A stretch of 64,000 nucleotides of DNA from Heyndrickxia coagulans 36D1. GTDB lineage: Bacteria > Bacillota > Bacilli > Bacillales > Bacillaceae_C. Below are positions 1-64,000 of this stretch, piece after piece (position 1 is the stretch's first letter; every line of letters begins with the position of its first letter). The position numbers and the translations under genes were made by a program. The notes under the pieces were generated by a model. The model was not told the DNA's origin. It did not search any database and saw only the letters and a program-made list of their open reading frames with translations. The DNA lies in contig NC_016023.1 of NCBI RefSeq assembly GCF_000169195.2, forward strand, positions 3,410,001-3,474,000. Reading direction: 5' to 3'.

Positions 1-5
1 TAATG

Positions 6-37
6 ATCACCCCTTGGGCATCCAAGGGGTGATTTTG
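6..37. terminator. Rho-independent terminator
   Basis: A 12-bp stem (6-17 with 22-33) has the GC-rich core CACCCCTTGG and a GCAT loop. It is followed by TTTT on the + strand. It probably ends a + strand gene to the left of the window and may also stop transcription of the minus-strand gene that follows. Confidence 0.75.
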
Positions 38-98
38 TCATTTCCGGAATTGAAAAAACACCATTATGGGTCGTCTCCACGCAGGTTTGTTTCTGGAC

Positions 99-398
99 TC
101 ACCGTTTTAACTTGGCGTTTTCTTCCGACACAACGAAAGCCAAATCGTCATTGCCAAATAAGGATAATACATTCAATACAGTCCCGGTGCTGATTTCTCC
201 CGCTTCTTCTTTCGGTACCGTTAGGGCAAGCGCTTCTTCCAGCAAGCCATTTTTTTCTTGTTGCGGATATGCCCTGCTGTAAAGTTCTTCCGGATCAAGC
301 CCATTGTTCACGCACCACTGGGCAAAAATGAGTGCCATCATTTTCTCATCCATTTTGTATTGCTGAATGATTTTTTCTTCCATGTCTTTTTTATCCAT
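99..398 (-). CDS. Small hypothetical protein, 99 aa
   Basis: This is a short acidic soluble protein that I do not recognise with certainty; it has the look of a small conserved Bacillus protein. There is no signal peptide or membrane segment. The N-terminal half is predicted to be mainly helical, with a Trp and Cys in the segment FAQWCVNNG. The ATG at 398 sits behind a strong SD (GGAAAGGAG at about 409-417 on the + coordinate scale), which supports a real gene. It is divergent from the DUF1292 gene, and the two share a short intergenic promoter region. No function is proposed. Confidence 0.7.
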   Translation of the reverse strand: MDKKDMEEKIIQQYKMDEKMMALIFAQWCVNNGLDPEELYSRAYPQQEKNGLLEEALALTVPKEEAGEISTGTVLNVLSLFGNDDLAFVVSEENAKLKR

Positions 399-507
399 AT
401 ATAAACACTCCTTTCCGATAGTCGGCTGCGATCATAAGCGTATTTTTTCGGCATGTTTTTTCCGTTTTTGTATACAATACCGAACAAGAAGCGAAGGAGG
501 AGACCCG

Positions 508-798
508 ATGGCAAATATTGAACAGGGTGAAGTGTTTACAATTACGGAAAACGGGCATGAGCAGGAAGTGGAAATCATCGGCGTATTGTCGCTGGAAGGA
601 ACAGAATATGCCGCCGTTTCTTTTGTTGAAGATTTAGAGGAACAGACAGGCCGGGACTTAGATGTGTTTTTCTTGAAAACAGACGAAGAAGGCGACCTGG
701 ACGCCCTCCATTCGGACGAAGAATATGAAAAAGTTTCTGCCGCATTCAGCCGGGTGCTGGGCGGGGAAGATGCCCCACAAACTGGCGGCCGGGATTAA
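508..798 (+). CDS. DUF1292 family protein (YrzB-like)
   Basis: This 96-aa acidic protein matches the DUF1292 family, represented in Bacillus by YrzB. Members are small cytosolic proteins of unknown function. They have a pattern in which a short beta-rich sheet (GEVFTITENG, VEIIGVLSLEG, YAAVSF) is followed by an acidic helix ending in an SDEEYEKV-type segment, all visible here. The frame is open from 367, but the true start is the ATG at 508, which follows GAAGGAGG at 493-500 by 7 nt. The gene stands alone, divergent from the gene to its left. Family assignment is fairly secure; the function is unknown. Confidence 0.8.
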   Translation: MANIEQGEVFTITENGHEQEVEIIGVLSLEGTEYAAVSFVEDLEEQTGRDLDVFFLKTDEEGDLDALHSDEEYEKVSAAFSRVLGGEDAPQTGGRD

Positions 799-950
799 AA
801 CAGAAAGGCACGGGGCAAAATGTTTTACAGACCATCGCCTCTGTACACTTTCGTTGCTTTTTCCGAAAAACGCCCCATCTTCTCGCCGGAACGCATTGCC
901 CGGCCTTATGCCGGCGTGCGCAGGGCCGTGAAGCCGGTAGATCGTTTATT

Positions 951-1889
951 TTACCGGGCGGGTACTCCCGCCAAACGGGAGGCAATATGCTTTGCTGCAG
1001 CAGCCCCCTGCCCGGCCGCCCCTGCAATACTGGAATAAAGCGGGCCAAGGCAGTTGTCTCCGATTGCATACAGCCATTCACATTCGGTTTTCCCGTAACC
1101 GTCCGAAACAATGTACCCGTCCGCATCCGTCCCGGCAACATCCTGAACGAGACCGCTGTTCGGTTCCATCCCAATCCGGACGAAAACTGCGGATACCGGC
1201 AAAAAACAGGATTCACCGCTTGAATGGATGAGTTCCACCGCTTCGGTTTGGTTTTCCCCGATAATGGTTTTCACACGCATATTCGGCAAAATCCGAATGT
1301 TCCTATATGATTGGGCCCGACTGAGATATGCCTGCCTGGCCCTGAAACGTTCCGAGCGGTGAATAAGATAGACGTGCGCCCCTGCTTCGGCAAGCAAACA
1401 AGCCCCCTCAAAAGCACGGTCGCCGCCGCCGACAACTGCAACAGATTTCCCTTTAAACAAATGACTGTCCTTCGTAGCCGAATAAGTTTCCCCGCGGGAG
1501 AACATCTCTTTTTCCCCCGGCACGCCGAGCTTTCTCCGGACGGCACCGGCAGCATAAATCAAGTAGCGAAAACCGATTTGGGTCTTAAGCCCGCCTGTTT
1601 CCGCCACCGCAACTTTTCTTTTGGCATCTATCTTTACGGCACGCGTATTCACCCGGTACCGGCATTGCAACGACTCGGCATGCCGAACAAAATAGCGGCG
1701 CATTTCCTCCCCGTTTTCCGCTTGCAGGCCGGGATAATCAATAATGCGATTATGGATCAGCCCGAGCTGCCCGCCAAGCATCTGCTGTTCCTCAACGAGC
1801 AGATGGTCCATGCCAAGCCGGCTGCACCAGATCGCTGCTGAAATGCCGGCAGGGCCGCCCCCGATGATCAATATGTCCGCATCCAGCAT
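951..1889 (-). CDS. Thioredoxin reductase-like FAD/NAD(P)H oxidoreductase lacking CxxC
   Basis: This 312-aa flavoprotein has the thioredoxin reductase fold. An FAD-binding GGGPAG is at residues 10-15, a second Rossmann motif (GGGDRAF) at about 154-160, and the C-terminal FAD motif is seen in LYAIGDNCLG. In true TrxB the segment before the second Rossmann motif carries the redox pair CATC. Here it reads SATK (about 137-140), so there is no redox disulfide and it should not reduce thioredoxin. The substrate is unknown. I chose the ATG at 1889, which has GGATGG 5 nt upstream; an ATG at 1898 overlaps that SD. It lies 17 nt downstream of folE and is probably cotranscribed with it. Confidence 0.8.
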   Translation of the reverse strand: MLDADILIIGGGPAGISAAIWCSRLGMDHLLVEEQQMLGGQLGLIHNRIIDYPGLQAENGEEMRRYFVRHAESLQCRYRVNTRAVKIDAKRKVAVAETGGLKTQIGFRYLIYAAGAVRRKLGVPGEKEMFSRGETYSATKDSHLFKGKSVAVVGGGDRAFEGACLLAEAGAHVYLIHRSERFRARQAYLSRAQSYRNIRILPNMRVKTIIGENQTEAVELIHSSGESCFLPVSAVFVRIGMEPNSGLVQDVAGTDADGYIVSDGYGKTECEWLYAIGDNCLGPLYSSIAGAAGQGAAAAKHIASRLAGVPAR

Positions 1890-1906
1890 AAGCACCATCC
1901 TTTTTT

Positions 1907-2554
1907 CTATTTGAGTAAGGACAAAAATTCGGCGCGCAAATCCGCCCGCCCTTCAAAAATACCGCGGTAAGACATCGTTGTCGTGGACGCATCCGACTTT
2001 TTCACGCCCCGCCCGCACATGCACATATGCTTGGCCTCTAAAACCACCATCGTGCCCTGCGGTTCAAGCACTTCTTCCACCGCATCCGCAATTTGTTTTG
2101 TCAGCCGTTCCTGAACTTGAAAACGCCTGGCGTAGCCGTCGACCATGCGCGCAATTTTCGACAGGCCGGTGATTTTTTCATTTGGAAAATAGGCGACATG
2201 AGCGACGCCGAAAAATGGCGCGAAGTGGTGCTCGCATATGGAATAAAATTCAATATCTTTTACGAGTACAAGCTCCTTGTGATCGTGATCGACATCAAAT
2301 GTTTTTGCCAAATGCAATTTCGGGTCTTCCCGGTACCCTTCTGTATATTCCAAAAATGCCTTCAGCACCCGGTAAGGCGTTTCCTGCAATCCGTCGCGGT
2401 CCGGATCATCACCGCATAAGTCAATCAGACTGCGGACGGCTTCCATAAATTGGCCTGACTGTTCGAGTTTTTTGCTGATCACAGTGTGATGATCTATTTG
2501 ATCTTTAAAAGTTTCTTCTATGAGTTGATGTTCCTTTTGTCCGGAAACAATCAT
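1907..2554 (-). CDS. folE: GTP cyclohydrolase I
   Basis: FolE converts GTP to 7,8-dihydroneopterin triphosphate, the first step of tetrahydrofolate synthesis and also a source for queuosine-type deazapurines. The zinc site is complete: the CEHH motif gives Cys107 and His110, and the HMCM motif gives Cys178. The C-terminal half matches FolE throughout ([27 protein letters not shown]). At 215 aa it has about 25 extra N-terminal residues compared with the usual 190. The ATG at 2554 has AAGGAG 12 nt upstream; a GTG at 2590 lies before that SD and is less likely. No other folate gene is nearby; the downstream neighbour is the TrxR-like flavoprotein. Confidence 0.93.
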
Positions 2555-2955
2555 GAATGGGTACAGCTCCTTTTGCAATGAAGTTTTCACTATCCGGCTA
2601 TTTAAAAGTGTACAACGGCTGCCCGATTATATCAATGTTGATGCCGCAAAGTGTACCAAGCTTTTTTCCAAATGGAAGTCCACGCCTGGGATGAATGCGG
2701 GCACCAACGGGGGGTAAAAACCGGCCGGCGCATATTTTCAGGACATATAAGTTGGATTACTACTTCTGTATGTGTTGCCAGAAGCGATGTCTGTCGCGAT
2801 CACAATTGATTTTGTCACGAAAAACTGAAGTTTTTTTTATAAAGATAAAGCAAAAAAAGCCGCAAATTTTACCTGCAAATGAGAAATGGCGTTTAAAACC
2901 CGGGATTCTGGATATATTAAAAGCAAGAAAGGTTAAAAATTAGGAGGCATTAAAC
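2555..2955. other. Divergent intergenic region between folE and the cold-shock gene
   Basis: This 400-bp gap must hold the folE promoter and the cold-shock gene promoter with its 5' leader. The part nearest the cold-shock gene is AT-rich (TTTTTTTTATAAAG at 2831-2844), and a TATAAA at 2838 may be its -10. I see no well-spaced -35 and no clear RNA gene. A small open frame at 2695-2943 has no ribosome site and is not called. Confidence 0.4.
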
Positions 2956-3159
2956 GTGGAACATGGTACAGTAAAATGGTTTAACAGTGAAAAAGGCTAT
3001 GGTTTTATTGAACGGGAAGGCGGAGACGACGTGTTTGTCCATTTCTCAGCCATCCAGGGTGAAGGCTATAAAACGCTCGAAGAAGGCCAGAAAGTATCGT
3101 TTGATGTGGAAGAAGGATCACGCGGCCCGCAGGCGGCAAATGTTCAAAAAGAAGACTAA
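2956..3159 (+). CDS. Cold-shock protein (CspA family)
   Basis: This 67-aa single OB-fold cold-shock protein carries both nucleic-acid binding motifs, RNP1 (KGYGFIE) and RNP2 (VFVHFS). It should bind single-stranded RNA/DNA as an RNA chaperone. The start is GTG at 2956, 5 nt after TAGGAGGCAT; the ATG just inside is out of frame. Length and sequence fit the Bacillus CspB/C/D group, but I cannot choose among paralogues. It is monocistronic and followed by a clear terminator. A 5' leader of perhaps 100 nt, typical for csp mRNAs, is possible but not proven. Confidence 0.95.
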
Positions 3160-3188
3160 CGGTGCCCTTTGCGGCATCGTTTTTTTTG
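3158..3188 (+). terminator. Terminator of the cold-shock gene
   Basis: A 7-bp GC-rich stem (3160-3166 with 3173-3179) with a six-base loop is followed by a run of eight T residues. It begins right at the stop codon. Confidence 0.85.
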
Positions 3189-3269
3189 CATGAAAAAGGC
3201 CGCATTTCCCGCCACTTAAATTTTTTCAGCCATCGTAAATCCGATTGGATCGGTGCCCACTTCCCCACC

Positions 3270-3298
3270 AAAAAAAGAAACCCCGTGTATACAGGGTT
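3270..3298 (-). terminator. Terminator of the 3315-3566 gene
   Basis: On the minus strand AACCCTGTATACACGGGGTT forms a short stem and is followed by TCTTTTTTT. It lies about 17 nt past the stop of the two-TM protein gene. Confidence 0.7.
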
Positions 3299-3314
3299 CA
3301 TGCTGTGCGAACGA

Positions 3315-3566
3315 TTATCCAGCTTTTCTGTATGACGGATCGCCTTCCGGATATTCATGCGGCAATTCTTTCCCTGACGCGCAAAGCATCATCAAGTATG
3401 CCATTCCGAGCCCATAGGTAATCATTCCTCCTAGCAGGAAACCCCAAAACAAAATCAAAGACCAGTCCGTTGTGTGAGCGCTTACAATGAAGTGAATGGC
3501 AAGAAAAACCACACTCATGATCAGCTCAGCGGTTGCAAGCAGATAGTACCCCTTAAATTCCTTCAT
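3315..3566 (-). CDS. Small membrane protein, two TM segments
   Basis: This 83-aa protein has two hydrophobic helices (about residues 9-31 and 36-62) and a hydrophilic C-terminal tail with PHEYPEGDPSYRK. I do not recognise the family. The start ATG at 3566 is preceded by AGGGAGGGG, so translation looks efficient. It has its own terminator and stands alone between the cold-shock gene and msrA. No function is proposed. Confidence 0.7.
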   Translation of the reverse strand: MKEFKGYYLLATAELIMSVVFLAIHFIVSAHTTDWSLILFWGFLLGGMITYGLGMAYLMMLCASGKELPHEYPEGDPSYRKAG

Positions 3567-3815
3567 TTCACAACCCCTCCCTTTTGTATATTATATTACT
3601 TTATGTTCACAAAATGTTCAAATTTTAAACACATTTTTTTAAAAATTTTTTGCACTTTAGTGGACAACACAAAAAAGATATGTTCTAAAATCCAAAACCG
3701 GGCAAATACAGCCGGAATTTTTTGATTTTTCCGCAGCAGACCGGGCATTCTTTCTTGTCGTGATGCGCAGGAAATGTTACGATTTAGAAAAAGTATCACC
3801 TTTGGAGGAGAAGAA

Positions 3816-4346
3816 ATGGCGGAACAATTTCAGAAAGCAACTTTTGCCGGCGGCTGTTTTTGGTGCATGGTCAAACCTTTCGACCAGTGGGACGGCATTG
3901 AAAAAGTCGTTTCCGGGTACACGGGGGGAACGGTTGAAAATCCTTCGTATGAGCAAGTAAAAACCGGAACGACCGGCCATTACGAAGCCGTCCAAATTAC
4001 ATATGATCCGGCAGTTTTTCCGTACGAAAAACTGCTCGAAATTTTTTGGCAGCAAATCGATCCGACCGATGCCGGCGGCCAGTTCCAGGACCGCGGCTCC
4101 AACTACCGGGCAGCCATTTTTTACCATAATGAAGAACAAAAGCGGCTGGCGGAAGCTTCAAAAAAGCAGCTTGCAGAAAGCGGCAAATTCAAAAAGCCGA
4201 TTGTCACTGAAATTTTGCCGGCGAAGCCTTTTTATCCTGCCGAAGACTACCACCAGGATTTTTACAAGAAAAACCCGAATGCCTATCACGAAGACCGGAC
4301 GAAATCGGGCCGTGACACGTTTATTGCTTCCCACTGGGAAAAATAG
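3816..4346 (+). CDS. msrA: Peptide methionine (S)-S-oxide reductase
   Basis: MsrA reduces the S epimer of methionine sulfoxide in proteins or as free amino acid. The 176-aa product carries the catalytic motif GGCFWC with nucleophilic Cys14, followed by the usual VSGYTGG and YHQDF segments. Residues near the C-terminus that would recycle the disulfide are not obvious, so Cys17 may be the resolving Cys; this is inference. The ATG at 3816 lies 5 nt after GGAGGAG; the frame is open from 3774 but that start lacks an SD. There is no msrB next to it. Confidence 0.95.
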
Positions 4347-4443
4347 CCCGTTCATTGGCCGTTTTTTCACACCTTTCCGTTTGTGATTCCGGCCGGATTG
4401 GGCTATGATTACATTAAGATAGAGGAGAAAGGAAGGAATTGGA

Positions 4444-4740
4444 ATGCGCGATAAAGTGAACCAATTGTTATCACTTGGCCTCGGCATGGCGGTGCTCAGC
4501 AAAGAACAAGTGGAAAAAGCAGTCAACCGCCTCGTGGAAAAAGGCAACCTGACAAAAGCGGAATCCACACAATTGATTGATGAACTGCTGGAAAAAGGGG
4601 AACAATCCAAACAAGAACTGAATCAGGCCTTGAAAGACCGGGTCAACGAGATCCTTTCTGAAATGAATGTTGCGACAAAAGATGAAATCAAGGCGCTGGA
4701 ACTTCGCATCCAGCAGCTTGAAGAACGGTTGAATCCGTAA
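4444..4740 (+). CDS. Phasin-like coiled-coil protein
   Basis: This 98-aa protein is almost wholly helical and amphipathic, with heptad-like stretches (KEQVEKAVNRLVEKGNL, then VNEILSEM and IKALELRIQQLEERL). It resembles the phasin/PhaF-like proteins of Bacillota that often lie beside ABC1/UbiB kinases, and here the next gene is exactly that. The start ATG at 4444 follows GAGGAGAAAGGAAGG. Its own terminator separates it from the kinase, though readthrough is possible. A role at a membrane or hydrophobic surface is inference only. Confidence 0.7.
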   Translation: MRDKVNQLLSLGLGMAVLSKEQVEKAVNRLVEKGNLTKAESTQLIDELLEKGEQSKQELNQALKDRVNEILSEMNVATKDEIKALELRIQQLEERLNP

Positions 4741-4741
4741 A

Positions 4742-4778
4742 CCGGTTGGCCCTTTTGCCCGGGGCCGGCTGTTTTTTT
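4742..4778 (+). terminator. Terminator after the phasin-like gene
   Basis: An approximately 10-bp stem (GGTTGGCCC against GGGCCGGCT, with two G-U pairs) is followed by TTTTTTT at 4772-4778. It lies between the phasin-like gene and the ABC1 kinase gene. Confidence 0.7.
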
Positions 4779-4805
4779 GCATAAAACAAAACCGGGGGTG
4801 GTTGC

Positions 4806-6476
4806 TTGCTTTCCAGAAAAATGAAGCACGGAAAAAGATACCAGGAAATTGCCGGCGCCCTGATTAAAAATGGCCTCGGTTATTTAATCAGCGATTGGGG
4901 CCTTTCGGATTTACTTCCTTTTCCCTCGAAAAAAGCGGCTCCCCGCACCCCCCACCGCAGCACCGGGGAAAGGATCCGGCTGTTTTTAGAGGAATTGGGC
5001 CCGACCTTTATTAAACTCGGGCAGCTTGCCAGCTCCCGCCGTGATATTTTGCCGGAATCGATTATTGCTGACCTGGAAAAATTACAGGATAAGGCCACGC
5101 CGTTTCCGTTTGAAGAAGTAAAAAAGATTATCAGGGACGAATTTGGAGCGGGCGTTGAGGAGCTTTTTGCCGAATTCGATCCGGAGCCGCTCGCAACCGC
5201 ATCGATCGGACAAGTGCATAAAGCCAAATTGCATACGGAAGAGCCGGTTGCGATCAAAATCCAGCGCCCGAATATCCGCCCAGTCATTGAAACCGATCTT
5301 GAAATATTGGAAAGCCTGTCCCTCTCCCTAGAGTCCCGTTTTGAATGGGCAAGGGCATACCAATTGCGGGACATTGTCGAAGAATTTTCCCAGGCGCTGT
5401 TGTCCGAGCTAGATTACTACCATGAAGGCCGGAATGCGGAACGGATCGCCAAACAATTTGAAGGCGATGAAAACATCCGGATTCCGAAAATTTACTGGGA
5501 CTTTTCCACAAAAAGAGTCCTGACCATGGAGTACATAAAGGGCAGGAAAATCAGCGAATTTTTCAGTGAAACAGTCCCCGGATACCGAAAAAAAGCCATT
5601 TCTGAACGGCTGATCCATTCGATGCTGCAGCAGATTTTTGTGGAGGGATTTTTTCACGGCGATCCGCATCCGGGAAACATTGTCGTTTTGCCCGGCGATG
5701 TGATTTGTTATATGGATTTTGGCATGGTCGGCCGGCTTACGGAAGAGACCAAGTACCATTGCGCCTCACTTGTCATTGCGCTGATGCGGGCGGATACGAA
5801 TGCCATTATGAAGTCGGTCGATGCGCTTGCGGAAATTCCGGAAGAAACCGATCTTCATCTGCTGAAGGAAGATGTCGAAGTTCTCCGCGAAAAATATTAT
5901 GATCTGCCGCTCAGCCAGTTAAGCTTGCGGGAAGCCATCAATGATTTATACCATCTTGCGTTCAAATACCATATCCGCTTCCCTGCCGATCTGACGATAC
6001 TCGGCAAATCGCTGATTACGGTGGAGGGTGTCGTGGAATCGCTTGACCCGGAATTCAGCCTGATCGAAGCTGCGCGCCCATTTGGGGAAAGGCTGCTTCG
6101 GGACCGTTTGCGGCCGGGCAGGGTCGCACAGAAAGGATGGAAAACGTTTTTGGACCAGGCGGAAATTTTGCTTGAGCTTCCGAAAAATTTGCGCGATATT
6201 TCCAAAACGATGCGGAAAGGCAAATTCAGGATGGAAGTCGTCATACCGGATTTGCATTTATTTTTGGAAAAACTTGACAGGATCAGCAACCGGCTTTCCT
6301 TCGCGATCGTCCTGCTCGCCTTTAGTATCCTGATGGTCGGGCTGATGATCGGAACGTCCATCAGCGGCCAATCGACGGTGATCTGGAAAAACCCGATCAT
6401 TGAGATCGGATTTGGTGTCGCAACATTGATGCTTTTATGGCTGTTGCTGTCCATTTTTAAATCAGGAAAGTTTTAA
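4806..6476 (+). CDS. ABC1/AarF/UbiB family atypical kinase
   Basis: This 556-aa protein has all the marks of the UbiB/ABC1 protein-kinase-like family: the KxGQ motif (KLGQ at about 70), the Ala-rich nucleotide loop (TASIGQ near 131), Lys151 in VAIKIQRP, the HGDPHPGN catalytic segment (284-291) and DFG at 304-306. Two C-terminal hydrophobic helices (about 500-550) anchor it in the membrane. Family members act as ATPases or kinases in isoprenoid lipid and quinone metabolism; the target here is unknown. The start is a TTG at 4806 with GGGGGTGG just upstream. The MFS gene follows 16 nt later, so the two are probably cotranscribed. Confidence 0.9.
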   Translation: MLSRKMKHGKRYQEIAGALIKNGLGYLISDWGLSDLLPFPSKKAAPRTPHRSTGERIRLFLEELGPTFIKLGQLASSRRDILPESIIADLEKLQDKATPFPFEEVKKIIRDEFGAGVEELFAEFDPEPLATASIGQVHKAKLHTEEPVAIKIQRPNIRPVIETDLEILESLSLSLESRFEWARAYQLRDIVEEFSQALLSELDYYHEGRNAERIAKQFEGDENIRIPKIYWDFSTKRVLTMEYIKGRKISEFFSETVPGYRKKAISERLIHSMLQQIFVEGFFHGDPHPGNIVVLPGDVICYMDFGMVGRLTEETKYHCASLVIALMRADTNAIMKSVDALAEIPEETDLHLLKEDVEVLREKYYDLPLSQLSLREAINDLYHLAFKYHIRFPADLTILGKSLITVEGVVESLDPEFSLIEAARPFGERLLRDRLRPGRVAQKGWKTFLDQAEILLELPKNLRDISKTMRKGKFRMEVVIPDLHLFLEKLDRISNRLSFAIVLLAFSILMVGLMIGTSISGQSTVIWKNPIIEIGFGVATLMLLWLLLSIFKSGKF

Positions 6477-6492
6477 AGGAGTTTAGAAAAAG

Positions 6493-7686
6493 ATGGGTGA
6501 TCAGAAAGAAAAAGAAAAAGTATTATCCGGGCTGCTTGTGGCAGGCGTTATCTGTATTGCAGCAAACCTCAGGCCGGCAATCACTTCCATCGGGCCCGTA
6601 ATCGGCACGATCCGCCACAGCCTTCATATGTCAAATGCACAAGCGGGATTTATTACAACGCTCCCGCTTCTTGCCTTCGCACTGATTTCACCGCTTGCGC
6701 CAAAACTGGCAAGCCGGATTGGCCAGGAGTTGACATTGCTTCTTGGGATCGTCATATTATTTATCGGCATTTTGGCGCGTACGGCCGGGAATGCCGCCAT
6801 GCTTTATATCGGCACGGCTTTTATCGGAACAGGCATTGCCATCGGGAATGTGCTGCTGCCAAGCCTCATTAAACACCGGGTGCCTGCAAAACTCGGGTTG
6901 ATGACAAGTATTTATACAACCGTTATGGGCGGATTTGCCGCGCTCGCTTCCGGCGTCAGCGTCCCGATTGTGAACGGCCTGGGGCTCGGGTGGAAATGGG
7001 GGCTGCTCGTCTGGGGCATCCTCTCTATCCTGGCTGCTTTGGTGTGGATCCCGCAATTGCGTGAGCACGCCAAAGTAAAGTTTTCCACCCATCAGGAAAC
7101 GCCCGGAAGATCGGTCTGGCTGTCTTCGCTCGCCTGGCAGGTGACGCTTTTTCTCGGCCTGCAGTCGTTTCTATTTTACAGCACCATCGCCTGGCTTGCG
7201 GAAATTATGGTCAGCCATGGGGCAAGCCTCGTAGCGGCCGGCTGGATGGTGTCAATCATGCAGTTCGTCAGCCTGCCCGCCACTTTTATGACGCCGATTT
7301 GGGCGGAGCGGATGAAAAACCAGATTCCCCTTGTTTTCGGGATTACGATTTTTTATTTGTGCGGGCTTACAGGCCTTTTGTACGGCGGGCATATGTTGTG
7401 GATGTGGATTTGTATCATTTTGATCGGCATCGCCCAGGGTGCCAGCATCAGCCTCGCGCTTGCGTTTATCGGCCTCCGTTCGAAAACGGCCACTGAAGCT
7501 GCCAATTTGTCCGGCATGAGCCAGTCTGCTGGTTATCTCGTGGCGGCAGCCGGCCCATTTTTGATCGGCTGGTTGTATGACCGGGCGCATAACTGGCATA
7601 TGCCGGTTGTGGTCATGATTATCTGTGGCATCCTCATGCTTGCCGCAGGAGCCGGCGCAGGACGAAACAAATATGTATCAAAATAG
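6493..7686 (+). CDS. MFS transporter, CynX/NimT type
   Basis: This 397-aa polytopic protein has about 12 membrane segments. The opening AANLRPAITSIGPVIGTI is typical of the CynX/NimT branch of the major facilitator superfamily, which includes cyanate and 2-nitroimidazole transporters. The substrate cannot be told from sequence. The ATG at 6493 follows AAAGGAG. It lies 16 nt after the ABC1 kinase gene and ends at a strong bidirectional terminator. Confidence 0.85.
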   Translation: MGDQKEKEKVLSGLLVAGVICIAANLRPAITSIGPVIGTIRHSLHMSNAQAGFITTLPLLAFALISPLAPKLASRIGQELTLLLGIVILFIGILARTAGNAAMLYIGTAFIGTGIAIGNVLLPSLIKHRVPAKLGLMTSIYTTVMGGFAALASGVSVPIVNGLGLGWKWGLLVWGILSILAALVWIPQLREHAKVKFSTHQETPGRSVWLSSLAWQVTLFLGLQSFLFYSTIAWLAEIMVSHGASLVAAGWMVSIMQFVSLPATFMTPIWAERMKNQIPLVFGITIFYLCGLTGLLYGGHMLWMWICIILIGIAQGASISLALAFIGLRSKTATEAANLSGMSQSAGYLVAAAGPFLIGWLYDRAHNWHMPVVVMIICGILMLAAGAGAGRNKYVSK

Positions 7687-7690
7687 TGTA

Positions 7691-7718
7691 AAACAGCCCG
7701 GCATTTGCCGGGCTGTTT
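7691..7718. terminator. Bidirectional terminator between convergent genes
   Basis: A perfect 13-bp stem (AAACAGCCCGGCA at 7691-7703 with its complement at 7706-7718) separates the MFS gene from the convergent DUF2653 gene. Each arm ends in A/T bases, so it can work on both strands. Confidence 0.85.
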
Positions 7719-7719
7719 C

Positions 7720-8013
7720 TTAATCTACGTATGCCACCATACCATCTTGATCTTCAATTTCCAGTCGGATACTGACGGCAAACGGGTCAATGCTGTATTC
7801 TTCTTCTAAATATTTGCGGATGGCCTGAATCAGTTTCGGCTCAGTCAGCGGCTCGAGATCTTTACCGTTCAGTTCGACATCTGCGCCGTAGCCGGTATCA
7901 TCATCGTATGTGAGCATCGCCATCACATTTTCCGGATAAGCATAATGCTGATCTGCCACAAACGTGCAAACCGCGTTAATCAAATCTTGCTCTGACAGTT
8001 TTAATTCTTCCAT
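7720..8013 (-). CDS. DUF2653 family protein (YxcD-like)
   Basis: This 97-aa acidic protein fits the DUF2653 family (B. subtilis YxcD type), which has no known function. It is soluble, with an N-terminal helix (SEQDLINAVCTFVADQH), a central segment with YDDDTGYGADVELNG and a C-terminal strand. Its start overlaps the 3' end of the upstream gene by 13 nt, so the two are cotranscribed and likely translationally coupled. That pairing with a membrane-anchored partner is the only hint about its job. Confidence 0.8.
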   Translation of the reverse strand: MEELKLSEQDLINAVCTFVADQHYAYPENVMAMLTYDDDTGYGADVELNGKDLEPLTEPKLIQAIRKYLEEEYSIDPFAVSIRLEIEDQDGMVAYVD

Positions 8014-8456
8014 CTGTCATAAGCCTCACGATCTTTTTTCCTGTTGCCGAATACGGATTGGAACAATTTGATGACGATGAGAATCAGCGCAATAAAGATT
8101 AAAATATTGACCATTGCCGTCAAAGCCGTTCCCAAACCGCCGAGATGGCCGAACATCGATCCGAACAGCATGCCGCCAAGACCGCCGAGCAGCATCCCCT
8201 TTACAAAGCTGCCTCTCGATGAAGACGACGCTGTATTGGCTTTATTGCCGGAAACCGAATTTGTATTTTGGTTCGTTTTCGACTGGTAATGGGACTGTTG
8301 TTTTGACGATGGTGTTGTTGTCTTTGGCACCGTCTGGTAAGACCGTTTTACAGAACGGTATCCCCTTGCATCAACCGGGTTTGAAAAGTGAATCCCGACA
8401 ACTGAAAAGGCAAACGTAAATGCCAGGAGCAGCGCAAAAAATTTCTTCAACTTCAT
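8001..8456 (-). CDS. Secreted or membrane protein with Ser/Thr/Gln/Asn-rich linker
   Basis: This 151-aa protein begins with a hydrophobic segment (residues 6-24) that could be a signal peptide ending near VDA-RG. It continues with a low-complexity linker rich in Ser, Thr, Gln and Asn (about 45-85). It then has a Gly-rich hydrophobic patch (GMLLGGLGGMLFGSMFGHLG), a second membrane helix (about 113-133) and a basic tail. The Gly-rich patch and final helix recall Tim44-like membrane proteins of Bacillota. I do not assign a function. It is the first gene of a two-gene operon with the DUF2653 gene. Confidence 0.75.
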   Translation of the reverse strand: MKLKKFFALLLAFTFAFSVVGIHFSNPVDARGYRSVKRSYQTVPKTTTPSSKQQSHYQSKTNQNTNSVSGNKANTASSSSRGSFVKGMLLGGLGGMLFGSMFGHLGGLGTALTAMVNILIFIALILIVIKLFQSVFGNRKKDREAYDRWKN

Positions 8457-8930
8457 TTCCCCTTTTCTATTTTTATACTAGGTTCCTATGAACTTATTAT
8501 ATGAACTTATCAATCAAAATGCAAGCTTTTTTGACAAAAGATTGCGATTCCCGGTTTTTATTTCCCCTGAAATGCTGACATTAAACGTTTTCAAACCAGG
8601 GCGGGGGCAATTTTCTTCCTAAAAGTGCGGATTGTTTCACCTGAAAGAATAAGGCATCCTTGGCATTCCGGGACACCGGAGAAATCTTGTCACGCCGTAT
8701 GTGTAAAAATTTTTCTCGAAGGGGCAGATGAGGAGAAAAAATGGGAAGACACTCTATTATCTAAATGTACACCGTAAAATAAACATCTATAGAGAGGTCT
8801 TCCCATAGATATAATATCACGAATTGCTGGATGATGAAAGGATACAAAGAGTCTTATCATCATCATTGACTTTTCCATCCATCAATCTTACGATAAAAAG
8901 TAGCATGCCAATGTTTGGGAGGTGCTGTTA
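8457..8930. other. Intergenic region holding an imperfect inverted repeat
   Basis: This 474-bp gap lies between the divergent 8001-8456 and DUF1836 genes. Apart from promoters it contains one conspicuous structure, the inverted repeat at 8742-8805 described separately. I see no RNA gene or further ORF with a ribosome site. Confidence 0.5.
8742..8805. repeat. Imperfect inverted repeat, possible IS/MITE scar
   Basis: The arms 8742-8768 and 8783-8805 begin and end with the perfect 9-mers TGGGAAGAC and GTCTTCCCA. Further in they are partly complementary (CTCTAT against ATAGAG, AATGT against ACAT). About 14 bp separate them. No poly-T follows, so it does not look like a terminator. It may be the joined ends of an insertion element that has lost its interior. 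Confidence 0.5.
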
Positions 8931-9683
8931 ATGGAACTATTCCAAATGACACGCAGGGAAATGGCAGATCTGCTACTTGCGCTGAAGGGAGCAGGCCCCA
9001 TGACGCCTGCAACGTTTTTACAAGGCTTATGGGCAAAGAAAAACGGTGGCAAAGACCCGCATCACCCCTTTGCAGCTGCTGTAATGCCCCCCATCTTTAC
9101 AAAAATACTGAAGAAGAACACGGATGACTTCGGATTTTCGTTAAATGAAATCGTGGCGCTCGGAAGCCAGATTGAAAATACAAATTTTACACTGACCGCG
9201 ATTCAAAACTGGGTAAAGCGCGATATTAAAGAAATGATCGTGGCGCCGGAAAAAGGGAAAAAATATTCGATTGACCAGATGGCGCTACTGTTTCTGGTGG
9301 AAGACTTGAAAACGGCGCTCGATTTCGATTCCATCCGTAAGCTGTTGCAATTGATCGTCAATGACCCCGAAGATGAGCATGATGATTTGATTAATCCGGT
9401 ACAGCTGTATGCCACTTATTCCCAGCTTTTCGAGGAGCTGAATTCCATGCGGGAAGTCGGGCGGTTCCCGGCCGAAAAACATGAACATATGATTTCGGCA
9501 ATGGAAGGTATGGTTACTGAAAAAGCGGAAGAGATGATATCGAAATACATATCGCCGGACGACCCGAAAAAAGAAGCCATCCGCAACACCATCGTCATCG
9601 CGACCCTTTCCGTTTTTACGGCTTATTTTCAAATGCTCGCAAGGCGGTATTTAACCGCAACGATTTTTCTGCAAAATATGTAG
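8931..9683 (+). CDS. DUF1836 domain protein, putative DNA-binding regulator
   Basis: This 250-aa protein fits DUF1836, a family with a MerR-like helix-turn-helix near the N-terminus. The likely HTH is in the segment SQIENTNFTLTAIQNWVKRD (about residues 77-96), and KYSIDQMALLFLVEDLK follows in the usual position. The rest is helical and ends in a hydrophobic patch. The ATG at 8931 follows GGGAGG by 8 nt; a GTG at 8922 overlaps that SD. No ligand or target is known. It is monocistronic with a terminator. Confidence 0.8.
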   Translation: MELFQMTRREMADLLLALKGAGPMTPATFLQGLWAKKNGGKDPHHPFAAAVMPPIFTKILKKNTDDFGFSLNEIVALGSQIENTNFTLTAIQNWVKRDIKEMIVAPEKGKKYSIDQMALLFLVEDLKTALDFDSIRKLLQLIVNDPEDEHDDLINPVQLYATYSQLFEELNSMREVGRFPAEKHEHMISAMEGMVTEKAEEMISKYISPDDPKKEAIRNTIVIATLSVFTAYFQMLARRYLTATIFLQNM

Positions 9684-9696
9684 TAGGGGCCAGGAG

Positions 9697-9723
9697 ACTT
9701 ATCCCCCGGCGGATAAGTTTTTC
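9697..9723 (+). terminator. Terminator of the DUF1836 gene
   Basis: A perfect 8-bp stem (ACTTATCC at 9697-9704 with GGATAAGT at 9711-9718) is followed by TTTTT. Confidence 0.7.
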
Positions 9724-9820
9724 CGGCTCCCGTGCCGACGCCCCGAATGGGAATCCCCAGGCCGGAAAAACGGCAGCTCCTGCAGTTCAATTCAACGCAG
9801 CCGGAAAATACCTCACCTTT

Positions 9821-10498
9821 CTAGTAAAATTTCCGGCGCAGTCTTTCCAAATCTTTTTCCGCACCGACTGTGAAAATGGTGTCCCCTGGCTGAAAAATAT
9901 AATCCGGCGCCGGCGAGACAACCGGTGTTTCTTCAGTCTGGGAAGTGACCATGACAACAAGGGCTTTATACCTGTTGCGGAAATCGAGTTCTGTCAGAGA
10001 CTTTCCGATAAAATCTTCCGGCACTGTCATCTCAAGGCCGGAGCAATACGGTGACAGGCGGATATACTGCAAAATGCCCGGGTTTGCAATATGGTAGGCA
10101 ACCCGGCGCCCCGTTTCTTCTTCGGGAAAAAACACGTCCGTCGCACCGGCCCCTTTCAAGCCTCTCCCCCGCTTTTGATCATTCGCCTTCGCATAAACCG
10201 TTTCACAGCCAAGATCTTTTAAAGCAAGCACCGTTAAAATGGCGGACTCAAAATCATCTCCCATGCTGACGACCACCGCATCGAAATTGGTCACATTTAG
10301 TTCTTCCAAAAAAGCGGTGCTGGTCACATCGCCTTCTGCAAGGTACGATGCGGCGTCCTGCAGTTCCTCATCCTGAAGTACCTTTTCATTTTTATCGGCG
10401 CCGACAACATCGTATCCGAGCCTCGCCAATTCTTTCAGCACACTTGACCCGAAGCGGCCGAGCCCGAGCACTAGAAAACTTTCTTTTAAATGTTTCAC
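9821..10498 (-). CDS. Potassium uptake regulatory subunit, RCK type (KtrA/KtrC)
   Basis: This 225-aa cytosolic subunit gates a Ktr potassium channel. It has an RCK_N Rossmann domain (GLGRFG at 12-17, then an acidic residue after the second strand, GADKNE) for ATP/ADP. A RCK_C domain follows (about 140-225), the usual site of c-di-AMP binding in Ktr proteins. The gene lies 10 nt after the membrane subunit gene, so the two form an operon. In B. subtilis ktrAB is an operon with the RCK gene first; here the order is reversed. I cannot decide between KtrA and KtrC. Confidence 0.92.
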   Translation of the reverse strand: MKHLKESFLVLGLGRFGSSVLKELARLGYDVVGADKNEKVLQDEELQDAASYLAEGDVTSTAFLEELNVTNFDAVVVSMGDDFESAILTVLALKDLGCETVYAKANDQKRGRGLKGAGATDVFFPEEETGRRVAYHIANPGILQYIRLSPYCSGLEMTVPEDFIGKSLTELDFRNRYKALVVMVTSQTEETPVVSPAPDYIFQPGDTIFTVGAEKDLERLRRKFY

Positions 10499-10508
10499 AA
10501 TCCCACCC

Positions 10509-11807
10509 CTAACCGATTAAAATGGATTCTTTTGCATATTTGATTGTGGATTTTTTTTGATTCATAAAAGTATAGATCAAAATAATCACCCCGAGACGGC
10601 CAATCAGCATAAGGAAAGCCAGCCAAATTTTGCCGAACACCGTCAGGCCGGCCGTGATCCCGAGTGAAAAGCCGCATGTCGACAGCGCCGACATAATTTC
10701 AAATGCAAGCGGAAACGGTGCTGCTTTTTCCGTAAAAGACAATACAAAAAAAGAGAAAAAGAACAAAAAAAGAAAAGCGAAAAAGACGAGAAAGGCTTTG
10801 TTTACGTCTTCGGCAAACAGCGTCTTTCTGAACATATGCGTCTCATTTGAACCGCGGATGACAGACCACAATTTGGCAAGAATGACGGCGAATGTGGTCG
10901 TCCGGATTCCGCCGGCGCAGCTGCTTGGCGACCCGCCGATAAACATGAGCATGATCATAAACAGCAGAGACGGGAAAGAAAAAACGTGCAAATCGAGTGA
11001 TGCCAGCCCCCCGCTTCTCGGCGCCGCACTGAAGAAAAGGGACTGGATAATTTTTTCTGTAAAAGAAAGCCCCGGCATATGTATAAAATCGACAAAAAAG
11101 AAGAAAAGAAAGCCGACCAAAAGCAAAATGCCGTGCATCAAAACATTTACTTTGAAATAAAGGCTTTTCTTTTTCCGGCGCGACTGCAAAAACTCCATGA
11201 CGACGGCAAACCCGAGGACGCCCAGAATGATCATACAGCTTAAAACGGCAAGCACGAACGGTTCGCCTTTAAAATTATCAAGCCCGTTTCCCGAAATTTC
11301 AAAGCCGGCGTTTGTAAATGTCGACACCGAAAGAAAAAAAGCGGCAAAAGCATGGCTGCCGTGCTGTAGTGCAGACGGCAGAATCAGCAGAAAGCCTGCC
11401 GTCTCGACGATTAATGTGTATTTTACAATAAAGGCCATCAGTTTGGATATCGAACGGCTGCTGTTCTGGTTCTGGTCAAAAATCATCAATGTTTGAGACG
11501 GAACAGGCGCGTTCGTCCGCAATGCAATTAAAAGCGCACCGACCAAGGCCATGACGCCGATCCCGCCGATTTCCATCTGGATGAGCAGGATGATTTTTCC
11601 AGCCGTTGTAAGTTCTTGCGCAACGGTAACAGTGGACAGCCCTGTTGCACTAATGGCGCTTGCGGACAGGAAAAAAGCATCTACCGGCAGCAACGGCTGT
11701 TTGTGTGAAACCGGCAGCAAATACAAAATGGCAAAAATAACCGTGCCCAGCAAATACATGAAAAAAACCATTTTAAACGTTGCCGGGCGGAACTGGAACC
11801 TGGACAT
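10509..11807 (-). CDS. Potassium uptake membrane subunit (KtrB/KtrD family)
   Basis: This 432-aa integral membrane protein belongs to the Trk/Ktr/HKT superfamily, with four M1-P-M2 repeats. The pore-loop glycine segments are visible as SATGLSTVT, TNAGFEI, RSGGLASLD and STCGFSLGI. It takes up K+, driven by or coupled to Na+, when assembled with the RCK subunit encoded 10 nt downstream. I chose the ATG at 11807, which follows AAGGGAG; the frame is open to 11888 without another good SD. I see no c-di-AMP (ydaO-type) riboswitch in the short leader. Confidence 0.92.
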   Translation of the reverse strand: MSRFQFRPATFKMVFFMYLLGTVIFAILYLLPVSHKQPLLPVDAFFLSASAISATGLSTVTVAQELTTAGKIILLIQMEIGGIGVMALVGALLIALRTNAPVPSQTLMIFDQNQNSSRSISKLMAFIVKYTLIVETAGFLLILPSALQHGSHAFAAFFLSVSTFTNAGFEISGNGLDNFKGEPFVLAVLSCMIILGVLGFAVVMEFLQSRRKKKSLYFKVNVLMHGILLLVGFLFFFFVDFIHMPGLSFTEKIIQSLFFSAAPRSGGLASLDLHVFSFPSLLFMIMLMFIGGSPSSCAGGIRTTTFAVILAKLWSVIRGSNETHMFRKTLFAEDVNKAFLVFFAFLFLFFFSFFVLSFTEKAAPFPLAFEIMSALSTCGFSLGITAGLTVFGKIWLAFLMLIGRLGVIILIYTFMNQKKSTIKYAKESILIG

Positions 11808-11928
11808 AAACCAATCTCCCTTGTGACTTCGATCTTCCCTATTATACCTGAAATTTCCCGTTAAAAAAAAGCCGGCCGAAAAGATCATTTGTTAAAATAC
11901 CTTTTTTAGCAGACAAGTTGCCGCATAT

Positions 11929-11973
11929 ATAAAAGCGGCGGGACAAACCAGGTGGGTTCCCGCCGCTTTTTTG
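11929..11973 (-). terminator. Terminator of rarD
   Basis: A 12-13-bp GC-rich stem (AAAAGCGGCGGGA at about 11931-11943 with 11959-11970) has a T-rich flank on both strands. It lies about 50 nt past the rarD stop. Confidence 0.8.
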
Positions 11974-12020
11974 TATGCATTTAAAAACTTTTCCAGTAAA
12001 CCCGTTCCGGCATGGCAACC

Positions 12021-12974
12021 TCAGGCAACTTCTTCCACATGGAATTTCTTCTTCGGCAAAAAACCGGAAACGGAAAACACGATAAGCGCCAGCCAGATAA
12101 AAGCAAAGGACAAAAGCTGCACATGCGTAAAAGGTTCCTTGAAAAAGGCAATGCCCATGATCAGCGTCATCGTCGGCGTCAAGTATTGGAAAAAGCCGAT
12201 CATTGTCAGGGAAATGCTTCTTGCCCCCTGTGCAAAGCAAATGAGCGGGATTGCCGTCACAACGCCTGTGCCAATTAACAATACGGTTAATCCCGGTGAA
12301 ACCGTTGCAAAAGATGCCGTGCCTTTTACCTGGATCACCAGTAAGTAGAGGAGCGCAACCGGCATCACAAAGAATGTTTCGAATGTCAGGCCGATAAAAG
12401 CATCAATGTCCACTTTCTTTTTCACAAGGCCGTAAAACCCAAATGTGAGGGCAAGGCCGATGGCGATCCAGGGAATATGCCCGTAGCTGAACGTCTGGAT
12501 CGCGACGCCGCACGCTGCCAGCAGAAAAGCAAGACATTGCCATCGGTTCAGTTTTTCTTTCAAAAAGACCATCCCGAGCAGGATGCTGACAAGTGGGTTG
12601 ATGTAATATCCCATACTTGTTTCAATGACATGCCCGTTGTTGACCGCCCATATGTAGATAAACCAGTTCCCGCTCACAAGCACGGACGCGAGAAGCAATA
12701 AAAGCGGCGTGCGCGGGTGGCGGACCCCTTCTTTTATGCTCGTTTTTAAATCACCCATTTTCCTTAAAAAGGCTAAAAGTATGATCATAAAAATAAAAGA
12801 CCAGAAAATGCGGTGTGCGAGAATTTCAATAGCAGGCACCTGCTCAATCATTTTCCAGTAAATCGGAAAAAGCCCCCACAAAAAATAAGCAAAAAAGGTG
12901 TATAACACCCCGCTTTTTTGATTGTTTCCCATTTGTTGCTTCGCTGGTCCAGGTATACGCCGTCCCCGGGCCAT
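12021..12974 (-). CDS. rarD: EamA/DMT family transporter RarD
   Basis: This 317-aa protein with about ten membrane helices fits the RarD branch of the drug/metabolite (EamA) superfamily. The opening GVLYTFFAYFLWGLFPIYWK and the central ETSMGYYINPLVSILLGMVF are typical of it. The substrate is unknown. The ATG at 12974 is close to a purine-rich AAAGGGGGGAG; an internal ATG (Met15) has no SD. It is transcribed alone, with a strong terminator. Confidence 0.88.
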   Translation of the reverse strand: MARGRRIPGPAKQQMGNNQKSGVLYTFFAYFLWGLFPIYWKMIEQVPAIEILAHRIFWSFIFMIILLAFLRKMGDLKTSIKEGVRHPRTPLLLLLASVLVSGNWFIYIWAVNNGHVIETSMGYYINPLVSILLGMVFLKEKLNRWQCLAFLLAACGVAIQTFSYGHIPWIAIGLALTFGFYGLVKKKVDIDAFIGLTFETFFVMPVALLYLLVIQVKGTASFATVSPGLTVLLIGTGVVTAIPLICFAQGARSISLTMIGFFQYLTPTMTLIMGIAFFKEPFTHVQLLSFAFIWLALIVFSVSGFLPKKKFHVEEVA

Positions 12975-13082
12975 CTCCCCCCTTTCCCCATGATATGTTT
13001 CATTATTTTACCATTATTTTCAGATTTGAAAAAGCAAACCGCTTTACAACCTTTACTTTTATCAATGTGCCGACGGAAAACT

Positions 13083-13092
13083 CTGCTATAAT
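13083..13092 (+). promoter_or_regulatory. Extended -10 promoter of tsuA
   Basis: TGCTATAAT at 13084-13092 is a perfect extended -10 (TGnTATAAT) for the housekeeping sigma factor, 40 nt before the tsuA start. There is no good -35 at 17 bp, as is common for extended -10 promoters. Confidence 0.6.
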
Positions 13093-13131
13093 AGGGAATG
13101 TATGATTTTTCATGAAGGAGGCCGGAAAGGC

Positions 13132-14367
13132 ATGCGTATATGGTTGGAAAAAGCCCATGAAAAGTACTTCAGCGGGTTTTGGAATCCTTTTATTGTCTTA
13201 CTGTTGGCAGGCGTGTTTGCTGCTTTTTATTTTGGGCTGACCGGAACGCTCTGGGCCGTCACAGGCGAATTTACCCGCTGGGGAGGGAATTTGCTTCAGC
13301 TGTTCGGCGTCGATACGGCTGATTGGGCGTATTTTAAAGCGATCAAACTGATCGGAGAGCCGCAGGACCGGACAGACGGATGGCTGGTCATCGGCATGCT
13401 GCTTGGCAGTTTGTTCAGTGCCCTTGCCAGCAAGCATTTCAAATGGAAGATTCCCCGCCTGAAACGACGCTGGGTGTGGGGTTTCATTGGCGGCATCATT
13501 GCCGGATTCGGAACGCGCCTTGCGATGGGCTGCAATTTGGCTGCGTTTTTTACGGGACTGCCGCAATTTTCTCTCCACGCCTGGTTCTTTATTGCCGGCA
13601 CCGCGATCGGTACTTATTTTGGCGTCAAACTTGCCGTATTGCCCATTTTTAAAGGAAAACCAAAAATATCGTTCAGCCGGCATGCTGCCAAAAGCACACA
13701 GCCGGATCCGCAACACGGGAACTACCAGCTTTATGCTGCTGTTTTGGTTTTGCTTTTTATCGCGCTGATTGCCGCCTGGTATCTCATATCCGGTAAAATA
13801 ATGCTGGGGCTTGCCGCACTGTTCGGGGCGGCATTTGGGATACTGATCCAGCGCGGCCAAATTTGCTTTACTTCCGGGCTCAGGGATTTATGGCTGACCG
13901 GGCGGGGCACGCTCGGAAAAGCGATCATTGTGGGAATGGCGATCCAGACGGCAGGCACCGCTATTTTCATATTTAAAGGCGAAGCCCCTGTTATCCACTG
14001 GGCAAGCCCGGGTGCCCTTGTCGGCGGCGTCCTGTTTGGCATTGGCATTGTCATTGCCGGAGGTTGTGAAACAGGGTGGATGTACCGCATTACAGAGGGG
14101 CAAGTGCAATTTTTTGCAGTCGGCGCCGGCAATATCGTTGGGGCAACCCTCCTGGCATACGGATGGGATCATTGGGGCATTTTCGATGTGTTTGTCAAAG
14201 GATGGCCGGAAGTCAATATTGTCACGTCATTCGGATGGGGCGGGGCGCTTTTCGGTACGGGCGCTTTTCTGCTGGCCCTTTATCTTCTTATCGTATGGCG
14301 GGAAAATTGGTATACGAAAAAAATAAACGCAAAACGCACGTTATTCGAAAAGAAAACGTCTGCGTAA
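13132..14367 (+). CDS. tsuA: Thiosulfate transporter, YeeE/YedE family
   Basis: This 411-aa membrane protein contains the three conserved Cys of the thiosulfate channel TsuA (YeeE). They lie in AMGCNLAAF (Cys134), GQICFTSG (Cys245) and AGGCETGW (Cys312), and in that family they relay thiosulfate through the pore. It should import thiosulfate as a sulfur source. The ATG at 13132 follows AAGGAGG. The next gene, 16 nt downstream, encodes a TusA-like sulfur carrier, matching the known yeeE-yeeD pairing. Confidence 0.9.
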   Translation: MRIWLEKAHEKYFSGFWNPFIVLLLAGVFAAFYFGLTGTLWAVTGEFTRWGGNLLQLFGVDTADWAYFKAIKLIGEPQDRTDGWLVIGMLLGSLFSALASKHFKWKIPRLKRRWVWGFIGGIIAGFGTRLAMGCNLAAFFTGLPQFSLHAWFFIAGTAIGTYFGVKLAVLPIFKGKPKISFSRHAAKSTQPDPQHGNYQLYAAVLVLLFIALIAAWYLISGKIMLGLAALFGAAFGILIQRGQICFTSGLRDLWLTGRGTLGKAIIVGMAIQTAGTAIFIFKGEAPVIHWASPGALVGGVLFGIGIVIAGGCETGWMYRITEGQVQFFAVGAGNIVGATLLAYGWDHWGIFDVFVKGWPEVNIVTSFGWGGALFGTGAFLLALYLLIVWRENWYTKKINAKRTLFEKKTSA

Positions 14368-14383
14368 TCAGGAGGCGGTAAAA

Positions 14384-14626
14384 ATGGCGGAAAATTTTAC
14401 TGTGGATGCAACACTGGATGTCCGTGGCGAATCATGCCCGTATCCGGAGCTTTATACGCTTGAGGCCATCGAAAAATTAGAAGACGGGAAAATATTGGAA
14501 GTGATCGCCGACTGCCCGCAATCTTTTATTAACGTGCCGGCGTCGTGCAAACGGCATGGGCATGAAGTGCTCTCGAAAGTGAAAGACGGAACGACGCTGT
14601 ATTATTACATCCGCGTTTGTAAATAA
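14384..14626 (+). CDS. TusA-like sulfurtransferase (YeeD type)
   Basis: This 80-aa protein has the SirA/TusA fold with the CPxP active-site motif (Cys18 in GESCPYPE) and a second conserved Cys in DCPQS. It probably accepts or cleaves the sulfur delivered by the thiosulfate transporter encoded just upstream (YeeD role). The ATG at 14384 follows TCAGGAGG. A strong terminator follows, so tsuA and this gene make a two-gene operon. Confidence 0.9.
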   Translation: MAENFTVDATLDVRGESCPYPELYTLEAIEKLEDGKILEVIADCPQSFINVPASCKRHGHEVLSKVKDGTTLYYYIRVCK

Positions 14627-14653
14627 CCCTGCCGTGCCGGCATCAAGTAATGG

Positions 14654-14686
14654 AAAAAGGATGTCCTTTATCCGGACATCCTTTTT
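14654..14686. terminator. Bidirectional terminator between the tsuA operon and the his operon
   Basis: A 13-bp perfect stem (AAAAAGGATGTCC at 14654-14666 with its complement at 14674-14686) has T-runs on both strands. It ends both convergent operons. Confidence 0.9.
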
Positions 14687-14689
14687 TCA

Positions 14690-15355
14690 TTACCATTTTT
14701 CGATTTTTTTCCGGTCGCCTTTGCTGTTGCCTTTTTTGGCAGAACGGGCCTGCAGTTCGGCTTCCACTTCCGATAGTTTGACATTCTGATTAGACAGAAG
14801 GACAAAGGTATGAAACAACAAATCCGCTGTTTCGTAAATGAGTTCTGATTTGCTGTTGTTTTTGGCAGCGATGATGACCTCGCCCGCTTCTTCAATAAAT
14901 TTTTTTGCGATTTTATCGATGCCCTTCTCAAACAAATAATTGGTATAGGAATTTTCAACCGGCTTGATTTTCCGGCTTTCCATCTCCTCTTCCAGCACGT
15001 CAAAGATGCGCCGGTTGGAGGGAATTTCCGCTTCCACCGCTTCCCCTTTTTCATCTAGCCTTGTATAAAAGCATGTCCTTTCCCCCGTGTGGCAGGCAGG
15101 GCCTTCCGGGTCAACACGGATTAAAAGCGTGTCGGCATCACAATCCACCTGGAGCGATTTTACTTTTTGCGTGTTTCCACTCGTTTCGCCTTTATGCCAA
15201 AGGCTGCCGCGGGACCGGGAATAAAACCAGGTTTCTTTCGTTTCAAGCGTTTTTTCGTACGCTTCTTCATTCATATAAGCGAGCATGAGCACATCCCCCG
15301 TCGCATCGTCGACCACAATGGCCGGAATCAGCCCTTTCGAAAAATCAAGCTTCAC
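14690..15355 (-). CDS. hisI: Bifunctional phosphoribosyl-AMP cyclohydrolase / phosphoribosyl-ATP pyrophosphatase
   Basis: HisIE carries out steps 2 and 3 of histidine synthesis. The N-terminal cyclohydrolase half has the metal-site motifs [13 protein letters not shown] and CHTG. The C-terminal pyrophosphatase half (from about residue 115) has [11 protein letters not shown] and YETADLLFH, typical of the MazG-like fold. The start is GTG at 15355 with GGGGTG upstream, overlapping hisF by 11 nt. At 221 aa the length is normal for the fused form. It is the last gene of the his operon and ends at the shared terminator. Confidence 0.96.
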
Positions 15356-16106
15356 GGATGTTCACCCCTTCTTTGCTGCAAATGTCTTTTACTTCCCGGA
15401 TGGTAAACGTGCCATCGTGAAAAATGGAGGCGGCAAGGGCTGCAGAAGCGCCTGTTTCTTTCAACACTTCGGCAAAATGTTCCGGTTTGCCACAACCGCC
15501 CGATGCGATCACTGGAATTTTGACGGCACCGGCGACCGCTTTTGTCAGCGCCAGGTCAAAGCCGTCTTTTACCCCGTCGGTATCAACGCTCGTCAGTAAA
15601 ATTTCCCCGGCACCGAGCCGTTCTGCTTCCTTCGCCCATTCAATCGCATCGATTCCGGTATCGATGCGGCCACCGTTTACGACACAAGTCCATTTCCCCT
15701 CCGCAGTTTTTTTGGCATCAATCGCCACGACGACACACTGCGCACCAAACCGGTCGGACGCCTTTCGGATCAGGTCCGGGTTTTTGATCGCCGCCGAGTT
15801 CACCGACACTTTATCGGCGCCGGCCTTTAACAGGCGGGTCACGTCGAAAATCGTCCGCACGCCGCCGCCGACCGTAAACGGGATAAACACATTTTCAGCT
15901 GTCCTTTCCACCATATTGATGACCGTATCGCGCTGTTCGTGGGTTGCGGTAATATCAAGAAAAACCAGTTCATCAGCGCCGCTTTCCGAATAAAATGTTG
16001 CAAGCTCAACGGGATCGCCGACATTGCGGAGCCCGACAAAATTTGTTCCTTTTACAACCTGCCCGTCTTTCACATCGAGGCACGGAATAATCCGTTTTGC
16101 GATCAT
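15345..16106 (-). CDS. hisF: Imidazole glycerol phosphate synthase, cyclase subunit
   Basis: HisF is the (beta/alpha)8-barrel subunit that uses ammonia from HisH to make imidazole glycerol phosphate and AICAR. Catalytic Asp11 (CLDVKDG) and the second Asp in VVAIDAKK are present, with phosphate-binding glycine loops in IASGGCGK. The 253-aa length is typical. The ATG at 16106 overlaps the hisA stop by 4 nt, so translation is coupled. Confidence 0.97.
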
Positions 16107-16807
16107 CGTGCCGCCCCCTTGAGCCGGATTTTGCCTTCGTAAATCGCTTTGCCAACAATGCCTTCCTTGACGCCGATTGCATCCAGGTTTTTCACGTCTT
16201 GTTCGCTTGTGATGCCGCCGGAAGCAATGATGTCACAGCTGACCGCTTCAATGAGCGCTTTTAACGCATCAAGGTTCGGGCCTTTCATCGTGCCATCCCT
16301 CGATATATCGGTAAAGACGATGCGCGAAACGCCCAGGCTTTCTATTTCTTTTGCAAAACCGATGTAATCCATTTCGGTAACAGCAAGCCAGCCGTGTGCC
16401 GCGACTTTCCCGTTTTTTGCATCAATGCCGGCGACGATTTTCTCCGGATATTCGGCGACCGCCGCTTTTAAAAAATCCCGGTTTTCGATTGCGGCCGTTC
16501 CGAGCACAATCCGGGAAACGCCTATTTCCGCATATTGATGGACTGTGTCCAAATTGCGGATGCCGCCGCCTACCTCGACTGGAACGGCGGCAGTCTTGCA
16601 TAAAGAGGCAATCAGTTCAAACTGTGCCGGCCGGCCTGTCTTTGCGCCGTCCAAATCGACAATATGGACCATTTCCGCCCCCATTTCAATAAAGCGTTCC
16701 AGCTGTGCCACCGGGTCGGGTGCCACTTCTGTCGTTTGGTTAAAATCCCCCTGGTAAAGCCTTACGCATTTTCCGCCAATTAAATCGATAGCCGGGATAA
16801 TTCTCAT
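16103..16807 (-). CDS. hisA: ProFAR isomerase
   Basis: HisA converts ProFAR to PRFAR by an Amadori rearrangement. The 234-aa barrel has catalytic Asp8 (PAIDLIGG) and the second Asp in AGIDAKNG, with phosphate-binding VEVGGGIR and IIASGGI. It overlaps hisH and hisF by 4 nt on either side. Confidence 0.97.
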
Positions 16808-17415
16808 GCCTGTACCTCCAAACTGCTTTCCTGCAAAAATATTTTTAACAGTGCCATGCCGGTTTTGCCGCTTTTTTCGGGATGAAACTGCATCCCATAC
16901 ACATTCCCGTTTTTGACAATGGCCGGAATTTCCGCCCCGTAATCGGTTGAAGCCACAATATACGGCGCCTCTGTTTTCGCCTGGTAGGAGTGAACGAAAT
17001 ACACATGTTGATGCTGAAACGGCGCAAAAGCCGGAAAACCCGGTTTCACATCGAGCGTATTCCAGCCGATATGCGGTAAAATTTCATTCGTCTGAATCCG
17101 TTCCACCGTCCCCGGAATAAAGCCGAGCCCTTCCGCAACACCATTTTCAAATCCTGTTTCAAATAACAGCTGCATCCCGAGGCAAATGCCGAGAAACGGC
17201 TTTTTCTTCCCAAGCTCCGTTAAAACCGGCCGCAGCCCGCGCTTTTCAATTTCGTCCACTGCTGCTTTAAATGCACCGACGCCGGGCAGGATGATGTGGG
17301 TGGCGGCAGCGAGTTTTTCCGGGTCGTCCGTTACGGCAACCTCAAGCCCAAGCGTACGGAAAGCGTTCGAGGCGCTTGCAATATTACCCATGCCGTAGTC
17401 GACAATTGCGATCAT
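16804..17415 (-). CDS. hisH: Imidazole glycerol phosphate synthase, glutaminase subunit
   Basis: HisH is the class I glutamine amidotransferase partner of HisF. The 203-aa protein has the nucleophile elbow [11 protein letters not shown] and the His-Glu pair in MQFHPEKSG. The oxyanion region PGVGAFKAA is also normal. Start and stop overlap the neighbouring genes by 4 nt each. Confidence 0.97.
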
Positions 17416-18008
17416 TCTATCAGCCCCTTTGTCGAATTGACGCCTTTGATTTCCGGGTCAACTTCCACTGCCTGGTGAAGCGCCCGTCCCAACGCCTTAA
17501 ACAGCGATTCGATTTTGTGATGGGTGTTTTCGCCGTACAGCACCCTGGCGTGAAGAGTAACCGCCGCCTGGAACGCAAACGCCTGGAAAAATTCGCGCAC
17601 AAGTTCTGTGTCAAAATTGCCGAGTTTCGGGTTTTCAAATTCCGCTTCAAAATGCAGGAAAGGCCGGCCGCTGATGTCGAGGGCGACAAAGCCGAGCGCT
17701 TCATCCATCGGGACATAAGCGGAGCCGTAACGGGTGATGCCTTTTTTATCGCCGAGCGCTTCACGTACCAGCTGGCCGAGCACAATCCCTGTGTCTTCGA
17801 CGGTATGGTGGCTGTCAATATGCAAATCGCCTTCCGCTTTTACAACAAGTCCGATGCGCCCGTGCCGCGCGAACAGTTCGAGCATATGGTCAAAAAATCC
17901 AACACCCGTATCCACTTTCACTTCCGCCGGATCGTCCAGATTGACGGCAATCTCAATACATGTTTCATTTGTTTTTCTGCTTTTTGCCGCTTTCCGCAAC
18001 GCACTCAC
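17412..18008 (-). CDS. hisB: Imidazoleglycerol-phosphate dehydratase
   Basis: This is the monofunctional 198-aa dehydratase, without the N-terminal phosphatase domain seen in enterobacteria. Its metal-binding motifs [20 protein letters not shown] and ENTHHKIES are all intact. It makes imidazole acetol phosphate. Histidinol phosphate aminotransferase (hisC) and histidinol phosphatase are not in this cluster, as is usual in Bacillus. Confidence 0.97.
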
Positions 18009-19288
18009 CCTTTCACCCGTTTTTGGACCGCCCGCGCATGCCCGGCGAGCTGCTCTTCCGTAGCAATCGCCATCACATCCGGCGCCGCTTGCTGTAAAGC
18101 TTTTTCACCATAATATAAATACGTAATTTTTTTATAAAAATCGTCAACAGACAAACCGGAAGAAAACCGCGCCGTTCCCGATGTCGGCAGGATGTGGTTC
18201 GGGCCGCCGTAATAATCGCCGATGGCTTCCGGCGTGTTTTCTCCGAGAAAAACGGAGCCGGCATTTTTCACTTTTGAGAGCTGCAAGAGCGGATTTTCCA
18301 CCTGGATTTCCAAATGTTCTGGCGCAAGCCGGTTCGAAAGTGCAAAGGCTTCATCTATCGATTCAACAAGCACGGCTGCACTTTGCATCTTGATGGACAC
18401 TTCCCCGATGTCGCGGCGTGGGAGGACAACAAGCTGTTTTTCAAGTGCCGACTTTGTTTCATTGATCAGTTTCTGTGAGGTGGTGAACAAAAACGTTCTT
18501 GCACGTTCGTCGTGTTCGGCCTGGGCGATCAGATCGGCTGCTATATATACTGGATTAGCATTTTCATCGGCAATGATGGCGACTTCCGACGGGCCTGCGA
18601 TCATGTCGATGCCGACCGTGCCATATACGAGCGATTTGGCGGCAGCGACATATGCGTTCCCAGGGCCAACAATTTTATCGACTTTAGGAATCGTTTCCGT
18701 GCCGTATGCAAGCGCCCCGATCGCCTGGATGCCGCCAAGTTTGTAAATGGTCCCGACACCGGCAATATCGGCCGCTACGGATAAAACCGGTGCAATTTTC
18801 GTGCCGTTTCTCGCCGGTGTCGCCATGATCACTTCTTCCACGCCGGCAAGGACAGCTGGGATTGCGTTCATGAGAACGGATGACGGATAGCAGGCAGTCC
18901 CGCCCGGCACATAAATCCCGGCTTTTTCCACTGGCCGAAACAGCTGGCCTGAAATGATGTTTTCATTCATTTCCATGATCCGGGAGTTTTGCAGCTGTTT
19001 CGCGTGGAAACGGCGAATATTTTCCGCTGCTTTTTGCAAGGCGGAAATCACATCTTGCGGGACTTCGTGCCATGCCTGTTTGCGTTCTTCCGGTAAAACT
19101 TCCCACGATTCCGGCACTTCCCCGTCAAATTTGGCGGTATATTTTTTCACGGCGGCATCCCCATTTAAGCGAATGTCTTCCAGCACTTCCTTCGCGGTGC
19201 GCAGCACGCCTTCATCATGCACGCCGCTCTTGTTTTTCGATTGCAAAAACGTTTCGGCAAATGCTTCTTTTGTGTATTCCCGTATCAT
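18005..19288 (-). CDS. hisD: Histidinol dehydrogenase
   Basis: HisD oxidises histidinol to histidine in two NAD-dependent steps. The 427-aa protein carries the [18 protein letters not shown] and [10 protein letters not shown] segments, zinc-site Gln and His in IAQAEHD, and the catalytic Glu-His pair in LAPEHLEI. It has 4-nt overlaps with hisG upstream and hisB downstream. Confidence 0.97.
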
Positions 19289-19905
19289 TTTGCGACCCCT
19301 TCTCCCTGTAGTTTTTCAATAAACGGCCAGATTGCCTGCTTTTTTATTTTTAACGCCGACCGGTTGGCGATCAGCCGCGCTGTGACCGGCTGAATCTCCT
19401 CTATGACGGTAAGCCCGTTTTCTCTCAATGTGTTACCCGTTTCCACGATGTCGACAATTGCATCAGCAAGGCCAACGATCGGCGCGAGTTCAACGGAGCC
19501 TTCGAGTTTCACGATGTCCACAGATTCCCCTTTTTCGCGGAAAAATTGCTCGGTCACATTTGGGTATTTGGTTGCGATCCGGCGTTTCCGCTGATGGCGG
19601 ACAGCCTCCGGTTTACCTGCAAGGGCAAACCGGCATTTCCCGAACGGAAGCGGCATTAAATCGAAAACATCGGGATGCGTTTCCGCCAAAATGTCCTCCC
19701 CGACAATGCCAAGATCGCAAATGCCGTACTCTACATATGTTGCAACATCAAAGCCTTTTACGAAAATGCAGGTGAATGCATCCGTTTCAACGAGGAGTTT
19801 TCTCCCTTTTTCAACGAGCGGTTCAACATGAAAGCCGCGCGACTTTAAATATTGCAAAAATTGTTTTTCCACTCTCCCTTTTGTAAGGGCAATGCTGATC
19901 GTCAA
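19285..19905 (-). CDS. hisG: ATP phosphoribosyltransferase, short form catalytic subunit
   Basis: HisG makes the first committed step, joining ATP and PRPP. It is the short form (206 aa), which lacks the C-terminal ACT domain and needs HisZ. The PRPP-binding region is in VDIVETGNTLRENGL. I chose the TTG at 19905: it has GGGAGG 10-11 nt upstream and overlaps the hisZ stop in the 4-nt sequence TTGA, the same spacing as all other his junctions. A TTG at 19923 lies before the SD. Confidence 0.95.
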   Translation of the reverse strand: MTISIALTKGRVEKQFLQYLKSRGFHVEPLVEKGRKLLVETDAFTCIFVKGFDVATYVEYGICDLGIVGEDILAETHPDVFDLMPLPFGKCRFALAGKPEAVRHQRKRRIATKYPNVTEQFFREKGESVDIVKLEGSVELAPIVGLADAIVDIVETGNTLRENGLTVIEEIQPVTARLIANRSALKIKKQAIWPFIEKLQGEGVAK

Positions 19906-21026
19906 ATTTCTTCCGCCTCCCAATGGCCGCTCACGTTTTTAAACTTGAGAACCTTATTGAATTCGCCTTCTGCAGGCGGCGCGAAACGGATATCCACGAT
20001 TTTTCCGCCGTATGCAGCTCGCAGCTTTTCTGCTTCCGCAAGCGTTTCTTCCCCGGCAATGATGCAGATTTTTTCCGGTTTTTCTTCCTGAGCCAGTTCC
20101 TCTGCCAGCATATCGGCATCAAAAGCAATGCCGACAGCTGTTGTTTGGCGGTGAAACTGTTCGTACAGCATGTCGTACCGCCCGCCAGAAAAGCAGGAAG
20201 CGCCGGTTTGTTTTAAAAATCCCCGGAACAAAATGCCGGTATAATAGGGCAGATTTTTCACCCGGCCAAGGTCAATCATGATGTCTTCCATTCCGACAGC
20301 CATGCAAATTTTGCCAAGCTTTTCGATATGAATAAGCATATCCGAAAGTGCCGGTTCCGTTTTCCATCTTTCCTGAAATGTCCGGATCATTTCGAACGAG
20401 CCGTACGCATCCACAAGTCCCGCCAGTTCCGCGGCAATTTTTGCATTGCCGCTTAAACTTGCAATCTCGAATACTTCATCTTTTCGTTTATCGTGCATGG
20501 CCCCCCTTAACCGGTCAACCTGACCGTCTTCCAGGTTCAGGCGTGCGACCAGTTCCTCAAAAATACCGGCGTGACCAAGCTCCACCATCACCCCGGTAAC
20601 GCCAAGCCTGTTAAAAAAGTCATGGGCAAAAAACAGGCATTCGCCTTCGCCTAAAAGTTCCGGCAGGTCCACCATTTCGATCCCGACCTGGCGGCTCTCA
20701 AGGCCGGGGGTATCCATTCTGAACACTGAACCCTGGTAAGCCCATTTACACGCCCGGAACGGTTTTTGCGAAAGCGCCCTTGCGATGGAGGTGGTCCAGT
20801 CCGGGCGCAAAACTTCAATCTGGCCGCGGCCATCAAACCATTTCAGCATATTTTGAAGCTTCATGCCAACCTTTTCATTTGTAAACGTATCCGCGTACTC
20901 AACAAGCGGTGTCGAGATTTCCGTATAATTCCGCTTCTCCGCCGTGCGACGGAACATTTCAAACACGGTTGCGCGGTTTTTGACAACCGTGCCCATTTCA
21001 TCCTGGCTGCCTTCCGGTAAAAACAT
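19902..21026 (-). CDS. hisZ: ATP phosphoribosyltransferase regulatory subunit
   Basis: HisZ is a class II aminoacyl-tRNA synthetase paralogue without tRNA-charging function. It forms the hetero-octamer with short HisG and gives histidine feedback control. The 374-aa protein shows HisRS-like motif 1 (FRRTAEKRNYTEISTPLVEY) and motif 2 (FRACKWAYQGSVFR). It is the first gene of the operon. The ATG at 21026 is 6 nt after AGGATGTG; a GTG at 21035 is an alternative. There is no T-box leader in the short upstream space. Confidence 0.93.
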   Translation of the reverse strand: MFLPEGSQDEMGTVVKNRATVFEMFRRTAEKRNYTEISTPLVEYADTFTNEKVGMKLQNMLKWFDGRGQIEVLRPDWTTSIARALSQKPFRACKWAYQGSVFRMDTPGLESRQVGIEMVDLPELLGEGECLFFAHDFFNRLGVTGVMVELGHAGIFEELVARLNLEDGQVDRLRGAMHDKRKDEVFEIASLSGNAKIAAELAGLVDAYGSFEMIRTFQERWKTEPALSDMLIHIEKLGKICMAVGMEDIMIDLGRVKNLPYYTGILFRGFLKQTGASCFSGGRYDMLYEQFHRQTTAVGIAFDADMLAEELAQEEKPEKICIIAGEETLAEAEKLRAAYGGKIVDIRFAPPAEGEFNKVLKFKNVSGHWEAEEI

Positions 21027-21059
21027 CGGTTTCACATCCTGTACTTTCTCTTTATTATG

Positions 21060-21079
21060 TTAGTACTCTAATACACTAA
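21060..21079. promoter_or_regulatory. Candidate operator upstream of the his operon
   Basis: TTAGTACTCTAATACACTAA is an imperfect palindrome (TTAGT at one end, ACTAA at the other). It lies about 35-55 nt upstream of hisZ, where the promoter should be. It could bind a histidine repressor; there is no direct proof. Confidence 0.3.
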
Positions 21080-21121
21080 AGGATTTGATTGCATTTAAGA
21101 TACCATATTTCAGAAAAGCGG

Positions 21122-21469
21122 TCAAGGTGAAAATTTTTGACAAGCCGGCTTGTCCCGGTCGATTTGGAAATAGAGCGGATAATGGGCGGCGCATCCGGGG
21201 TTAAATGGCGCGCCGCAATGCGGGCAAGCGCTTGCCCCCATATATTCCCGGATCGTCATTTCATGCTTGCAGACACCGCAAAGAACCGCTTTTGTATCCC
21301 ATTCCCGTTTTTCCCACCGCTCGATCGGATGGGCTTCCGCTTCCTCATGGCATTGATAACACGGATAATACTTTCCGCAGCATTTAAAACGGATGGCTAC
21401 GACATCCAACGGAGAAGCATAATGGATGCAGCGCGTCTCATCATCTACCACCGGGCCGTACACTTTCAT
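21122..21469 (-). CDS. CHY zinc-finger protein
   Basis: This 115-aa protein is made almost wholly of a CHY zinc finger. It has CIHYASPLDVVAIRF, then CCGKYYPCYQCHEEAEAH, CGVCKHEMTI and CPHCGAPFNPGC, giving a full set of Cys/His ligands for about three zinc ions. In Bacillus these are small stand-alone proteins of unknown role. The ATG at 21469 follows AAAGGAG. The frame continues upstream into the mobile element described next, so a longer annotated start would be false. Confidence 0.88.
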   Translation of the reverse strand: MKVYGPVVDDETRCIHYASPLDVVAIRFKCCGKYYPCYQCHEEAEAHPIERWEKREWDTKAVLCGVCKHEMTIREYMGASACPHCGAPFNPGCAAHYPLYFQIDRDKPACQKFSP

Positions 21470-21575
21470 TGGAAACGCTCCTTTTGAAATTTTTTCTTTG
21501 TTTTTAACATACAGGAATTTGGCTTTCACATCAATGAAACGGGCGCAAAAAAGCTGGCGGTCCCGAGCCGGAAAA

Positions 21576-21585
21576 GGGCTATTTA
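21576..21585. repeat. Left copy of 10-bp flanking direct repeat
   Basis: GGGCTATTTA directly abuts the left end of the element. An identical copy is at 22068-22077. This is what a target-site duplication looks like. Confidence 0.65.
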
Positions 21586-21601
21586 GGGCTTGCTGAATTA
21601 G

Positions 21602-21696
21602 CAAAATTCCTAGATTTGGCAAGGATGCTGACAGCTTTGGCATAAATTTAATACAAGGGTTTTATAAAGAATACAGGGAAAAGCTTGCACTTGAAA
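21602..21696. repeat. 95-bp direct repeat, copy 1
   Basis: It begins CAAAATTCCTAGATTTGGC and ends CTTGCACTTGAAA. Copy 2 at 21868-21962 has the same length and differs by scattered substitutions and two compensating indels, roughly 85-90% identical by eye. Confidence 0.85.
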
Positions 21697-21702
21697 CGCA
21701 CC

Positions 21703-21851
21703 CTATGTTAAGGAAGGCCACCAATTTTCCACGCTTCCTTAACATAGACGGGCTCTATGTCAAGGAAGAGCCTCGTTTTTGCTTGCTTCCTTAACGTAGA
21801 CGAGTCCTATGTGAAGAAAGGCCGTCAATTTTCCAGGCTTTCTTAACATAG
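21703..21851. repeat. Three tandem 45-nt hairpins with 52-nt period
   Basis: Hairpins lie at 21703-21747, 21755-21799 and 21807-21851. Each has a 14-bp stem based on CTATGTTAAGGAAG and its complement, a 17-nt loop, and a 7-nt linker to the next. Stem 1 is perfect. Stem 3 has changed on both sides at one pair (G-C in stem 1 to A-T), keeping pairing. No poly-T follows, so these are not ordinary terminators. Confidence 0.85.
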
Positions 21852-21867
21852 GGCTTGCAAAAATAAC

Positions 21868-21962
21868 CAAAATTCCTAGATCTGGCAAGGATGCTGACAG
21901 CTTTGGCAAAAATTTAGATGCAAGGGTGTTATAAAAATCCAGAGAAAAGCTTGCACTTGAAA
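21868..21962. repeat. 95-bp direct repeat, copy 2
   Basis: This copy begins CAAAATTCCTAGATCTGGC and ends CTTGCACTTGAAA, matching copy 1 in orientation and length. Together they bracket the triple hairpin. Confidence 0.85.
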
Positions 21963-22067
21963 GCTGATTCAATGTATAGAGAAGACAGAATCGTATTTTT
22001 AAAGATGGATTCTTCTAGAACTTACTGACAAATTGGGTACAAACTCAGAATCGGATTCGTTCAGCAA

Positions 22068-22077
22068 GGGCTATTTA
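22068..22077. repeat. Right copy of 10-bp flanking direct repeat
   Basis: GGGCTATTTA follows the right end of the element and includes the corA stop codon (CTA on the + strand at 22071-22073). It matches the left copy exactly. Confidence 0.65.
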
Positions 22078-23030
22078 AATAATGATTTTTTCTTATTCCC
22101 TTTTAAAATATCGCCTGTCCATCCTTTCCGGTACAAATAGATATAAAGCAGGATGGTATTTACGACAATTAGGCCGAGTGCTGCAATATAGCCGTAGCGC
22201 CAGGAGAGTTCCGGCATGTTTTTAAAGTTCATGCCCCATAAGGCGCTCCAGGCGGAAATCGGGGTAAACAGCGTCGTTAAAACGGTCAGAGTTTTCATAA
22301 TCGAATTTCCCCTGTGGCCTGAAACCACTTCTTCCACTTTGAGCAGCGTATCGATTTCCTGTTGGTAATCCTGCAAAAGCGCAAGGCATCTTTCGATTTT
22401 CATGACCCTTTGCCGGACTTGCGGATATTCCAAAATATCAGTGCCAAATCCTTCCTGCATGCCGTATAATATCTCTTTCACCGGGATCATCAAATTCCGG
22501 CAGACGAGCAGTTCGTGGCGGCGTTCGTATATTTTATCAAGCGTGTCAATATTGTTCCTTTTCTGGATCTCCCAGATCAGTTCGTTTAATTTAATTTCAA
22601 ATTCGTCTATTTTATCTAGGTAATTGTTTACGATCGCGCCGATGATAATAAAAAATGCCTCAATGGCATTGCGGGAATAGGCCATCTGCCCGATGACTTT
22701 TTCGATTTCCGTATTTTTCAGCTTGGAAAAATCAAGATCTACCGTCAACAGCGTTTTTTCGGTGATGTAAAAGTGAAACATATCATGTTCCTCACGGTTG
22801 ATCGTGTGCTGGTCAAAAATAAGCGAGCCTTCGACAAACGGCCGGTCATTTTGGGTCGTATCAATCTTTAAAGTGTTTGTATCATCATTTTTTATATTTT
22901 TAATCCATGTTTTGCATTCCTCGTTTTCATCAATAATCCGTGCGATTTCTTTCTCGTCCGCACTTTCCAGCTGATACCATTTCCAGTTGTTTTCCTTGTT
23001 TTTATACAGATGTAACAAACGTCTTCCCAC
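22071..23030 (-). CDS. corA: CorA family divalent cation transporter
   Basis: This 319-aa protein has the long cytosolic N-terminal domain, a coiled stalk and two C-terminal membrane helices of the CorA magnesium/cobalt channel family. The signature Gly-Met-Asn is in WGMNFKNMPEL after the first helix (LTVLTTLFTPISAWSALW). It should conduct Mg2+ inward. The start is GTG at 23030 behind GGGAAGAG. The mobile element sits exactly at its stop codon, and the protein end looks intact (KKKSLFK). Confidence 0.9.
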   Translation of the reverse strand: MGRRLLHLYKNKENNWKWYQLESADEKEIARIIDENEECKTWIKNIKNDDTNTLKIDTTQNDRPFVEGSLIFDQHTINREEHDMFHFYITEKTLLTVDLDFSKLKNTEIEKVIGQMAYSRNAIEAFFIIIGAIVNNYLDKIDEFEIKLNELIWEIQKRNNIDTLDKIYERRHELLVCRNLMIPVKEILYGMQEGFGTDILEYPQVRQRVMKIERCLALLQDYQQEIDTLLKVEEVVSGHRGNSIMKTLTVLTTLFTPISAWSALWGMNFKNMPELSWRYGYIAALGLIVVNTILLYIYLYRKGWTGDILKGNKKKSLFK

Positions 23031-23209
23031 TTTCTCTTCCCTTTTTTATTCCCGCTTGCCTGCTGTATCAAACGTTTCTCTTCCTTTTAGGTTTTCACTG
23101 TTGGTGGCGGAAAAGCGAACGGGTAACACGCTTTGTCAAGGCATGGCATACATGAAAAGGCAAGCCCGTGCATAAAATGTACAAGTTTTCCTCGGGAGGA
23201 GTGGGGGAT

Positions 23210-23842
23210 GTGGACATCGGCATTTTTGCCGGCTATGTGTTTCTCGGGCTTTCTTTGGCTGCGCCGATCGGGCCGGTCAATTCCGCGCGCATTGACAAAG
23301 GCATTAAAAACGGTTTTTGGCATGCGTGGATGGTCGGGACCGGGTCGATGATCGCGGACGGCATTTTTATGGCGGCAGTGTACTTGGGGCTTGTCCGGTT
23401 TTTAAATATTGAAATGGTGCAGGTCTTTCTCTGGCTGTTTGGCGGATTTATCCTCATTTATACCGGCGTGGAAAGTGTAATCAGCTCAAAAACAATCACC
23501 GTTGATTTATACCGGAAGAAAGATCCGCTTGCCGCATGCTTTTTAACAGGATTTATCATGTCGATCACAAGTCCTTTATCCATTTTGTTCTGGCTTGGCA
23601 TATACGGGTCTGTCCTTGCCAAAACCGCCGGCCATTACGGGACGGGCATGTTGCTGGCATACAGCAGCATGATTTTTGTGGGACTTGCCATCTGGGATGT
23701 GTTCATCGCCGGTTTGACGGGCGGATTCCGGCGCTATTTCAATCACCGGACACTGCAAATCATTTCCCTCGCTTCCGGCGCGTCTTTAATCGGATTCGGC
23801 CTGTATTTCGGCGTGCAGGGGATCAAAACGCTTCTGTCTTAA
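23210..23842 (+). CDS. LysE family amino acid exporter
   Basis: This 210-aa protein with about six membrane segments has the LysE/RhtB signature GLSLAAPIGPVNSARI near the N-terminus. It probably exports an amino acid or related metabolite; the substrate is not predictable. The GTG at 23210 follows GGGAGGAG by 8 nt. Longer frames starting at 23168 lack a good SD. It lies about 70 nt before the APC permease gene, with no clear terminator between, so cotranscription is possible. Confidence 0.83.
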   Translation: MDIGIFAGYVFLGLSLAAPIGPVNSARIDKGIKNGFWHAWMVGTGSMIADGIFMAAVYLGLVRFLNIEMVQVFLWLFGGFILIYTGVESVISSKTITVDLYRKKDPLAACFLTGFIMSITSPLSILFWLGIYGSVLAKTAGHYGTGMLLAYSSMIFVGLAIWDVFIAGLTGGFRRYFNHRTLQIISLASGASLIGFGLYFGVQGIKTLLS

Positions 23843-23914
23843 GAAACATCAAGGACTTGTACATAAACCGGCCTGCTTTATCAAACAGTATGTAAGGTAA
23901 AGGAGGGAACCGGG

Positions 23915-25276
23915 ATGGGCAACCAGAAGCAACCATCTAAAGCGACAAAAAACGGCAACCTGACGTGGTGGCAGCTTTCGCTTGTCGGTGTCGGCTGTAC
24001 GATCGGAACCGGCTATTTTCTCGGATCGGGTATCGGGATCAAAACGACAGGCCCTTCCATCGTGTTGTCATTCCTGATTGCGGCCGCCGGTACATATATT
24101 GTTTTCCGCGCGCTTGCGAAAATGACGGCACGCGACCCGCACGAAGGCTCGTTTTGTTATTATGCAAAAAAAGCTTACGGCAACTGGGCAGGATTCAGCT
24201 GCGGCTGGAATTACTGGTGTTCGAATGTGCTTATTATGGGGAGCCAGCTGACCGCATTGTCCATTTTAACAAAATTCTGGTTTCATGCGGTGCCGCTGTG
24301 GATACTGGCCGCCATTTACGCAGCCCTTTCCATTGTTGTTGTCCTGCTTGGCACAAAAGGTTTTGATAAGGTGGAAAATATTCTCGCTGTCATCAAAACG
24401 GCCGCCATCATCATGTTTATTGTGCTTGCCTTTTGTGCCCTTTTTGGTTGGATTGACGGCGGGCGGGGAACGGGCGGGTGCCTCCCTGATGGTCTCCACG
24501 GCTATTTTCCCCATGGCGCGTTAGGCTTTTGGGCTTCGCTCATTTATGCGTTTTATGCGTTTGGCGGCATTGAAGTGATCGGGCTGATGGCGATGCAATT
24601 GAAAAACAAAGAAGATGCGCCGAAAGCCGGATCGATCATGCTAGTCGTTCTAACGATGATTTACGTGGTCTCGCTCGGGCTTGCCGTCACAATGGAACAC
24701 TATACGGCTTTTAATGATAAAGAAAGTCCGTTTGTCAAGGCAATGGCGGACTATCATCTCACCTTTTTCCCCCACGTCTTTAACGGCGCCATTATCATTG
24801 CCGGATTTTCGACGATGACGGCCGCGCTGTTCGGGGTTACCAATTTGCTCGTAACCTTGTCGAATGACGGGGATGCGCCAAAATGGTTCGGCAAAAAAAT
24901 AAAAAAATGGAAAAACCTTCCGCTTCCTTCGCTCGGGCTTGCGGCTTGCGGCCTGGTTCTTTCCATTATTACAGCCCTTTTGCTGCCGGGGAAAATTTAT
25001 GAATACATTACAACAGCAGCCGGGATTTTGCTGCTGATGAACTGGCTATTTATTATCCTTTCGGCTTTTCGCGTCTTAAAACTAAACGGCGGCGGAAAAA
25101 TCACGGCCATAGCCGGTATCCTTTTCCTGCTGCTTGCGATCAGCGGGACACTGGCGGAAAAAGAAATCCGCCCCGGGTTTTATGCCAGTTTCATCGTCAT
25201 GGTGATCATCATTGCCATTGCCGTTTTCGTGAGCCGGAAGAAAAAACAAGCTTCGCACAAACCGGCCCCTGAATAA
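23915..25276 (+). CDS. Amino acid permease (APC family)
   Basis: This 453-aa, about 12-TM protein fits the amino acid-polyamine-organocation superfamily. The first helix carries the substrate-binding glycines in SLVGVGCTIGTGYFLGSG. The second includes TGPSIVLSFL. It likely imports an amino acid by proton symport; substrate is unknown. The ATG at 23915 follows AAAGGAGGG. It converges on topB with the two stops immediately adjacent (25276/25277) and no room for a terminator between them. Confidence 0.87.
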   Translation: MGNQKQPSKATKNGNLTWWQLSLVGVGCTIGTGYFLGSGIGIKTTGPSIVLSFLIAAAGTYIVFRALAKMTARDPHEGSFCYYAKKAYGNWAGFSCGWNYWCSNVLIMGSQLTALSILTKFWFHAVPLWILAAIYAALSIVVVLLGTKGFDKVENILAVIKTAAIIMFIVLAFCALFGWIDGGRGTGGCLPDGLHGYFPHGALGFWASLIYAFYAFGGIEVIGLMAMQLKNKEDAPKAGSIMLVVLTMIYVVSLGLAVTMEHYTAFNDKESPFVKAMADYHLTFFPHVFNGAIIIAGFSTMTAALFGVTNLLVTLSNDGDAPKWFGKKIKKWKNLPLPSLGLAACGLVLSIITALLLPGKIYEYITTAAGILLLMNWLFIILSAFRVLKLNGGGKITAIAGILFLLLAISGTLAEKEIRPGFYASFIVMVIIIAIAVFVSRKKKQASHKPAPE

Positions 25277-27442
25277 TCAACGGCCGGTTTGTTGCTTTGC
25301 AAAAATAAACCGGAGTTTCCCGTCCTCCCATTTCAATTTTGCATCAAAGGTTTTGCCATTTTTTCGGAATCCCTTGATCATGTTTGTTTCTTCACCGGCC
25401 AGCAGTTTCCTTACATTGGCCAGGCTGATTTTCTTGCCAAGGATCGATTTTGACAGCGTAAAGGTGCAGCCTGATTTCCGATAGGCACTGCAACCGTAAA
25501 AATCGCCCTTGTCCACAATGTCGCCGCCGCATGCCGGGCATTTGCCGGCTTTTTTCCCGATTGTATATTTTGATTCCGGCCTTTTAATGTCATCCGTTTT
25601 TAAGCCGGAAAAATCCCATTCGGCCGCTGCCTGAACAGCATCTTGCACAATTTTTCTGGACAGCTTTTTCGTCTGTTCCATAAAAGCGGCTGCTTCTGCC
25701 GCCCCCTTCCCGATTTCGCGGAGCCGTTTTTCCCATTTTGCAGTCATTTCCGGAGAAGCCAGAATTTTGCCGCCAATGGCACGGATGAGCACTTTCGCTT
25801 TATCAGTGGCATAGACCTGATTCTTTTTCACCTCAATATACTTCCGGTCTTTTAAAATGGTGATGACGCCGGCCCTTGTTGCTTCCGTACCGAGCCCTTC
25901 CACTTCCGCCATGACTTTTTCTAGTTCCCTATCCTCAATATATTTTCCGGCCGTTTTCATCAGCGTGATGAGCTGGCCTTCCGTGTACCGTTTCGGCGGC
26001 TGCGTTTTGCCTTCTTTGACGTTTGTATCGATGACAACCCCTTTTTCCCCCTGCTTTACATCCGGCAAAATGCCATCTTTTTCCTTTTCTTTCGAAAAAA
26101 TGACTTTGCGCCAGCCTTCCGCTTCCATTTGCGTGCCCTTGGAAAGAAATGTTGCACGGCTATCCACGACCGTTTTCACCGTCGTGTAATGAAAAACGGC
26201 ATTGCCGTAATGGGCAGCAATAAGGCGGCGGACGATCATATCATAAATTTTTTTCTCACCGTCCGGAAGACTGCCTGGTGCCACAACCTGTTCGGTCGGA
26301 ATTATCGCGTAGTGGTCGGAAACCTTTTTCTCATTTACATAACGCTTATTTTGAAGGATGGAACGCTTTGGAAGCGGGAAATACGGAGCATATTCCGGGC
26401 AGGCGGATAGTTTTTCCAAAATACCGGGAAAAGTTTCGGCTTCCCCTTTTGTCACGTATTGGGAATCGGAACGGGGATAGGAAACGATCCCTTTTTGGTA
26501 GAGGGATTGGACAAGATCAAGCGTTTTTTTCGGTGGAAATTGAAAAGCCCTGTTCGCGGCTGCCTGCAAAGATGACAAGTTAAACAACAGCGGAGGCTGG
26601 AATTCCTTTTTTTCTTTTTTCAATTCTGCAACTTCCGCCGGTTTTTGGCGGCAAAATGCGGCAATCCGTGCTGCCATGGCCGGGTCATTCAAACGCGATT
26701 CGCCATCTTTCACCCATTTGCCTTCGTATTGTTTGTCATCAAATTGAAACATTGCGGTGACTTCCCAAAACGGTTCGGGTTTAAAATGTTCAATTTCCAG
26801 CTCCCTTTTTACGATTAAAGCGAGCGTAGGTGTCTGGACGCGACCGACCGAAAAGACATCGCGCATGCCTTTTTGCCTTAAAAGCAGGCTGTAGACACGG
26901 GAGGCGTTCATGCCAACCAGCCAGTCTGCACAAGCGCGGGCGTATGCTTCATCATACAAAGGGCGGGTGTCTTCATCATGTAATAAATGGCGGAACCCTT
27001 CCCGGATCGACTGCGGGGTTAAAGACGAGATCCATAGACGCCGGAGCGGTTTTTTGGCGCCGCACAAATGAAGGATGTTGCGGATGATCAGTTCCCCTTC
27101 GCGGCCGGCATCGCCTGCATGAATAATATTTGTTACACGCGCGTCTTTTACCAGTTTTTTGACGATTTGAAATTGCTTGTATTTTGACTTTGCCACTTCA
27201 TATTTGAATGTTTCCGGGAGAATCGGCAGCGTTTCCAGTTTCCACTGCTCCCAGGCGGGATTGTAATGTTCCGGCGGGACGAGCTGGGTTAAATGGCCGA
27301 TCGCCCATGTGCAGAAAGCGCCTTCCGGGAAGATCTCATTCGGCCGGATTTCAATATACCCCTCCCGTTTCACATGCGGAAAAACCGAACAAAGGGTGCG
27401 CCCCTGGTCAGGTTTTTCAGCGATGATCAAAGGAAAAGACAA
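25277..27442 (-). CDS. topB: DNA topoisomerase III (first copy)
   Basis: This 721-aa type IA topoisomerase has the TOPRIM acidic motif GDAGREGE (about 110-117) and the catalytic Tyr in SYPRSDS (about Tyr322). It also has the typical SVGRVQTPTLALI segment. It ends with a C-terminal zinc ribbon (CPACGG...GCSAYRKSGC). It would decatenate or relax single-stranded-containing DNA. I chose the TTG at 27442, 8 nt after AAGGAG; a GTG at 27451 overlaps that SD. A second, diverged topB lies 8 kb away at 34905. Confidence 0.94.
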   Translation of the reverse strand: MSFPLIIAEKPDQGRTLCSVFPHVKREGYIEIRPNEIFPEGAFCTWAIGHLTQLVPPEHYNPAWEQWKLETLPILPETFKYEVAKSKYKQFQIVKKLVKDARVTNIIHAGDAGREGELIIRNILHLCGAKKPLRRLWISSLTPQSIREGFRHLLHDEDTRPLYDEAYARACADWLVGMNASRVYSLLLRQKGMRDVFSVGRVQTPTLALIVKRELEIEHFKPEPFWEVTAMFQFDDKQYEGKWVKDGESRLNDPAMAARIAAFCRQKPAEVAELKKEKKEFQPPLLFNLSSLQAAANRAFQFPPKKTLDLVQSLYQKGIVSYPRSDSQYVTKGEAETFPGILEKLSACPEYAPYFPLPKRSILQNKRYVNEKKVSDHYAIIPTEQVVAPGSLPDGEKKIYDMIVRRLIAAHYGNAVFHYTTVKTVVDSRATFLSKGTQMEAEGWRKVIFSKEKEKDGILPDVKQGEKGVVIDTNVKEGKTQPPKRYTEGQLITLMKTAGKYIEDRELEKVMAEVEGLGTEATRAGVITILKDRKYIEVKKNQVYATDKAKVLIRAIGGKILASPEMTAKWEKRLREIGKGAAEAAAFMEQTKKLSRKIVQDAVQAAAEWDFSGLKTDDIKRPESKYTIGKKAGKCPACGGDIVDKGDFYGCSAYRKSGCTFTLSKSILGKKISLANVRKLLAGEETNMIKGFRKNGKTFDAKLKWEDGKLRFIFAKQQTGR

Positions 27443-27501
27443 ACAGATCACTCCTTTCTTTTTCTAGCTCTACTTTACAATGTTTTTCACACGCTGCCAA
27501 G

Positions 27502-27561
27502 AAAAAATAAACGCCCGGCCGGGTAAATCCTTTTCCACTGGATTTACGCGGCCGGGCGGTG
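27502..27561 (-). terminator. Terminator of the LysM-3D gene
   Basis: A long stem (CGCCCGGCCG plus TAAATCC, paired across a 10-nt loop, about 27512-27558) is followed on the minus strand by TTTATTTTTTC. It ends the LysM-3D transcript before topB. Confidence 0.8.
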
Positions 27562-27679
27562 TTTCAAAATGCGGTATTTCCCCCATCGTTCATTGTCACT
27601 TCCTAAATGGTTGTTTTCTGTTTTGCTGTGCCTGTTGAATGTTTCGGGTGCAAGTACCGGATCACCATCCGTGCGCCCA

Positions 27680-28474
27680 TTAATTCAGCACGGTGATTTG
27701 GATCGTACGGCGCCCCCAGTTGGCGGCTTTTCCTGAATCCGGGACGAGGACATCAATACGGTTTCCTTTAATGGCGCCGCCCGTATCACCTGCAACAGCG
27801 GTCCCGTACCCTTCGACATATACTTTTGAACCGAGCGGAATCACGTTCGGATCGACGGCAATCACTTTTGCGTTTGGATTATTTTTAACATTGATGCCGG
27901 TCGCTGTAACGCCGGAGCAGCCCGGATCATTGGCTGTATAAGCGGTCGCGGTGACGGTCATCGTTTTTCCCTGCGGTTTTGGAGCCGCCTCTTTGGAAGA
28001 TTCCACGTGCACGGTCGGCTTTTTCACGTCCACTTTTGCATTTTCCGTGTTTGTTTGCGGCTGGACGGAAACTTCCGCTGCACGTTCTTTTACTGTCACT
28101 TTGCTGTTCGGATTGGAACGAATCACGATTTGATCATGCGGGAAAATGACATCCGATGACAGATCGTTCCATTCTTTTATTTGTTCAACCGGCACGCCGT
28201 ATTTTTTCGAGATATCCGACAGCGTGTCACCGGCTTTAATGACATAAACGTTTTTCGGGGAAATGGTTAACTTTTGTGAAGGATAAATCATTTCGGTGGA
28301 AAGTTGGTTATTTTGTTTTAATGTTTTAACGGATGTATTGTATTTTTGAGAGATCCCCCAAAGTGTATCCCCCGGTTTTACGGTATAAGTATCCGGCGCT
28401 GCGGCTTGTGCATTGACAGCCATTACGCTTGTGATTGTCACCGCAGCTGCAAGTGCTGATACTGCTTTTTTCAT
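27680..28474 (-). CDS. LysM and 3D-domain cell wall protein (YocH-like)
   Basis: This 264-aa secreted protein has a signal peptide ending near NAQAAA, two LysM peptidoglycan-binding repeats (about 29-72 and 76-119), a polar linker and a C-terminal 3D domain. The three Asp of that domain are Asp207 (AVDPNVIPLG), Asp230 (AGDTGG) and Asp241 (RIDVLVPD). The layout is that of B. subtilis YocH, a putative muralytic enzyme. A strong SD lies directly before the ATG. I looked for a ydaO riboswitch and a WalR box upstream and found neither clearly. Confidence 0.9.
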   Translation of the reverse strand: MKKAVSALAAAVTITSVMAVNAQAAAPDTYTVKPGDTLWGISQKYNTSVKTLKQNNQLSTEMIYPSQKLTISPKNVYVIKAGDTLSDISKKYGVPVEQIKEWNDLSSDVIFPHDQIVIRSNPNSKVTVKERAAEVSVQPQTNTENAKVDVKKPTVHVESSKEAAPKPQGKTMTVTATAYTANDPGCSGVTATGINVKNNPNAKVIAVDPNVIPLGSKVYVEGYGTAVAGDTGGAIKGNRIDVLVPDSGKAANWGRRTIQITVLN

Positions 28475-28650
28475 AAATTGTAACCTCCTCTTTTTGCCGG
28501 CTTTTGTGCCAACACCGTAAATCCTAACACACGGATTTAACAGGCGGATAACGGCAAAATGTTGATTTGGTTACACAAAAACGCTTCTTTGTAATCCCGT
28601 GAAAAATTTGTAACATAGGCATAAAGTCACGAATTCGCGCATAGAAGCAG

Positions 28651-28679
28651 AAAAACACCGTCGAATTGCGGCGGTGTTT
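28651..28679 (-). terminator. Terminator of the Rieske oxidoreductase gene
   Basis: On the minus strand AAACACCG pairs with CGGTGTTT (28672-28679 with 28653-28660) and is followed by TTTTT. It lies 10 nt after the stop codon. Confidence 0.8.
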
Positions 28680-28687
28680 GCAGCACT

Positions 28688-30217
28688 TTAGTCCTGTTGA
28701 TCGATTTTTTTCAGCGGTTCTTTCGCCGGCCCTTCTACCACTTCGCCTGTACAAGCAAACCGCGAACCGTGGCACGGGCAGTCCCATGTGCGGTCTCCCG
28801 AGTTCCATTTCACTTCACAGCCCATATGGGTACACGTCGTATCAAGCAGATAGATGTTCCCGTCCTGGTCTTTGTAGGCGCCTGCCCGCTTTCCATTGAT
28901 ACGGACAACGGCCCCTTCGTCATTTTTTAACGCATCTAAAGATTGATTCCGCATGTCAAGTTTTCCTTTGACGAGCTGCCCGGCAACATCGACATTTGCC
29001 GAGATAAATTTTTTGACCATCGGATCCGCTTCAAAACGCTGCGGGGAAAAGATATCGGCATAAGGGTTCTCTTTTTGCATAATCCGGTCCCGCATCAGCA
29101 TGGCGGCGAGATGGGTGCCGGTCATCCCCCATTTGCGGAACCCTGTTGCGACCATGACCCTTTCTTCATTTTTGGTAATGGGGCCGATATAAGGGATTTT
29201 ATCTAATGTGGTCATATCCTGGGCTGACCAGCGACAGCAGAATGCCCCGATTCCGAATGTTTCTTCTGCAAATTGCTGCAATGCTTCATAGTGGCGGATC
29301 TCCGGTTCCCCATGGCCGGTTTTATGGTTCTCTCCGCCGACCAAAAGCAGTTTTTCCCCGGCTCCTTCCGCTTCCCGGAATGAACGCGACGGCTGCTCCG
29401 CATTAATGTACATGCCGCCCGGAAAAGGTTTTACAGGTTTCACGGCAAGCAAGTACGAACGTTCCGGATACATTCTTGAGAAATACAAGCCTTTCGCATT
29501 GTAAAAAGGATAGTGTGTACAGATGCAAATGTATTTGCACGTCATGGTATGCCCTTTTTCCGTTTTGATTTTTAATGGGCTGCCAAAATCGATATCTTTC
29601 GCAGTGGTTTGTTCAAAAATCGGGACATTTTTGTCCATTAAATATTCAATCAGTGCTTTTAAGTACGAAAGCGGATGGAACTGTGCCTGCCCGGCCATTT
29701 TCACCGCTTTTTTCCCGGGAATCCCGTCCGGCAGCGAACCGATCCATTCTCCCGGGATGCCGAGGGTTTCATACGCCTGCATTTCTTTTTCCAGTTTTTC
29801 AATATATGCATCGGAATTGGTATAGAGAAAGGCATCCTGCCGCGAAAAATCACAGCGGATCCCGTGCTTCAGGATCGTTTGTTCAATGAACGATGCAGCT
29901 GTTTCGTTTGCTTTGTAATAAAGGGATGCTTTTTCTTTTCCTATATGCTGGATCAATTCATCATAAATGAGCCCGTGCTGTGCGGTGATTTTTGCCGTCG
30001 TATGCCCGCTTGTGCCATTTGCAATGGATCCGGCATCAAACAGGATCGTTTTATACCCTTCGTTTGCCAGCAAATAGGTAGTTACAATCCCGGCCATTCC
30101 GGCACCCACAACGGCCACATCGGCTTCCATATCCTGCGTTAACGATGGAAATTGCGGCATCATGACCGTTTTGCGCCACAACGGTTCAGGAGATTGCGGC
30201 ATTGAAGTTCCGTTCAT
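28688..30217 (-). CDS. FAD-dependent oxidoreductase with C-terminal Rieske domain (YhfW-like)
   Basis: This 509-aa protein joins a DAO-type FAD domain (GAGMAG at 38-43, then YLLANEGYKTILFDA) to a C-terminal Rieske [2Fe-2S] domain. The cluster ligands are seen as CTHMGC and CPCHGS. Length and layout match B. subtilis YhfW. It probably oxidises an amine or amino acid and passes electrons to the Rieske centre; the substrate is unknown. I chose the ATG at 30217, 5 nt after GGGGAGGTC; the frame is open to 30421 over the neighbouring CBS gene. That SD is buried in a hairpin (30225-30265). Confidence 0.9.
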   Translation of the reverse strand: MNGTSMPQSPEPLWRKTVMMPQFPSLTQDMEADVAVVGAGMAGIVTTYLLANEGYKTILFDAGSIANGTSGHTTAKITAQHGLIYDELIQHIGKEKASLYYKANETAASFIEQTILKHGIRCDFSRQDAFLYTNSDAYIEKLEKEMQAYETLGIPGEWIGSLPDGIPGKKAVKMAGQAQFHPLSYLKALIEYLMDKNVPIFEQTTAKDIDFGSPLKIKTEKGHTMTCKYICICTHYPFYNAKGLYFSRMYPERSYLLAVKPVKPFPGGMYINAEQPSRSFREAEGAGEKLLLVGGENHKTGHGEPEIRHYEALQQFAEETFGIGAFCCRWSAQDMTTLDKIPYIGPITKNEERVMVATGFRKWGMTGTHLAAMLMRDRIMQKENPYADIFSPQRFEADPMVKKFISANVDVAGQLVKGKLDMRNQSLDALKNDEGAVVRINGKRAGAYKDQDGNIYLLDTTCTHMGCEVKWNSGDRTWDCPCHGSRFACTGEVVEGPAKEPLKKIDQQD

Positions 30218-30224
30218 GATTTGA

Positions 30225-30265
30225 CCTCCCCGAAAGACTGTTATGTATAGTCTTCCCCGGGGAGG
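30225..30265 (-). promoter_or_regulatory. Hairpin that can sequester the SD of the Rieske oxidoreductase gene
   Basis: On the minus strand CCTCCCCG (30258-30265) pairs with CGGGGAGG (30225-30232). The latter contains the SD of the downstream gene. An inner helix, AAGACT with AGTCTT, continues the stem across a 3x1 internal loop, giving 14 bp in all. The structure would hide the ribosome site. No poly-T follows, so a translational switch or an mRNA processing element fits better than a terminator. Confidence 0.55.
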
Positions 30266-30284
30266 CCGGTCTAAACATTGCGAT

Positions 30285-30746
30285 TTAGCTGTTGAGCAAT
30301 TTATCCGTAATCTGGCGCATGATATCGCCTCTTGAGATGACGCCGACAACACGCCCTGCCTGATTGACGACCGGAAGCTTTTTAAAATGGTGTTTTGCCA
30401 GAATCCTGAGCGCATTTTCAAAATCGTCTTCAGGCCTTACCGTATACAGTTCCCGCCGTTTCATAATCTTTTCCACCGGGAAGTCCAGGCTGTGCACCAA
30501 TTTTTCATTAAAGTCTTCCTGCTCATTTACCACGATCGTAATATAAAAATCGTAAACGGTCCGTGCCTTTGGCTGCAAAAAGCGGATGACATCCCCGTCG
30601 CTGATCATACCGAGCAGCTTTCCTTCCGCGTCCACGACCGGTACGCCGCCGATCCGGTGGTGGGCAAGCACCTTTAACAGTTCCCGGATCGTTGTCTCTT
30701 TTTTTACCGTAATAACATCCCGGATCATAAAATCTTTGACTTCCAA
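30285..30746 (-). CDS. CBS-pair domain protein
   Basis: This 153-aa protein consists of two CBS motifs (about residues 1-60 and 90-150). These bind adenosine nucleotides or related ligands and act as sensors. The typical ends GVPVVDAEGKLLGMISDGDVI and LPVVNQAGRVVGVISRGDI are both present. The TTG at 30746 has AAAGGGGCG upstream; an ATG at 30773 lacks an SD. It is followed by the Rieske oxidoreductase gene, about 70 nt away, with a hairpin between. Confidence 0.85.
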   Translation of the reverse strand: MEVKDFMIRDVITVKKETTIRELLKVLAHHRIGGVPVVDAEGKLLGMISDGDVIRFLQPKARTVYDFYITIVVNEQEDFNEKLVHSLDFPVEKIMKRRELYTVRPEDDFENALRILAKHHFKKLPVVNQAGRVVGVISRGDIMRQITDKLLNS

Positions 30747-30823
30747 TTTTCTCGCCCCTTTATATCCATCCATTTACAAATTATTGTAAACCTTTGCGGG
30801 GAAGGAAGCAATGAACAAACCGC

Positions 30824-31678
30824 CTATTGTGTGCCATCTACGTATTTCCCGTGATCCGGGAGCGCGATTTCATCAAATCCGGATACAAGGGCCTCAAGCC
30901 CTTTCCGCAAGCCGGAGCCAGACATCGGGATCCCGTGGCCGCAAACAGCAGTTTCTGGCTTTAAGGCAGCTAATTTTTCAACTGAGCGTTTGGCCGCTTT
31001 CCAGTCATTTGTAAAATAGCGCGGCGGCCCGTTTACTTCCTGCCTTTGCACCAGCACTTTCCAAAATTCATCCTGCCTGACGGTGATAAATGCGTCCCCC
31101 GTGATCAACACGCTGTCTGCTTCCCTGAAGAACGACACATGCCCTCTCGAATGGCCGGGCGTATGGATCCATTTCCAGCCCGGCAAAAATGGGACCGTCC
31201 CGTCTTCGGGAAGGGGCTGGACAGCATGGCCAAGATCAACCGGTTCATTCGGATAAATCATGGAAATCTTCGCCAGCAGGCCGCCTTCAACGGACGGATC
31301 GGGATCCGGATACGTTTCACGCCCGGTTAAATAGGGCAACTCCAATCGATGTGCAAAAACCGGCACGTCCCACTTTTCCAATAATGGCGCAATCGCTCCG
31401 ACATGGTCAAAATGGCCGTGCGTCAGTAAAACCGCTTTTGGTTTTGCCTTTTCCCCGAAGCGTGCCCGCACGGCTGAAAATATCGCTTCGGCAGAACCCG
31501 GCATGCCGGCATCCACGAGAACAAATGCATCGGTTCCGGCCCTGCCGATCAGGCACACATTGACAATTTGGATGGTAAGGCAATAGAGATCCGGCAGCAA
31601 TTCTCTGCCTGTTCCGCTTTCAATCGAAGTCATCGGGATGACCCGGTGGCCAAACGGGTGATGAATGTCTTTGTCCAT
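30824..31678 (-). CDS. MBL-fold metallo-hydrolase
   Basis: This 284-aa protein has the metallo-beta-lactamase zinc motif HGHFDH (His87 to His92), a later His in HTPGHSRGHVSFF and the bridging Asp in LITGDAF. It probably hydrolyses a thioester, lactone or related ester; glyoxalase II-like activity is one possibility. The ATG at 31678 follows AAAGGGGA. It stands alone next to the thiT operon region. Confidence 0.87.
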   Translation of the reverse strand: MDKDIHHPFGHRVIPMTSIESGTGRELLPDLYCLTIQIVNVCLIGRAGTDAFVLVDAGMPGSAEAIFSAVRARFGEKAKPKAVLLTHGHFDHVGAIAPLLEKWDVPVFAHRLELPYLTGRETYPDPDPSVEGGLLAKISMIYPNEPVDLGHAVQPLPEDGTVPFLPGWKWIHTPGHSRGHVSFFREADSVLITGDAFITVRQDEFWKVLVQRQEVNGPPRYFTNDWKAAKRSVEKLAALKPETAVCGHGIPMSGSGLRKGLEALVSGFDEIALPDHGKYVDGTQ

Positions 31679-31828
31679 AAAATCCCCTTTCTTTCATTTT
31701 CCTTCTATTTATCTTTTCCCGTTTCTCGAAAGCCTTACCCGTAGCCTCCTATCATCAACCGAAAAAGCAATAAAACCGGACTGCCGGCTTTACAAGGCGC
31801 CTGTTACCATGAAGCCTCTTTCCTTCAG

Positions 31829-31865
31829 CGAAAACGGCAAGGCGCAGTTGGCCTTGCCGTTTTCA
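31829..31865 (-). terminator. Terminator of thiT
   Basis: A 14-bp stem (GAAAACGGCAAGGC with its complement, 31830-31843 and 31851-31864) has a TTTTC tail on the minus strand, just past the thiT stop codon. Confidence 0.75.
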
Positions 31866-31873
31866 AGTTGCTT

Positions 31874-32464
31874 TTATGCCGCATGCCTGTGCGGATTGCG
31901 GTATTTTGTCAGCAGCTGCGGGGCGGCATTCAAGAGAATCGCCGCAACAGCTGCGCATAAAATCGCATTCCCAATCATCGTGCCGCCGTTCATGATGAGA
32001 GAATAGAGAAACGCCGACTGTCCTTTAGGCGCATAGGAACCCCAAAAAATCACGCCGGCTACGAAATGCCAGAAATAGCGGGCGAAACTTCCGGTAAGAA
32101 CGGAAAGGCATATCCAAAAAGTCATCGTGCCCTTTTTATCGTGACGACAGCTTCTTTCGACAAGCGGCCGGAAAAGCCCGGCAAACCCGATGAACGAAAA
32201 AGCGACCGGATATTCCATGATGCCCTGAAGCGGGTTAAGAATATCATTAGCATCACCGGTGACGATCTGCAGCAGGCTCCAAATAAATCCGGAAGCAACA
32301 CTTGCTTTAAATCCCCAGCGAAAAGCGACCACAAAAATCGGCAGCATGGCAAACGACAGAGAAATCGCGGACGTCACCTTAATGGACGGCAATAAGTCCA
32401 ACACGAGCGCGAACGCCGCAAAAATAGCCGCTTCAATCATAGCCTGTAAACTTAATTTGCCCAT
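31874..32464 (-). CDS. thiT: Thiamine ECF transporter, S component
   Basis: ThiT is the thiamine-binding membrane subunit that pairs with the shared EcfAA'T module encoded elsewhere. The 196-aa protein has about six helices and the family segments LPSIKVTSAISLSFAMLPI, GILFWG-like WHFVAGVIFWGSYAP and the N-terminal AAIFAAFALVLDL. I chose the ATG at 32464, behind AAGGGGGA. The TPP riboswitch immediately upstream strongly supports the assignment. Confidence 0.93.
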   Translation of the reverse strand: MGKLSLQAMIEAAIFAAFALVLDLLPSIKVTSAISLSFAMLPIFVVAFRWGFKASVASGFIWSLLQIVTGDANDILNPLQGIMEYPVAFSFIGFAGLFRPLVERSCRHDKKGTMTFWICLSVLTGSFARYFWHFVAGVIFWGSYAPKGQSAFLYSLIMNGGTMIGNAILCAAVAAILLNAAPQLLTKYRNPHRHAA

Positions 32465-32524
32465 AAAAAAATCCCCCTTTTGGTATGCATGAACATAACG
32501 AACCATGGGAGGACAAAAGAAATT

Positions 32525-32608
32525 CCACATCCCTACGCCGGCATTAACCGGACAGGTTCAAAGGGTCAGAACATGGCGTTCACTCTCAGCTTAACGCTCC
32601 CCCTGTGG
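32525..32608 (-). promoter_or_regulatory. TPP riboswitch (THI element)
   Basis: On the minus strand the sequence holds the conserved THI-box parts: GCTGAGAGT, then ACCCTTTGAACCTG, then GTTAATGCCGGCGTAGGGA. The closing P1 helix is CCACAGGG with the end GTGG. It lies about 60 nt before the thiT start. Downstream, CCTCCC could pair with the GGGGG of the thiT SD, so control may be translational; that part is inference. Confidence 0.95.
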
Positions 32609-32670
32609 TTACGTTCATGAAATTGTCACCTTTATGATAAACTTTTTGCCACAACATTTCAACAAAAAAT

Positions 32671-33345
32671 TTAATCTTTTGGCAATAACAGCTCCGGAAA
32701 ATTGTTTTTCGGCGAATTGACGCGTTCAGATACGGCATACATTTCCATTAGGTCTGCATCATACTGCGAAAGGAGTGGCAACAGCCGGCCCGCCTCAGTG
32801 ACCGATGTGTCCAGCCATTTTTCTTCATCTTCCCTGCGTAAAATCACCGGCATCCGGTCGTGAATTTTTGCCATCATCCTGTTCGCCTTTGTCGTTAAAA
32901 TCGTGCAAGTAAAGACCGGATTCCCTTCCTGGTCCATCCATTTTTCCCAAAGCCCGGCCATCGCAAAAATGCCCCTGTTCTTAAGCCTGATCCGCATCGG
33001 CTCCCGGGTGCCGTCTTTTCGGTTCCACTCAAAAAAAGAATCGGCCGGAATGAGGCAGCGCCGCCTTTTCACTGCCTCCCGGAAACCCGGTTTCTGAAAT
33101 ACGGTTTCGCTTCTGGCATTGATCATCTTATGCCCGATTTTCGGATCTTTTGCCCAGGAAGGAATCAAGCCCCATTTTAAAAAACCGAGTCTGTACTGCC
33201 CATGGGCGCTGATCACGGCAGCCACCATTTGCGAAGGCGCGACATTATAACTTTTGGCATATTCACTGCTTGAAAAAGAAGCTTTGGCATGGAACCTTTC
33301 TTCCAATTCATTTACAGATGCCGTTAACGTGTACCTCCCGCACAT
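32671..33345 (-). CDS. SRAP family protein (YedK/HMCES type)
   Basis: This 224-aa protein belongs to the SOS response-associated peptidase family, which forms a thiazolidine DNA-protein cross-link with abasic sites in single-stranded DNA. The active-site residues are Cys2 (MCGRYTL, exposed after Met removal), Asn77 (MINARSE), Glu106 (PADSFFEW) and His162 (KIHDRMPVIL). The ATG at 33345 is 6 nt after AAGGCGGG. The open frame extends to 33519, but any longer start would bury the catalytic Cys and must be wrong. Confidence 0.94.
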   Translation of the reverse strand: MCGRYTLTASVNELEERFHAKASFSSSEYAKSYNVAPSQMVAAVISAHGQYRLGFLKWGLIPSWAKDPKIGHKMINARSETVFQKPGFREAVKRRRCLIPADSFFEWNRKDGTREPMRIRLKNRGIFAMAGLWEKWMDQEGNPVFTCTILTTKANRMMAKIHDRMPVILRREDEEKWLDTSVTEAGRLLPLLSQYDADLMEMYAVSERVNSPKNNFPELLLPKD

Positions 33346-33725
33346 CCAAATCCCGCCTTTCTTTCTATCCTGAAAATATTGCCCGCTGATTTTCATCCTC
33401 TGCCATACCGCGTATGAAGCGGCAAAGATGCCCATTTTTCCCCATTTTACACAAAAAACAGGCAGATAAAAAGGATTTGGCCCAGTTGCACCAAATCCTT
33501 TCTCTGTTCCGGAACGCACCGCTTGTTAACCCTGCCCCCGAGCTGGGATGTTTGCAGCAGTTCCCGGTTTTTCTTCTCTTTTTCACATTCCGCTCTTTAG
33601 GCCTTGTTTCTTTCAAGAAAATGCCGTTTCCGAAGCAAGGAATCGTTCCGGCAGGGAGCGAGCACGGTTTCCATGCCCTTTTTCACCATCCGCTTTTCGG
33701 ATAGTAAGGTTAAAAGCCGCACCGT
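33346..33725. other. Intergenic region between SRAP gene and trhO
   Basis: This 380-bp gap contains the SRAP promoter region and one clear hairpin (33470-33501), an 11-bp perfect stem AAAGGATTTGG with its complement. On the minus strand it is followed by TTTTTATC, so it is probably the trhO terminator. I see nothing else in the gap. Confidence 0.5.
33466..33501 (-). terminator. Probable terminator of trhO
   Basis: An 11-bp stem (33470-33480 with 33491-33501) is followed by TTTTTATC on the minus strand. It lies about 220 nt past the trhO stop. Confidence 0.6.
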
Positions 33726-34700
33726 TTACCGGTTTAACGCCGCGTCTTCTTCTTCGATCCGGCGCAGCCGTTCAGCCACTTCTTCCGGTGTAAGGCCGTG
33801 TTCTTTTACATATAAGTTATTTGGTACGGTACGGCATTCATGCGAGCAGCTCCGCATATATTTATGTTCATTTTCTTCCGAGCATAAAATTTGCTTGTTG
33901 CAGGCCGGGTTGGCGCAGTTGACATAACGTTCGCACGGTTCCCCCGTAAAATAATCCCGGCCGACAACGACATGTTCTTTTCGATTGACCGGAACGGAAA
34001 TCCGTTCGTCGAATACATACAGTTTGCCGTCCCACAGCTCGCCCTGCACTTCCGGATCCTTTCCGTATGTTACAATCCCGCCGTGCAGTTGGCCGACATC
34101 TTCAAACCCTTCTTCCAAAAGCCAGCCCGAAAATTTTTCACAGCGGATGCCGCCTGTGCAATACGTCACAATTCTTTTGCCTTTTAATTGATCTTTATGT
34201 TCGCGCACCCATCCCGGCAGTTCGCGGAAAGTGCGGATATCCGGACGCAATGCTCCGCGGAAATGGCCGAGATCATACTCATAATCATTGCGCGCATCCA
34301 GTACAACGGTATCTTCAGCCAGCAGCGCCTCGCGAAATTCTTTCGGGGATAAATATTTTCCCGTTTTTTCATTCGGATTGATATCTTTTTCAAGCCGCAG
34401 CGTAACAAGTTCCTTGCGCGGGCGGACGTGCATTTTTTTAAACGCATGGCCATCTGCTTCATCTTCTTTAAAGACCATGTCCCGGAACCGGGGATCGGCG
34501 TGCATCTTTTCTTTATATTTGGTTGTTTGTTCAACCGTTCCGGAAACGGTGCCGTTGATCCCTTCTTTGGCAACGAGGATACGCCCCTTTAAACCGGTCT
34601 CTTTGCAGAACTGCAAATGCTCGGCTGCAAAGGCTTCCGGATTTTCAATTTCAACATACTTGTAATACAATAAGACTCTGTACGGCTTTGTTTGTTCCAT
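33726..34700 (-). CDS. trhO: tRNA uridine(34) hydroxylase (rhodanese family, YbfQ-like)
   Basis: This 324-aa protein has an N-terminal acylphosphatase-like domain (about 10-110), a rhodanese domain and a Cys-rich C-terminus. The active-site loop is [14 protein letters not shown], and the tail has CANPACNKQ and CSHECR. TrhO uses O2 to make 5-hydroxyuridine at tRNA position 34, a precursor of mo5U in Bacillus. I chose the ATG at 34700, with AGGTGG about 9 nt upstream; an in-frame start at 34721 has no SD. Confidence 0.93.
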
Positions 34701-34904
34701 TATTGATAACCACCTATCCAATTATATTTGCAAGATATAATGCAGGCTTTCAGGTTACACTGTCTCTTACAAACCACCATTTTACCAAAAGCCCGTTTGC
34801 ATTTCAAAATTTTCACTGTGAAAACAGAAGAAACGAAATGATTTATCAATCCTGTTTGATGCGTTATACTTGTTCAGACAGGAATAAAAGAAAGGTGTTA
34901 TGCA

Positions 34905-36992
34905 ATGAAATCGCTTGTACTCGCCGAAAAGCCGAGCGTCGGGCGCGAACTTGCGCGCGTCCTCGGCTGCACGGAAAATAAAAAACGTTATATTGAAGGG
35001 CCGCGCTATATCGTGACATGGGCGCTCGGCCATTTGATCGAACTGAAAATGCCGGAAGATTATCATCCGAAATATAAAGAATGGCGTATGGAAGACCTGC
35101 CGATTCTTCCGGATAAAATGGAAATTAAAACAATCCGGCAGACCTATCCGCAATATAAAGCGATCGAACAGCTTGGCAAAAGAAGCGACATCAAAGACTG
35201 CATTATCGCAACCGATGCCGGGCGCGAAGGCGAACTTGTCGCACGCTGGATTCTGGAAAAAATGCACTGGAGAAAACCGGTGAAACGGTTATGGATTTCT
35301 TCCCAGACCGATAAAGCGATTAAAGACGGATTCAAGCAGTTAAAACCGGCAAAGCAGTATGACAATCTGTACCACTCCGCCGTTTGCCGCAGCGAAGCAG
35401 ACTGGCTGATCGGATTGAACGTATCCCGTGCTTTAACCGTGAAATACAACGATCCGCTCTCCGCCGGGCGCGTGCAGACACCGACATTGGCGATGGTGCT
35501 CGAGCGCGAACGGGAAATCCAGTCTTTTGTGCCGAAAAAATACTGGACCATTGAAGCGCTCGCCGGAAAACTCGAAGTATCGTATGACCATCATGGCGAA
35601 AAACGGATATTTGACGAGCAAAAAGCAAATGCCATACATGCGGCTTTATCCGGGCAGACTGCCGTCGTGACAGAAGTGATCCGCAAACAGAAGCAAGAGC
35701 AGCAGCCGCTCCCTTACGATTTGACGGAACTGCAACGCGATGCCAACCACCGTTTTGGTTTTACAGCAAAGAAAACATTGAACGTGCTGCAAAACTTATA
35801 TGAACAGCATAAACTCGTTACCTACCCGCGCACCGATTCGAAATATTTGACGAAAGATATGGAAAATATGATGTACGACCGGCTGCTTGCGGTGAAAGAT
35901 GCATACAAAGAAGAAGTTCAGCCGATCCTTTCCCGGAAAGGTAAAATACTGGCCAAACGTGTCATCAATGATGCGAAGGTGACGGACCACCATGCGATTA
36001 TTCCAACAGATGAACGCCCGGCCTTATCAGATTTGTCTGCCGATGAACGGAAAATCTATGATCTGATTGTAAAACGGTTCCTTGCGCTATTCTATCCGGT
36101 TTATGAATATGAAACCGTCCAATTTAAACTTCAAGCAGGCGGAAAAACCATGACCGGGCGGACAATGGCCGTGAAAAATGCCGGTTTTACCGCTGTTTTG
36201 CACCATGAACAGGAGCGGGAAAATACGGCGCTGCTTTCGATCAAAGAAGGAAAAAAATTTAAGCTGGAACAAATCCGGCTCAGCCAGCATTTAACCGAAG
36301 CACCGAAACGGTATTCCGAAGCGGATATTCTTTCGAGAATGGAAAAATACGGACTCGGGACGCCGGCAACACGCGCCGATATCATTGAACGGCTCGTCTC
36401 CTCCGAAACGATCAGCCGTGAGTCCGGCCGCCTTGTGCCGACCCCGAAAGGCAAGCAACTGATCGACCTTGTCAATGACGAGCTAAAATCGCCGGAACTC
36501 ACCGCCAAATGGGAAGAACAGCTTGAAGCAATTGCCCGCGGAAAAGGCAACCCGAAGCAGTTTTTGGAAACCATCCGCCGGGAAACCGTACGCCTCGTCC
36601 GTGAAATCCGGACGAGTGACAAAAAATACCGCGCCCACAATTTAACGGGAACAAAATGCCCGGAATGCGGTTCCCTTATGAAAGAAGTAAACGGAAAAGA
36701 CGGGAAAAAGCTTGTCTGTTCAAACCGGGAATGCCGGTTTACAAAGCGGAAAAGCCCGAAACTATCAAATAGGCGCTGCCCGACCTGCCATAAAAAGATG
36801 GAGATTCATCACGGCAAATCCGGCGTCTATTTCCAGTGCCGCCACTGCAATATTGTCCAAAAAGCAGACGAAAAGAAAAAAACTTTGTCAAAACATGAAG
36901 AAAAGAAATTGCTGCAAAAATACACAAAGAAAGAGGAAAGTTTCGGCAACAGCCTGGCAGATGCTTTAAAAGCCGCCTTGGAAAAAGAATAG
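34905..36992 (+). CDS. topB: DNA topoisomerase III (second copy)
   Basis: This 695-aa type IA topoisomerase has the TOPRIM motif TDAGREGE (103-110), the PLSAGRVQTPTLAMV segment and the catalytic Tyr307 in TYPRTDSKYL. The C-terminal part has two zinc ribbons (CPECGS...CSNREC and CPTCHK...CRHC) and a Lys-rich tail. The ATG at 34905 follows AAAGGTG. It shares only the family core with the topB at 25277-27442 and is not a recent duplicate. This copy looks like the usual Bacillus chromosomal TopB. Confidence 0.94.
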   Translation: MKSLVLAEKPSVGRELARVLGCTENKKRYIEGPRYIVTWALGHLIELKMPEDYHPKYKEWRMEDLPILPDKMEIKTIRQTYPQYKAIEQLGKRSDIKDCIIATDAGREGELVARWILEKMHWRKPVKRLWISSQTDKAIKDGFKQLKPAKQYDNLYHSAVCRSEADWLIGLNVSRALTVKYNDPLSAGRVQTPTLAMVLEREREIQSFVPKKYWTIEALAGKLEVSYDHHGEKRIFDEQKANAIHAALSGQTAVVTEVIRKQKQEQQPLPYDLTELQRDANHRFGFTAKKTLNVLQNLYEQHKLVTYPRTDSKYLTKDMENMMYDRLLAVKDAYKEEVQPILSRKGKILAKRVINDAKVTDHHAIIPTDERPALSDLSADERKIYDLIVKRFLALFYPVYEYETVQFKLQAGGKTMTGRTMAVKNAGFTAVLHHEQERENTALLSIKEGKKFKLEQIRLSQHLTEAPKRYSEADILSRMEKYGLGTPATRADIIERLVSSETISRESGRLVPTPKGKQLIDLVNDELKSPELTAKWEEQLEAIARGKGNPKQFLETIRRETVRLVREIRTSDKKYRAHNLTGTKCPECGSLMKEVNGKDGKKLVCSNRECRFTKRKSPKLSNRRCPTCHKKMEIHHGKSGVYFQCRHCNIVQKADEKKKTLSKHEEKKLLQKYTKKEESFGNSLADALKAALEKE

Positions 36993-37004
36993 ATTGGATA
37001 TTTG

Positions 37005-37032
37005 AAAAGCCCGGCCGAGCCGGGCTTTTTTT
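37005..37032 (+). terminator. Terminator of the second topB
   Basis: A stem AAAAGCCCGGC with GCCGGGCTTTT and a three-base loop is followed by a seven-T run. Confidence 0.9.
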
Positions 37033-37149
37033 ATAAACATTTTCGCGGTCAATACGGGCAATTTGGGCCCCTAAAAGCGCGCCCTTCCCCATGATTCAAA
37101 ACGGCCGGGAAAAATTTAAACAACATGGAAATGCATATTCATTCACTTT

Positions 37150-37179
37150 TTAACTTTCTTATAATATAATTATATTATA
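37150..37179 (+). promoter_or_regulatory. Putative promoter with 20-bp palindrome
   Basis: TTAACT (37150-37155) and TATTAT (37173-37178) are spaced by 17 bp, a plausible sigma-A promoter. The spacer and -10 are covered by a perfect 20-bp AT-only palindrome, TATAATATAATTATATTATA (37160-37179). It may be an operator or simply a two-way -10 region. Confidence 0.4.
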
Positions 37180-37359
37180 GATATTTATACCGCTTTTTCT
37201 CATCTGTTTGATCGGGAGCGTCCTTCATTGTAAATATTTTTTCGTTCTCCGGTTCAGGGAAAAATCCTTGGCTTTGGAAAACCCCGCTCTTAAAGGAACG
37301 GCTTATGTATGCGTAAAATGTACATTTTTTCACAAAAACATTTGGAAAGGGGATAAAAT

Positions 37360-38250
37360 ATGGAAGAAACGGCAAAAACATATGCCCAATTCAGGCAGAA
37401 GAAAAATAAGTGGGCGGTACTTGGCCAGCGTTTTATCTTTGTCAGCCTCGGCGCGATGATTATGGGGGTTGCCCTCGAGCTGTTCCTTGTCCCGAACCAG
37501 ATTCTGGACGGCGGCATCACCGGCATCTCGATTATCCTTTCCCACCTTGCCGGCTGGAAACTGGGGCCAGTTATTTTCATCTTAAATCTCCCATTCTTTT
37601 ATATCGGGTACAAGCAAATCGGGAAAACTTTTGCCTTGACCACCCTTTACGGCATCTCCATCATGTCGGTGACAACCATCCTGCTGACCCCTGTAAAAGT
37701 GTTTACGGATGATTTGCTGCTGTGTACGGTTTTTGGCGGTATTATCCTTGGCATCGGCGTCGGCCTTGTCATCCGCTGGGGTGGCTGCCTTGACGGAACA
37801 GAAGCGCTTGCCATTCTATTAAACAAAAAGCTTCCTTTCTCTGTCGGTGAAATCATACTCGGTCTCAATCTCTTCATTTTTACCTGTGCCGGCTTTGTGT
37901 TCAGCTGGAAATATGCTATGTATTCGGTCATTACCTATTTTATCGCCACAAAAGCAATCGACGTGGTTGTACAGGGGCTGGATGAATCCAAATCGGTATG
38001 GATCATCAGCGACGAGATGTATGACATCGGTGATGCGATCATGGCCCGCCTCGGCCGCGGGGTAACCTATCTAAACGGGGAAGGCGCTTATACCGGAGAC
38101 AATAAAAAAGTCATTTTCTGCGTCATCACCCGCCTTGAGGAAGCAAAATTGAAATCGATTGTAGAAGAATTTGACAAAAGCGCCTTTATCGCGGTTGGAA
38201 ACATATCAGAAGTGCGCGGCGGCAGATTTAAGAAGAAAGACATTCACTAA
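37360..38250 (+). CDS. YitT family membrane protein
   Basis: This 296-aa protein has five to six membrane helices (the YitT/DUF161 part, about 20-190) and a soluble C-terminal DUF2179 domain (about 200-290, with GDAIMARLGRGVTYLNGEGAYTG). The family is abundant in Bacillota; its substrate is unknown. The ATG at 37360 follows GGAAAGGGG. It is monocistronic. Confidence 0.88.
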   Translation: MEETAKTYAQFRQKKNKWAVLGQRFIFVSLGAMIMGVALELFLVPNQILDGGITGISIILSHLAGWKLGPVIFILNLPFFYIGYKQIGKTFALTTLYGISIMSVTTILLTPVKVFTDDLLLCTVFGGIILGIGVGLVIRWGGCLDGTEALAILLNKKLPFSVGEIILGLNLFIFTCAGFVFSWKYAMYSVITYFIATKAIDVVVQGLDESKSVWIISDEMYDIGDAIMARLGRGVTYLNGEGAYTGDNKKVIFCVITRLEEAKLKSIVEEFDKSAFIAVGNISEVRGGRFKKKDIH

Positions 38251-38261
38251 CAGCGTAACTG

Positions 38262-38292
38262 AGGACTGTCCATCCGGGCAGTCCCGTTTTAT
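38262..38292 (+). terminator. Weak terminator after the yitT-type gene
   Basis: GGACTG pairs with CAGTCC across a 10-nt loop, and a TTTTA tail follows. It is weaker than other terminators here. Confidence 0.5.
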
Positions 38293-38391
38293 ATGCGCGT
38301 AAAAATTTTTCCATTTTCATGCTGCCCGGGCATACTCCCCCTCCCTTAAATTAGGATTCTTTCGCAGTGTATGGTAAAATGATGATTACGA

Positions 38392-38420
38392 TTGTAAAAC
38401 AGACAAAATTAAAGTATACT
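38392..38420 (+). promoter_or_regulatory. Promoter of the yidC leader operon
   Basis: TTGTAA (38392-38397) and TATACT (38415-38420) are exactly 17 bp apart, a good sigma-A-type promoter. Transcription would start near 38427 and give a leader that includes the 102-codon ORF and yidC. Confidence 0.6.
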
Positions 38421-38453
38421 TTGTACTGATCTCTTTAAAGTGAGTGAATAGCT

Positions 38454-38762
38454 TTGATTCAAAACATCATCGATTTTGTAAATGACCCGGCCGTCTGCAC
38501 GCTGTCATTTTACGTACTGGCAGCAGGTTTTCTTTATTTGAGCCGGTTTGTGATCAGGCCGGCAGCGTTTGTTGAAGCAAGGCCTGCCGCCGTCATGCAG
38601 GATTTTACTGTACACACCCGCCCGGCTGCGGAATGCCGGTGCAATTTCTTTACGATTTGGATTTTAAGTTGCGTCAGAATACGGACATATCCTTCTGAAG
38701 ATCCTGATTCGGAACCGGATTTAAGACCGGTCAGAAAGGACAGGATTTGTGCAATATACTAA
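38454..38762 (+). CDS. Candidate MifM-like arrest leader peptide upstream of yidC
   Basis: This 102-codon ORF (TTG start, weak SD AAAGTGAG) ends at the SD of yidC. Its product has one hydrophobic segment (about residues 13-34), a short linker and a C-terminal segment FFTIWILSCVRIR (65-77), followed by acidic residues E82, D83, D85, E87 and D89. B. subtilis MifM, which controls yidC2 by ribosome stalling, has the same layout: a TM segment, an R-I-x-x-W-I motif and then an acidic stretch. The stop codon (38760-38762) abuts AGGAGG of yidC. I infer a regulatory nascent chain; the likeness is in pattern, and the arrest sequence itself differs. Confidence 0.6.
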   Translation: MIQNIIDFVNDPAVCTLSFYVLAAGFLYLSRFVIRPAAFVEARPAAVMQDFTVHTRPAAECRCNFFTIWILSCVRIRTYPSEDPDSEPDLRPVRKDRICAIY

Positions 38763-38772
38763 AGGAGGATAT
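38687..38772 (+). promoter_or_regulatory. Hairpin sequestering the yidC ribosome-binding site
   Basis: ATATCCTTCT (38687-38696, leader codons 78-81) can pair with AGGAGGATAT (38763-38772), which contains the yidC SD. This gives 10 bp with one G-U pair. Inside it ATCCTG (38701-38706) pairs with CAGGAT (38741-38746), and ACCGG (38714-38718) with CCGGT (38727-38731). A ribosome stalled near codons 81-85 of the leader would open the outer helix and free the SD. Confidence 0.6.
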
Positions 38773-38775
38773 TTC

Positions 38776-39552
38776 ATGAAAAGATTTTTCAGTTTTACAT
38801 TGGTTTTAAGCAGTTTGCTGTTCGTTTTAAGCGCATGTTCAAATTCAACAAACAGCACGCACAGCGGTGGATTTTTCCATCATTATTTTGTTTCCCCGTT
38901 TTCAGTTGTCATTAAAGCAACGGCCCAGCTGCTTCATGGTGATTACGGGATTGCCATTATTGTTTTGACGTTAATCATCCGGCTGATTCTCATGCCTTTT
39001 ATGCTGCATACATTCAAAAAACAGCAAATCATGCAGGATAAAATGAAAGTTTTGAAGCCGGAAATGGATAAGCTGCAGACAAAAATCAAAGCGGCCAAAA
39101 CGAAAGAAGAACAGGCAAAGCTGCAGCAGGAAATGATGGGGTTGTATCAAAAACACGGCGTTAACCCGCTGAATATGGGCTGCCTGCCGATTATCATCCA
39201 AATGCCGATTTTAATGGGGTTTTATTATGCGATCCGCGGCTCGAAAGAAATCGCCACCCACTCCTTTTTATGGTTTAATCTCGGACAAACAGATATTCCG
39301 ATGGCCATTCTCGCTGGTGTCATTTATTTTATCCAAGCCCAAATTTCACTGATCGGTATTCCTGAGGAACAGAAGAAACAAATGAAATATATGATGCTCA
39401 TGTCGCCGATCATGATCCTTTTTGTTTCTTTTTCAGCTCCGGCGGTTCTGCCGCTGTACTGGACAGTGAGCGGGCTCTTTATGATCGGACAAACACTGAT
39501 TCAGAAAAAATTTTATCAGTCCCATCCGCCGAAGGAAGAATCCAATTCATAA
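38776..39552 (+). CDS. yidC: Membrane protein insertase YidC (OxaA/SpoIIIJ family)
   Basis: This 258-aa lipoprotein-type YidC has a signal peptide with lipobox LSAC (Cys23), then five membrane helices. The hydrophilic-groove Arg lies in IIVLTLIIRLILMPF, and the cytosolic hairpin (HTFKKQQIMQDKMKVLKPEM) is typical. It inserts membrane proteins alone or with Sec. The ATG at 38776 follows AAAGGAGG. The upstream leader ORF suggests this is the inducible copy, equivalent to B. subtilis YidC2 (YqjG); that is inference. Confidence 0.94.
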   Translation: MKRFFSFTLVLSSLLFVLSACSNSTNSTHSGGFFHHYFVSPFSVVIKATAQLLHGDYGIAIIVLTLIIRLILMPFMLHTFKKQQIMQDKMKVLKPEMDKLQTKIKAAKTKEEQAKLQQEMMGLYQKHGVNPLNMGCLPIIIQMPILMGFYYAIRGSKEIATHSFLWFNLGQTDIPMAILAGVIYFIQAQISLIGIPEEQKKQMKYMMLMSPIMILFVSFSAPAVLPLYWTVSGLFMIGQTLIQKKFYQSHPPKEESNS

Positions 39553-39576
39553 TTGTATCTGATCATCAAAATATAA

Positions 39577-39618
39577 AAAAGCGGCGGGTCACAGTTGATG
39601 TGTTCCCGCCGCTTTTAT
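39577..39618 (+). terminator. Terminator of yidC
   Basis: AAAAGCGGCGGG (39577-39588) pairs with CCCGCCGCTTTT (39605-39616), extended inside by CACA with TGTG. The flanks suit both strands, and it also lies after the convergent rok stop. Confidence 0.85.
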
Positions 39619-39660
39619 GTTGTTTACAGCCCCGGGTTTCCGGGGATTTTTTATACAGGT

Positions 39661-40221
39661 TTACTTCTGTTCAGTAACTGCCTCGTTTTCCTCCGGCAAG
39701 TTCTCATTTTGCTCCATTTCCTGATGCGGTTCTTCCGTATTTGCTGTATCATTCACAAATTCGTACAACCCACGGTCCGGTTTGCGGATACGCGGATCGA
39801 GTTTTTCGACGGATTTCATGAAAGAGGTCATATTAGCGATTTTATAGCCGGTTTTTTCTTCGATCATCCGCTGCAGTTCAGCCCCTCTGATCGGTTCCGA
39901 AACGTTTTTTAGTATTTGGATAGCCTCTTCTCTCATCTTGCCCGACCTGCCCTTTTTTGACGACCGCGATTTCCGCACCTTTCTTTCATTCGTAAGGGCT
40001 TCGCCGCCTGAGGTTTCCGGCGAGACGGACGCAAGTGCATTAAAAGATACATATTCCGGTTTGCCGGATGCTTTTACCTGCTGGCCTTCATTTTCATCCA
40101 GCTCCCTTAATCTTTTAAAAATATTTTCCCGTTCTTTTTGGAATTCCTGTATAACCCGAATCTCAGCGTCTTCCAGCTGCTCCAGGCGGATTTTTAGTGC
40201 CATTCTCTCATTCATTGTCAA
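39661..40221 (-). CDS. rok: Rok-like nucleoid-associated regulator
   Basis: The 186-aa product matches B. subtilis Rok in layout and sequence. The N-terminal oligomerisation coiled coil (NERMALKIRLEQLEDAEIRV, then FKRLRELDENE) corresponds to Rok's NEREALRLRLEQL region. A basic linker (KVRKSRSSKKGRSGK) precedes the C-terminal winged helix (GAELQRMIEEKTGYKIANMT, then RKPDRGLYEF). Rok silences AT-rich, often horizontally acquired DNA and represses comK. An extra acidic tail (about 160-186) is present. The TTG at 40221 has GAGGG upstream; the ATG at 40215 is equally possible. The upstream region is strikingly AT-rich. Confidence 0.85.
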   Translation of the reverse strand: MTMNERMALKIRLEQLEDAEIRVIQEFQKERENIFKRLRELDENEGQQVKASGKPEYVSFNALASVSPETSGGEALTNERKVRKSRSSKKGRSGKMREEAIQILKNVSEPIRGAELQRMIEEKTGYKIANMTSFMKSVEKLDPRIRKPDRGLYEFVNDTANTEEPHQEMEQNENLPEENEAVTEQK

Positions 40222-40519
40222 TTTTATCCCTCGTTTCTTAAAATATATGTATATATAGATTATAATATGAAACTAGTAAAATAAAAAGATAAAATAATTA
40301 TTTTTTATTAGAAAATTAGTAGCGAATAATTATTCATAAAGGGGTATGTCGAATTTTTGCGATTTTCCGCAGATTATGTTCAAATTATTCGAATGATTTC
40401 TATTGCGTCTATTTTTGATATTTAGTAGAATATGGATGTAAGCGCTGACAGGCTGGCGCACAAAGCAAGTATATAAGGAGGCTTGTCTCCTTGAAATTAA
40501 CATAAATGGAGGGGTTGGA
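40222..40519. other. AT-rich divergent region between rok and the aldehyde dehydrogenase gene
   Basis: This 298-bp region is far richer in A/T than its surroundings, especially 40235-40330. It holds the rok promoter, the aldehyde dehydrogenase promoter and the cre box. A small hairpin at 40475-40492 (AAGGAG with CTCCTT) carries an SD-like sequence followed by TTG, possibly a minimal upstream reading frame, but I do not call one. Confidence 0.5.
40403..40450 (+). promoter_or_regulatory. Promoter and cre (CcpA) box of the aldehyde dehydrogenase gene
   Basis: TTGCGT (40403-40408) and TAGAAT (40426-40431) are 17 bp apart. TGTAAGCGCTGACA at 40437-40450 matches the cre consensus TGWNANCGNTNWCA at every position and lies at the expected transcription start. 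CcpA bound there would repress the gene in the presence of glucose. Confidence 0.8.
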
Positions 40520-42004
40520 ATGGAACAATTAACCGTGCAGTTGGATGAAAGGGTTCAGCATTTCCTTCAGGGCAAAAAGAAAATGTTCATCAACGGGCAA
40601 TTTGTTGAAAGTGCATCCGGAAAAACATTTGATACGCCGAATCCGGCTACCGGCGAAACGCTGGCTACGATCTATGAAGGGGATAAACAAGATATCGACC
40701 GTGCCGTACAAGCAGCCAGAAAAGCATTTGACGAAGGCCCGTGGCCGCGGATGAACCCTGCCGATAGAAGCCGGTTAATGTATAAATTGGCGGATCTGAT
40801 GGAAGAGCACCGGGAAGCGCTGGCGCAGCTCGAAACGCTCGACAACGGGAAACCGATCCGTGAAACGGCAAATGCCGATATTCCGCTTGCCATCGAACAT
40901 ATGCGGTATTATGCCGGCTGGACAACGAAAATCACCGGCCAGACCATTCCCGTAAACGGCCCTTACTTTAACTATACCCGCCATGAACCGGTCGGGGTTG
41001 TCGGGCAAATTATCCCTTGGAACTTCCCTCTTTTAATGGCAATGTGGAAAATGGGTGCCGCGCTTGCGACCGGCTGCACGATTATCTTAAAACCGGCTGA
41101 ACAAACGCCGCTTTCCGCCCTTTACTTGGCGCAGCTGGTAAGCGAGGCTGGCTTCCCGGACGGCGTTGTCAATATTGTGCCAGGCTTTGGGGAAACTGCC
41201 GGAGCCGCCCTTGTCGACCACCCGCTTGTAGATAAAATTGCCTTTACCGGTTCTACTGAAGTCGGAAAACTGATTATGGCCAATGCCTCGAAAACGTTAA
41301 AACGGGTGACGCTCGAACTTGGCGGAAAATCCCCGAATATTATTTTGCCAGATGCCGACTTGTCGAAAGCGATTCCTGGCGCCTTAAACGGTGTCATGTT
41401 CAACCAGGGGCAAGTATGCTGTGCCGGTTCGCGCGTGTTCATTCAAAAGAAACATTTTGATAATGTCATTGCCGATATGGCCTCCCACGCCCAGTCGATT
41501 AAGCAGGGCTTCGGGCTCAATAAAGATACGGAAATGGGGCCGCTTGTTTCAGATGAGCAGCAAGCGCGCGTTTTGAATTACATTGAAAAAGGACTCGATG
41601 AAGGAGCGGAAATTGTAACAGGCGGGAAAAAACCGCGTGAAGAAGGCTTCTTTGTTGAACCGACGATTTTTGCAGATGTCCGTGATGAGATGACGATCGC
41701 CAAAGAGGAAATTTTCGGTCCTGTTATTGCGGCCATGCCATATGAATCCCTTGATGAAGTAATCAGCCGCGCCAACTGCAGCGAGTACGGGCTTGCGGCA
41801 GGGGTTTGGACGGAAAATGTGGCCAATGCGCACTATATTGCAAACCGTCTCCGTGCGGGCACGGTTTGGGTGAACTGCTACAATGTGTTTGATGCCGCTT
41901 CCCCGTTTGGCGGTTATAAACAATCTGGCATCGGACGTGAAATGGGTTCTTACGCACTCCAAAACTATACGGAAGTCAAAAGCGTCTGGATTGCCAACCC
42001 TTAA
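40520..42004 (+). CDS. NAD(P)-dependent aldehyde dehydrogenase
   Basis: This 494-aa enzyme oxidises an aldehyde to the acid. Catalytic residues are Asn168 (IPWNFPLL), Glu266 (LELGGKSPNI) and nucleophile Cys300 (NQGQVCCAGSR). It is most like the broad-range acetaldehyde/betaine-type class (AldA, DhaS). The ATG at 40520 follows GGAGGGG. A well-formed promoter with a cre box indicates carbon catabolite repression. It is monocistronic and ends at a strong terminator. Confidence 0.93.
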   Translation: MEQLTVQLDERVQHFLQGKKKMFINGQFVESASGKTFDTPNPATGETLATIYEGDKQDIDRAVQAARKAFDEGPWPRMNPADRSRLMYKLADLMEEHREALAQLETLDNGKPIRETANADIPLAIEHMRYYAGWTTKITGQTIPVNGPYFNYTRHEPVGVVGQIIPWNFPLLMAMWKMGAALATGCTIILKPAEQTPLSALYLAQLVSEAGFPDGVVNIVPGFGETAGAALVDHPLVDKIAFTGSTEVGKLIMANASKTLKRVTLELGGKSPNIILPDADLSKAIPGALNGVMFNQGQVCCAGSRVFIQKKHFDNVIADMASHAQSIKQGFGLNKDTEMGPLVSDEQQARVLNYIEKGLDEGAEIVTGGKKPREEGFFVEPTIFADVRDEMTIAKEEIFGPVIAAMPYESLDEVISRANCSEYGLAAGVWTENVANAHYIANRLRAGTVWVNCYNVFDAASPFGGYKQSGIGREMGSYALQNYTEVKSVWIANP

Positions 42005-42016
42005 AGGGCACCAAAA

Positions 42017-42047
42017 AGAAAAGCATCGGTTTTGCCGATGCTTTTCT
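42017..42047. terminator. Bidirectional terminator between the aldehyde dehydrogenase gene and odhB
   Basis: A perfect 13-bp stem (AGAAAAGCATCGG at 42017-42029 with its complement at 42035-42047) has T-rich flanks on both strands. It ends two convergent transcripts. Confidence 0.9.
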
Positions 42048-42056
42048 TTCATACTA

Positions 42057-43325
42057 TTAAGATTCCAGCAGCAAATCTTCAGGATTTTCAATTAATGTCT
42101 TCACCGTTTTCAAGAAACCGACAGCATCCTTTCCGTCAATGACGCGGTGGTCATAGGAAAGCGCCACGTACATCATCGGGCGGATCTCAATTCGGTCTCC
42201 ATCGACTGCAACCGGGCGTTTTTGTATGGTGTGCATGCCGAGGATACCAACCTGTGTCCCGTTGATAATCGGTGTCGAGAACAACGAGCCGAAGACACCG
42301 CCGTTTGTAATCGTAAAGGTTCCCCCCTGCAGATCGCTTAATGCAAGTTTATTATCGCGTGCTTTTTGGGCAAATGCAGCAATATCCGCTTCAATTTCCG
42401 CGAACGATTTCCGGTCGCAATCCCGGACAACCGGTACGACAAGCCCTTCTTCTGTGGATACTGCAATGCCGATATCATAATATTTTTTCAGCAGCAGCTC
42501 ATTGCCCTGAATCTCCGCATTAACATACGGATATTTCTTCAATCCCGCAACCACGGCTTTTGTAAAGAACGACATAAAACCGAGACGGATGTCATGATCT
42601 TTAACGAACTGTTCTTTTTTCCGCTTTCTTAAATCCATGACAGCTGTCATATCAATTTCGTTGAATGTCGTCAGCATCGCCGTTGTCTGTGTCACTTCAA
42701 CGAGCCGTTTTGCGATCGTCTGGCGGCGGCGTGACATGCGGATTCTTTCAATCGGTTTGCCGGCTTCTTCCGGCACAACTTTTCCAGCTGCAGGTTTTTC
42801 CGGTGCTGCCGGCGCTTTTGCCGCAGCTTGCGGATTGAAAGTTTCCACATCTTGTTTCCTTACCCTGCCAAGCGGATCCACTGCCGGCACTTGCGATAAG
42901 TCAATGCCTTTTTCGCGTGCCAGTTTGCGGGCAGCCGGAGAAGCAATCGGGCGGCTTTCGCTTTCTTCCTGAGCCGGCTTTTGTTGTTCCGGAGCAGGCG
43001 CTTGTGTTTGCGCCGGCGCCTCTGCTTGTGCCGGTTGTGGTGCTTCCGCTTCTTTTTGCGGCGCGGATGGCGTTGCACTGTTTTCCCCTGTTCCTTCGCC
43101 GACAATTGCAATGACATCGCCAACTTGTACTGTGTCCCCTTCTTCAAAAAGGAGGGACTGGACGACACCCTCTTCTTCTGAAATGACTTCTACATTTACT
43201 TTATCTGTCTCAAGTTCTACAATATATTCACCTTTGTCCACATGGTCCCCCGGATGTTTCAACCATTGTGCAATGGTTCCTTCCGTGATGGATTCTGCCA
43301 GTTCAGGCACTTTAATTTCAGCCAC
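42057..43325 (-). CDS. odhB: Dihydrolipoyl succinyltransferase, E2 of 2-oxoglutarate dehydrogenase
   Basis: This 422-aa E2 subunit has an N-terminal lipoyl domain (lipoylated Lys42 in [11 protein letters not shown]), an Ala/Pro/Gln-rich linker and a peripheral subunit-binding domain ([19 protein letters not shown]). The C-terminal catalytic domain has the active-site [10 protein letters not shown]. It transfers the succinyl group to CoA in the TCA cycle. It lies 154 nt after odhA, with a GC-rich hairpin between. E3 is not encoded here. Confidence 0.95.
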
Positions 43326-43449
43326 AACACTTGTCCTCCCTTAAAAGTATCACTTTTTTTATATCAAAGCCTCCTCCTTCATCTTCCGAGCAGCACGGGC
43401 TGCAGGATGAAGCGGGCAAAGCAGCGGTTATTTTGCGCATATTGAAGCC

Positions 43450-43472
43450 CCCGCCCCTTTGGAAGGAGCGGG
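43450..43472 (-). other. GC-rich hairpin between odhA and odhB
   Basis: CCCGCTCC pairs with GGGGCGGG (43465-43472 with 43450-43457, one G-U pair). There is no T-run after it on the minus strand. It may adjust odhB expression by mRNA processing or partial termination. Confidence 0.4.
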
Positions 43473-43479
43473 CCGCCGT

Positions 43480-46314
43480 TTAAGGGCGGGTAATGGCTTC
43501 AGTCAGAATTCTGTTTTGTTCCTTTTTATGGACGACCGGGTCGCCTTCCGACGGGCTTGATCTTCTCGGCCGGCCGATGTACCGGATTTCCGCTCCCTGA
43601 GGCGCCAGCTTTCTTAAATACGGTTCAACGAAAGACCAGGAACCCATATTTTTCGGCTCCTCTTGCATCCATACAATTTCTTTCGCGTTTTTAAAGCGCG
43701 CGAAGATTTCCTTTAATTCCTGTTCAGGGAAAGGATAAATTTGCTCAACCCTTACCGTATGCAGCCAGCTGGTATTTTCCGCACTGTTCAGCTTTTCTTC
43801 CAAGTCTACAGCCACTTTCCCGCTGCAAAGCAGGATTCTTTCGACTGCATCCGTATTTTTCGTACCCGGGCCTTCCAGCACAGTGTGGAATTTTCCGTCC
43901 GTCAGTACAGACGGCTCTACAGATGCCAGCGGGTGGCGAAGCAGGCTTTTTGGCGTCATGAGAACGAGCGGGCGGATTTCTTCTTTTGCCAGCCATTTTG
44001 CCTGCCTTCTTAAAATATGGAAGTATTGGCCGGCTGTCGAAACATTTGCCACTGTCCAGTTGTTTTCCGCTGCCAGTTGCAGGAAGCGTTCCACCCTGCC
44101 GCTTGAATGTTCCGGACCCTGTCCTTCGTATCCGTGCGGCAGCATCATGACAAGCCCTGATTTTTGCCCCCATTTTGCCCTGCCAGATGAAATGAACTGG
44201 TCAAACATCACTTGCGCCATGTTTGCAAAATCGCCGAACTGGGCTTCCCAAATGACGAGCGTATCTGGCGAAAAGACGTTATAGCCGTATTCAAAGCCAA
44301 CGACGCCAGCTTCAGTCAGCGGACTGTTATAAATGGCAAATGAAGTTTGAACGCCGGACAGATGATGGTGCGGAATGTATTCTTCCCCCGTCTGTTCGTC
44401 GTGCAGGACGAGATTGCGCTGAGCGAACGTGCCGCGCTGTGTATCCTGGCCGGTAAACCGGATCGGCACGCCATCTTTTAAAATGGCTGCAAACGCGAGC
44501 GCTTCCGCATGGGCCCAGTCAATTTTTCCCTTGCCGTCAAAGACGTGTTCGCGGCGTTTCAAAATCCGCGCCAGTTTTTTAAAGACATGGAAGTTTTCAG
44601 GCCAGGCGAGCAATTCAGCGTTCCAAGCCCGCAGTTCCTGTTCCGGCACCCCTGTTTCCATGCTCAAATAACCTTTTTTCACATTTTCAGGGGGTTCCAT
44701 GGCCGTATCGGGTTCCGCTTCGCCGTCCGGCACTTTTTCGTAAGCCGCCTGCAGTTTTTTCTGGACGGCTTCATCGATGGTTTTGACCTCTTCGGCTGTC
44801 AGGACGCCTTCTTTTGCAAGCTGTTCACCGTAAATGGCCCTGACCGTCGGATGATTGTGCACTGCATGGTACATTACCGGGTTGGTTACCATCGGTTCAT
44901 CCATTTCGTTATGACCATAGCGACGGTAGCCGACTAGGTCGATCACAAAATCTTTATGGAATTTTTCGCGGTAAGCATACGCAAACAGCGCCGCCTGTAC
45001 GCATGCTTCCGGATCATCCGCATTCACATGGAGGATCGGCACTTCATAACCTTTTGCCGGATCGGAAGCATATTTCGTTGACCGCGAGTCATACGTTTCG
45101 GTCGTAAACCCGATATTGTTATTGGCGATGATATGGATCGTCCCGCCTGTCCCGTATCCGTTCAGCTTGCTCATGTTCAGCGTTTCTGCGACAATGCCCT
45201 GCCCCGCAAATGCGGCATCCCCGTGGACAAGAATCGCAAAGGCGCGGTCCGGATCGCGGTCCGGATAGCCCGTTTTGTTCCGGTTATCCTGCGCGGCGCG
45301 TGTATACCCTTCGACAACAGGATCGGCAACTTCCAAATGGCTTGGATTGTTGGCAAGTACGATGCGCGCGCCGATCGGTCCGCCGTTTTGCCCTTTTCTG
45401 TCCGCGCCGAGATGGTATTTAACGTCGCCGGTCCATCCGTACGTAATGCCGATCGATCCTTCGGAAGGGATTAAATCTTTATTGGAAGCATGCTTGAATT
45501 CTGCAAAAATGAGCTCATACGGTTTTTCAAGAATATGGGCAAGCACATTGAGGCGGCCTCTGTGCGCCATGCCGATATTAACGGTTTTCACACCTGTTTT
45601 TACCGCTTCAATAATCATTTGTTCCATCAGCGGAACGAGCGCATCAAGCCCTTCAATGGAAAAACGCTTTTGCCCGACAAATGTCCGGTGGATAAATTTT
45701 TCAAATCCTTCCACATCGGAAAGGCGTTTTAAAATGCCGATTTTCTGTTTCCGGCTGAGTTCGCGGAAAAAGCTGCCCGATTCAACAGTCCGTTGCAGCC
45801 AGTGCTTTTCTTCCATGTCGTGAATATGGTCAAACTCAAAGGCAACTTTTTGGGTGTACACTTCTTTTAAATAATTGATGGCATCAAGCCCGTTTTTGAC
45901 CCTTTTAGGTGCATCCGGGCAAATAAAGGATGCCGGCACTTTTTTCAAATCTTCTTCGGTTAAATCAAATTCTCCCAGTTCAATTCTTCTGACATCCCCA
46001 ACAGGTTTTTGGAGCGGGTTGATATCCGCTGCGAGATGGCCAAAAGTCCGGATATTGTCCGCCAATTTGACGGCAGCGACCATTTTGCTGAAAATCGTCG
46101 GGTTTGCCGGCAATTGGAAAGAAATATCCGCCTGCCCCTGTGTCGGGCTCCCGCCTTCGGAAACAGCGGGCGCGCCCCACTGGTCAAATACTTTTCTCGC
46201 CTCTTCGTCGATGCTCTCCGGATCTTCCAGGTATTGTTCATATAAATCCATGACATACCCAAGATTAGGCCCGGAAAAACTTTCCCAAAATCCCTTTGGT
46301 GTAGTTGCATTCAT
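43480..46314 (-). CDS. odhA: 2-oxoglutarate dehydrogenase E1 component
   Basis: This 944-aa thiamine diphosphate enzyme decarboxylates 2-oxoglutarate. The ThDP/Mg motif is in GDAAFAGQGIVAETLNMSKL followed by IIANNNIGF; the substrate-site HRGRLNVLAH and the C-terminal HGYEGQGPEHSS are also typical. The ATG at 46314 is preceded by a GGAGG site. It is the first gene of odhAB. A pair of inverted TGTAAGCG-type sequences lies in its upstream region (46424-46463). Confidence 0.96.
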   Translation of the reverse strand: MNATTPKGFWESFSGPNLGYVMDLYEQYLEDPESIDEEARKVFDQWGAPAVSEGGSPTQGQADISFQLPANPTIFSKMVAAVKLADNIRTFGHLAADINPLQKPVGDVRRIELGEFDLTEEDLKKVPASFICPDAPKRVKNGLDAINYLKEVYTQKVAFEFDHIHDMEEKHWLQRTVESGSFFRELSRKQKIGILKRLSDVEGFEKFIHRTFVGQKRFSIEGLDALVPLMEQMIIEAVKTGVKTVNIGMAHRGRLNVLAHILEKPYELIFAEFKHASNKDLIPSEGSIGITYGWTGDVKYHLGADRKGQNGGPIGARIVLANNPSHLEVADPVVEGYTRAAQDNRNKTGYPDRDPDRAFAILVHGDAAFAGQGIVAETLNMSKLNGYGTGGTIHIIANNNIGFTTETYDSRSTKYASDPAKGYEVPILHVNADDPEACVQAALFAYAYREKFHKDFVIDLVGYRRYGHNEMDEPMVTNPVMYHAVHNHPTVRAIYGEQLAKEGVLTAEEVKTIDEAVQKKLQAAYEKVPDGEAEPDTAMEPPENVKKGYLSMETGVPEQELRAWNAELLAWPENFHVFKKLARILKRREHVFDGKGKIDWAHAEALAFAAILKDGVPIRFTGQDTQRGTFAQRNLVLHDEQTGEEYIPHHHLSGVQTSFAIYNSPLTEAGVVGFEYGYNVFSPDTLVIWEAQFGDFANMAQVMFDQFISSGRAKWGQKSGLVMMLPHGYEGQGPEHSSGRVERFLQLAAENNWTVANVSTAGQYFHILRRQAKWLAKEEIRPLVLMTPKSLLRHPLASVEPSVLTDGKFHTVLEGPGTKNTDAVERILLCSGKVAVDLEEKLNSAENTSWLHTVRVEQIYPFPEQELKEIFARFKNAKEIVWMQEEPKNMGSWSFVEPYLRKLAPQGAEIRYIGRPRRSSPSEGDPVVHKKEQNRILTEAITRP

Positions 46315-46423
46315 TTTGAAAAACCTCCAGCCCTTCGTCCCTTATTCACTTTCGTATGATTTCGTCTGGCGGATACCAAAACGGAACCATGAAATTATGT
46401 AACGATAAAGAATTTTGAAAGCT

Positions 46424-46463
46424 GTAACGCTTACAAACTCAATTTTAGCACTGTAAGCGTAAT
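46424..46463. promoter_or_regulatory. Inverted repeat in the odhA upstream region
   Basis: GTAACGCTTACA (46424-46435) and TGTAAGCGTAAT (46452-46463) are inverted copies of a 12-bp sequence with one or two mismatches, 16 bp apart. Each resembles a cre box but is shorter by a base than the full consensus. They lie about 110-150 nt before odhA and may bind CcpA or another regulator. Confidence 0.4.
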
Positions 46464-46611
46464 AGATAAAGTTAAAAACTCTTATTTTTAAAAATTTGCA
46501 TGAATAGTGATTCATTCTGTTTTTTCCCGGAAAGTGATGCTGCATTTGCCTCACCTGATTGTTCAAAACCGCATATTTTATTATATCCCCGTTGCAGAAA
46601 GGAGCAAAAAA

Positions 46612-47061
46612 ATGTTCCCATGGAAAACGTTTCCGTTCACCGAAGAGATCTTCAAGATGATGAATATGCCATTTCCGCCTGTACAGGAACATATCAACCA
46701 AGCCCTTTCTCAATGGGACGAATGGGGCGCTGCGTTCAAGAAGGGGGACGGGGCCGATGATCCGGCTCCCTCTTCCCCGGATACGGGCGCCCCGTCTATA
46801 AAAATATTTGAAACACTGGATTTTATTTTTATCCGCGTCCCTGTCCAGGAGGAAAGCATGCTCACAGGCTTAAAAATCTTCCACACTTCCCTTCAAGTCA
46901 TGTTAAAATCATTTCCAAAACCGGACTCGGAACAGGTGATACGGCTGCCTTCCCCGGTACGCAGGAAAGGGACGACCGCAAAATACCGGGATGGCATCCT
47001 GGAAATCCGGCTCCTGAAAAAAAGCGAACATGAAATGACAGAAGTCGGCATTGATTTTTAA
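46612..47061 (+). CDS. Hsp20-like protein (possible GerT/CotP type)
   Basis: This 149-aa protein has a divergent alpha-crystallin-like core. Strands IKIFETLDFIFIRVPV and, near the end, TTAKYRDGILEIRLLKK match the A-x-x-x-n-G-v-L pattern of small heat-shock proteins, in weakened form. In Bacillus such divergent Hsp20 proteins include spore coat proteins GerT, CotM and CotP. I chose the ATG at 46612 behind AAAGGAG; the frame is open from 46507 without an SD. The Hsp20 call is moderate; a spore role is inference. Confidence 0.65.
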   Translation: MFPWKTFPFTEEIFKMMNMPFPPVQEHINQALSQWDEWGAAFKKGDGADDPAPSSPDTGAPSIKIFETLDFIFIRVPVQEESMLTGLKIFHTSLQVMLKSFPKPDSEQVIRLPSPVRRKGTTAKYRDGILEIRLLKKSEHEMTEVGIDF

Positions 47062-47187
47062 CGACTCTGCCTTCTCGATAAAACTTACAGTTGGTTCTGA
47101 CAGTTCCCGTTTTTTTGCGTATCAAAAGACTTACCCATCACGGGCGAAAGGCGGACACCTTGCCAGACACGGCCCTGCACCTTTTCT

Positions 47188-47224
47188 TTAAAAAGAAAAA
47201 AGAACGTTTCATTTTTTCGAAACG
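47188..47224 (-). terminator. Terminator overlapping the 3' end of the sensor kinase gene
   Basis: On the minus strand CGTTTC pairs with GAAACG (47219-47224 with 47205-47210), then TTCTTTTTTCTTTTT follows. The hairpin includes the stop codon at 47209. Confidence 0.6.
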
Positions 47225-48603
47225 CCCTCTTTTCCACCTGTTTTTTGTTTTGCGACAAGGGGGAATGTAAACCGGATCTCGGTCCCTTTACCAACCTCGC
47301 TCGCTGCTTCTATCGTGCCGGAATATCCTTCAGTCAGTTGTTTGGCAATGGCGAGCCCGAGTCCGTTCCCGCCTTTTGCGCGGCTCCTTGCTTTATCCAC
47401 CCGGTAAAAGCGGTGGAAAATTTGCGGCAAATCTTCTTTCGGGATCCCGATGCCGTAATCTTTTACTGTTAACATGGCCCTCCCCTTTTCCTGCTTGAGT
47501 CGGATATCGACTTTGTAAATGCGGTCGGAATATTTTATCGCATTATCAAATACAATGATCAGCACCTGCTCAAGATGGTTCTCGCTCATTTGGATGTCAT
47601 AGGCCTGATTGGGATCATATTGAAAATTGAAGTCGAACTGCTGATGGATCATTTTAAAATTGCGGATCACCCTTTCTGTGACTGCCAAAAGATCTGCTTT
47701 TTCCTCATTGGCCAGTATTTTGGCTTCTTCCGCCCGCGAAAGATCGAGCAGTTCCTCCACCAGTTTTTTCATTCTGCTTAATTCCTGCAGCGAAGCCTGG
47801 AGCGACTCTTCAAGAATCGCAGGGTCATTTTTCCCCCACCGGTTTAACAAATTTAAGTGCCCTTCCATCACTTGGACGGGGGTCCTTAATTCATGGGAAG
47901 CATCCTCGACAAACCGTTTCTGCTGCCGGAACGACTGTTCAATTTGGTCCATCATATCGTTAAAAATATTGGTCAATTCCCCCATTTCGTCTTTAGAGGC
48001 GCTCGGCTCCATCCGTTCTTGGAATCCTTTTTTGCGGATGCTTTGCATCGTGGAAGAGAGCTTTTTCAGCGGTTTGAGGAAATTTTTTGCCATCATAAAC
48101 CCGAGAAAAGCACTCAAAAGCAAGCCCACGCATCCGGCGACCATCATGACAAACAGAACATTCCGCATTAAATTTTCATACCGGTATAAAGGATAGATCA
48201 CTTCAATATAGCCGTTGAACGATTGGGAGCGGAACGGGCTCCTTCCGACTAAAATTTGATGATTGCCCGCGCGGATCAGGCTGACCCGTTTTTCGTTCAC
48301 CGGCACAAACGGCACTTTTGCATCGGTGGAATGAATGCTTTTTACGACAAGCATTTCCTTTCCGTCCGCATTGATAATCCGGATCGACTGATCTTTTTCC
48401 AGCACCTGCTGAAAGAGCGTCCGGTTCGATAAAATGTCATCGATGTTTTCCCCCTTGTTGTTCAAATCATCCAGCGCCTCGGATACCGAAGTCGCCTCTT
48501 CATGCAAAAGCCATCTGCTGATCAGCGTATACTGGAAAAAGCCGAAAATCAGAAACGTTAAAAAGATCGCAATACTTGCGCCAACGGACCATTTTACTTT
48601 CAA
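47209..48603 (-). CDS. Two-component sensor histidine kinase (ArlS/YkoH-like)
   Basis: This 464-aa kinase has two membrane helices (about 8-28 and 147-171) bounding an extracellular sensor region. HAMP follows (about 172-225), then HisKA with His237 in EDASHELRTPVQ. The HATPase_c boxes are DNAIKYS, DYGIGIPKED and GGNGLGLAIAK. It phosphorylates the response regulator encoded just upstream (stop-to-start gap about 30 nt). The start is a TTG at 48603 with a weak SD; an in-frame stop just before it excludes longer starts. The layout resembles ArlS and B. subtilis YkoH; the signal is unknown. Confidence 0.9.
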   Translation of the reverse strand: MKVKWSVGASIAIFLTFLIFGFFQYTLISRWLLHEEATSVSEALDDLNNKGENIDDILSNRTLFQQVLEKDQSIRIINADGKEMLVVKSIHSTDAKVPFVPVNEKRVSLIRAGNHQILVGRSPFRSQSFNGYIEVIYPLYRYENLMRNVLFVMMVAGCVGLLLSAFLGFMMAKNFLKPLKKLSSTMQSIRKKGFQERMEPSASKDEMGELTNIFNDMMDQIEQSFRQQKRFVEDASHELRTPVQVMEGHLNLLNRWGKNDPAILEESLQASLQELSRMKKLVEELLDLSRAEEAKILANEEKADLLAVTERVIRNFKMIHQQFDFNFQYDPNQAYDIQMSENHLEQVLIIVFDNAIKYSDRIYKVDIRLKQEKGRAMLTVKDYGIGIPKEDLPQIFHRFYRVDKARSRAKGGNGLGLAIAKQLTEGYSGTIEAASEVGKGTEIRFTFPLVAKQKTGGKEGVSKK

Positions 48604-48635
48604 GGAACTTTTTTACAGCCAGTGTTTTACCGCTC

Positions 48636-49319
48636 TCATTCGCGCATCACATATCCTGTCCCCCGCACTGTCTGAATATAGCTGTCTTCGCCTTCTGTAT
48701 CAATTTTATTGCGCAAGTACCGGATGTACACATCGACAACATTCGTTTCGACCTCGGTTTCATATCCCCATACTTTGTTCAGGAGTGCTTCCCGGGTCAT
48801 GACAATATTTTTATTTTCCAAAAGCGTAAGCAACAAATCGTATTCCCGTTTTGTCAACTCAATGGTTTTTCCTGCCTTTTTAACAAGCCGGCTTTCTTTT
48901 TCCAGCACAAGGTCACGGAACTTGTACGTTGTTAGCGCTGCTTTTTTGGGCTCGGCGTACTCCATCCTTCTGAAAATGGCCCTTAGCCTTGCGAGCAATT
49001 CTTCAATCGCAAATGGTTTGACAATATAATCATCCGCCCCGTGGTCAAGCCCGGATACCCGGTCCATAATGCTGTCCCGGGCGGTAATCATGATGACCGG
49101 TGTTTCTTTTTCCTGTCGTAAGCGGCGGCATACTTCAAGGCCGTTCAGTTTCGGCAGCATTAAATCAAGGAGAATCACATCCCAATCCTCCTCCAAAGCC
49201 GACTGCAACCCTTCCCGTCCGTCATACGCCACTTTCACTTCGTATCCTTCATGCCTTAACTCCAGCTCAATAAAACGGGCCAGATTTTTTTCATCTTCCA
49301 CCAGTAATATACGTTTCAT
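48636..49319 (-). CDS. OmpR-family response regulator (ArlR/YkoG-like)
   Basis: This 227-aa regulator has a receiver domain with acidic pocket (VEDE at 8-11), phospho-acceptor Asp52 ([12 protein letters not shown]) and Lys in [14 protein letters not shown] winged-helix DNA-binding domain follows (about 130-227, ending [14 protein letters not shown]). It is the first gene of the pair with the kinase. Target genes are not evident from the window; the divergent MFS gene is one possibility. Confidence 0.93.
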
Positions 49320-49575
49320 GATGATTCCCCCTCGAAGTTCTTTTGCCGGAACTCTTTCTTTTCCGCTGCCCTTATTATAGCTCCGGACAGCGCATGATCA
49401 AGGAGAATCCGCTTTTTCTTATATGCTAACCGAATGAAAGGAAAAAGATATGAATGGTTTGTTAAAAAATGATGAGAAAGAAAACCCGTTTTTTCCATTC
49501 ATAAATGTCTCCGGTTGGGCAGATAGTAGTAAAGAAGAGTGCTGACATTGAGAAGAAGAAAGGAAAATACAGACA

Positions 49576-50838
49576 ATGGATCATTTGACAACGAACACAC
49601 CTTTATCCGATAAAAACAATGAAATCCATCAAAAAAGATGGGCGATTGTTGCATTATCGTCCATTCCCCTGATTATGACACTGGGGAATTCAATGTTGAT
49701 TCCGGTCCTTCCCCTCATGGAGGACAAACTGAGCATCAGCAAAGTCCAATCCAGCTATATTATCACCTTTTATTCAATTGTCGCCATTTTCCTTATTCCG
49801 GTTGCCGGATTTTTATCGGACAGATACGGCCGAAAAATGGTCATTATCCCGTCACTTGCGATTACGGCTATAGGAGGGGCGATTTCGGCATACGCGGCCT
49901 GGCAACTTGATCACCCGTATTCCCTTATTTTGATCGGCCGGACTTTGCAGGGCGTTGGGACGGCCGGCGCAGCACCGATCGTTTTGCCGCTTGTCGGTGA
50001 TATGTTACACCGCAACCGGGATGTGAGCACCACCCTCGGCATTATTGAAACGGCCAATACGTTTGGAAAAGTATTGAGCCCGATTCTCGGATCCTTCTTG
50101 GCAGGATTGATCTGGTTTTTGCCTTTTGCGGCCATCCCTGTCTTTTGCCTGATCTCTATCCTGTCTGTTTTGTTTCTTGTCAAAAGGCCGGCACACGAAA
50201 AACAGGGGCCGGGAATCAAAGCATTTATAGGGAATACGAAAAAGGTGTTCCGAAAGCACTGGCGCTGGCTGTCGGCCGTATTTGCGATCGGGGCCATCGT
50301 GATGTTTATTTTGTTTGCGGTGCTGTTTTATTTGTCGTCCAATCTGGAAGACCAATACGGCTACCATGGCGTGAAGAAAGGGTTTATTTTGGCCGTCCCG
50401 CTTGCGGCATTGTGCCTTTCTTCCTTTATAACCGGGAAAATCATTAAAGAAAACATGGTACTGATGAAATGGATTATTTTCTCCAGCGTGCTCATTACCG
50501 GAGCCTCCGTGCTCGTGATCACTTTTTCGGACCGTTTTTTCTATTTAATAGGGACCTTTCTCATTTGCGGAATTGGAATCGGCGCCTCCCTTACGCCTTT
50601 GGATGCGCTGATTAATCAGTCGATTGAAAAAGAAGTCCGCGGAACGATCAGCGCCATTTACAGTTCTATGCGCTACATCGGCGTGGCGGCAGGTCCGTTA
50701 TTTATGGCCAATTTTATGAAAGGGCGGGTTGAGATCAGCATGGTGATCATGGCCGGTTTCTGCCTGGTGGCGGCAGGACTTACATTTGTGGCGGTGAAAC
50801 CGGACAAATCACGCGCCGAAGCCTCTTCCCCTGCCTAA
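49576..50838 (+). CDS. MFS drug/siderophore exporter (YmfD-like, DHA1)
   Basis: This 420-aa protein has about 12 membrane helices. The MFS motif A is in GFLSDRYGRKMVIIP, and motif C-type glycines are in GKVLSPILGSFLAG, which points to an exporter of the DHA1 class. It resembles B. subtilis YmfD (bacillibactin efflux), but no siderophore genes are in the window. The ATG at 49576 has AAAGGAA about 12 nt upstream. It is divergent from the two-component pair. Confidence 0.85.
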   Translation: MDHLTTNTPLSDKNNEIHQKRWAIVALSSIPLIMTLGNSMLIPVLPLMEDKLSISKVQSSYIITFYSIVAIFLIPVAGFLSDRYGRKMVIIPSLAITAIGGAISAYAAWQLDHPYSLILIGRTLQGVGTAGAAPIVLPLVGDMLHRNRDVSTTLGIIETANTFGKVLSPILGSFLAGLIWFLPFAAIPVFCLISILSVLFLVKRPAHEKQGPGIKAFIGNTKKVFRKHWRWLSAVFAIGAIVMFILFAVLFYLSSNLEDQYGYHGVKKGFILAVPLAALCLSSFITGKIIKENMVLMKWIIFSSVLITGASVLVITFSDRFFYLIGTFLICGIGIGASLTPLDALINQSIEKEVRGTISAIYSSMRYIGVAAGPLFMANFMKGRVEISMVIMAGFCLVAAGLTFVAVKPDKSRAEASSPA

Positions 50839-50928
50839 ATTTTGGAGCTGTGCGATATCATTTGTAGCGCCTTACCGTTTCAGGTAAACTGATGACGAAG
50901 AAACTGAAAGAAAGAAGGAGGGAATGCT

Positions 50929-52998
50929 TTGGCTGAAAACAGACGATTCAATCGGTTAATCCATGAAAAATCGCCTTATTTGCTGCAGCACGCCCGTAAT
51001 CCGGTTGACTGGTATCCGTGGAGTGAAGACGCTTTTGCGAAAGCGAAGCAGGAAAACAAACCGGTTTTTGTTTCCATCGGCTATTCGACTTGCCACTGGT
51101 GCCATGTGATGGAACGAGAGTCTTTTGAAAACGAAGAGGTAGCCCGGATCTTGAATGAGAAATTCGTGGCGATTAAGGTTGACAGGGAAGAGCGGCCGGA
51201 TATTGATGCCATCTATATGCTTGTTTGCCAAATGATGACTGGACAGGGCGGCTGGCCGTTGAGTGTATTTTTGACGCCTGAAAAGGTCCCTTTTTATGCC
51301 GGCACCTATTTTCCGCGGGAAAGCCGGTATGGGATGCCCGGTTTTAAAGAAGTGTTGCTTTATTTATCGCAGCAGTATACCGAAAATCCGGACCGTATCA
51401 AGGATGTAGGGGTACAAGTCAAACAGGCGCTCGAGGCAAGCCGGGAAAAAGGGAAACAAACGGCTTTAACAAAAGAAACGATCGGGCGCGCTTTCCAAGC
51501 TTACAAACAAGGTTTTGATCCCCGCTACGGCGGTTTTGGAAAGGCGCCGAAATTTCCAATGCCGCATTCACTCGTATTTTTACTGATGTATGCCAAATTT
51601 TATGAAAACCGGGATGCGCTTGCGATGGCAACCAAAACATTGGACGGGCTGGCGCGCGGGGGGATTTATGACCATATTGGTTACGGTTTTTCCCGCTATT
51701 CCGTTGATGAAAAATTTTTGGTGCCACATTTTGAAAAAATGCTTTATGACAATGCGCTGCTTGTGCTGGCCTATACCGATGCTTTCCGGATGACGAAAAA
51801 TGCCCAGTACAAAAAAATAACGGAAGAAATCATCACGTATGTGCTGCGTGATATGGCCCATCCGGATGGCGGGTTCTATTCCGCGGAAGATGCCGACTCA
51901 GAAGGTAAGGAAGGAAAGTTTTATGTGTGGACGCCTGCAGAAGTAAAAGATGTGCTGGGGGAACAGTTGGGCACGCTCTTTTGCCAGGCATACGGCATTA
52001 CCGGGCAGGGAAATTTCGAAGGAAAAAATATCCCGAACCAGATTACAACGCATTTAGAATCAATTGCAAAAAAAGAAGGGATTTCTCCCGCGGCGCTCGC
52101 AGAAAAATTAGAAACGGCACGGCAAAGCTTGTTTCAACACCGGGAAAAGCGGGTACGCCCGTTCCGCGATGATAAAATTTTAACGGCATGGAACGGCTTA
52201 ATGATTGCAGCGCTCGCAAAAGCAGGGCGTGTTTTTCATCAACCATCCTATGTGCAGGCTGCAGAAAAAGCGGTTTCTTTTATCAGGGACAACTTGATTC
52301 AAAATGACCGTGTAATGGTGAGATACCGCGATGGCGAAGTAAAAAATAAAGGTTTTATAGACGAATATGCCTTTCTCCTGTGGGGATATATGGAACTGTA
52401 CGAATCCACTTTTGCCCCTTTTTATTTGGCGGAAGCAAAAAAACTGGCCGGCAATATGATCGATTTATTTTGGGATGGTCATGGAGGAGGCTTTTTCTTT
52501 AGCGGAAACGACGATGAACCATTGCTCGTCAGGCAAAAGGAGTCTTATGACGGGGCACTACCTTCCGGGAACAGTGTTGCAGCCTGCCAGTTGTTAAGGC
52601 TTTCGAAACTGACTGGGGATTTTACGTTGGAAGAAAAAGTCCAGCAATTGTTTCAGGTCTTCAGCAAGGATATCCATGATGAACCCACTGCCCACGCCAT
52701 GATGCTGCAGGCAGGGATGCACGCACAGCAGGCAACAAAAGAAGTCGTGATCGTGATGGATGATGAAACAAAAGAAGTTGTTGATTTCATTAACCATATA
52801 CAGAAGAACTTCTACCCTGGCATTTCCGTCATGGTGGTAAAAAGGCGTGAACAGGCGAAACTTTCCAAAATCGCTTCCTTTATTGAAGATTATGCCATGA
52901 TAAACGGACAACCAACCATTTATGTCTGTGAAAACTTCAGCTGCAATCAACCGACAAATGATTTTCAAACTGCCATGGATTTGCTCTTTAAAAAATGA
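50929..52998 (+). CDS. Thioredoxin-fold / DUF255 protein (YyaL, SSP411 family)
   Basis: This 689-aa protein has an N-terminal thioredoxin-like DUF255 domain (about 5-165, with Cys55 and Cys58 in STCHWCHVM), then a long alpha/alpha barrel like that of N-acylglucosamine epimerases. It is the family of B. subtilis YyaL and human SPATA20, whose reaction is unknown. The start is TTG at 50929 behind AAGGAGGG. It is monocistronic and ends at a clear terminator. Confidence 0.92.
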
Positions 52999-53007
52999 TT
53001 TATGCAT

Positions 53008-53032
53008 GGAAGGTGGATGCCTTCCTTTTTTT
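53008..53032 (+). terminator. Terminator of the yyaL-like gene
   Basis: GGAAGG (53008-53013) pairs with CCTTCC (53020-53025), and TTTTTTT follows. Confidence 0.75.
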
Positions 53033-53190
53033 ATTACATACGGGGAGCAGAAAATGAACAGTTGCCCGGAACTATGATGATGCTCTGTTTGCTTTGCTAG
53101 GATAATCCCTTTTTGAAATACGCACCATTTTCTGATTGCCGTTAAATCTATCTTCTTGCATTTTCCATTCATCTTCTTTCTTCCAATTTT

Positions 53191-53236
53191 TTATATCAAA
53201 AAAACATGTTTACACATTATAAATTTTTGATATAAT
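53191..53236 (+). promoter_or_regulatory. Promoter of the VOC gene with a 12-bp inverted repeat
   Basis: TTTACA (53209-53214) and an extended -10, TGATATAAT (53228-53236), form a strong promoter with 16-bp spacing. The perfect inverted repeat TTATATCAAAAA (53191-53202) and TTTTTGATATAA (53224-53235) brackets the -35 and overlaps the -10, with AACATGTT between. It looks like an operator. Confidence 0.65.
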
Positions 53237-53269
53237 AAAAGCGACCAAACCTATGAAGGAGGCAATATC

Positions 53270-53623
53270 ATGTTTACGAGTGCGAATGTAACAGTTACGG
53301 TAGCGGATTTAAAAAAAACCGTTCAATTTTACACCGAAACCCTTGGATTGAAGCTGCAGGGCGAAATGGACGATCATTTTGTACAGATCGAAGCACCGGG
53401 ATTGACGATTGGGCTCCTGCATCTTACCGGAGAGCGGAATGCCCAATCGGCAAAATCAGAAAGCATGTCGATTGGATTTGTGGTGCAGGATTTAGAGGCA
53501 GCCATCAAGACATTGAAATCCCATGGTGTTAAATTCCATGATTATGTTGAAGGGAAGGCAGCCCAGGTCGTACACTTCAATGACCCTGACGGCAATACCC
53601 TTTACTTAGTATCTGATCATTAA
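53270..53623 (+). CDS. VOC family (glyoxalase/dioxygenase fold) protein
   Basis: This 117-aa protein has two beta-alpha-beta-beta-beta modules of the vicinal oxygen chelate fold (ANVTVTVADLKKTVQFYTE at the start, HFNDPDGNTLYLV at the end). The first metal ligand, usually His near residue 5, is not present (VTVTV), so metal binding may be altered. Function could be resistance, isomerisation or none of these. The ATG at 53270 follows GAAGGAGG. The strong promoter and bracketing inverted repeat suggest tight regulation, perhaps by a neighbour such as the PadR protein. Confidence 0.85.
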   Translation: MFTSANVTVTVADLKKTVQFYTETLGLKLQGEMDDHFVQIEAPGLTIGLLHLTGERNAQSAKSESMSIGFVVQDLEAAIKTLKSHGVKFHDYVEGKAAQVVHFNDPDGNTLYLVSDH

Positions 53624-53810
53624 AAAAGAGGCGGCTTTCAAATGTCATCCATGCCAACTTGGCAGCCGCCAGACAGGTTAAGCGGAATCCCGGCGCTTCC
53701 CGCTGCACCATCTTCCCACAATTATATGGCGAGAGTCTGTTTGTTGGATATTCATGGTTCAGCATCCCTTGTTCCATAAAAAGGCAGTTAGACGGAAAGG
53801 AGACGTTCGC

Positions 53811-54380
53811 TTGAACGAATTGTTCATACTTGGCGAATTGATGAACAACCCGATGCACGGCTATTTGCTGCATCAAATTTTGAACGCAATTGTGGGCCCC
53901 ACACGAAAAATCAGCTGGGGGGCGCTTTATCCACTCATTCACAGCATGCTTGCAGACGGTCTGATCGAGCAGGTCCCCGAAGAACAACCGGAGGGCGCTC
54001 GGCGGGGAAAAGGAAAAAAGAAAAAGATTTACAAACTTACAGATGAAGGTAGAATCCGGTTTTTCCGGCTGATGGAAGAACCGATTCCATACTCACCGGA
54101 TTATGAACTGCATTTTTATATGAAGCTGAAAAATTTTGGTCTGGTCAGTGAGGAAGTGCAGTTTTTAATTTTGCATCAATATAAAGATTACTTGCGTTAT
54201 GAAATCCGCCATGAGGAAGAACGGTTGGTTTATGCGGGAGGGGATAAACGGATTCCCAAGGAAGAACAGCAGTATATCCTGACCTTTTTCCGGCACCGGT
54301 TAGAAAAGCTCCGTTTTGACGAAAAGTGGGTATTACAATTAATCCATCAACATCGTGAGAATAGACAAGGGCTTGAATAA
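53811..54380 (+). CDS. PadR family transcriptional regulator
   Basis: This 189-aa protein has the PadR winged helix at the N-terminus (LFILGELMNNPMHGYLLHQIL, then WGALYPLIHSMLADGLIEQV and KKIYKLTDEGR) and a C-terminal helical dimerisation part. PadR proteins repress stress or drug-efflux genes and often themselves. The TTG at 53811 lies 8 nt after AAAGGAG; the frame is open from 53754 but without an SD. It could control the VOC gene just upstream; this is inference. Confidence 0.88.
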   Translation: MNELFILGELMNNPMHGYLLHQILNAIVGPTRKISWGALYPLIHSMLADGLIEQVPEEQPEGARRGKGKKKKIYKLTDEGRIRFFRLMEEPIPYSPDYELHFYMKLKNFGLVSEEVQFLILHQYKDYLRYEIRHEEERLVYAGGDKRIPKEEQQYILTFFRHRLEKLRFDEKWVLQLIHQHRENRQGLE

Positions 54381-54467
54381 AGTGTGAAAACGGAAAGCTG
54401 GACATACTTGTGCAAACCCATAAGAAATCCGGAATGATGCATTCACAATATTCTTTTTGCACGGCAC

Positions 54468-54507
54468 AACAAACAACCCCCGGTTGATTCACCGGGGGTT
54501 GTTTGTT
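54468..54507. terminator. Bidirectional terminator between padR-type gene and ltaS
   Basis: A perfect 17-bp stem (54468-54484 with 54491-54507) with a six-base loop carries a TTTTATTT tail on the + strand. It starts right after the ltaS stop. Confidence 0.92.
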
Positions 54508-56493
54508 TTATTTATTCTTTTTGGCTGAATCCGGAATGGAGGTTTCAGGCAACCCACTCATATCCGTCTGGTCAAAGGAATAATCGTACTTGTTCCGGTT
54601 CACCGGCGTAAAACCTTTTGGTGTGTAGAAACGGAGCAGGTCGTCGTACACCACTTTATCAGACAGATTCAGCATCTCTTTTGCAATCTTTTCATCATTT
54701 TTGCCAAGTTTTGGATTGACTTTTTCACCGGTCGCATTGTCGTAAAGCGTTCCGGATACTTGCGTGAACTTATTGGTGACAAAATCGCCGTTACGGAACG
54801 GAACGACTTGGCGATGCTGGCTGGACAAAAGATCAGACCCGAACTGGATGTAGTCTTTTGTATCAACGCCAAGCAAATGCATCACCGTCGGCATTACATC
54901 GACTTCACCGCCGTACGTATGCTTGATCCCGCCTTTTACGCCCGGAACATGGATAAACAGCGGCACCCTTTGCAGCTGCGCGTTCAAATATGGCGTAATT
55001 TCAGGGACACCGAGCACTTTCGCCATTGCCGCATTGTGATTTTCCGAAATGCCGTAATGGTCGCCGTACATGACAATCACGGTATGGTCATAAAGCCCGG
55101 ATTCCTTCAAATAGGTAAAGAACTGCTGCATCGCTTCATCCAGATAATGGGCGGTTTGGAAATAGTTATCAACGGTTTTATCACCGAAATTGCCTTTCGG
55201 GAAGTCAGCATCCTCTTCATCCAATGGAAACGGGAAGTGGTTTGAAAGCGTAATAAACTTCGTATAGAAAGGCTGCGGCAATTTGGTCAAATACTGCATC
55301 GATTCATTAAACCAAGGTTTGTCCTTCATCCCGTAGTTTAACGTATTTTTGTCGCTCATATCGTAATACTTGGCGTCAAAGAAACGGTCATAGCCGAACG
55401 ATTTGTACATTTCGTCACGGTTCCAGAAAGTCTTATAGTTTCCGTGGAAAACAGCCGATGTATAGCCTTTCTGGCCAAGAATGGCAGGTGCTGCCTGGTA
55501 CGTATTTTGTGCTTTCGTCGTAAATACAGACCCCGTCGGCAGCGGGAACAGCGAGTTTTCCATCATAAATTCGGCATCAGACGTTTTCCCCTGGCCTGTC
55601 TGGTGGAAAAAGTTATCGAAATAAAAGGTGTTTTTATCCTTTGTCAGCGAGTTTAAAAACGGTGTGACTTCTTTGCCGTCCAATTTGTAATTGATCAAAA
55701 AGTTCTGGAACGACTCAAGTGAAACGTAAATGACATTCATACCCTTTGCCGCGCCGAAATATTTGCTGTCCGGCTCGGTATAGTTCGCTTTCACATAGTT
55801 TTCCACATCGCTCACGTCACTGCTGTCAGCCATCGCCCGCTGTGCAGACGATTTTGTTGTCTGGATCGCATCATAAAGCGTGTAATTGTACATACCGAGA
55901 TATTTCACGATATAGCTACGGTCAAAAGTCCGCGTTAAAAGCTGCGGGCGGTCCGCTTCGGCAAGCCCGAGATTAAAAATGAAAAATGCAATCGCGGCAA
56001 TCATCAGCCCGGCAAGCGAGCGGCGGTTGATTTTCCCTGCGTTGGCCCTGACGGTTTTCGTTGCAATCAAGGCAATGAGGATGATCGTATCAAAAAAGTA
56101 AAAAATATCATAAGGCTTCATTAATGCAGCTGCACTCCCGCCGAGGTCGCCGAAGTTTTTCGTCTGCGACAAAACCGGCAGCGTAATGAAGTCATTGAAG
56201 AAACGGTAATAGCATACATTCGCGTACAGCAAAACAGACAAAAGCACGTCAATCACAGTCATTGCAATGATCCGGCCGCGTCCCTTAAAGAAAAGCGCAA
56301 GCGCAAAGAAGAACAGTGCCGAGCTGATGGGATTGATGGCAAGCAAAAATTTCTGCATGCCGTTTTGCAGATCCAGATTGAATTCCGCTTTATAGACAAT
56401 ATAAGTTTTTACCCAGAACAATAAAACCATGAGAAAGTACAGGGCGTATTTTTTATTTAGCAAACTTTTAATCTGGTTAAACGAGATCTTCAT
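54508..56493 (-). CDS. ltaS: Lipoteichoic acid synthase family protein
   Basis: LtaS polymerises glycerol phosphate from phosphatidylglycerol onto a glycolipid anchor outside the membrane. The 661-aa protein has five N-terminal membrane helices and an extracellular sulfatase-like domain. The metal site has Glu260 (YVSLESFQ) and nucleophile Thr304 (TGQGKTSDAE), with later metal residues in MYGDHYG. An AMA-D site near residue 222 could be cut by signal peptidase, as in S. aureus LtaS. The ATG at 56493 follows GGGAGGG. Bacillus has several paralogues; this full-length one fits LtaS best. Confidence 0.92.
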   Translation of the reverse strand: MKISFNQIKSLLNKKYALYFLMVLLFWVKTYIVYKAEFNLDLQNGMQKFLLAINPISSALFFFALALFFKGRGRIIAMTVIDVLLSVLLYANVCYYRFFNDFITLPVLSQTKNFGDLGGSAAALMKPYDIFYFFDTIILIALIATKTVRANAGKINRRSLAGLMIAAIAFFIFNLGLAEADRPQLLTRTFDRSYIVKYLGMYNYTLYDAIQTTKSSAQRAMADSSDVSDVENYVKANYTEPDSKYFGAAKGMNVIYVSLESFQNFLINYKLDGKEVTPFLNSLTKDKNTFYFDNFFHQTGQGKTSDAEFMMENSLFPLPTGSVFTTKAQNTYQAAPAILGQKGYTSAVFHGNYKTFWNRDEMYKSFGYDRFFDAKYYDMSDKNTLNYGMKDKPWFNESMQYLTKLPQPFYTKFITLSNHFPFPLDEEDADFPKGNFGDKTVDNYFQTAHYLDEAMQQFFTYLKESGLYDHTVIVMYGDHYGISENHNAAMAKVLGVPEITPYLNAQLQRVPLFIHVPGVKGGIKHTYGGEVDVMPTVMHLLGVDTKDYIQFGSDLLSSQHRQVVPFRNGDFVTNKFTQVSGTLYDNATGEKVNPKLGKNDEKIAKEMLNLSDKVVYDDLLRFYTPKGFTPVNRNKYDYSFDQTDMSGLPETSIPDSAKKNK

Positions 56494-56706
56494 TCAGTAT
56501 TCCCTCCCAATTGCCAAACTCTCCGGCAACAATTTCAGGACGCTTCATTTATTCATACCAACATATTGTAATACAATTTTAAAAAAAAGCAAGCGCTCAT
56601 CAACGGCTTTTCCAGCCCCTGGGCAGCCCTTTCCGGCCAAGCGGGGCTGTCCGCGCCGGAATTCCGCATACCCACCGCCAAATATTTTTATTTCCACCAT
56701 ATTTTA

Positions 56707-57353
56707 TTACAATTTCAATTTTCTTTCAAACAAGTTCAACGCAAGCGCAGATAAAATGACCCAAACAAGGCCGGCCGCATATCCTCCGGCAACGTCGCTC
56801 GGGTAGTGGACCCCTAAATAGATGCGGCTAATGCCGATGGCAAGCACCAATAAAAGGGCAAACAGCGTCCCCGCGACCTTCACCCACCGGCGTTCGCAAT
56901 GCGGAACAGGATCAATACGAGGCAGCCGTATAAAATCATGGATCCCATCGAATGCCCGCTTGGGAAGCTGTAACCCGTTTCCTGGACGACACGCATAATA
57001 TCGGGACGCTGGCGCTTGAATATGTATTTTAATATGGTGTTAAAAACCCCGGCTCCAAGCGCGACAGATACAGCGAGATAAAGGCTTAGTGTACGGTATT
57101 TTTTGATCCAGAGCACAAGGGAAAGAAAGAGGGTGACCGCCGCCGCCCCTTTTACAGATCCGAGAAAGGTAACAGCCAGCATCACGCTCGTTAGCCGGCC
57201 GGAAATATTCCCCTGGACAAATGAGATAATCGGAAGGTCAAAATGCCGGATCTCCGCCTGGTTGAAGTGACCGGCGATTTCAAAAAAAATCCAGGTGCAG
57301 AAGGAAAGCACCAGTAAAACGAACACCCATTGCACAATCGTCTGCCTTTTCAT
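56707..57353 (-). pseudogene. PAP2-family phosphatase gene with frameshift
   Basis: The first part (57353 down to about 56900) encodes membrane helices with phosphatase motifs 1 (KYIFKRQRPD) and 2 (SFPSGHS). It ends early at a TGA at 56880. The third motif, with SRIYLGVHYPSD and the following VAGGYAAGLVWVI helix, is intact in another frame from about 56898 to the TAA at 56707. One missing base (or two extra) near 56880-56905 explains it. Joined, the product would be about 216 aa, normal for the family. Without motif 3 the short product should be inactive. A sequencing error cannot be excluded. Confidence 0.75.
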
Positions 57354-57444
57354 CATCAACCTCCAATATGAAATAATTTACCATATTGGAGGCTTTCCGG
57401 CAAATTTTCCGGCATTCCCCGTGCTATCCGGTACCGCCCGGTTT

Positions 57445-58278
57445 TTACGCTTCTTTTGCCTTTGTTTTGGCCGCTTTTTTTGGTTTTTTTGCCGGTTTTT
57501 TTGCCGGCTTTGCCCTGTCGATGGAAGCCTGGAGCGCCGCCATCAGGTCGGTCACATTGTTTTCCGGTTCTTTTACTTTTGCCGTGACGAGTTTTTTTCC
57601 GGTCCGTTTCGATTCAATTAAAGCCATCAGGTTTGACCGGTATGCATCCGTATATTTTTCAGGCTCAAACGATGTCGTTAACTGATCAATCAGCAAAATT
57701 GCCGTCTCAATTTCTTTTTTCGAGACTTCATCATCTTGCGGCACATTCGGAACGTCAGATGCTTTCCGGACTTCATCCGGGTAATGGATCGTTTCCATCA
57801 AAAGCGTGTTTTCATACACGCGGATAACGGCGAGCTGCTCCTTTGAACGCATAACAATCCGGGCAAGTCCGACTTTCTCTGATTCGGTCAGCGCTTTCCG
57901 CAACAAGCCGTAAGCTTTTACGCCCCCTTCATTCGGGGACATGTAATAACTCCGGTTAAAATAGACCGGGTCGATCTCCCGCATATCAAGAAAATCCATA
58001 ATTTCCACTGCTTTTTCTTCTGTCTGTTTGCGCAGTTCTTCCAGTTCTTCCTCTTCCAGTACGACAAACTTTCCTTTCGCGATTTCGTATCCTTTTACGA
58101 TTTCTTTTGCGTCCAATTCTTCCTCGCACACCGGACAAACCTTTTCATACCGGATCGGGGAATGGCATTTTTTATGAAGGGAACGCAATTTGATATCTTT
58201 ATCTTCCGTTGCGGCATGCAGTTTAATCGGGATATTGACGAGTCCGAAACTGATCGTGCCTTTCCACATCGTATGCAT
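57445..58278 (-). CDS. ku: Non-homologous end-joining protein Ku
   Basis: This 277-aa homodimeric Ku binds double-strand DNA ends and recruits LigD. The N-terminus MWKGTISFGLVNIPIKLHAAT, a Cys-rich spot (KKCHSPIRYEKVCPVCEEEL) and the central core are typical of bacterial Ku. The C-terminus is a Lys/Ala/Pro-rich tail (AKPAKKPAKKPKKAAK) that should help DNA binding. I chose the ATG at 58278, 8 nt after GCGAGGCG. It is divergent from ligD, with 90 bp between the starts. Confidence 0.94.
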   Translation of the reverse strand: MHTMWKGTISFGLVNIPIKLHAATEDKDIKLRSLHKKCHSPIRYEKVCPVCEEELDAKEIVKGYEIAKGKFVVLEEEELEELRKQTEEKAVEIMDFLDMREIDPVYFNRSYYMSPNEGGVKAYGLLRKALTESEKVGLARIVMRSKEQLAVIRVYENTLLMETIHYPDEVRKASDVPNVPQDDEVSKKEIETAILLIDQLTTSFEPEKYTDAYRSNLMALIESKRTGKKLVTAKVKEPENNVTDLMAALQASIDRAKPAKKPAKKPKKAAKTKAKEA

Positions 58279-58368
58279 GAATGAAACGCCTCGCTTTTTG
58301 AAGATAATATATGTACGAATCCACCCCGCTATGTACTTCAACTTTTGGAAAAAGAAAGGGTGCTCGAA

Positions 58369-60210
58369 ATGAAACCGATGTTGCCGGTTTTAAAATGGTC
58401 TCTGCCAGATACAGGAAAGTGGGTATACGAAATTAAATATGACGGTTATCGCGCGATCCTCGACTGGACAGAAGACGGCATGCGGTTATGGAGCCGCAAC
58501 GGAAAAGATTTGCTGCCCCGGTTTCCGGAAATCCGCACCTTTTTGCAAACGCTTGAAGGCCGTGTAAAAGGGCAGCTTCCGTTACGGCTTGACGGCGAAC
58601 TTGTGCTGCTTGAAAATCCGTATAAAGCTGGCTTTAGGGAGCTGCAACGCCGCGGGCGGATGAAAGCTGAAGCAGCTGCAGAGCAGGCGAAAATGCGCCC
58701 CGCCCATTATCTCGTATTTGATTTGCTCATGCTTGGCGGAGAGGATATGGCCGGCAAACCGTATTTGCAGCGAAAAAAAGCATTGGAAAACTTATGTGAA
58801 ACGCTCGCGCTGCCGCTCTCCCCCGCCCCGGGCGAAACGGCACGGGTTCAGCAAATCCCGTTCACCCGTGACGCATCCGTCTTAAAAGAGACGGTGAAAA
58901 ATTTTAACAGTGAAGGCATTGTCGCAAAACAAACGGACAGCAAGTGGGAAGCGGGAAAACGAGTTGAAACATGGATAAAAGTGAAAAATTGGAAGACAGC
59001 CGCCTGCTTTATTACGGCTTACGACGAGAAAAACGGGTATTTCGATGTCGCAGTGTTTAAAGATGGCGGCATTTTTCCAATCGGCCAGTTTCTTTTCAGC
59101 ATGAATCCGGACGAAAAACAAATCCTCACAGAAGCGGTCAGGAAAAATGCCGCAAACAATGAAAACGGCGTCTACACGATCGATCCTTCGATTTGCGTCG
59201 AGATATTTTATTTGGAATGGGACGGCGCCAATCTGCGGGAACCTCATTTCCACCGCTTCCGCTTTGATCTTTCACCGGATGCCTGTACGTTTGAAGATTT
59301 CAGGCTCCGTAACGCCGCCATTCCGGAAGAAGTGGAAGTGACGCATCCGGATAAACCGCTATGGAAAAAGCGCCATGTGACAAAGCTCGACTTTCTTGCC
59401 TATATGCGGGAAATTTCTCCTTTTATGCTGCCGTTTCTTTCGGACAGGCTTTTGACCGTCATCCGTTACCCGCACGGCGTCTTCGGCGAGGCATTTTACC
59501 AGAAAAACTGCCCCGATTATGCGCCCGCTTTTGTGGATACGGCTATGCATGAAGACATCCGGTATATTGTCTGCAACGATTTAAAAACACTGATGTGGCT
59601 CGCAAACCAGCTGGCGGTGGAATACCATATCCCGTTTCAGACCGTAAACAGTCGTTTCGTCAGTGAGATTGTATTTGATTTTGACCCCCCTTCCCGGGAT
59701 GCGTTTCAACTTGCAGTAGAAGCGGCTTTGCTGTTAAAACAGGTGACGGATGCCCTTCATTTGGAGAGCTTTGTCAAAATTTCTGGAAATAAAGGGCTGC
59801 AAGTCTACATTCCATTGCCGGACAGGCAATTCTCATGGGAAGATACAAGGCTGTTCACGGAATTTATGGCTGCTTATTTCATTTCGAAATCGCCTGAACA
59901 TTTTACAATCGAACGGATGAAGAAAAAACGGGGCGGAAAATTATATGTTGATTTCGTCCAGCATGCGGAAGGAAAAACGATCATTGCACCTTATTCGATG
60001 CGCGGGCATGAGGATGCGCTTGTGGCGGCGCCGCTTTTCTGGGAAGAAGTAAACGCGTCGCTTTCGCCGTATGACTTTACCATTGAAACGGTCCTTTCGC
60101 GTGTGAACCGGTACGGCTGCCCGTTTGCGCGATTCTTTGCCTGCAAAAGCGGCCAGCCTTTTGCCCCGGTACTTGCATTTTTAAAGCAGAACAAAGGGCG
60201 CCCCATATAG
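58369..60210 (+). CDS. ligD: ATP-dependent DNA ligase D (ligase-polymerase form)
   Basis: This 613-aa protein joins ends for NHEJ. The N-terminal ligase domain has nucleophile Lys23 (EIKYDGYRAI) and nucleotidyltransferase motifs RLDGELV and EGIVAKQ. The C-terminal half is the primase-type polymerase domain (from about HPDKPLWKK), with metal Asp pair VFDFDPPS and KISGNKGLQVYIPL. No phosphoesterase domain is present, and the domain order is that of Bacillus LigD. The ATG at 58369 follows AAAGGGTG. It is divergent from ku, the usual Bacillus layout. Confidence 0.95.
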   Translation: MKPMLPVLKWSLPDTGKWVYEIKYDGYRAILDWTEDGMRLWSRNGKDLLPRFPEIRTFLQTLEGRVKGQLPLRLDGELVLLENPYKAGFRELQRRGRMKAEAAAEQAKMRPAHYLVFDLLMLGGEDMAGKPYLQRKKALENLCETLALPLSPAPGETARVQQIPFTRDASVLKETVKNFNSEGIVAKQTDSKWEAGKRVETWIKVKNWKTAACFITAYDEKNGYFDVAVFKDGGIFPIGQFLFSMNPDEKQILTEAVRKNAANNENGVYTIDPSICVEIFYLEWDGANLREPHFHRFRFDLSPDACTFEDFRLRNAAIPEEVEVTHPDKPLWKKRHVTKLDFLAYMREISPFMLPFLSDRLLTVIRYPHGVFGEAFYQKNCPDYAPAFVDTAMHEDIRYIVCNDLKTLMWLANQLAVEYHIPFQTVNSRFVSEIVFDFDPPSRDAFQLAVEAALLLKQVTDALHLESFVKISGNKGLQVYIPLPDRQFSWEDTRLFTEFMAAYFISKSPEHFTIERMKKKRGGKLYVDFVQHAEGKTIIAPYSMRGHEDALVAAPLFWEEVNASLSPYDFTIETVLSRVNRYGCPFARFFACKSGQPFAPVLAFLKQNKGRPI

Positions 60211-60230
60211 TTTGGCGCAGCTTTCCAATC

Positions 60231-60262
60231 GAAAAAAATACGCCTCCCTTTTACAGGAGACG
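60231..60262 (-). terminator. Terminator of dapF
   Basis: On the minus strand CGTCTCC pairs with GGGAGGCG across a short loop and is followed by TATTTTTTTC. It lies just past the dapF stop. Confidence 0.75.
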
Positions 60263-60268
60263 AAAATT

Positions 60269-61264
60269 TTAAGCCAATGCTTTCTCTACCGTTTCTTTTG
60301 CATGGGTTTCGAGCTTTTGATACAGCTTCTGTTCGCCGAAATCCTTTTTTTCTGCAATCCGGAACTGTTCCGGGTGCCCATCGTCAAAAGAAACAGCGGT
60401 TTCGTATAAATAGGTGGCATTACCGATCAGGTCAATCGTGTATGCCGGTTCCCCTTCTTTTTCAATTTTTTGGACAAAGCACCGTACTTTACCGCCATTA
60501 TTGAACACGTCGATCATTTCACCGAACGGGCGCAATCTTAACAGGCAGGCCACAAGGCTTGAAGCGGACATCGCCGTTCCGCACGCATTTGTAAAACCGA
60601 CGCCGCGTTCAAACGTGCGGACGTATAAGCCATTTTCACCAATCGGTTTGGCAAAGCTGACATTCACGCCGTCCGGAAAGATATCATTTGGTCCGTTCAC
60701 ATACTCGGACAATGTTTTTTGCGTATCAGACCGGAATCCTTCATTTTCGACAAAGGCGATCAGATGCGGATTCGGCACCGCAACTGCTGTAAACGACAAA
60801 TCTTCCGACAAGGCCTTAACCGGTTCATTGATGAGCACTTCTTTATCAATATGCATCGGCAGTTTGTTCAAGTCAAAGGAGACAGGCGAGATTTCGACCC
60901 GGAACGTTGGGATGCCGTCCAATAGGGGCTCTGCTTTGCGGGCATATAGATTTGCTTTCATCGTTTCAATTAACAGATCGTCTTTCCCGCGTTTTTCGGA
61001 TACGTACCGCGCAACACAGCGCAGGCCGTTCCCGCACATGGACGCCTCGGAACCGTCCGCATTGAATACCCGCATTTTTGCGTCTGCCTGCTGGCTTTCC
61101 GACACAAAGAGCAGGCCGTCCGCCCCGAGCCCGGCATCGCGCCGGCAAAATGACAGAGCCATTTTTTTGCGGATGTCGTCCGTTAATGGCGCAGAGATTT
61201 CCGTTTCATCGATCAGCAAAAAATCGTTGCCTGAGCCGTGGCATTTAATCAGTTTCACATGCAT
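60269..61264 (-). CDS. dapF: Diaminopimelate epimerase
   Basis: DapF converts LL- to meso-diaminopimelate for lysine and peptidoglycan. The two catalytic Cys are Cys77 (SMCGNGLRC) and Cys228 (TNACGTAMSAS). The substrate segments SGNDFLLID and FERGVGFT are normal. At 331 aa it is about 45 residues longer than the common form. The extra part is a C-terminal charged tail (HPEQFRIAEKKDFGEQKLYQ and beyond). The ATG at 61264 follows GAGAGGAAA. It is monocistronic. Confidence 0.93.
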   Translation of the reverse strand: MHVKLIKCHGSGNDFLLIDETEISAPLTDDIRKKMALSFCRRDAGLGADGLLFVSESQQADAKMRVFNADGSEASMCGNGLRCVARYVSEKRGKDDLLIETMKANLYARKAEPLLDGIPTFRVEISPVSFDLNKLPMHIDKEVLINEPVKALSEDLSFTAVAVPNPHLIAFVENEGFRSDTQKTLSEYVNGPNDIFPDGVNVSFAKPIGENGLYVRTFERGVGFTNACGTAMSASSLVACLLRLRPFGEMIDVFNNGGKVRCFVQKIEKEGEPAYTIDLIGNATYLYETAVSFDDGHPEQFRIAEKKDFGEQKLYQKLETHAKETVEKALA

Positions 61265-61327
61265 GATGGATTTCCTCTCTTTTTCTTTCTTTATTCTTAC
61301 AAAAATTGTATCATTTCTTCTTTTTTT

Positions 61328-62062
61328 TTACACGAAATATTTATTATGCCTGTAAAAAAAGGCGAGCAGTGCGATGACGAGTACTTCGTCTTCTTCCGTC
61401 CCCCGTATAAAAGTAAGTACCGGTGCATTAAGCGGAAACTTCTGCTGCCAGCTCACCGGCATCACGCCGCGTGACACCACTGCTAAAAGTTGTTCGTCCC
61501 GGTAAAATTCCAAATCATGGTTTCCATTTTTCCGGATCGCACAAGTCCGGCTGCCGTTTTCAAATATCATTTCTTTTCCCTTTGCTCTTTTTAATGAAAA
61601 GAACCGTTCATATGCCGGAAACCCGATGCTGATTTCCCAATTTTGCCGTTTGCGGACCGTGGCGCTAAATGTGGCGCCCGCTCCCCGTTCAAGGCGGAAA
61701 TACCGGATTTGTTGTCTGAAAGCTTTTTCCTCAAGCAGCCACCCTAAGCGGCCGCTTCCATCATAAAGCTGCACCGAGAGTTTTGCACCGGGCGGAAACT
61801 GGATCAAGTACTGCCCGCTGTCCGCTTGTCTTTCTTCCTCCCCTTTTTCTCCGGATATGTTTTCTTCTATCTTTTGATAGTAGAAATAGCGCGCAGCAAA
61901 GTAGAGAATGAACAGCCAGACGGCCAAAATCAGCCAGTTGAACATGCCGCCGCGCCCGATATACATCAGCGTGAGACAAAATGCGGAAAGGCCGCATGCA
62001 AGAATAACGGTTTGACACAGGTACATGTGAGACAACGTCGAATAGGTTTTTTTCAGCTCCAT
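61328..62062 (-). CDS. Membrane protein of unknown function
   Basis: This 244-aa protein starts with two membrane helices (about 14-36 and 41-62), then a charged stretch, then a soluble beta-rich region of about 170 residues. That region has regularly spaced strands with FENGSRTCAIRKNGNHDLEFYRD, which recalls the tubby C-terminal-like domain proteins of Bacillus; the match is tentative. The ATG at 62062 follows CGGGAGAG. No function is proposed. Confidence 0.65.
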   Translation of the reverse strand: MELKKTYSTLSHMYLCQTVILACGLSAFCLTLMYIGRGGMFNWLILAVWLFILYFAARYFYYQKIEENISGEKGEEERQADSGQYLIQFPPGAKLSVQLYDGSGRLGWLLEEKAFRQQIRYFRLERGAGATFSATVRKRQNWEISIGFPAYERFFSLKRAKGKEMIFENGSRTCAIRKNGNHDLEFYRDEQLLAVVSRGVMPVSWQQKFPLNAPVLTFIRGTEEDEVLVIALLAFFYRHNKYFV

Positions 62063-62246
62063 ACAGACTCTCCCGTTTTTGTCTGGTCACTCTATTATAT
62101 GAGACTTTTTATAAATCATGATGGTTTTACGGGTTTGCAAATCTTTCGCCGGGCATTTCCATCTTCATGGCAGGCTATCCATGGCGGCCCGAAAAATGAA
62201 TATGTTATAATTTTTTGGAGTCCGTGGAAAAGTTGGGGGAATGAAC

Positions 62247-63611
62247 ATGAAACAAACCTTTACCTTAAAAGAAAAAATCGCACAGCTTTGGCATTTATTT
62301 CTGCCGATTCTCATCACCCAGCTTGCGATGCTGCTCATGAATTTTTTCGATACAACGATGTCCGGCCATTTTTCCAAAGCCGATCTGGCCGGTGTTGCGA
62401 TCGGCGCATCCCTCTGGTTCCCCGTTTCAACCGGGCTGGGAACGGTTTTACAGGCGGTTACCCCGATCATTTCCCATTTGATCGGCAGCAAAAACACGGA
62501 TGAAATCCCCCGTACATTTATCCAGAGCCTTTACGTCGCCGTCTGTATGGTTGTACTGGTGCTGTTTGCAGGCGGGCTATCGATCGGGCCGGTCCTTGGC
62601 CGGATGGATTTAGCACCGCATGTGGAGAGGGTCGCGCATCGGTTTTTATTTGCCCTGTCCTTCGGGCTGATTCCGTTGTTCTGTTACCAGGTTTGCCGCT
62701 CGCTGATTGATGCGACCGGGCTGACAAAAATATCGATGTTGATCACGCTGTTGGCGCTGCCCATCAATATTGGATTGAATGTTCTGTTCATCTTCGGGCA
62801 TGCCGGATTTCCGCAGCTTGGCGGGGCAGGTGCCGGCGTTGCGAGCGCCATCACCTACTGGCTTATCTTGTTGATTGCAATCCTTGTGCTTATGCGTTTG
62901 CCGCGTTTTGCTGAAATGCGGCTGTTCCGCACGTTTTACCCGGTTTCTTTCCGCAGCTGGAAAGCGCTGTTGTCGCTTGGGATCCCGATGGGGTTGTCGA
63001 CTTTTTTTGAATCGAGCATTTTTTCGGTTGTGACATTGTTCATGAGCAAATTTGGCACTGACACGATCGCTTCCCATCAGGCCGCCATGAATTTTGAATC
63101 GCTTTTGTACATGCTTCCGCTCAGCATTTCGCTTGCAATGACGATTCTTGTCAGTTTTGAAGCAGGGGCCGGAAGATTTAAAGACGCCCGCCTGTACAGC
63201 ACAATCGGACTTATAACCGCTGTTGTGATCGCCACCTTGACCGGGCTGTTGCTCTACTTATTCCATGAACAAGTGGCAGCGTTTTACAGTGATGATCCGG
63301 CTGTCATCCGGTTAACCGGACATTTTTTGCTGTATGCCATCTTTTTCCAATGGTCAGATGCGGTTCAGGCGCCGGTGCAAGGTGCGCTTCGAGGGTATAA
63401 AGATGTCCGGATTACGACCATTATGACGTTTGTTTCATATTGGGTTATTGGGCTTCCGCTCGGATATTTGCTGGATGCCGTCACCGCCCTCGGCCCGTTT
63501 GCCTACTGGATCGGACTGATCACAGGCCTTGCTGTAGGTGCGGTAACACTTTTAGGACGCTTGCATTATATCCAGCAAAAAGCCGGAGATTTGCTGAAAA
63601 AGAATGGATAA
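62247..63611 (+). CDS. MATE family efflux transporter
   Basis: This 454-aa protein with about 12 helices in two halves fits the MATE (NorM/DinF) exporters that use Na+ or H+. Family segments include FLPILITQLAMLLMNFFDTTM and the paired half in LLSLGIPMGLSTFFE. It likely exports cationic drugs or dyes; substrate unknown. The ATG at 62247 is 6 nt after GGGGGA; an ATG at 62241 touches that SD. Confidence 0.9.
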   Translation: MKQTFTLKEKIAQLWHLFLPILITQLAMLLMNFFDTTMSGHFSKADLAGVAIGASLWFPVSTGLGTVLQAVTPIISHLIGSKNTDEIPRTFIQSLYVAVCMVVLVLFAGGLSIGPVLGRMDLAPHVERVAHRFLFALSFGLIPLFCYQVCRSLIDATGLTKISMLITLLALPINIGLNVLFIFGHAGFPQLGGAGAGVASAITYWLILLIAILVLMRLPRFAEMRLFRTFYPVSFRSWKALLSLGIPMGLSTFFESSIFSVVTLFMSKFGTDTIASHQAAMNFESLLYMLPLSISLAMTILVSFEAGAGRFKDARLYSTIGLITAVVIATLTGLLLYLFHEQVAAFYSDDPAVIRLTGHFLLYAIFFQWSDAVQAPVQGALRGYKDVRITTIMTFVSYWVIGLPLGYLLDAVTALGPFAYWIGLITGLAVGAVTLLGRLHYIQQKAGDLLKKNG

Positions 63612-63702
63612 GGTTTGGCACAAGCGGGGCTTATCCGGCAGATGGACCAGCGTACAGGAAAGTGGACCCGTTTTCCGTAAGTGACGTTTCAAAAAGTGCG
63701 CA

Positions 63703-63731
63703 CAAAAAAGCAGCCCCGTAAAAGAGGCTGC
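63703..63731 (-). terminator. Terminator of the CAP-domain gene
   Basis: On the minus strand GCAGCC pairs with GGCTGC (63726-63731 with 63710-63715) and is followed by TTTTTT. It lies 11 nt after the stop codon. Confidence 0.8.
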
Positions 63732-63741
63732 GATAAGCAAT

Positions 63742-64000
63742 TTATTTTCCAATAAATTCTTGTGTCCAGTAATGGCCGTTTTCAACATAGCCCACGCCGA
63801 TATGGGTAAAGTTTTTATTTAAAATATTCGCCCTGTGGCCTTCGCTGTTCATCCATGCATTCATGACTTCCTGCGGTGTTTGCTGGCCCATTGCGATGTT
63901 TTCACCGGCATATTGATACGAGATCCCGAATTGCTTCATCATATCGAACGGAGATCCGTAAGTCGGGCTTGTATGGTCAAAATATTTATGGGTTGCCATA
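63742..64000 (-). CDS. CAP/SCP-domain secreted protein (YkwD-like), 5' end missing
   Basis: Only the last 86 codons are in the window; the gene continues past position 64000. The visible part is the C-terminal half of a CAP domain (CRISP, antigen 5, PR-1). It has HKYFDHTSPTYGSPFDMM, the AGENIAMG motif, then WMNSEGHRANILN and HIGVGY. Bacillus YkwD-type proteins are secreted and their role is not settled. The Met at 63999 is internal to the domain and not a start. Confidence 0.88.
   Translation of the reverse strand, partial: MATHKYFDHTSPTYGSPFDMMKQFGISYQYAGENIAMGQQTPQEVMNAWMNSEGHRANILNKNFTHIGVGYVENGHYWTQEFIGK

Follow-up and report, generated by a model that had tools for sequence, protein, structure and literature searches.

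Upstream of the second yidC gene of Heyndrickxia coagulans 36D1 lies a short reading frame that ends at the Shine–Dalgarno (SD) sequence of that gene, which raises the question of whether it encodes an arrest peptide of the MifM type and, if so, from which side the SD of yidC2 is hidden. The monitoring of YidC by MifM through translational arrest is established in Bacillus subtilis, and the H. coagulans group comprises probiotic, lactic-acid-producing bacteria. We analyzed a stretch of 64,000 nucleotides around the locus (the window) together with genomes of relatives from the same family and order. An initial annotation of this DNA had proposed a MifM-like arrest peptide that controls yidC and has its own SD-hiding helix.

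The leader ORF is directly upstream of the second yidC and on the same strand, and its stop codon (TAA, 38760–38762) abuts the yidC2 SD, 13 nt before the yidC2 ATG (Table 1). The description of a 102-codon ORF that has its own well-spaced promoter and ends at the yidC SD thus holds, with a 17-nt spacing and a conserved site. A promoter scan over 1.4 kb returned five promoter-like sites against 3.2 ± 1.6 in shuffled sequences, so the scan alone proves little; the promoter and the AAAGTGAGTGA element are both conserved in an alignment with seven relatives (seven of ten homologous loci were taken in). The TTG start is kept in five of five members of the genus, including this one. A second YidC is encoded in the same genome (G000:C1:1392683-1393456) between ORFs resembling rnpA and jag, which we take to be the SpoIIIJ-type locus. 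The Rfam scan of the window found nothing at the leader/yidC2 locus, and its sole match was a TPP riboswitch (32513–32613, minus strand, 75.6 bits). On the 3′ side of yidC2, an inverted repeat (AAAAGCGGCGGG...CCCGCCGCTTTTA, 39577–39617) is probably, as judged by eye, the yidC2 terminator; a scan lists another at 39630–39645.

Table 1 Features of the leader/yidC2 locus, in window coordinates
Feature	Position	Strand	Description or basis
Promoter-like site, TTGTAA-17-TATACT	38392..38420	+	Scan; conserved in seven aligned relatives
Likely SD region of the leader ORF, AAAGTGAGTGA	38439..38449	+	Conserved; perfect GGAGG absent
mifM orthologue, leader ORF	38454..38762	+	102 codons, TTG start
N-terminal hydrophobic segment, codons 12–34	38487..38555	+	Hydropathy (Kyte–Doolittle)
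Arrest-motif region, W69-I70 ... E82-D83-P84-D85	38658..38708	+	Alignments, profiles, motif from PMC7897499
Outer helix, 5′ arm (codons 78–81), complementary to the yidC2 SD	38687..38696	+	Folding, shuffles, consensus fold
Inner helix, left side; covers presumed stall codons 82–86	38699..38710	+	Partly conserved
Innermost 5-bp hairpin	38714..38731	+	Folding; absent from the four-species consensus
Inner helix, right side	38738..38748	+	Folding
Outer helix, 3′ arm including the yidC2 SD (GGAGG 38764–38768)	38763..38772	+	Folding
yidC2	38776..39552	+	258 aa YidC/Oxa1 insertase, lipoprotein-like N-terminus, PF02096 152.9 bits

The encoded peptide resembles MifM in its architecture. Hydropathy places a single N-terminal membrane segment, as had been claimed, with its maximum within residues 12–34 (a moderate Kyte–Doolittle value of 1.59, based on hydropathy only), preceded by acidic and followed by basic residues. 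This segment lies 51 residues before D85, close to the published median of 54 residues between membrane segment and stall (PMC10987492). The arrest motif of B. subtilis MifM is RIXXWIXXXXXMNXXXXDEED (PMC7897499), and stalling there occurs predominantly at codons 89–92 (PMC6037786), equivalent to codons 85–88 of the window leader. W69-I70 is found at the place of B. subtilis W73-I74, and E82-D83-P84-D85, three of four acidic, at the place of D86-E87-E88-D89. The spacing rule that the initial annotation applied to Trp69 therefore stands, with the acidic residues corrected from positions 12–16 after the tryptophan (codons 81–85) to positions 13–16 (codons 82–85). B. subtilis R69/I70 and M80/N81 are unmatched, the window leader having F65/F66 and I76/R77. 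The arrest sequence does differ from that of MifM, but these positions also vary among aligned relatives, so the difference is weak ground for the suggestion of a new variant. Judged by its sequence, the peptide half is ordinary for MifM, with the arrest itself predicted; the feature that looks new in the alignments and RNA models is the position of the SD-hiding arm.

Homology to MifM emerged from profiles rather than from the single sequence. The leader alone matched no family in Pfam or NCBIfam at E ≤ 1, and phmmer with the single protein against the PDB returned nothing up to E = 10. Among the 177,635 PDB sequences used for the profile searches, B. subtilis MifM (3j9w) was the top match of profile A5 (42 leaders, built without the B. 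subtilis-like row L144) at E = 9.7e-5, followed by a designed helical bundle (E = 0.018) and, third, a MifM-stalling construct (0.57). It was also the top match of profile A2 (30 rows, E = 0.0062) and of profile A1 (11 close homologues), in the latter case at only E = 0.75. The search of genome contigs with profile A1 gave five named loci, none of them from B. subtilis. Based on synteny, the membrane segment, the spacing of W-I and acidic residues, profile homology, the presence of a SpoIIIJ-type YidC and the SD-hiding helix, the MifM-like reading finds support, and as far as sequence comparison goes the leader is a MifM orthologue.

The four congeners found, H. coagulans DSM 1 (G002), H. acidiproducens (G004), H. 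ginsengihumi (G001) and G003, each have a homologue immediately before yidC2, with the reading frame, the TTG start and the C-terminal motif kept. Over codons 2–85, dN/dS was 0.016/0.090 relative to DSM 1, 0.253/1.150 relative to G003 and 0.393/1.648 relative to H. acidiproducens. Codons 86–102 are without protein constraint relative to DSM 1 (dN 0.171, dS 0.091), and they are nearly absent from the 87-codon G003 peptide, which ends in TYPSEDPDAG, near the acidic end of B. subtilis MifM. These alignments indicate that purifying selection acts on the leader as far as codon 85, and the comparison of ORFs upstream of yidC proposed at the outset thus comes out in favor of a coding leader in 4/4 congeners. 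The corresponding dN/dS for yidC of L001 and L002 was discarded, as a one-codon indel makes the value invalid. Beyond the genus, 29 other genomes of the family were searched, and six gave strong profile A1 matches (E ≤ 1e-39). Five of these adjoin yidC2 on its upstream side. The remaining one (L098 in G012, which matches H. sporothermodurans DSM 10599) has an intact mifM that is separated from yidC2 by a transposase gene of the IS110 family (PF01548 and PF02371; oriented coordinates 1056–2855), an arrangement that should uncouple the pair.

We then extended the comparison to the family and the order. Two YidC genes were present in 48 of the 60 genomes searched (own included), and a leader-type ORF (a small frame encoding a hydrophobic stretch near the N-terminus and an acidic block near the C-terminus) precedes the second yidC in 48/48 of these and the sole YidC of G044; as frames were chosen by eye, the figure is a description and no blind test. 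The leaders of G035, G038, G043 and G045 fit the shared motif poorly and were kept out of the profiles. When 130 genomes of the order were searched with a profile, 54 had a match at E ≤ 0.01, so for many genomes either the profile fails to detect the gene or the gene is absent. Eighteen of the 54 had been used before; of the 36 unused, 32 formed a second set, and G146, G081, G096 and G155 were left out as doubtful (internal stops, long frames, partial matches). All 32 loci of the second set have the leader followed by a yidC homologue in the assigned frame.

Refolding recovered the helix described in the initial annotation: codons 78–81 pair with the yidC2 SD over 10 bp, including one G-U pair, and enclose two further helices. 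In a consensus fold of the window species, DSM 1, G003 and H. acidiproducens, all ten pairs of the outer helix are present in 4/4 sequences. Within this helix, a single pair changes from U-G to C-G and none changes on both sides; as the covariation term in total is slightly unfavorable (+0.44), covariation lends no support. The arm codons ACA TAT CCT (78–80), together with GAA GAT (82–83), are identical in the window species, G003 and H. acidiproducens, whereas only 10 of 29 other amino-acid-identical codons are unchanged among them; DSM 1 differs at codon 82 (GAG). Residues 78–79 are T-Y, which within profile A2 is seen in the H. coagulans clade alone.

The location of this arm sets the clade apart from most other loci. 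For each locus, the best SD complement was sought both 5′ (−26 to +2, counted from the P-site nucleotide) and 3′ (+3 to +27). The better one lay 3′ in 41/47 loci of the first set and 28/32 of the second, the exceptions in the latter being L130, L132, L136 and the misplaced L146 (counted among the 32 and 79 here and removed from later statistics). Judged by 500 shuffles, 42 of 79 loci have a 3′ arm with p < 0.05 and nine have such a 5′ arm. The window species, DSM 1, G003 and H. acidiproducens have the 5′ arm only (p = 0.004, 0.012, 0.008 and 0.002, against 0.26–0.84 for the 3′ arm), with pairing energies of −14.6 to −16.9 kcal/mol on the 5′ side versus −3.5 to −9.4 on the 3′ side. Both arms are present in H. 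ginsengihumi (L005) and L010, and L129 and L131 have p < 0.05 on the 5′ side yet a stronger 3′ arm. L065, L077, L130 and L132 favor the 5′ side without significance and L136 does so slightly (p = 0.026); a preference for this side is thus not confined strictly to the clade.

To model the consequence of arm position, we moved a ribosome footprint (−14 to +15), a crude stand-in for the ribosome, along the mRNA and read out the free energy of opening the SD. This measure replaced SD-pairing probability, which was dropped because it barely changed on stalling in many loci, GGAGG finding weak partners anyway. The statistics cover 77 loci, that is, 47 from the first set and 31 from the second, minus L078, where the acidic block is 166 nt from yidC2; L009 (insertion) and L089 (yidC start unassigned) were outside the RNA models. 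With the P-site on the fourth acidic codon, the SD opening energy falls in 75/77 loci, and in the window from 8.1 to 2.5 kcal/mol. In the model, then, a ribosome stalled at the acidic codons (82–85) would cover the left arm and open the SD, as had been proposed.

The direction of the switch differs between the clade and the other loci. In the 73 other loci, the mean opening energy drops from 9.6 kcal/mol at five codons before the fourth acidic codon to 3.0 at that codon and to about 2 past it. The mean for the four-species clade is 3.0–3.4 as far as that codon and rises to 6.1 and 8.2 one and two codons further. By a criterion of 1 kcal, 67 of the 77 loci are forward, three reversed (DSM 1, G003 and H. 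acidiproducens) and seven neither. The modeled SD would thus open only when the ribosome reaches the acidic block in the 67 loci of Bacillales, where the hiding strand is 3′ of the block. Re-closing occurs one to two codons past codon 85 in three of the four clade species; the window species, classed as neither, re-closes only about five codons past it. With footprints of −11..+13 and −17..+17, run on 37 of the 73 other loci, the average direction was kept and the edge of the clade mean shifted by about one codon; with the widest footprint, re-closing is delayed to +5 to +6 in the window species and DSM 1. Taking alignments and models together, the H. coagulans clade appears to have a mirrored RNA switch, with the hiding strand 5′ of the acidic block.

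An alternative is that the leader is MifM and that the helix between codons 78–81 and the SD is not the working switch, the SD being hidden by another pairing or by a weakened 3′ arm. Longer folds do contain alternative SD partners, and the stall effect shrinks in them (free versus stalled, 4.9 versus 2.5 kcal/mol in the window, 4.7 versus 4.2 in DSM 1 and 5.0 versus 4.7 in G003). The 151-nt fold of the window is only moderately better than shuffles (z = −1.88, 8/200 as good). Synonymous randomization in the longer fold window gave p = 0.109 for the window, 0.297 for DSM 1, 0.119 for G003 and 0.010 for H. acidiproducens, hence no significance in three of four species (across the first set, p ≤ 0.05 in 14 of 47 loci). 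Against this, the SD pairs better with the 5′ arm in each of the four species, and the arm codons show unusual conservation. We consider this alternative unlikely, though the least unlikely of those weighed here.

A different account is simple translational coupling, in which the helix is unfolded by ribosomes that terminate on the leader and then re-initiate at yidC2, with no arrest. The stop codon abutting the SD in the window and DSM 1 is what such coupling would predict, but elsewhere its position is not conserved: across the 77 loci it lies anywhere between 95 nt past the yidC2 start and 52 nt ahead of it (sd 29.7), with 52 nt ahead in G003 and 26 nt ahead in H. acidiproducens. The fourth acidic codon, by contrast, keeps its distance to the yidC2 start (58.8 ± 4.4 nt, range 48–74, and 70 nt in the window). 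As the acidic block holds a near-constant distance while the stop varies, the stall codon rather than the stop would be the functional position, which argues for arrest and against termination coupling. The peptide is also selected up to codon 85 and, relative to DSM 1, not beyond. Coupling without arrest is accordingly improbable. That the ORF encodes a small membrane protein with its own function, linked to yidC2 merely by an operon, is less probable still. A conserved small protein with a membrane segment under purifying selection would fit this account, but conservation centers on the W-I to acidic region, whose distance from the yidC2 start is nearly fixed, the middle of the leader varies freely and the strong matches lie by yidC2.

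We therefore return to the leader as an arrest peptide. Based on sequence and models, it is very probably the mifM of this species, which would monitor YidC activity on behalf of yidC2 by means of arrest and an SD-hiding strand at codons 78–81. The N-terminal segment would be a YidC substrate; when its insertion is slow, the nascent chain would hold the ribosome at about codons 82–85, where it would cover codons 78–81, so that yidC2 could be translated. Insertion would pull on the chain, elongation would resume, codons 78–81 would emerge behind the ribosome and the SD would be hidden again. With the hiding strand 5′ of the stall codon, the productive stall is predicted at or before about codon 85, and in the model it is mainly stalls up to about codon 85 or 86 that keep the SD open.

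The outgroups and H. ginsengihumi carry a 3′ arm, so the move of the arm probably took place in the ancestor of the four species, as ordered by YidC2 identity. It is quite possible, if somewhat short of probable, that in this clade the hiding strand moved from 3′ to 5′ of the stall codon, into a tolerant spacer of the motif and by way of a two-arm intermediate such as that of H. ginsengihumi, and that the switch re-closes soon after the ribosome leaves. If this is true, the stall is needed at or before about codon 85, and the arrest would have a sharper, self-resetting read-out rather than one that stays open until termination. The locus would then be a natural variant in which the RNA half appears mirrored and the peptide half kept, and it could be used to ask at which codon productive stalling occurs and whether leakiness or reset time depends on switch direction. 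Should the ordinary reading alone apply, the locus adds another mifM to those known.

Compared with known systems, the locus shares with B. subtilis mifM (yqzJ)/yidC2 (yqjG) the gene order, the N-terminal membrane segment, an SD-hiding hairpin, a SpoIIIJ-type YidC and W-I followed by an acidic block at W+13 to +16, in a peptide of 102 rather than 95 residues. It differs in having EDPD for DEED, in the leader stop that abuts the SD in the window and in the 5′ arm, the 3′ side having been computed on the B. subtilis-like L144 as a proxy. Clostridial CliM (uC_KYxIW) likewise monitors YidC as an arrest peptide encoded upstream of yidC, with a stem-loop where that gene starts, but its motif is KYxIW (K65/W69) and it has no sequence similarity to MifM (PMC13183943). 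Actinobacterial ApcA is also an arrest-peptide leader upstream of yidC2 (PMC7897499, PMC10987492), but with an R-A-P-G arrest end. Neither KYxIW nor a C-terminal motif like RAPG/RAPP (ApcA, RAPP-type) is present in the translation of the leader ORF.

In 2024, 572 non-redundant MifM sequences from 592 Firmicutes genomes were classified (PMC10987492), and this species may be among those genomes. A literature search gave no match for MifM with coagulans. No description of the arm side relative to the stall codon across species was found in the available parts of PMC10987492, PMC7897499, PMC13183943, PMC4423224 and PMC6037786 or through literature searches; the Chiba MifM papers of 2009, 2012 and 2015, outside this scope, may contain one. 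The geometry across loci suggests a design rule in which the acidic block lies about 59 nt before the yidC2 start and the stop is free to move, and this rule could find MifM-type leaders where sequence similarity fails.

Several loci of the survey depart from the common layout. In L080, L083, L088, L094, L095, L111, L133, L137 and L147, the leader ORF overruns the yidC2 start by 37–95 bases in another frame, so the yidC2 SD is inside the leader coding sequence. In the loci L059–L077 of genera g6 and g7, yidC2 seems to be TTG-started behind GAAGGGTGA- or GAAAGGTGA-like SDs, compared with mostly GGAGG elsewhere. G044 (L086) and G089 (L112; 94% complete), both of family f12, show a single YidC gene that carries a mifM-type leader, so the sensor would there control the sole insertase.

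Follow-up and report, generated by a model that had tools for sequence, protein, structure and literature searches.

A bipartite inverted repeat at a VOC gene promoter of Heyndrickxia coagulans 36D1 as the probable operator of a neighbouring PadR-type regulator

In Heyndrickxia coagulans 36D1, a perfect inverted repeat is wrapped around the promoter of a gene for a small VOC-family protein, and a gene for a PadR-type regulator follows a short distance downstream. This arrangement raises the question of whether the repeat is an operator and, if so, whether the neighbouring PadR acts from it. We addressed the question in the window (the whole 64,000-nt stretch analysed here, positions 3,410,001 to 3,474,000 of contig NC_016023.1) and in related loci and genomes. 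The comparisons make it very probable that the PadR encoded 187 nt 3' of the VOC gene uses the repeat as its operator and represses VOC from there. A survey of titles and opening lines of abstracts, largely without subscription papers, returned no description that we recognised of an operator-VOC-padR cassette.

The repeat and the promoter that it encloses

The VOC gene (53270..53623, + strand) encodes a protein of 117 aa of the glyoxalase/bleomycin-resistance family (Pfam PF00903, E 2.9e-15) and is preceded by a ribosome-binding site, AAGGAGG, recognised by inspection of the sequence (53256..53262, + strand). A repeat search placed the left arm of the putative operator, TTATATCAAAAA, at 53191..53202 and the right arm, TTTTTGATATAA, at 53224..53235 (both + strand). 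The perfect 12-bp inverted repeat reported by the first-pass annotation is therefore real, with 21 bp between the arms; an extended version covers 16 nt at 94%. Between and across the arms lies a sigma-A-type promoter, TTTACA-16 bp-TG-A-TATAAT (53209..53236, + strand), which matches 11/12 consensus positions, although in this region such matches by themselves are no more frequent than chance predicts (3 observed versus 3.3 expected). The -35 hexamer TTTACA occupies 53209-53214, the -10 hexamer TATAAT 53231-53236 and the extended -10, TG-A-TATAAT, 53228-53236, with a spacer of 16 bp. These positions bear out the further claim that the arms bracket the -35, the left arm lying 5' of it, and overlap the extended -10. 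The regulator gene, placed about 190 bp downstream of the VOC gene by the same annotation, was found 187 nt away, counted from the VOC stop (53623) to the TTG start codon of padR (53811). Only a weak 9/12 promoter match (53513-53542) lies between the two genes, and a terminator with a 17-bp perfect stem follows padR (54468..54507, + strand); a similar hairpin is visible in the sister species G002.

A perfect inverted repeat of at least 12 bp with a 3-60 nt loop occurred in 0.35% of 2000 dinucleotide shuffles of 53000-53269, and in 0.1% of shuffles when the test was run on 53150-53269. The whole window holds 10 such repeats, whereas 20 shuffles held 0.4 on average; each of the remaining nine is less A+T-rich than the one at the VOC promoter. 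On the shuffles, together with the conservation described below, we rejected a chance origin. An RNA element was also rejected: 52000-55000 gave no Rfam match at the gathering score, and the arms lie 5' of the transcription start, which is expected near 53243. Elsewhere in the window, the terminator-like inverted repeats at 11931-11970 and 39577-39616, 27 kb apart, have the arm AAAAGCGGCGGG in common.

A search for further copies, as the first-pass annotation had proposed, found the exact repeat only at the VOC promoter in the 3.55-Mb genome. The 14-base arm pattern with up to 2 mismatches occurred at 11 other places, close to the 7 obtained with a reversed control. With no second exact site and a count of this size, we rejected a genome-wide regulon.

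Conservation of the site and its association with padR

Relatives came from a VOC protein scan of one genome collection, which gave 62 loci (8 at 49-77% identity), and from searches of whole genomes. Three loci whose contigs equalled others in length were excluded as duplicates: L032 of L116 (also by equal upstream sequence), L106 of L034 and L110 of L036. This left 15 distinct relatives with a close padR, namely L113 (G040), L116 (G013), L114 (G029), L115 (G025), L033, L034, L035, L036, L107, L108, L109, L111, L112, L037 and L038. Their PadR proteins are 70-88% identical to that of the window. VOC identity is 49-79% in 15 aligned sequences, a set that includes L039 and leaves out L038, whose VOC is 60% identical over 97 residues with the match starting only at residue 19. 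The extrapolated start of this VOC (L038:4947-5291) falls within the 3' end of a glycosyltransferase reading frame, and the gene may be altered. The L032 record is titled Bacillus subtilis DE0224, yet the matching genome, G013, falls within the window's own family; the species name on the record may be doubtful.

The idea that the repeat belongs to this PadR is upheld by sequence comparison. The site is kept in 15 of the 15 relatives; even its weakest versions, in L037 and L112, match 35/52 motif positions, compared with 31/52 for the highest-scoring unrelated position across these loci. In 13 relatives it starts 79-81 bp ahead of the VOC start codon. The other two, L037 (Paenibacillus ehimensis) and L038 (P. 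doosanensis), have the gene order padR, macrolide-family glycosyltransferase, VOC, and here the site begins 80-81 bp before padR, which heads the operon, and not before VOC. Where the VOC gene occurs apart from this regulator, the site was not found: L039 (VOC 49% identical) lacks it, and its 10.3-kb locus contains no padR at E<=1e-3; 79 loci near distant VOC relatives (608 kb) yielded neither a site at <=2 mismatches nor, at E<=1e-5, a padR-like protein.

We also scanned 40 genomes (11 with and 29 without padR) chosen by hand from the earlier padR search results, a set that does not include the genomes of L033, L035, L037 and L038. A site with <=1 mismatch was present at the cassette in 10 of the 11 padR-bearing genomes and nowhere else in those 11; the eleventh, G681, has a cassette site with 2 mismatches. 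None of the 29 padR-less genomes, four congeners included, contained a site at <=1 mismatch. Scattered 2-mismatch matches occurred in 13 of these 29 and in several of the 11. Because the motif was built from the positive loci, a match there is obtained by construction and only the absence elsewhere informs. This confinement to the cassette makes it likely that the regulon is local. In L033 and L112, an extra copy of the promoter begins 79-80 bp before padR with the right half kept and the left arm not (L033:6864-6923, + strand; L112 6433-6492 on the reverse complement), hinting at separate autoregulation of padR as a candidate. These copies are unbound unless the left half can sometimes be dispensed with.

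Among the 16 operators, the left arm (first 8 bp) has a mean pairwise identity of 0.84, compared with 0.29 in the flank just outside; the corresponding values are 0.90 for the -10 block and 0.71 for the -35. As reference values, the base composition of the arm block predicts 0.45, and 0.64 was obtained for third positions within the first 30 VOC codons (14 sequences). The left arm is not a promoter hexamer and yet is conserved about as well as the hexamers. TATATCA and TGATATA are separated by 29 bp in 15 of the 16 operators and by 30 bp, owing to one extra base, in L038. The C occupies the same arm position in all 15 operators counted and visibly in the 16th too, also where TATAAC replaces TATATC (L035, L037 and L112). 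Left-right dyad complementarity is 0.85 over 10 bp, above the 99th percentile of 0.79 for shuffled columns. A tighter second dyad around the -10 and the right arm, TTATTATA-N9-TATAATAA, reaches 0.90 over 8 bp versus 0.83, although it is in part the -10 hexamer itself. Since the 16 operators share descent, neither the identity nor the dyad scores count independent events. A stretch 3' of the -10, AAAAGCGACCAAAC (53237..53250, + strand; mostly AAAANCGATCAAAC in relatives), has a mean pairwise identity of 0.69. It is conserved beyond the promoter and contains ATCAAA, which resembles the left arm; it may function as an additional, third half-site or as a leader element.

Operator architecture and competing readings

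The padR gene (53811..54380, + strand) encodes 189 aa from its TTG start, with a match to the PadR winged-helix domain (Pfam PF03551, E 1.7e-12) of 47.6 bits against a gathering cut-off of 27. Its nearest solved relative by sequence is 8jxk, titled Rv0047c (E 2.6e-16). The predicted structure, a model of middling confidence (mean pLDDT 70.7; residues 1-11 and 60-67 below 50), also matches B. subtilis PadR-DNA complexes (5x11) at 16-18% identity. Y18 and Y40 are invariant in 16/16 PadR sequences; on our reading of the motifs, they equate with Y20 and Y42 of B. subtilis PadR, the two DNA-binding tyrosines given as the PadR signature in the available part of one report (PMC6457526).

How would such a protein occupy the repeat? 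The recognition helices of cdPadR1 are ~34 Å apart, which fits half-sites ~10 bp apart (PMC5050560, available part). The arm centres of the repeat are 36 bp apart, beyond the reach of one PadR winged-helix dimer, which makes two dimer sites likelier. The operator would then probably consist of two dimer sites that are about mirror images of one another. For the family, the available part of another report describes an ATGT/ACAT inverted repeat with 8-10 nt spacing (PMC3506622); the window holds only ATGT-N4-ACAT, which is not conserved in relatives.

The constancy of the arms bears directly on a simpler account, in which an A+T-rich UP element is all there is to the left arm and an extended -10 all there is to the right, the symmetry being incidental. 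The left arm does sit about where UP elements lie, in a region of 25% G+C (53150-53260), and the padR-proximal promoters of L033 and L112 do without a good left arm. An UP element, however, would explain neither the fixed C of TATATC/TATAAC in all 16 operators and the near-constant 29-bp spacing, nor the complementarity above shuffled columns and the co-occurrence with padR, and we consider this account improbable.

That the repeat is the operator of a different, host-encoded regulator is very improbable: the site accompanies the cassette across several families and two orders, was not found at <=1 mismatch in the 29 padR-less genomes including the four congeners, and stands before padR, not VOC, in L037 and L038. 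The point in favour of another regulator is that the motif is unlike the ATGT/ACAT of PadR proteins in the available parts of two reports (PMC3506622, PMC5050560). PadR as an activator acting from this site is hardly to be expected, given that the right arm overlaps the -10 and that a promoter so near consensus (11/12 plus TG) should need no activator, even though precedents exist in AphA (1yg2), titled an activator, and in PrhP, a PadR relative presented as a positive regulator in the available part of its report (PMC6804342). Repression by the adjacent PadR is thus the reading that we favour.

Set against known systems, this would be a locally acting repressor circuit of a familiar type whose PadR operator is non-canonical. 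PadR of B. subtilis (PadR subfamily 1) is the phenolic-acid repressor of padC. The window's PadR resembles it in the winged helix with signature tyrosines, in a C-terminal helical domain of similar length (5x11, PadR with operator DNA) and in a detoxification-type target; it differs in sequence (the 16-18% identity noted above) and in half-sites, where TATATC/GATATA, with centres 36 bp apart, stands here in place of ATGT/ACAT. Two PadR-s2 drug sensors, LmrR of Lactococcus lactis and LftR of Listeria, are likewise PadR regulators at drug-defence genes, but they have ~100-110 residues, whereas the 189-residue protein of the window stands beside VOC, with a pump or glycosyltransferase only in relatives. 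Similar in layout is cdPadR1 of Clostridioides difficile, with an A+T-rich promoter carrying two inverted-repeat boxes and more than one dimer per promoter (PMC5050560, available part); however, its half-sites are TACT/AGTA and 200 genomic sites are predicted, compared with one exact site in the window's genome. The unusual points here are the half-site, the bipartite span and the position before whichever gene heads the operon. Tentatively, and with less confidence than in the operator itself, we suggest a distinct class of PadR operator: a two-dimer bipartite palindrome (TATATC-N29-GATATA type) around the -35 and -10 that travels with promoter and leader as a portable unit, beginning at a constant ~80 bp before the operon's first gene, inside a small, horizontally spread drug-defence cassette with an efflux pump or glycosyltransferase as further effector.

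An acquired cassette and its possible role

The cassette with its site occurs in several families and two orders, and its distribution is patchy. At E<=1e-60, padR was found in 4/34 genomes of the window's family and 4/397 of its order (the window counted in both), in 7/394 of the family of G081 and in 1/2 of the family of G040. At E<=1e-25, VOC was found in 1/398 genomes spread over the phylum, which is the window itself. In the sister species G002, the alignment to the window runs as far as 53000 (92%) and resumes at 54402 (95%). In G002, 4 bases separate the two blocks, which makes a segment of ~1.4 kb carrying operator, VOC and padR (53001..54401) extra in the window. In G003 and G004, a sulfatase gene stands beside the same upstream gene and the cassette is absent; in G001, the sulfatase gene was not found within a 5-kb locus. 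Four congeners have no VOC (E<=1e-3) and no padR (E<=1e-60). The empty site in the sister species and the patchy distribution elsewhere make gain in the window's lineage likelier than repeated loss, and the circuit looks like an acquired unit. A terminator-like hairpin at 53008-53035, 3' of a thioredoxin-domain gene, lies inside the extra segment and may have arrived with it. A plasmid origin was rejected: 13 plasmid records match padR, all below 60% identity, and the best full-length match is 35%.

Between VOC and padR, 9 of the 15 relatives encode a protein of 464-465 aa, and the two of these nine that were scanned are both DHA2/EmrB-type pumps (TIGR00711 above cut-off). Two relatives have a macrolide-family glycosyltransferase with padR and VOC (TIGR01426 above cut-off). 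Thus, one or the other is added in 11 of the 15, and the remaining 4 have neither between VOC and padR, as in the window. These partners suggest that the cassette guards against a natural product. An MFS gene of the window (49576-50835) was rejected as counterpart of the relatives' pump, since matches are just 21-25% identical; the protein of this genome that comes nearest to the pump is 45% identical and located elsewhere. In L108, L109, L111 and L115, an exporter-like protein and a ~200-aa protein appear to be common 5' of the cassette, an impression from the sequences that suggests a larger shared island.

The VOC model (mean pLDDT 82.7) has a fold resembling VOC proteins of integron cassettes, the fosfomycin-resistance type (FosA) and the antibiotic-binding TnmS1, TnmS2 and ZbmA; in a profile search, TnmS1 ranked third among the six matches at E<=1e-7. 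FosA and the antibiotic-binding VOC proteins, among them the S. verticillus bleomycin determinant, are similar in fold and size but just 13-26% identical to the window's VOC, in which the glyoxalase I metal-ligand positions appear to be replaced. The VOC metalloenzymes glyoxalase I and FosA have His/His/Glu as metal ligands. By eye, we aligned what we take to be the metal ligands of E. coli GlxI (H5, H74 and E122) with N6, S67 and Y112; N6 and Y112 are invariant and S67 nearly so in 16 VOC sequences. This alignment speaks against a metalloenzyme of that kind, and a role in binding rather than catalysis is likely. Fold and profile similarity would be consistent with antibiotic binding without turnover, of the bleomycin-resistance kind.

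From these comparisons we infer PadR binding, repression, two-dimer occupancy, autoregulation, an inducer and a drug function, which may be combined as follows. Two PadR dimers, one on each half of the operator in a symmetrical arrangement, would cover the -35 and extended -10, keep RNA polymerase off the promoter and so repress VOC; padR itself would probably be repressed too, through read-through from the VOC promoter. A toxic small molecule would bind PadR and release it from the operator, upon which the VOC protein would sequester (or modify) the compound, helped in relatives by the DHA2 efflux pump or the macrolide-family glycosyltransferase.

The locus thus offers a candidate regulator-operator pair, with one exact genomic site, for a PadR subgroup whose half-site is unlike ATGT/ACAT. 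With the pair so well defined, the inducer, and hence the compound that the cassette may guard against, could be screened for with a reporter. It would also be a clean example of a regulated promoter that precedes VOC in some genomes and padR in others, at an equal distance from the start codon.
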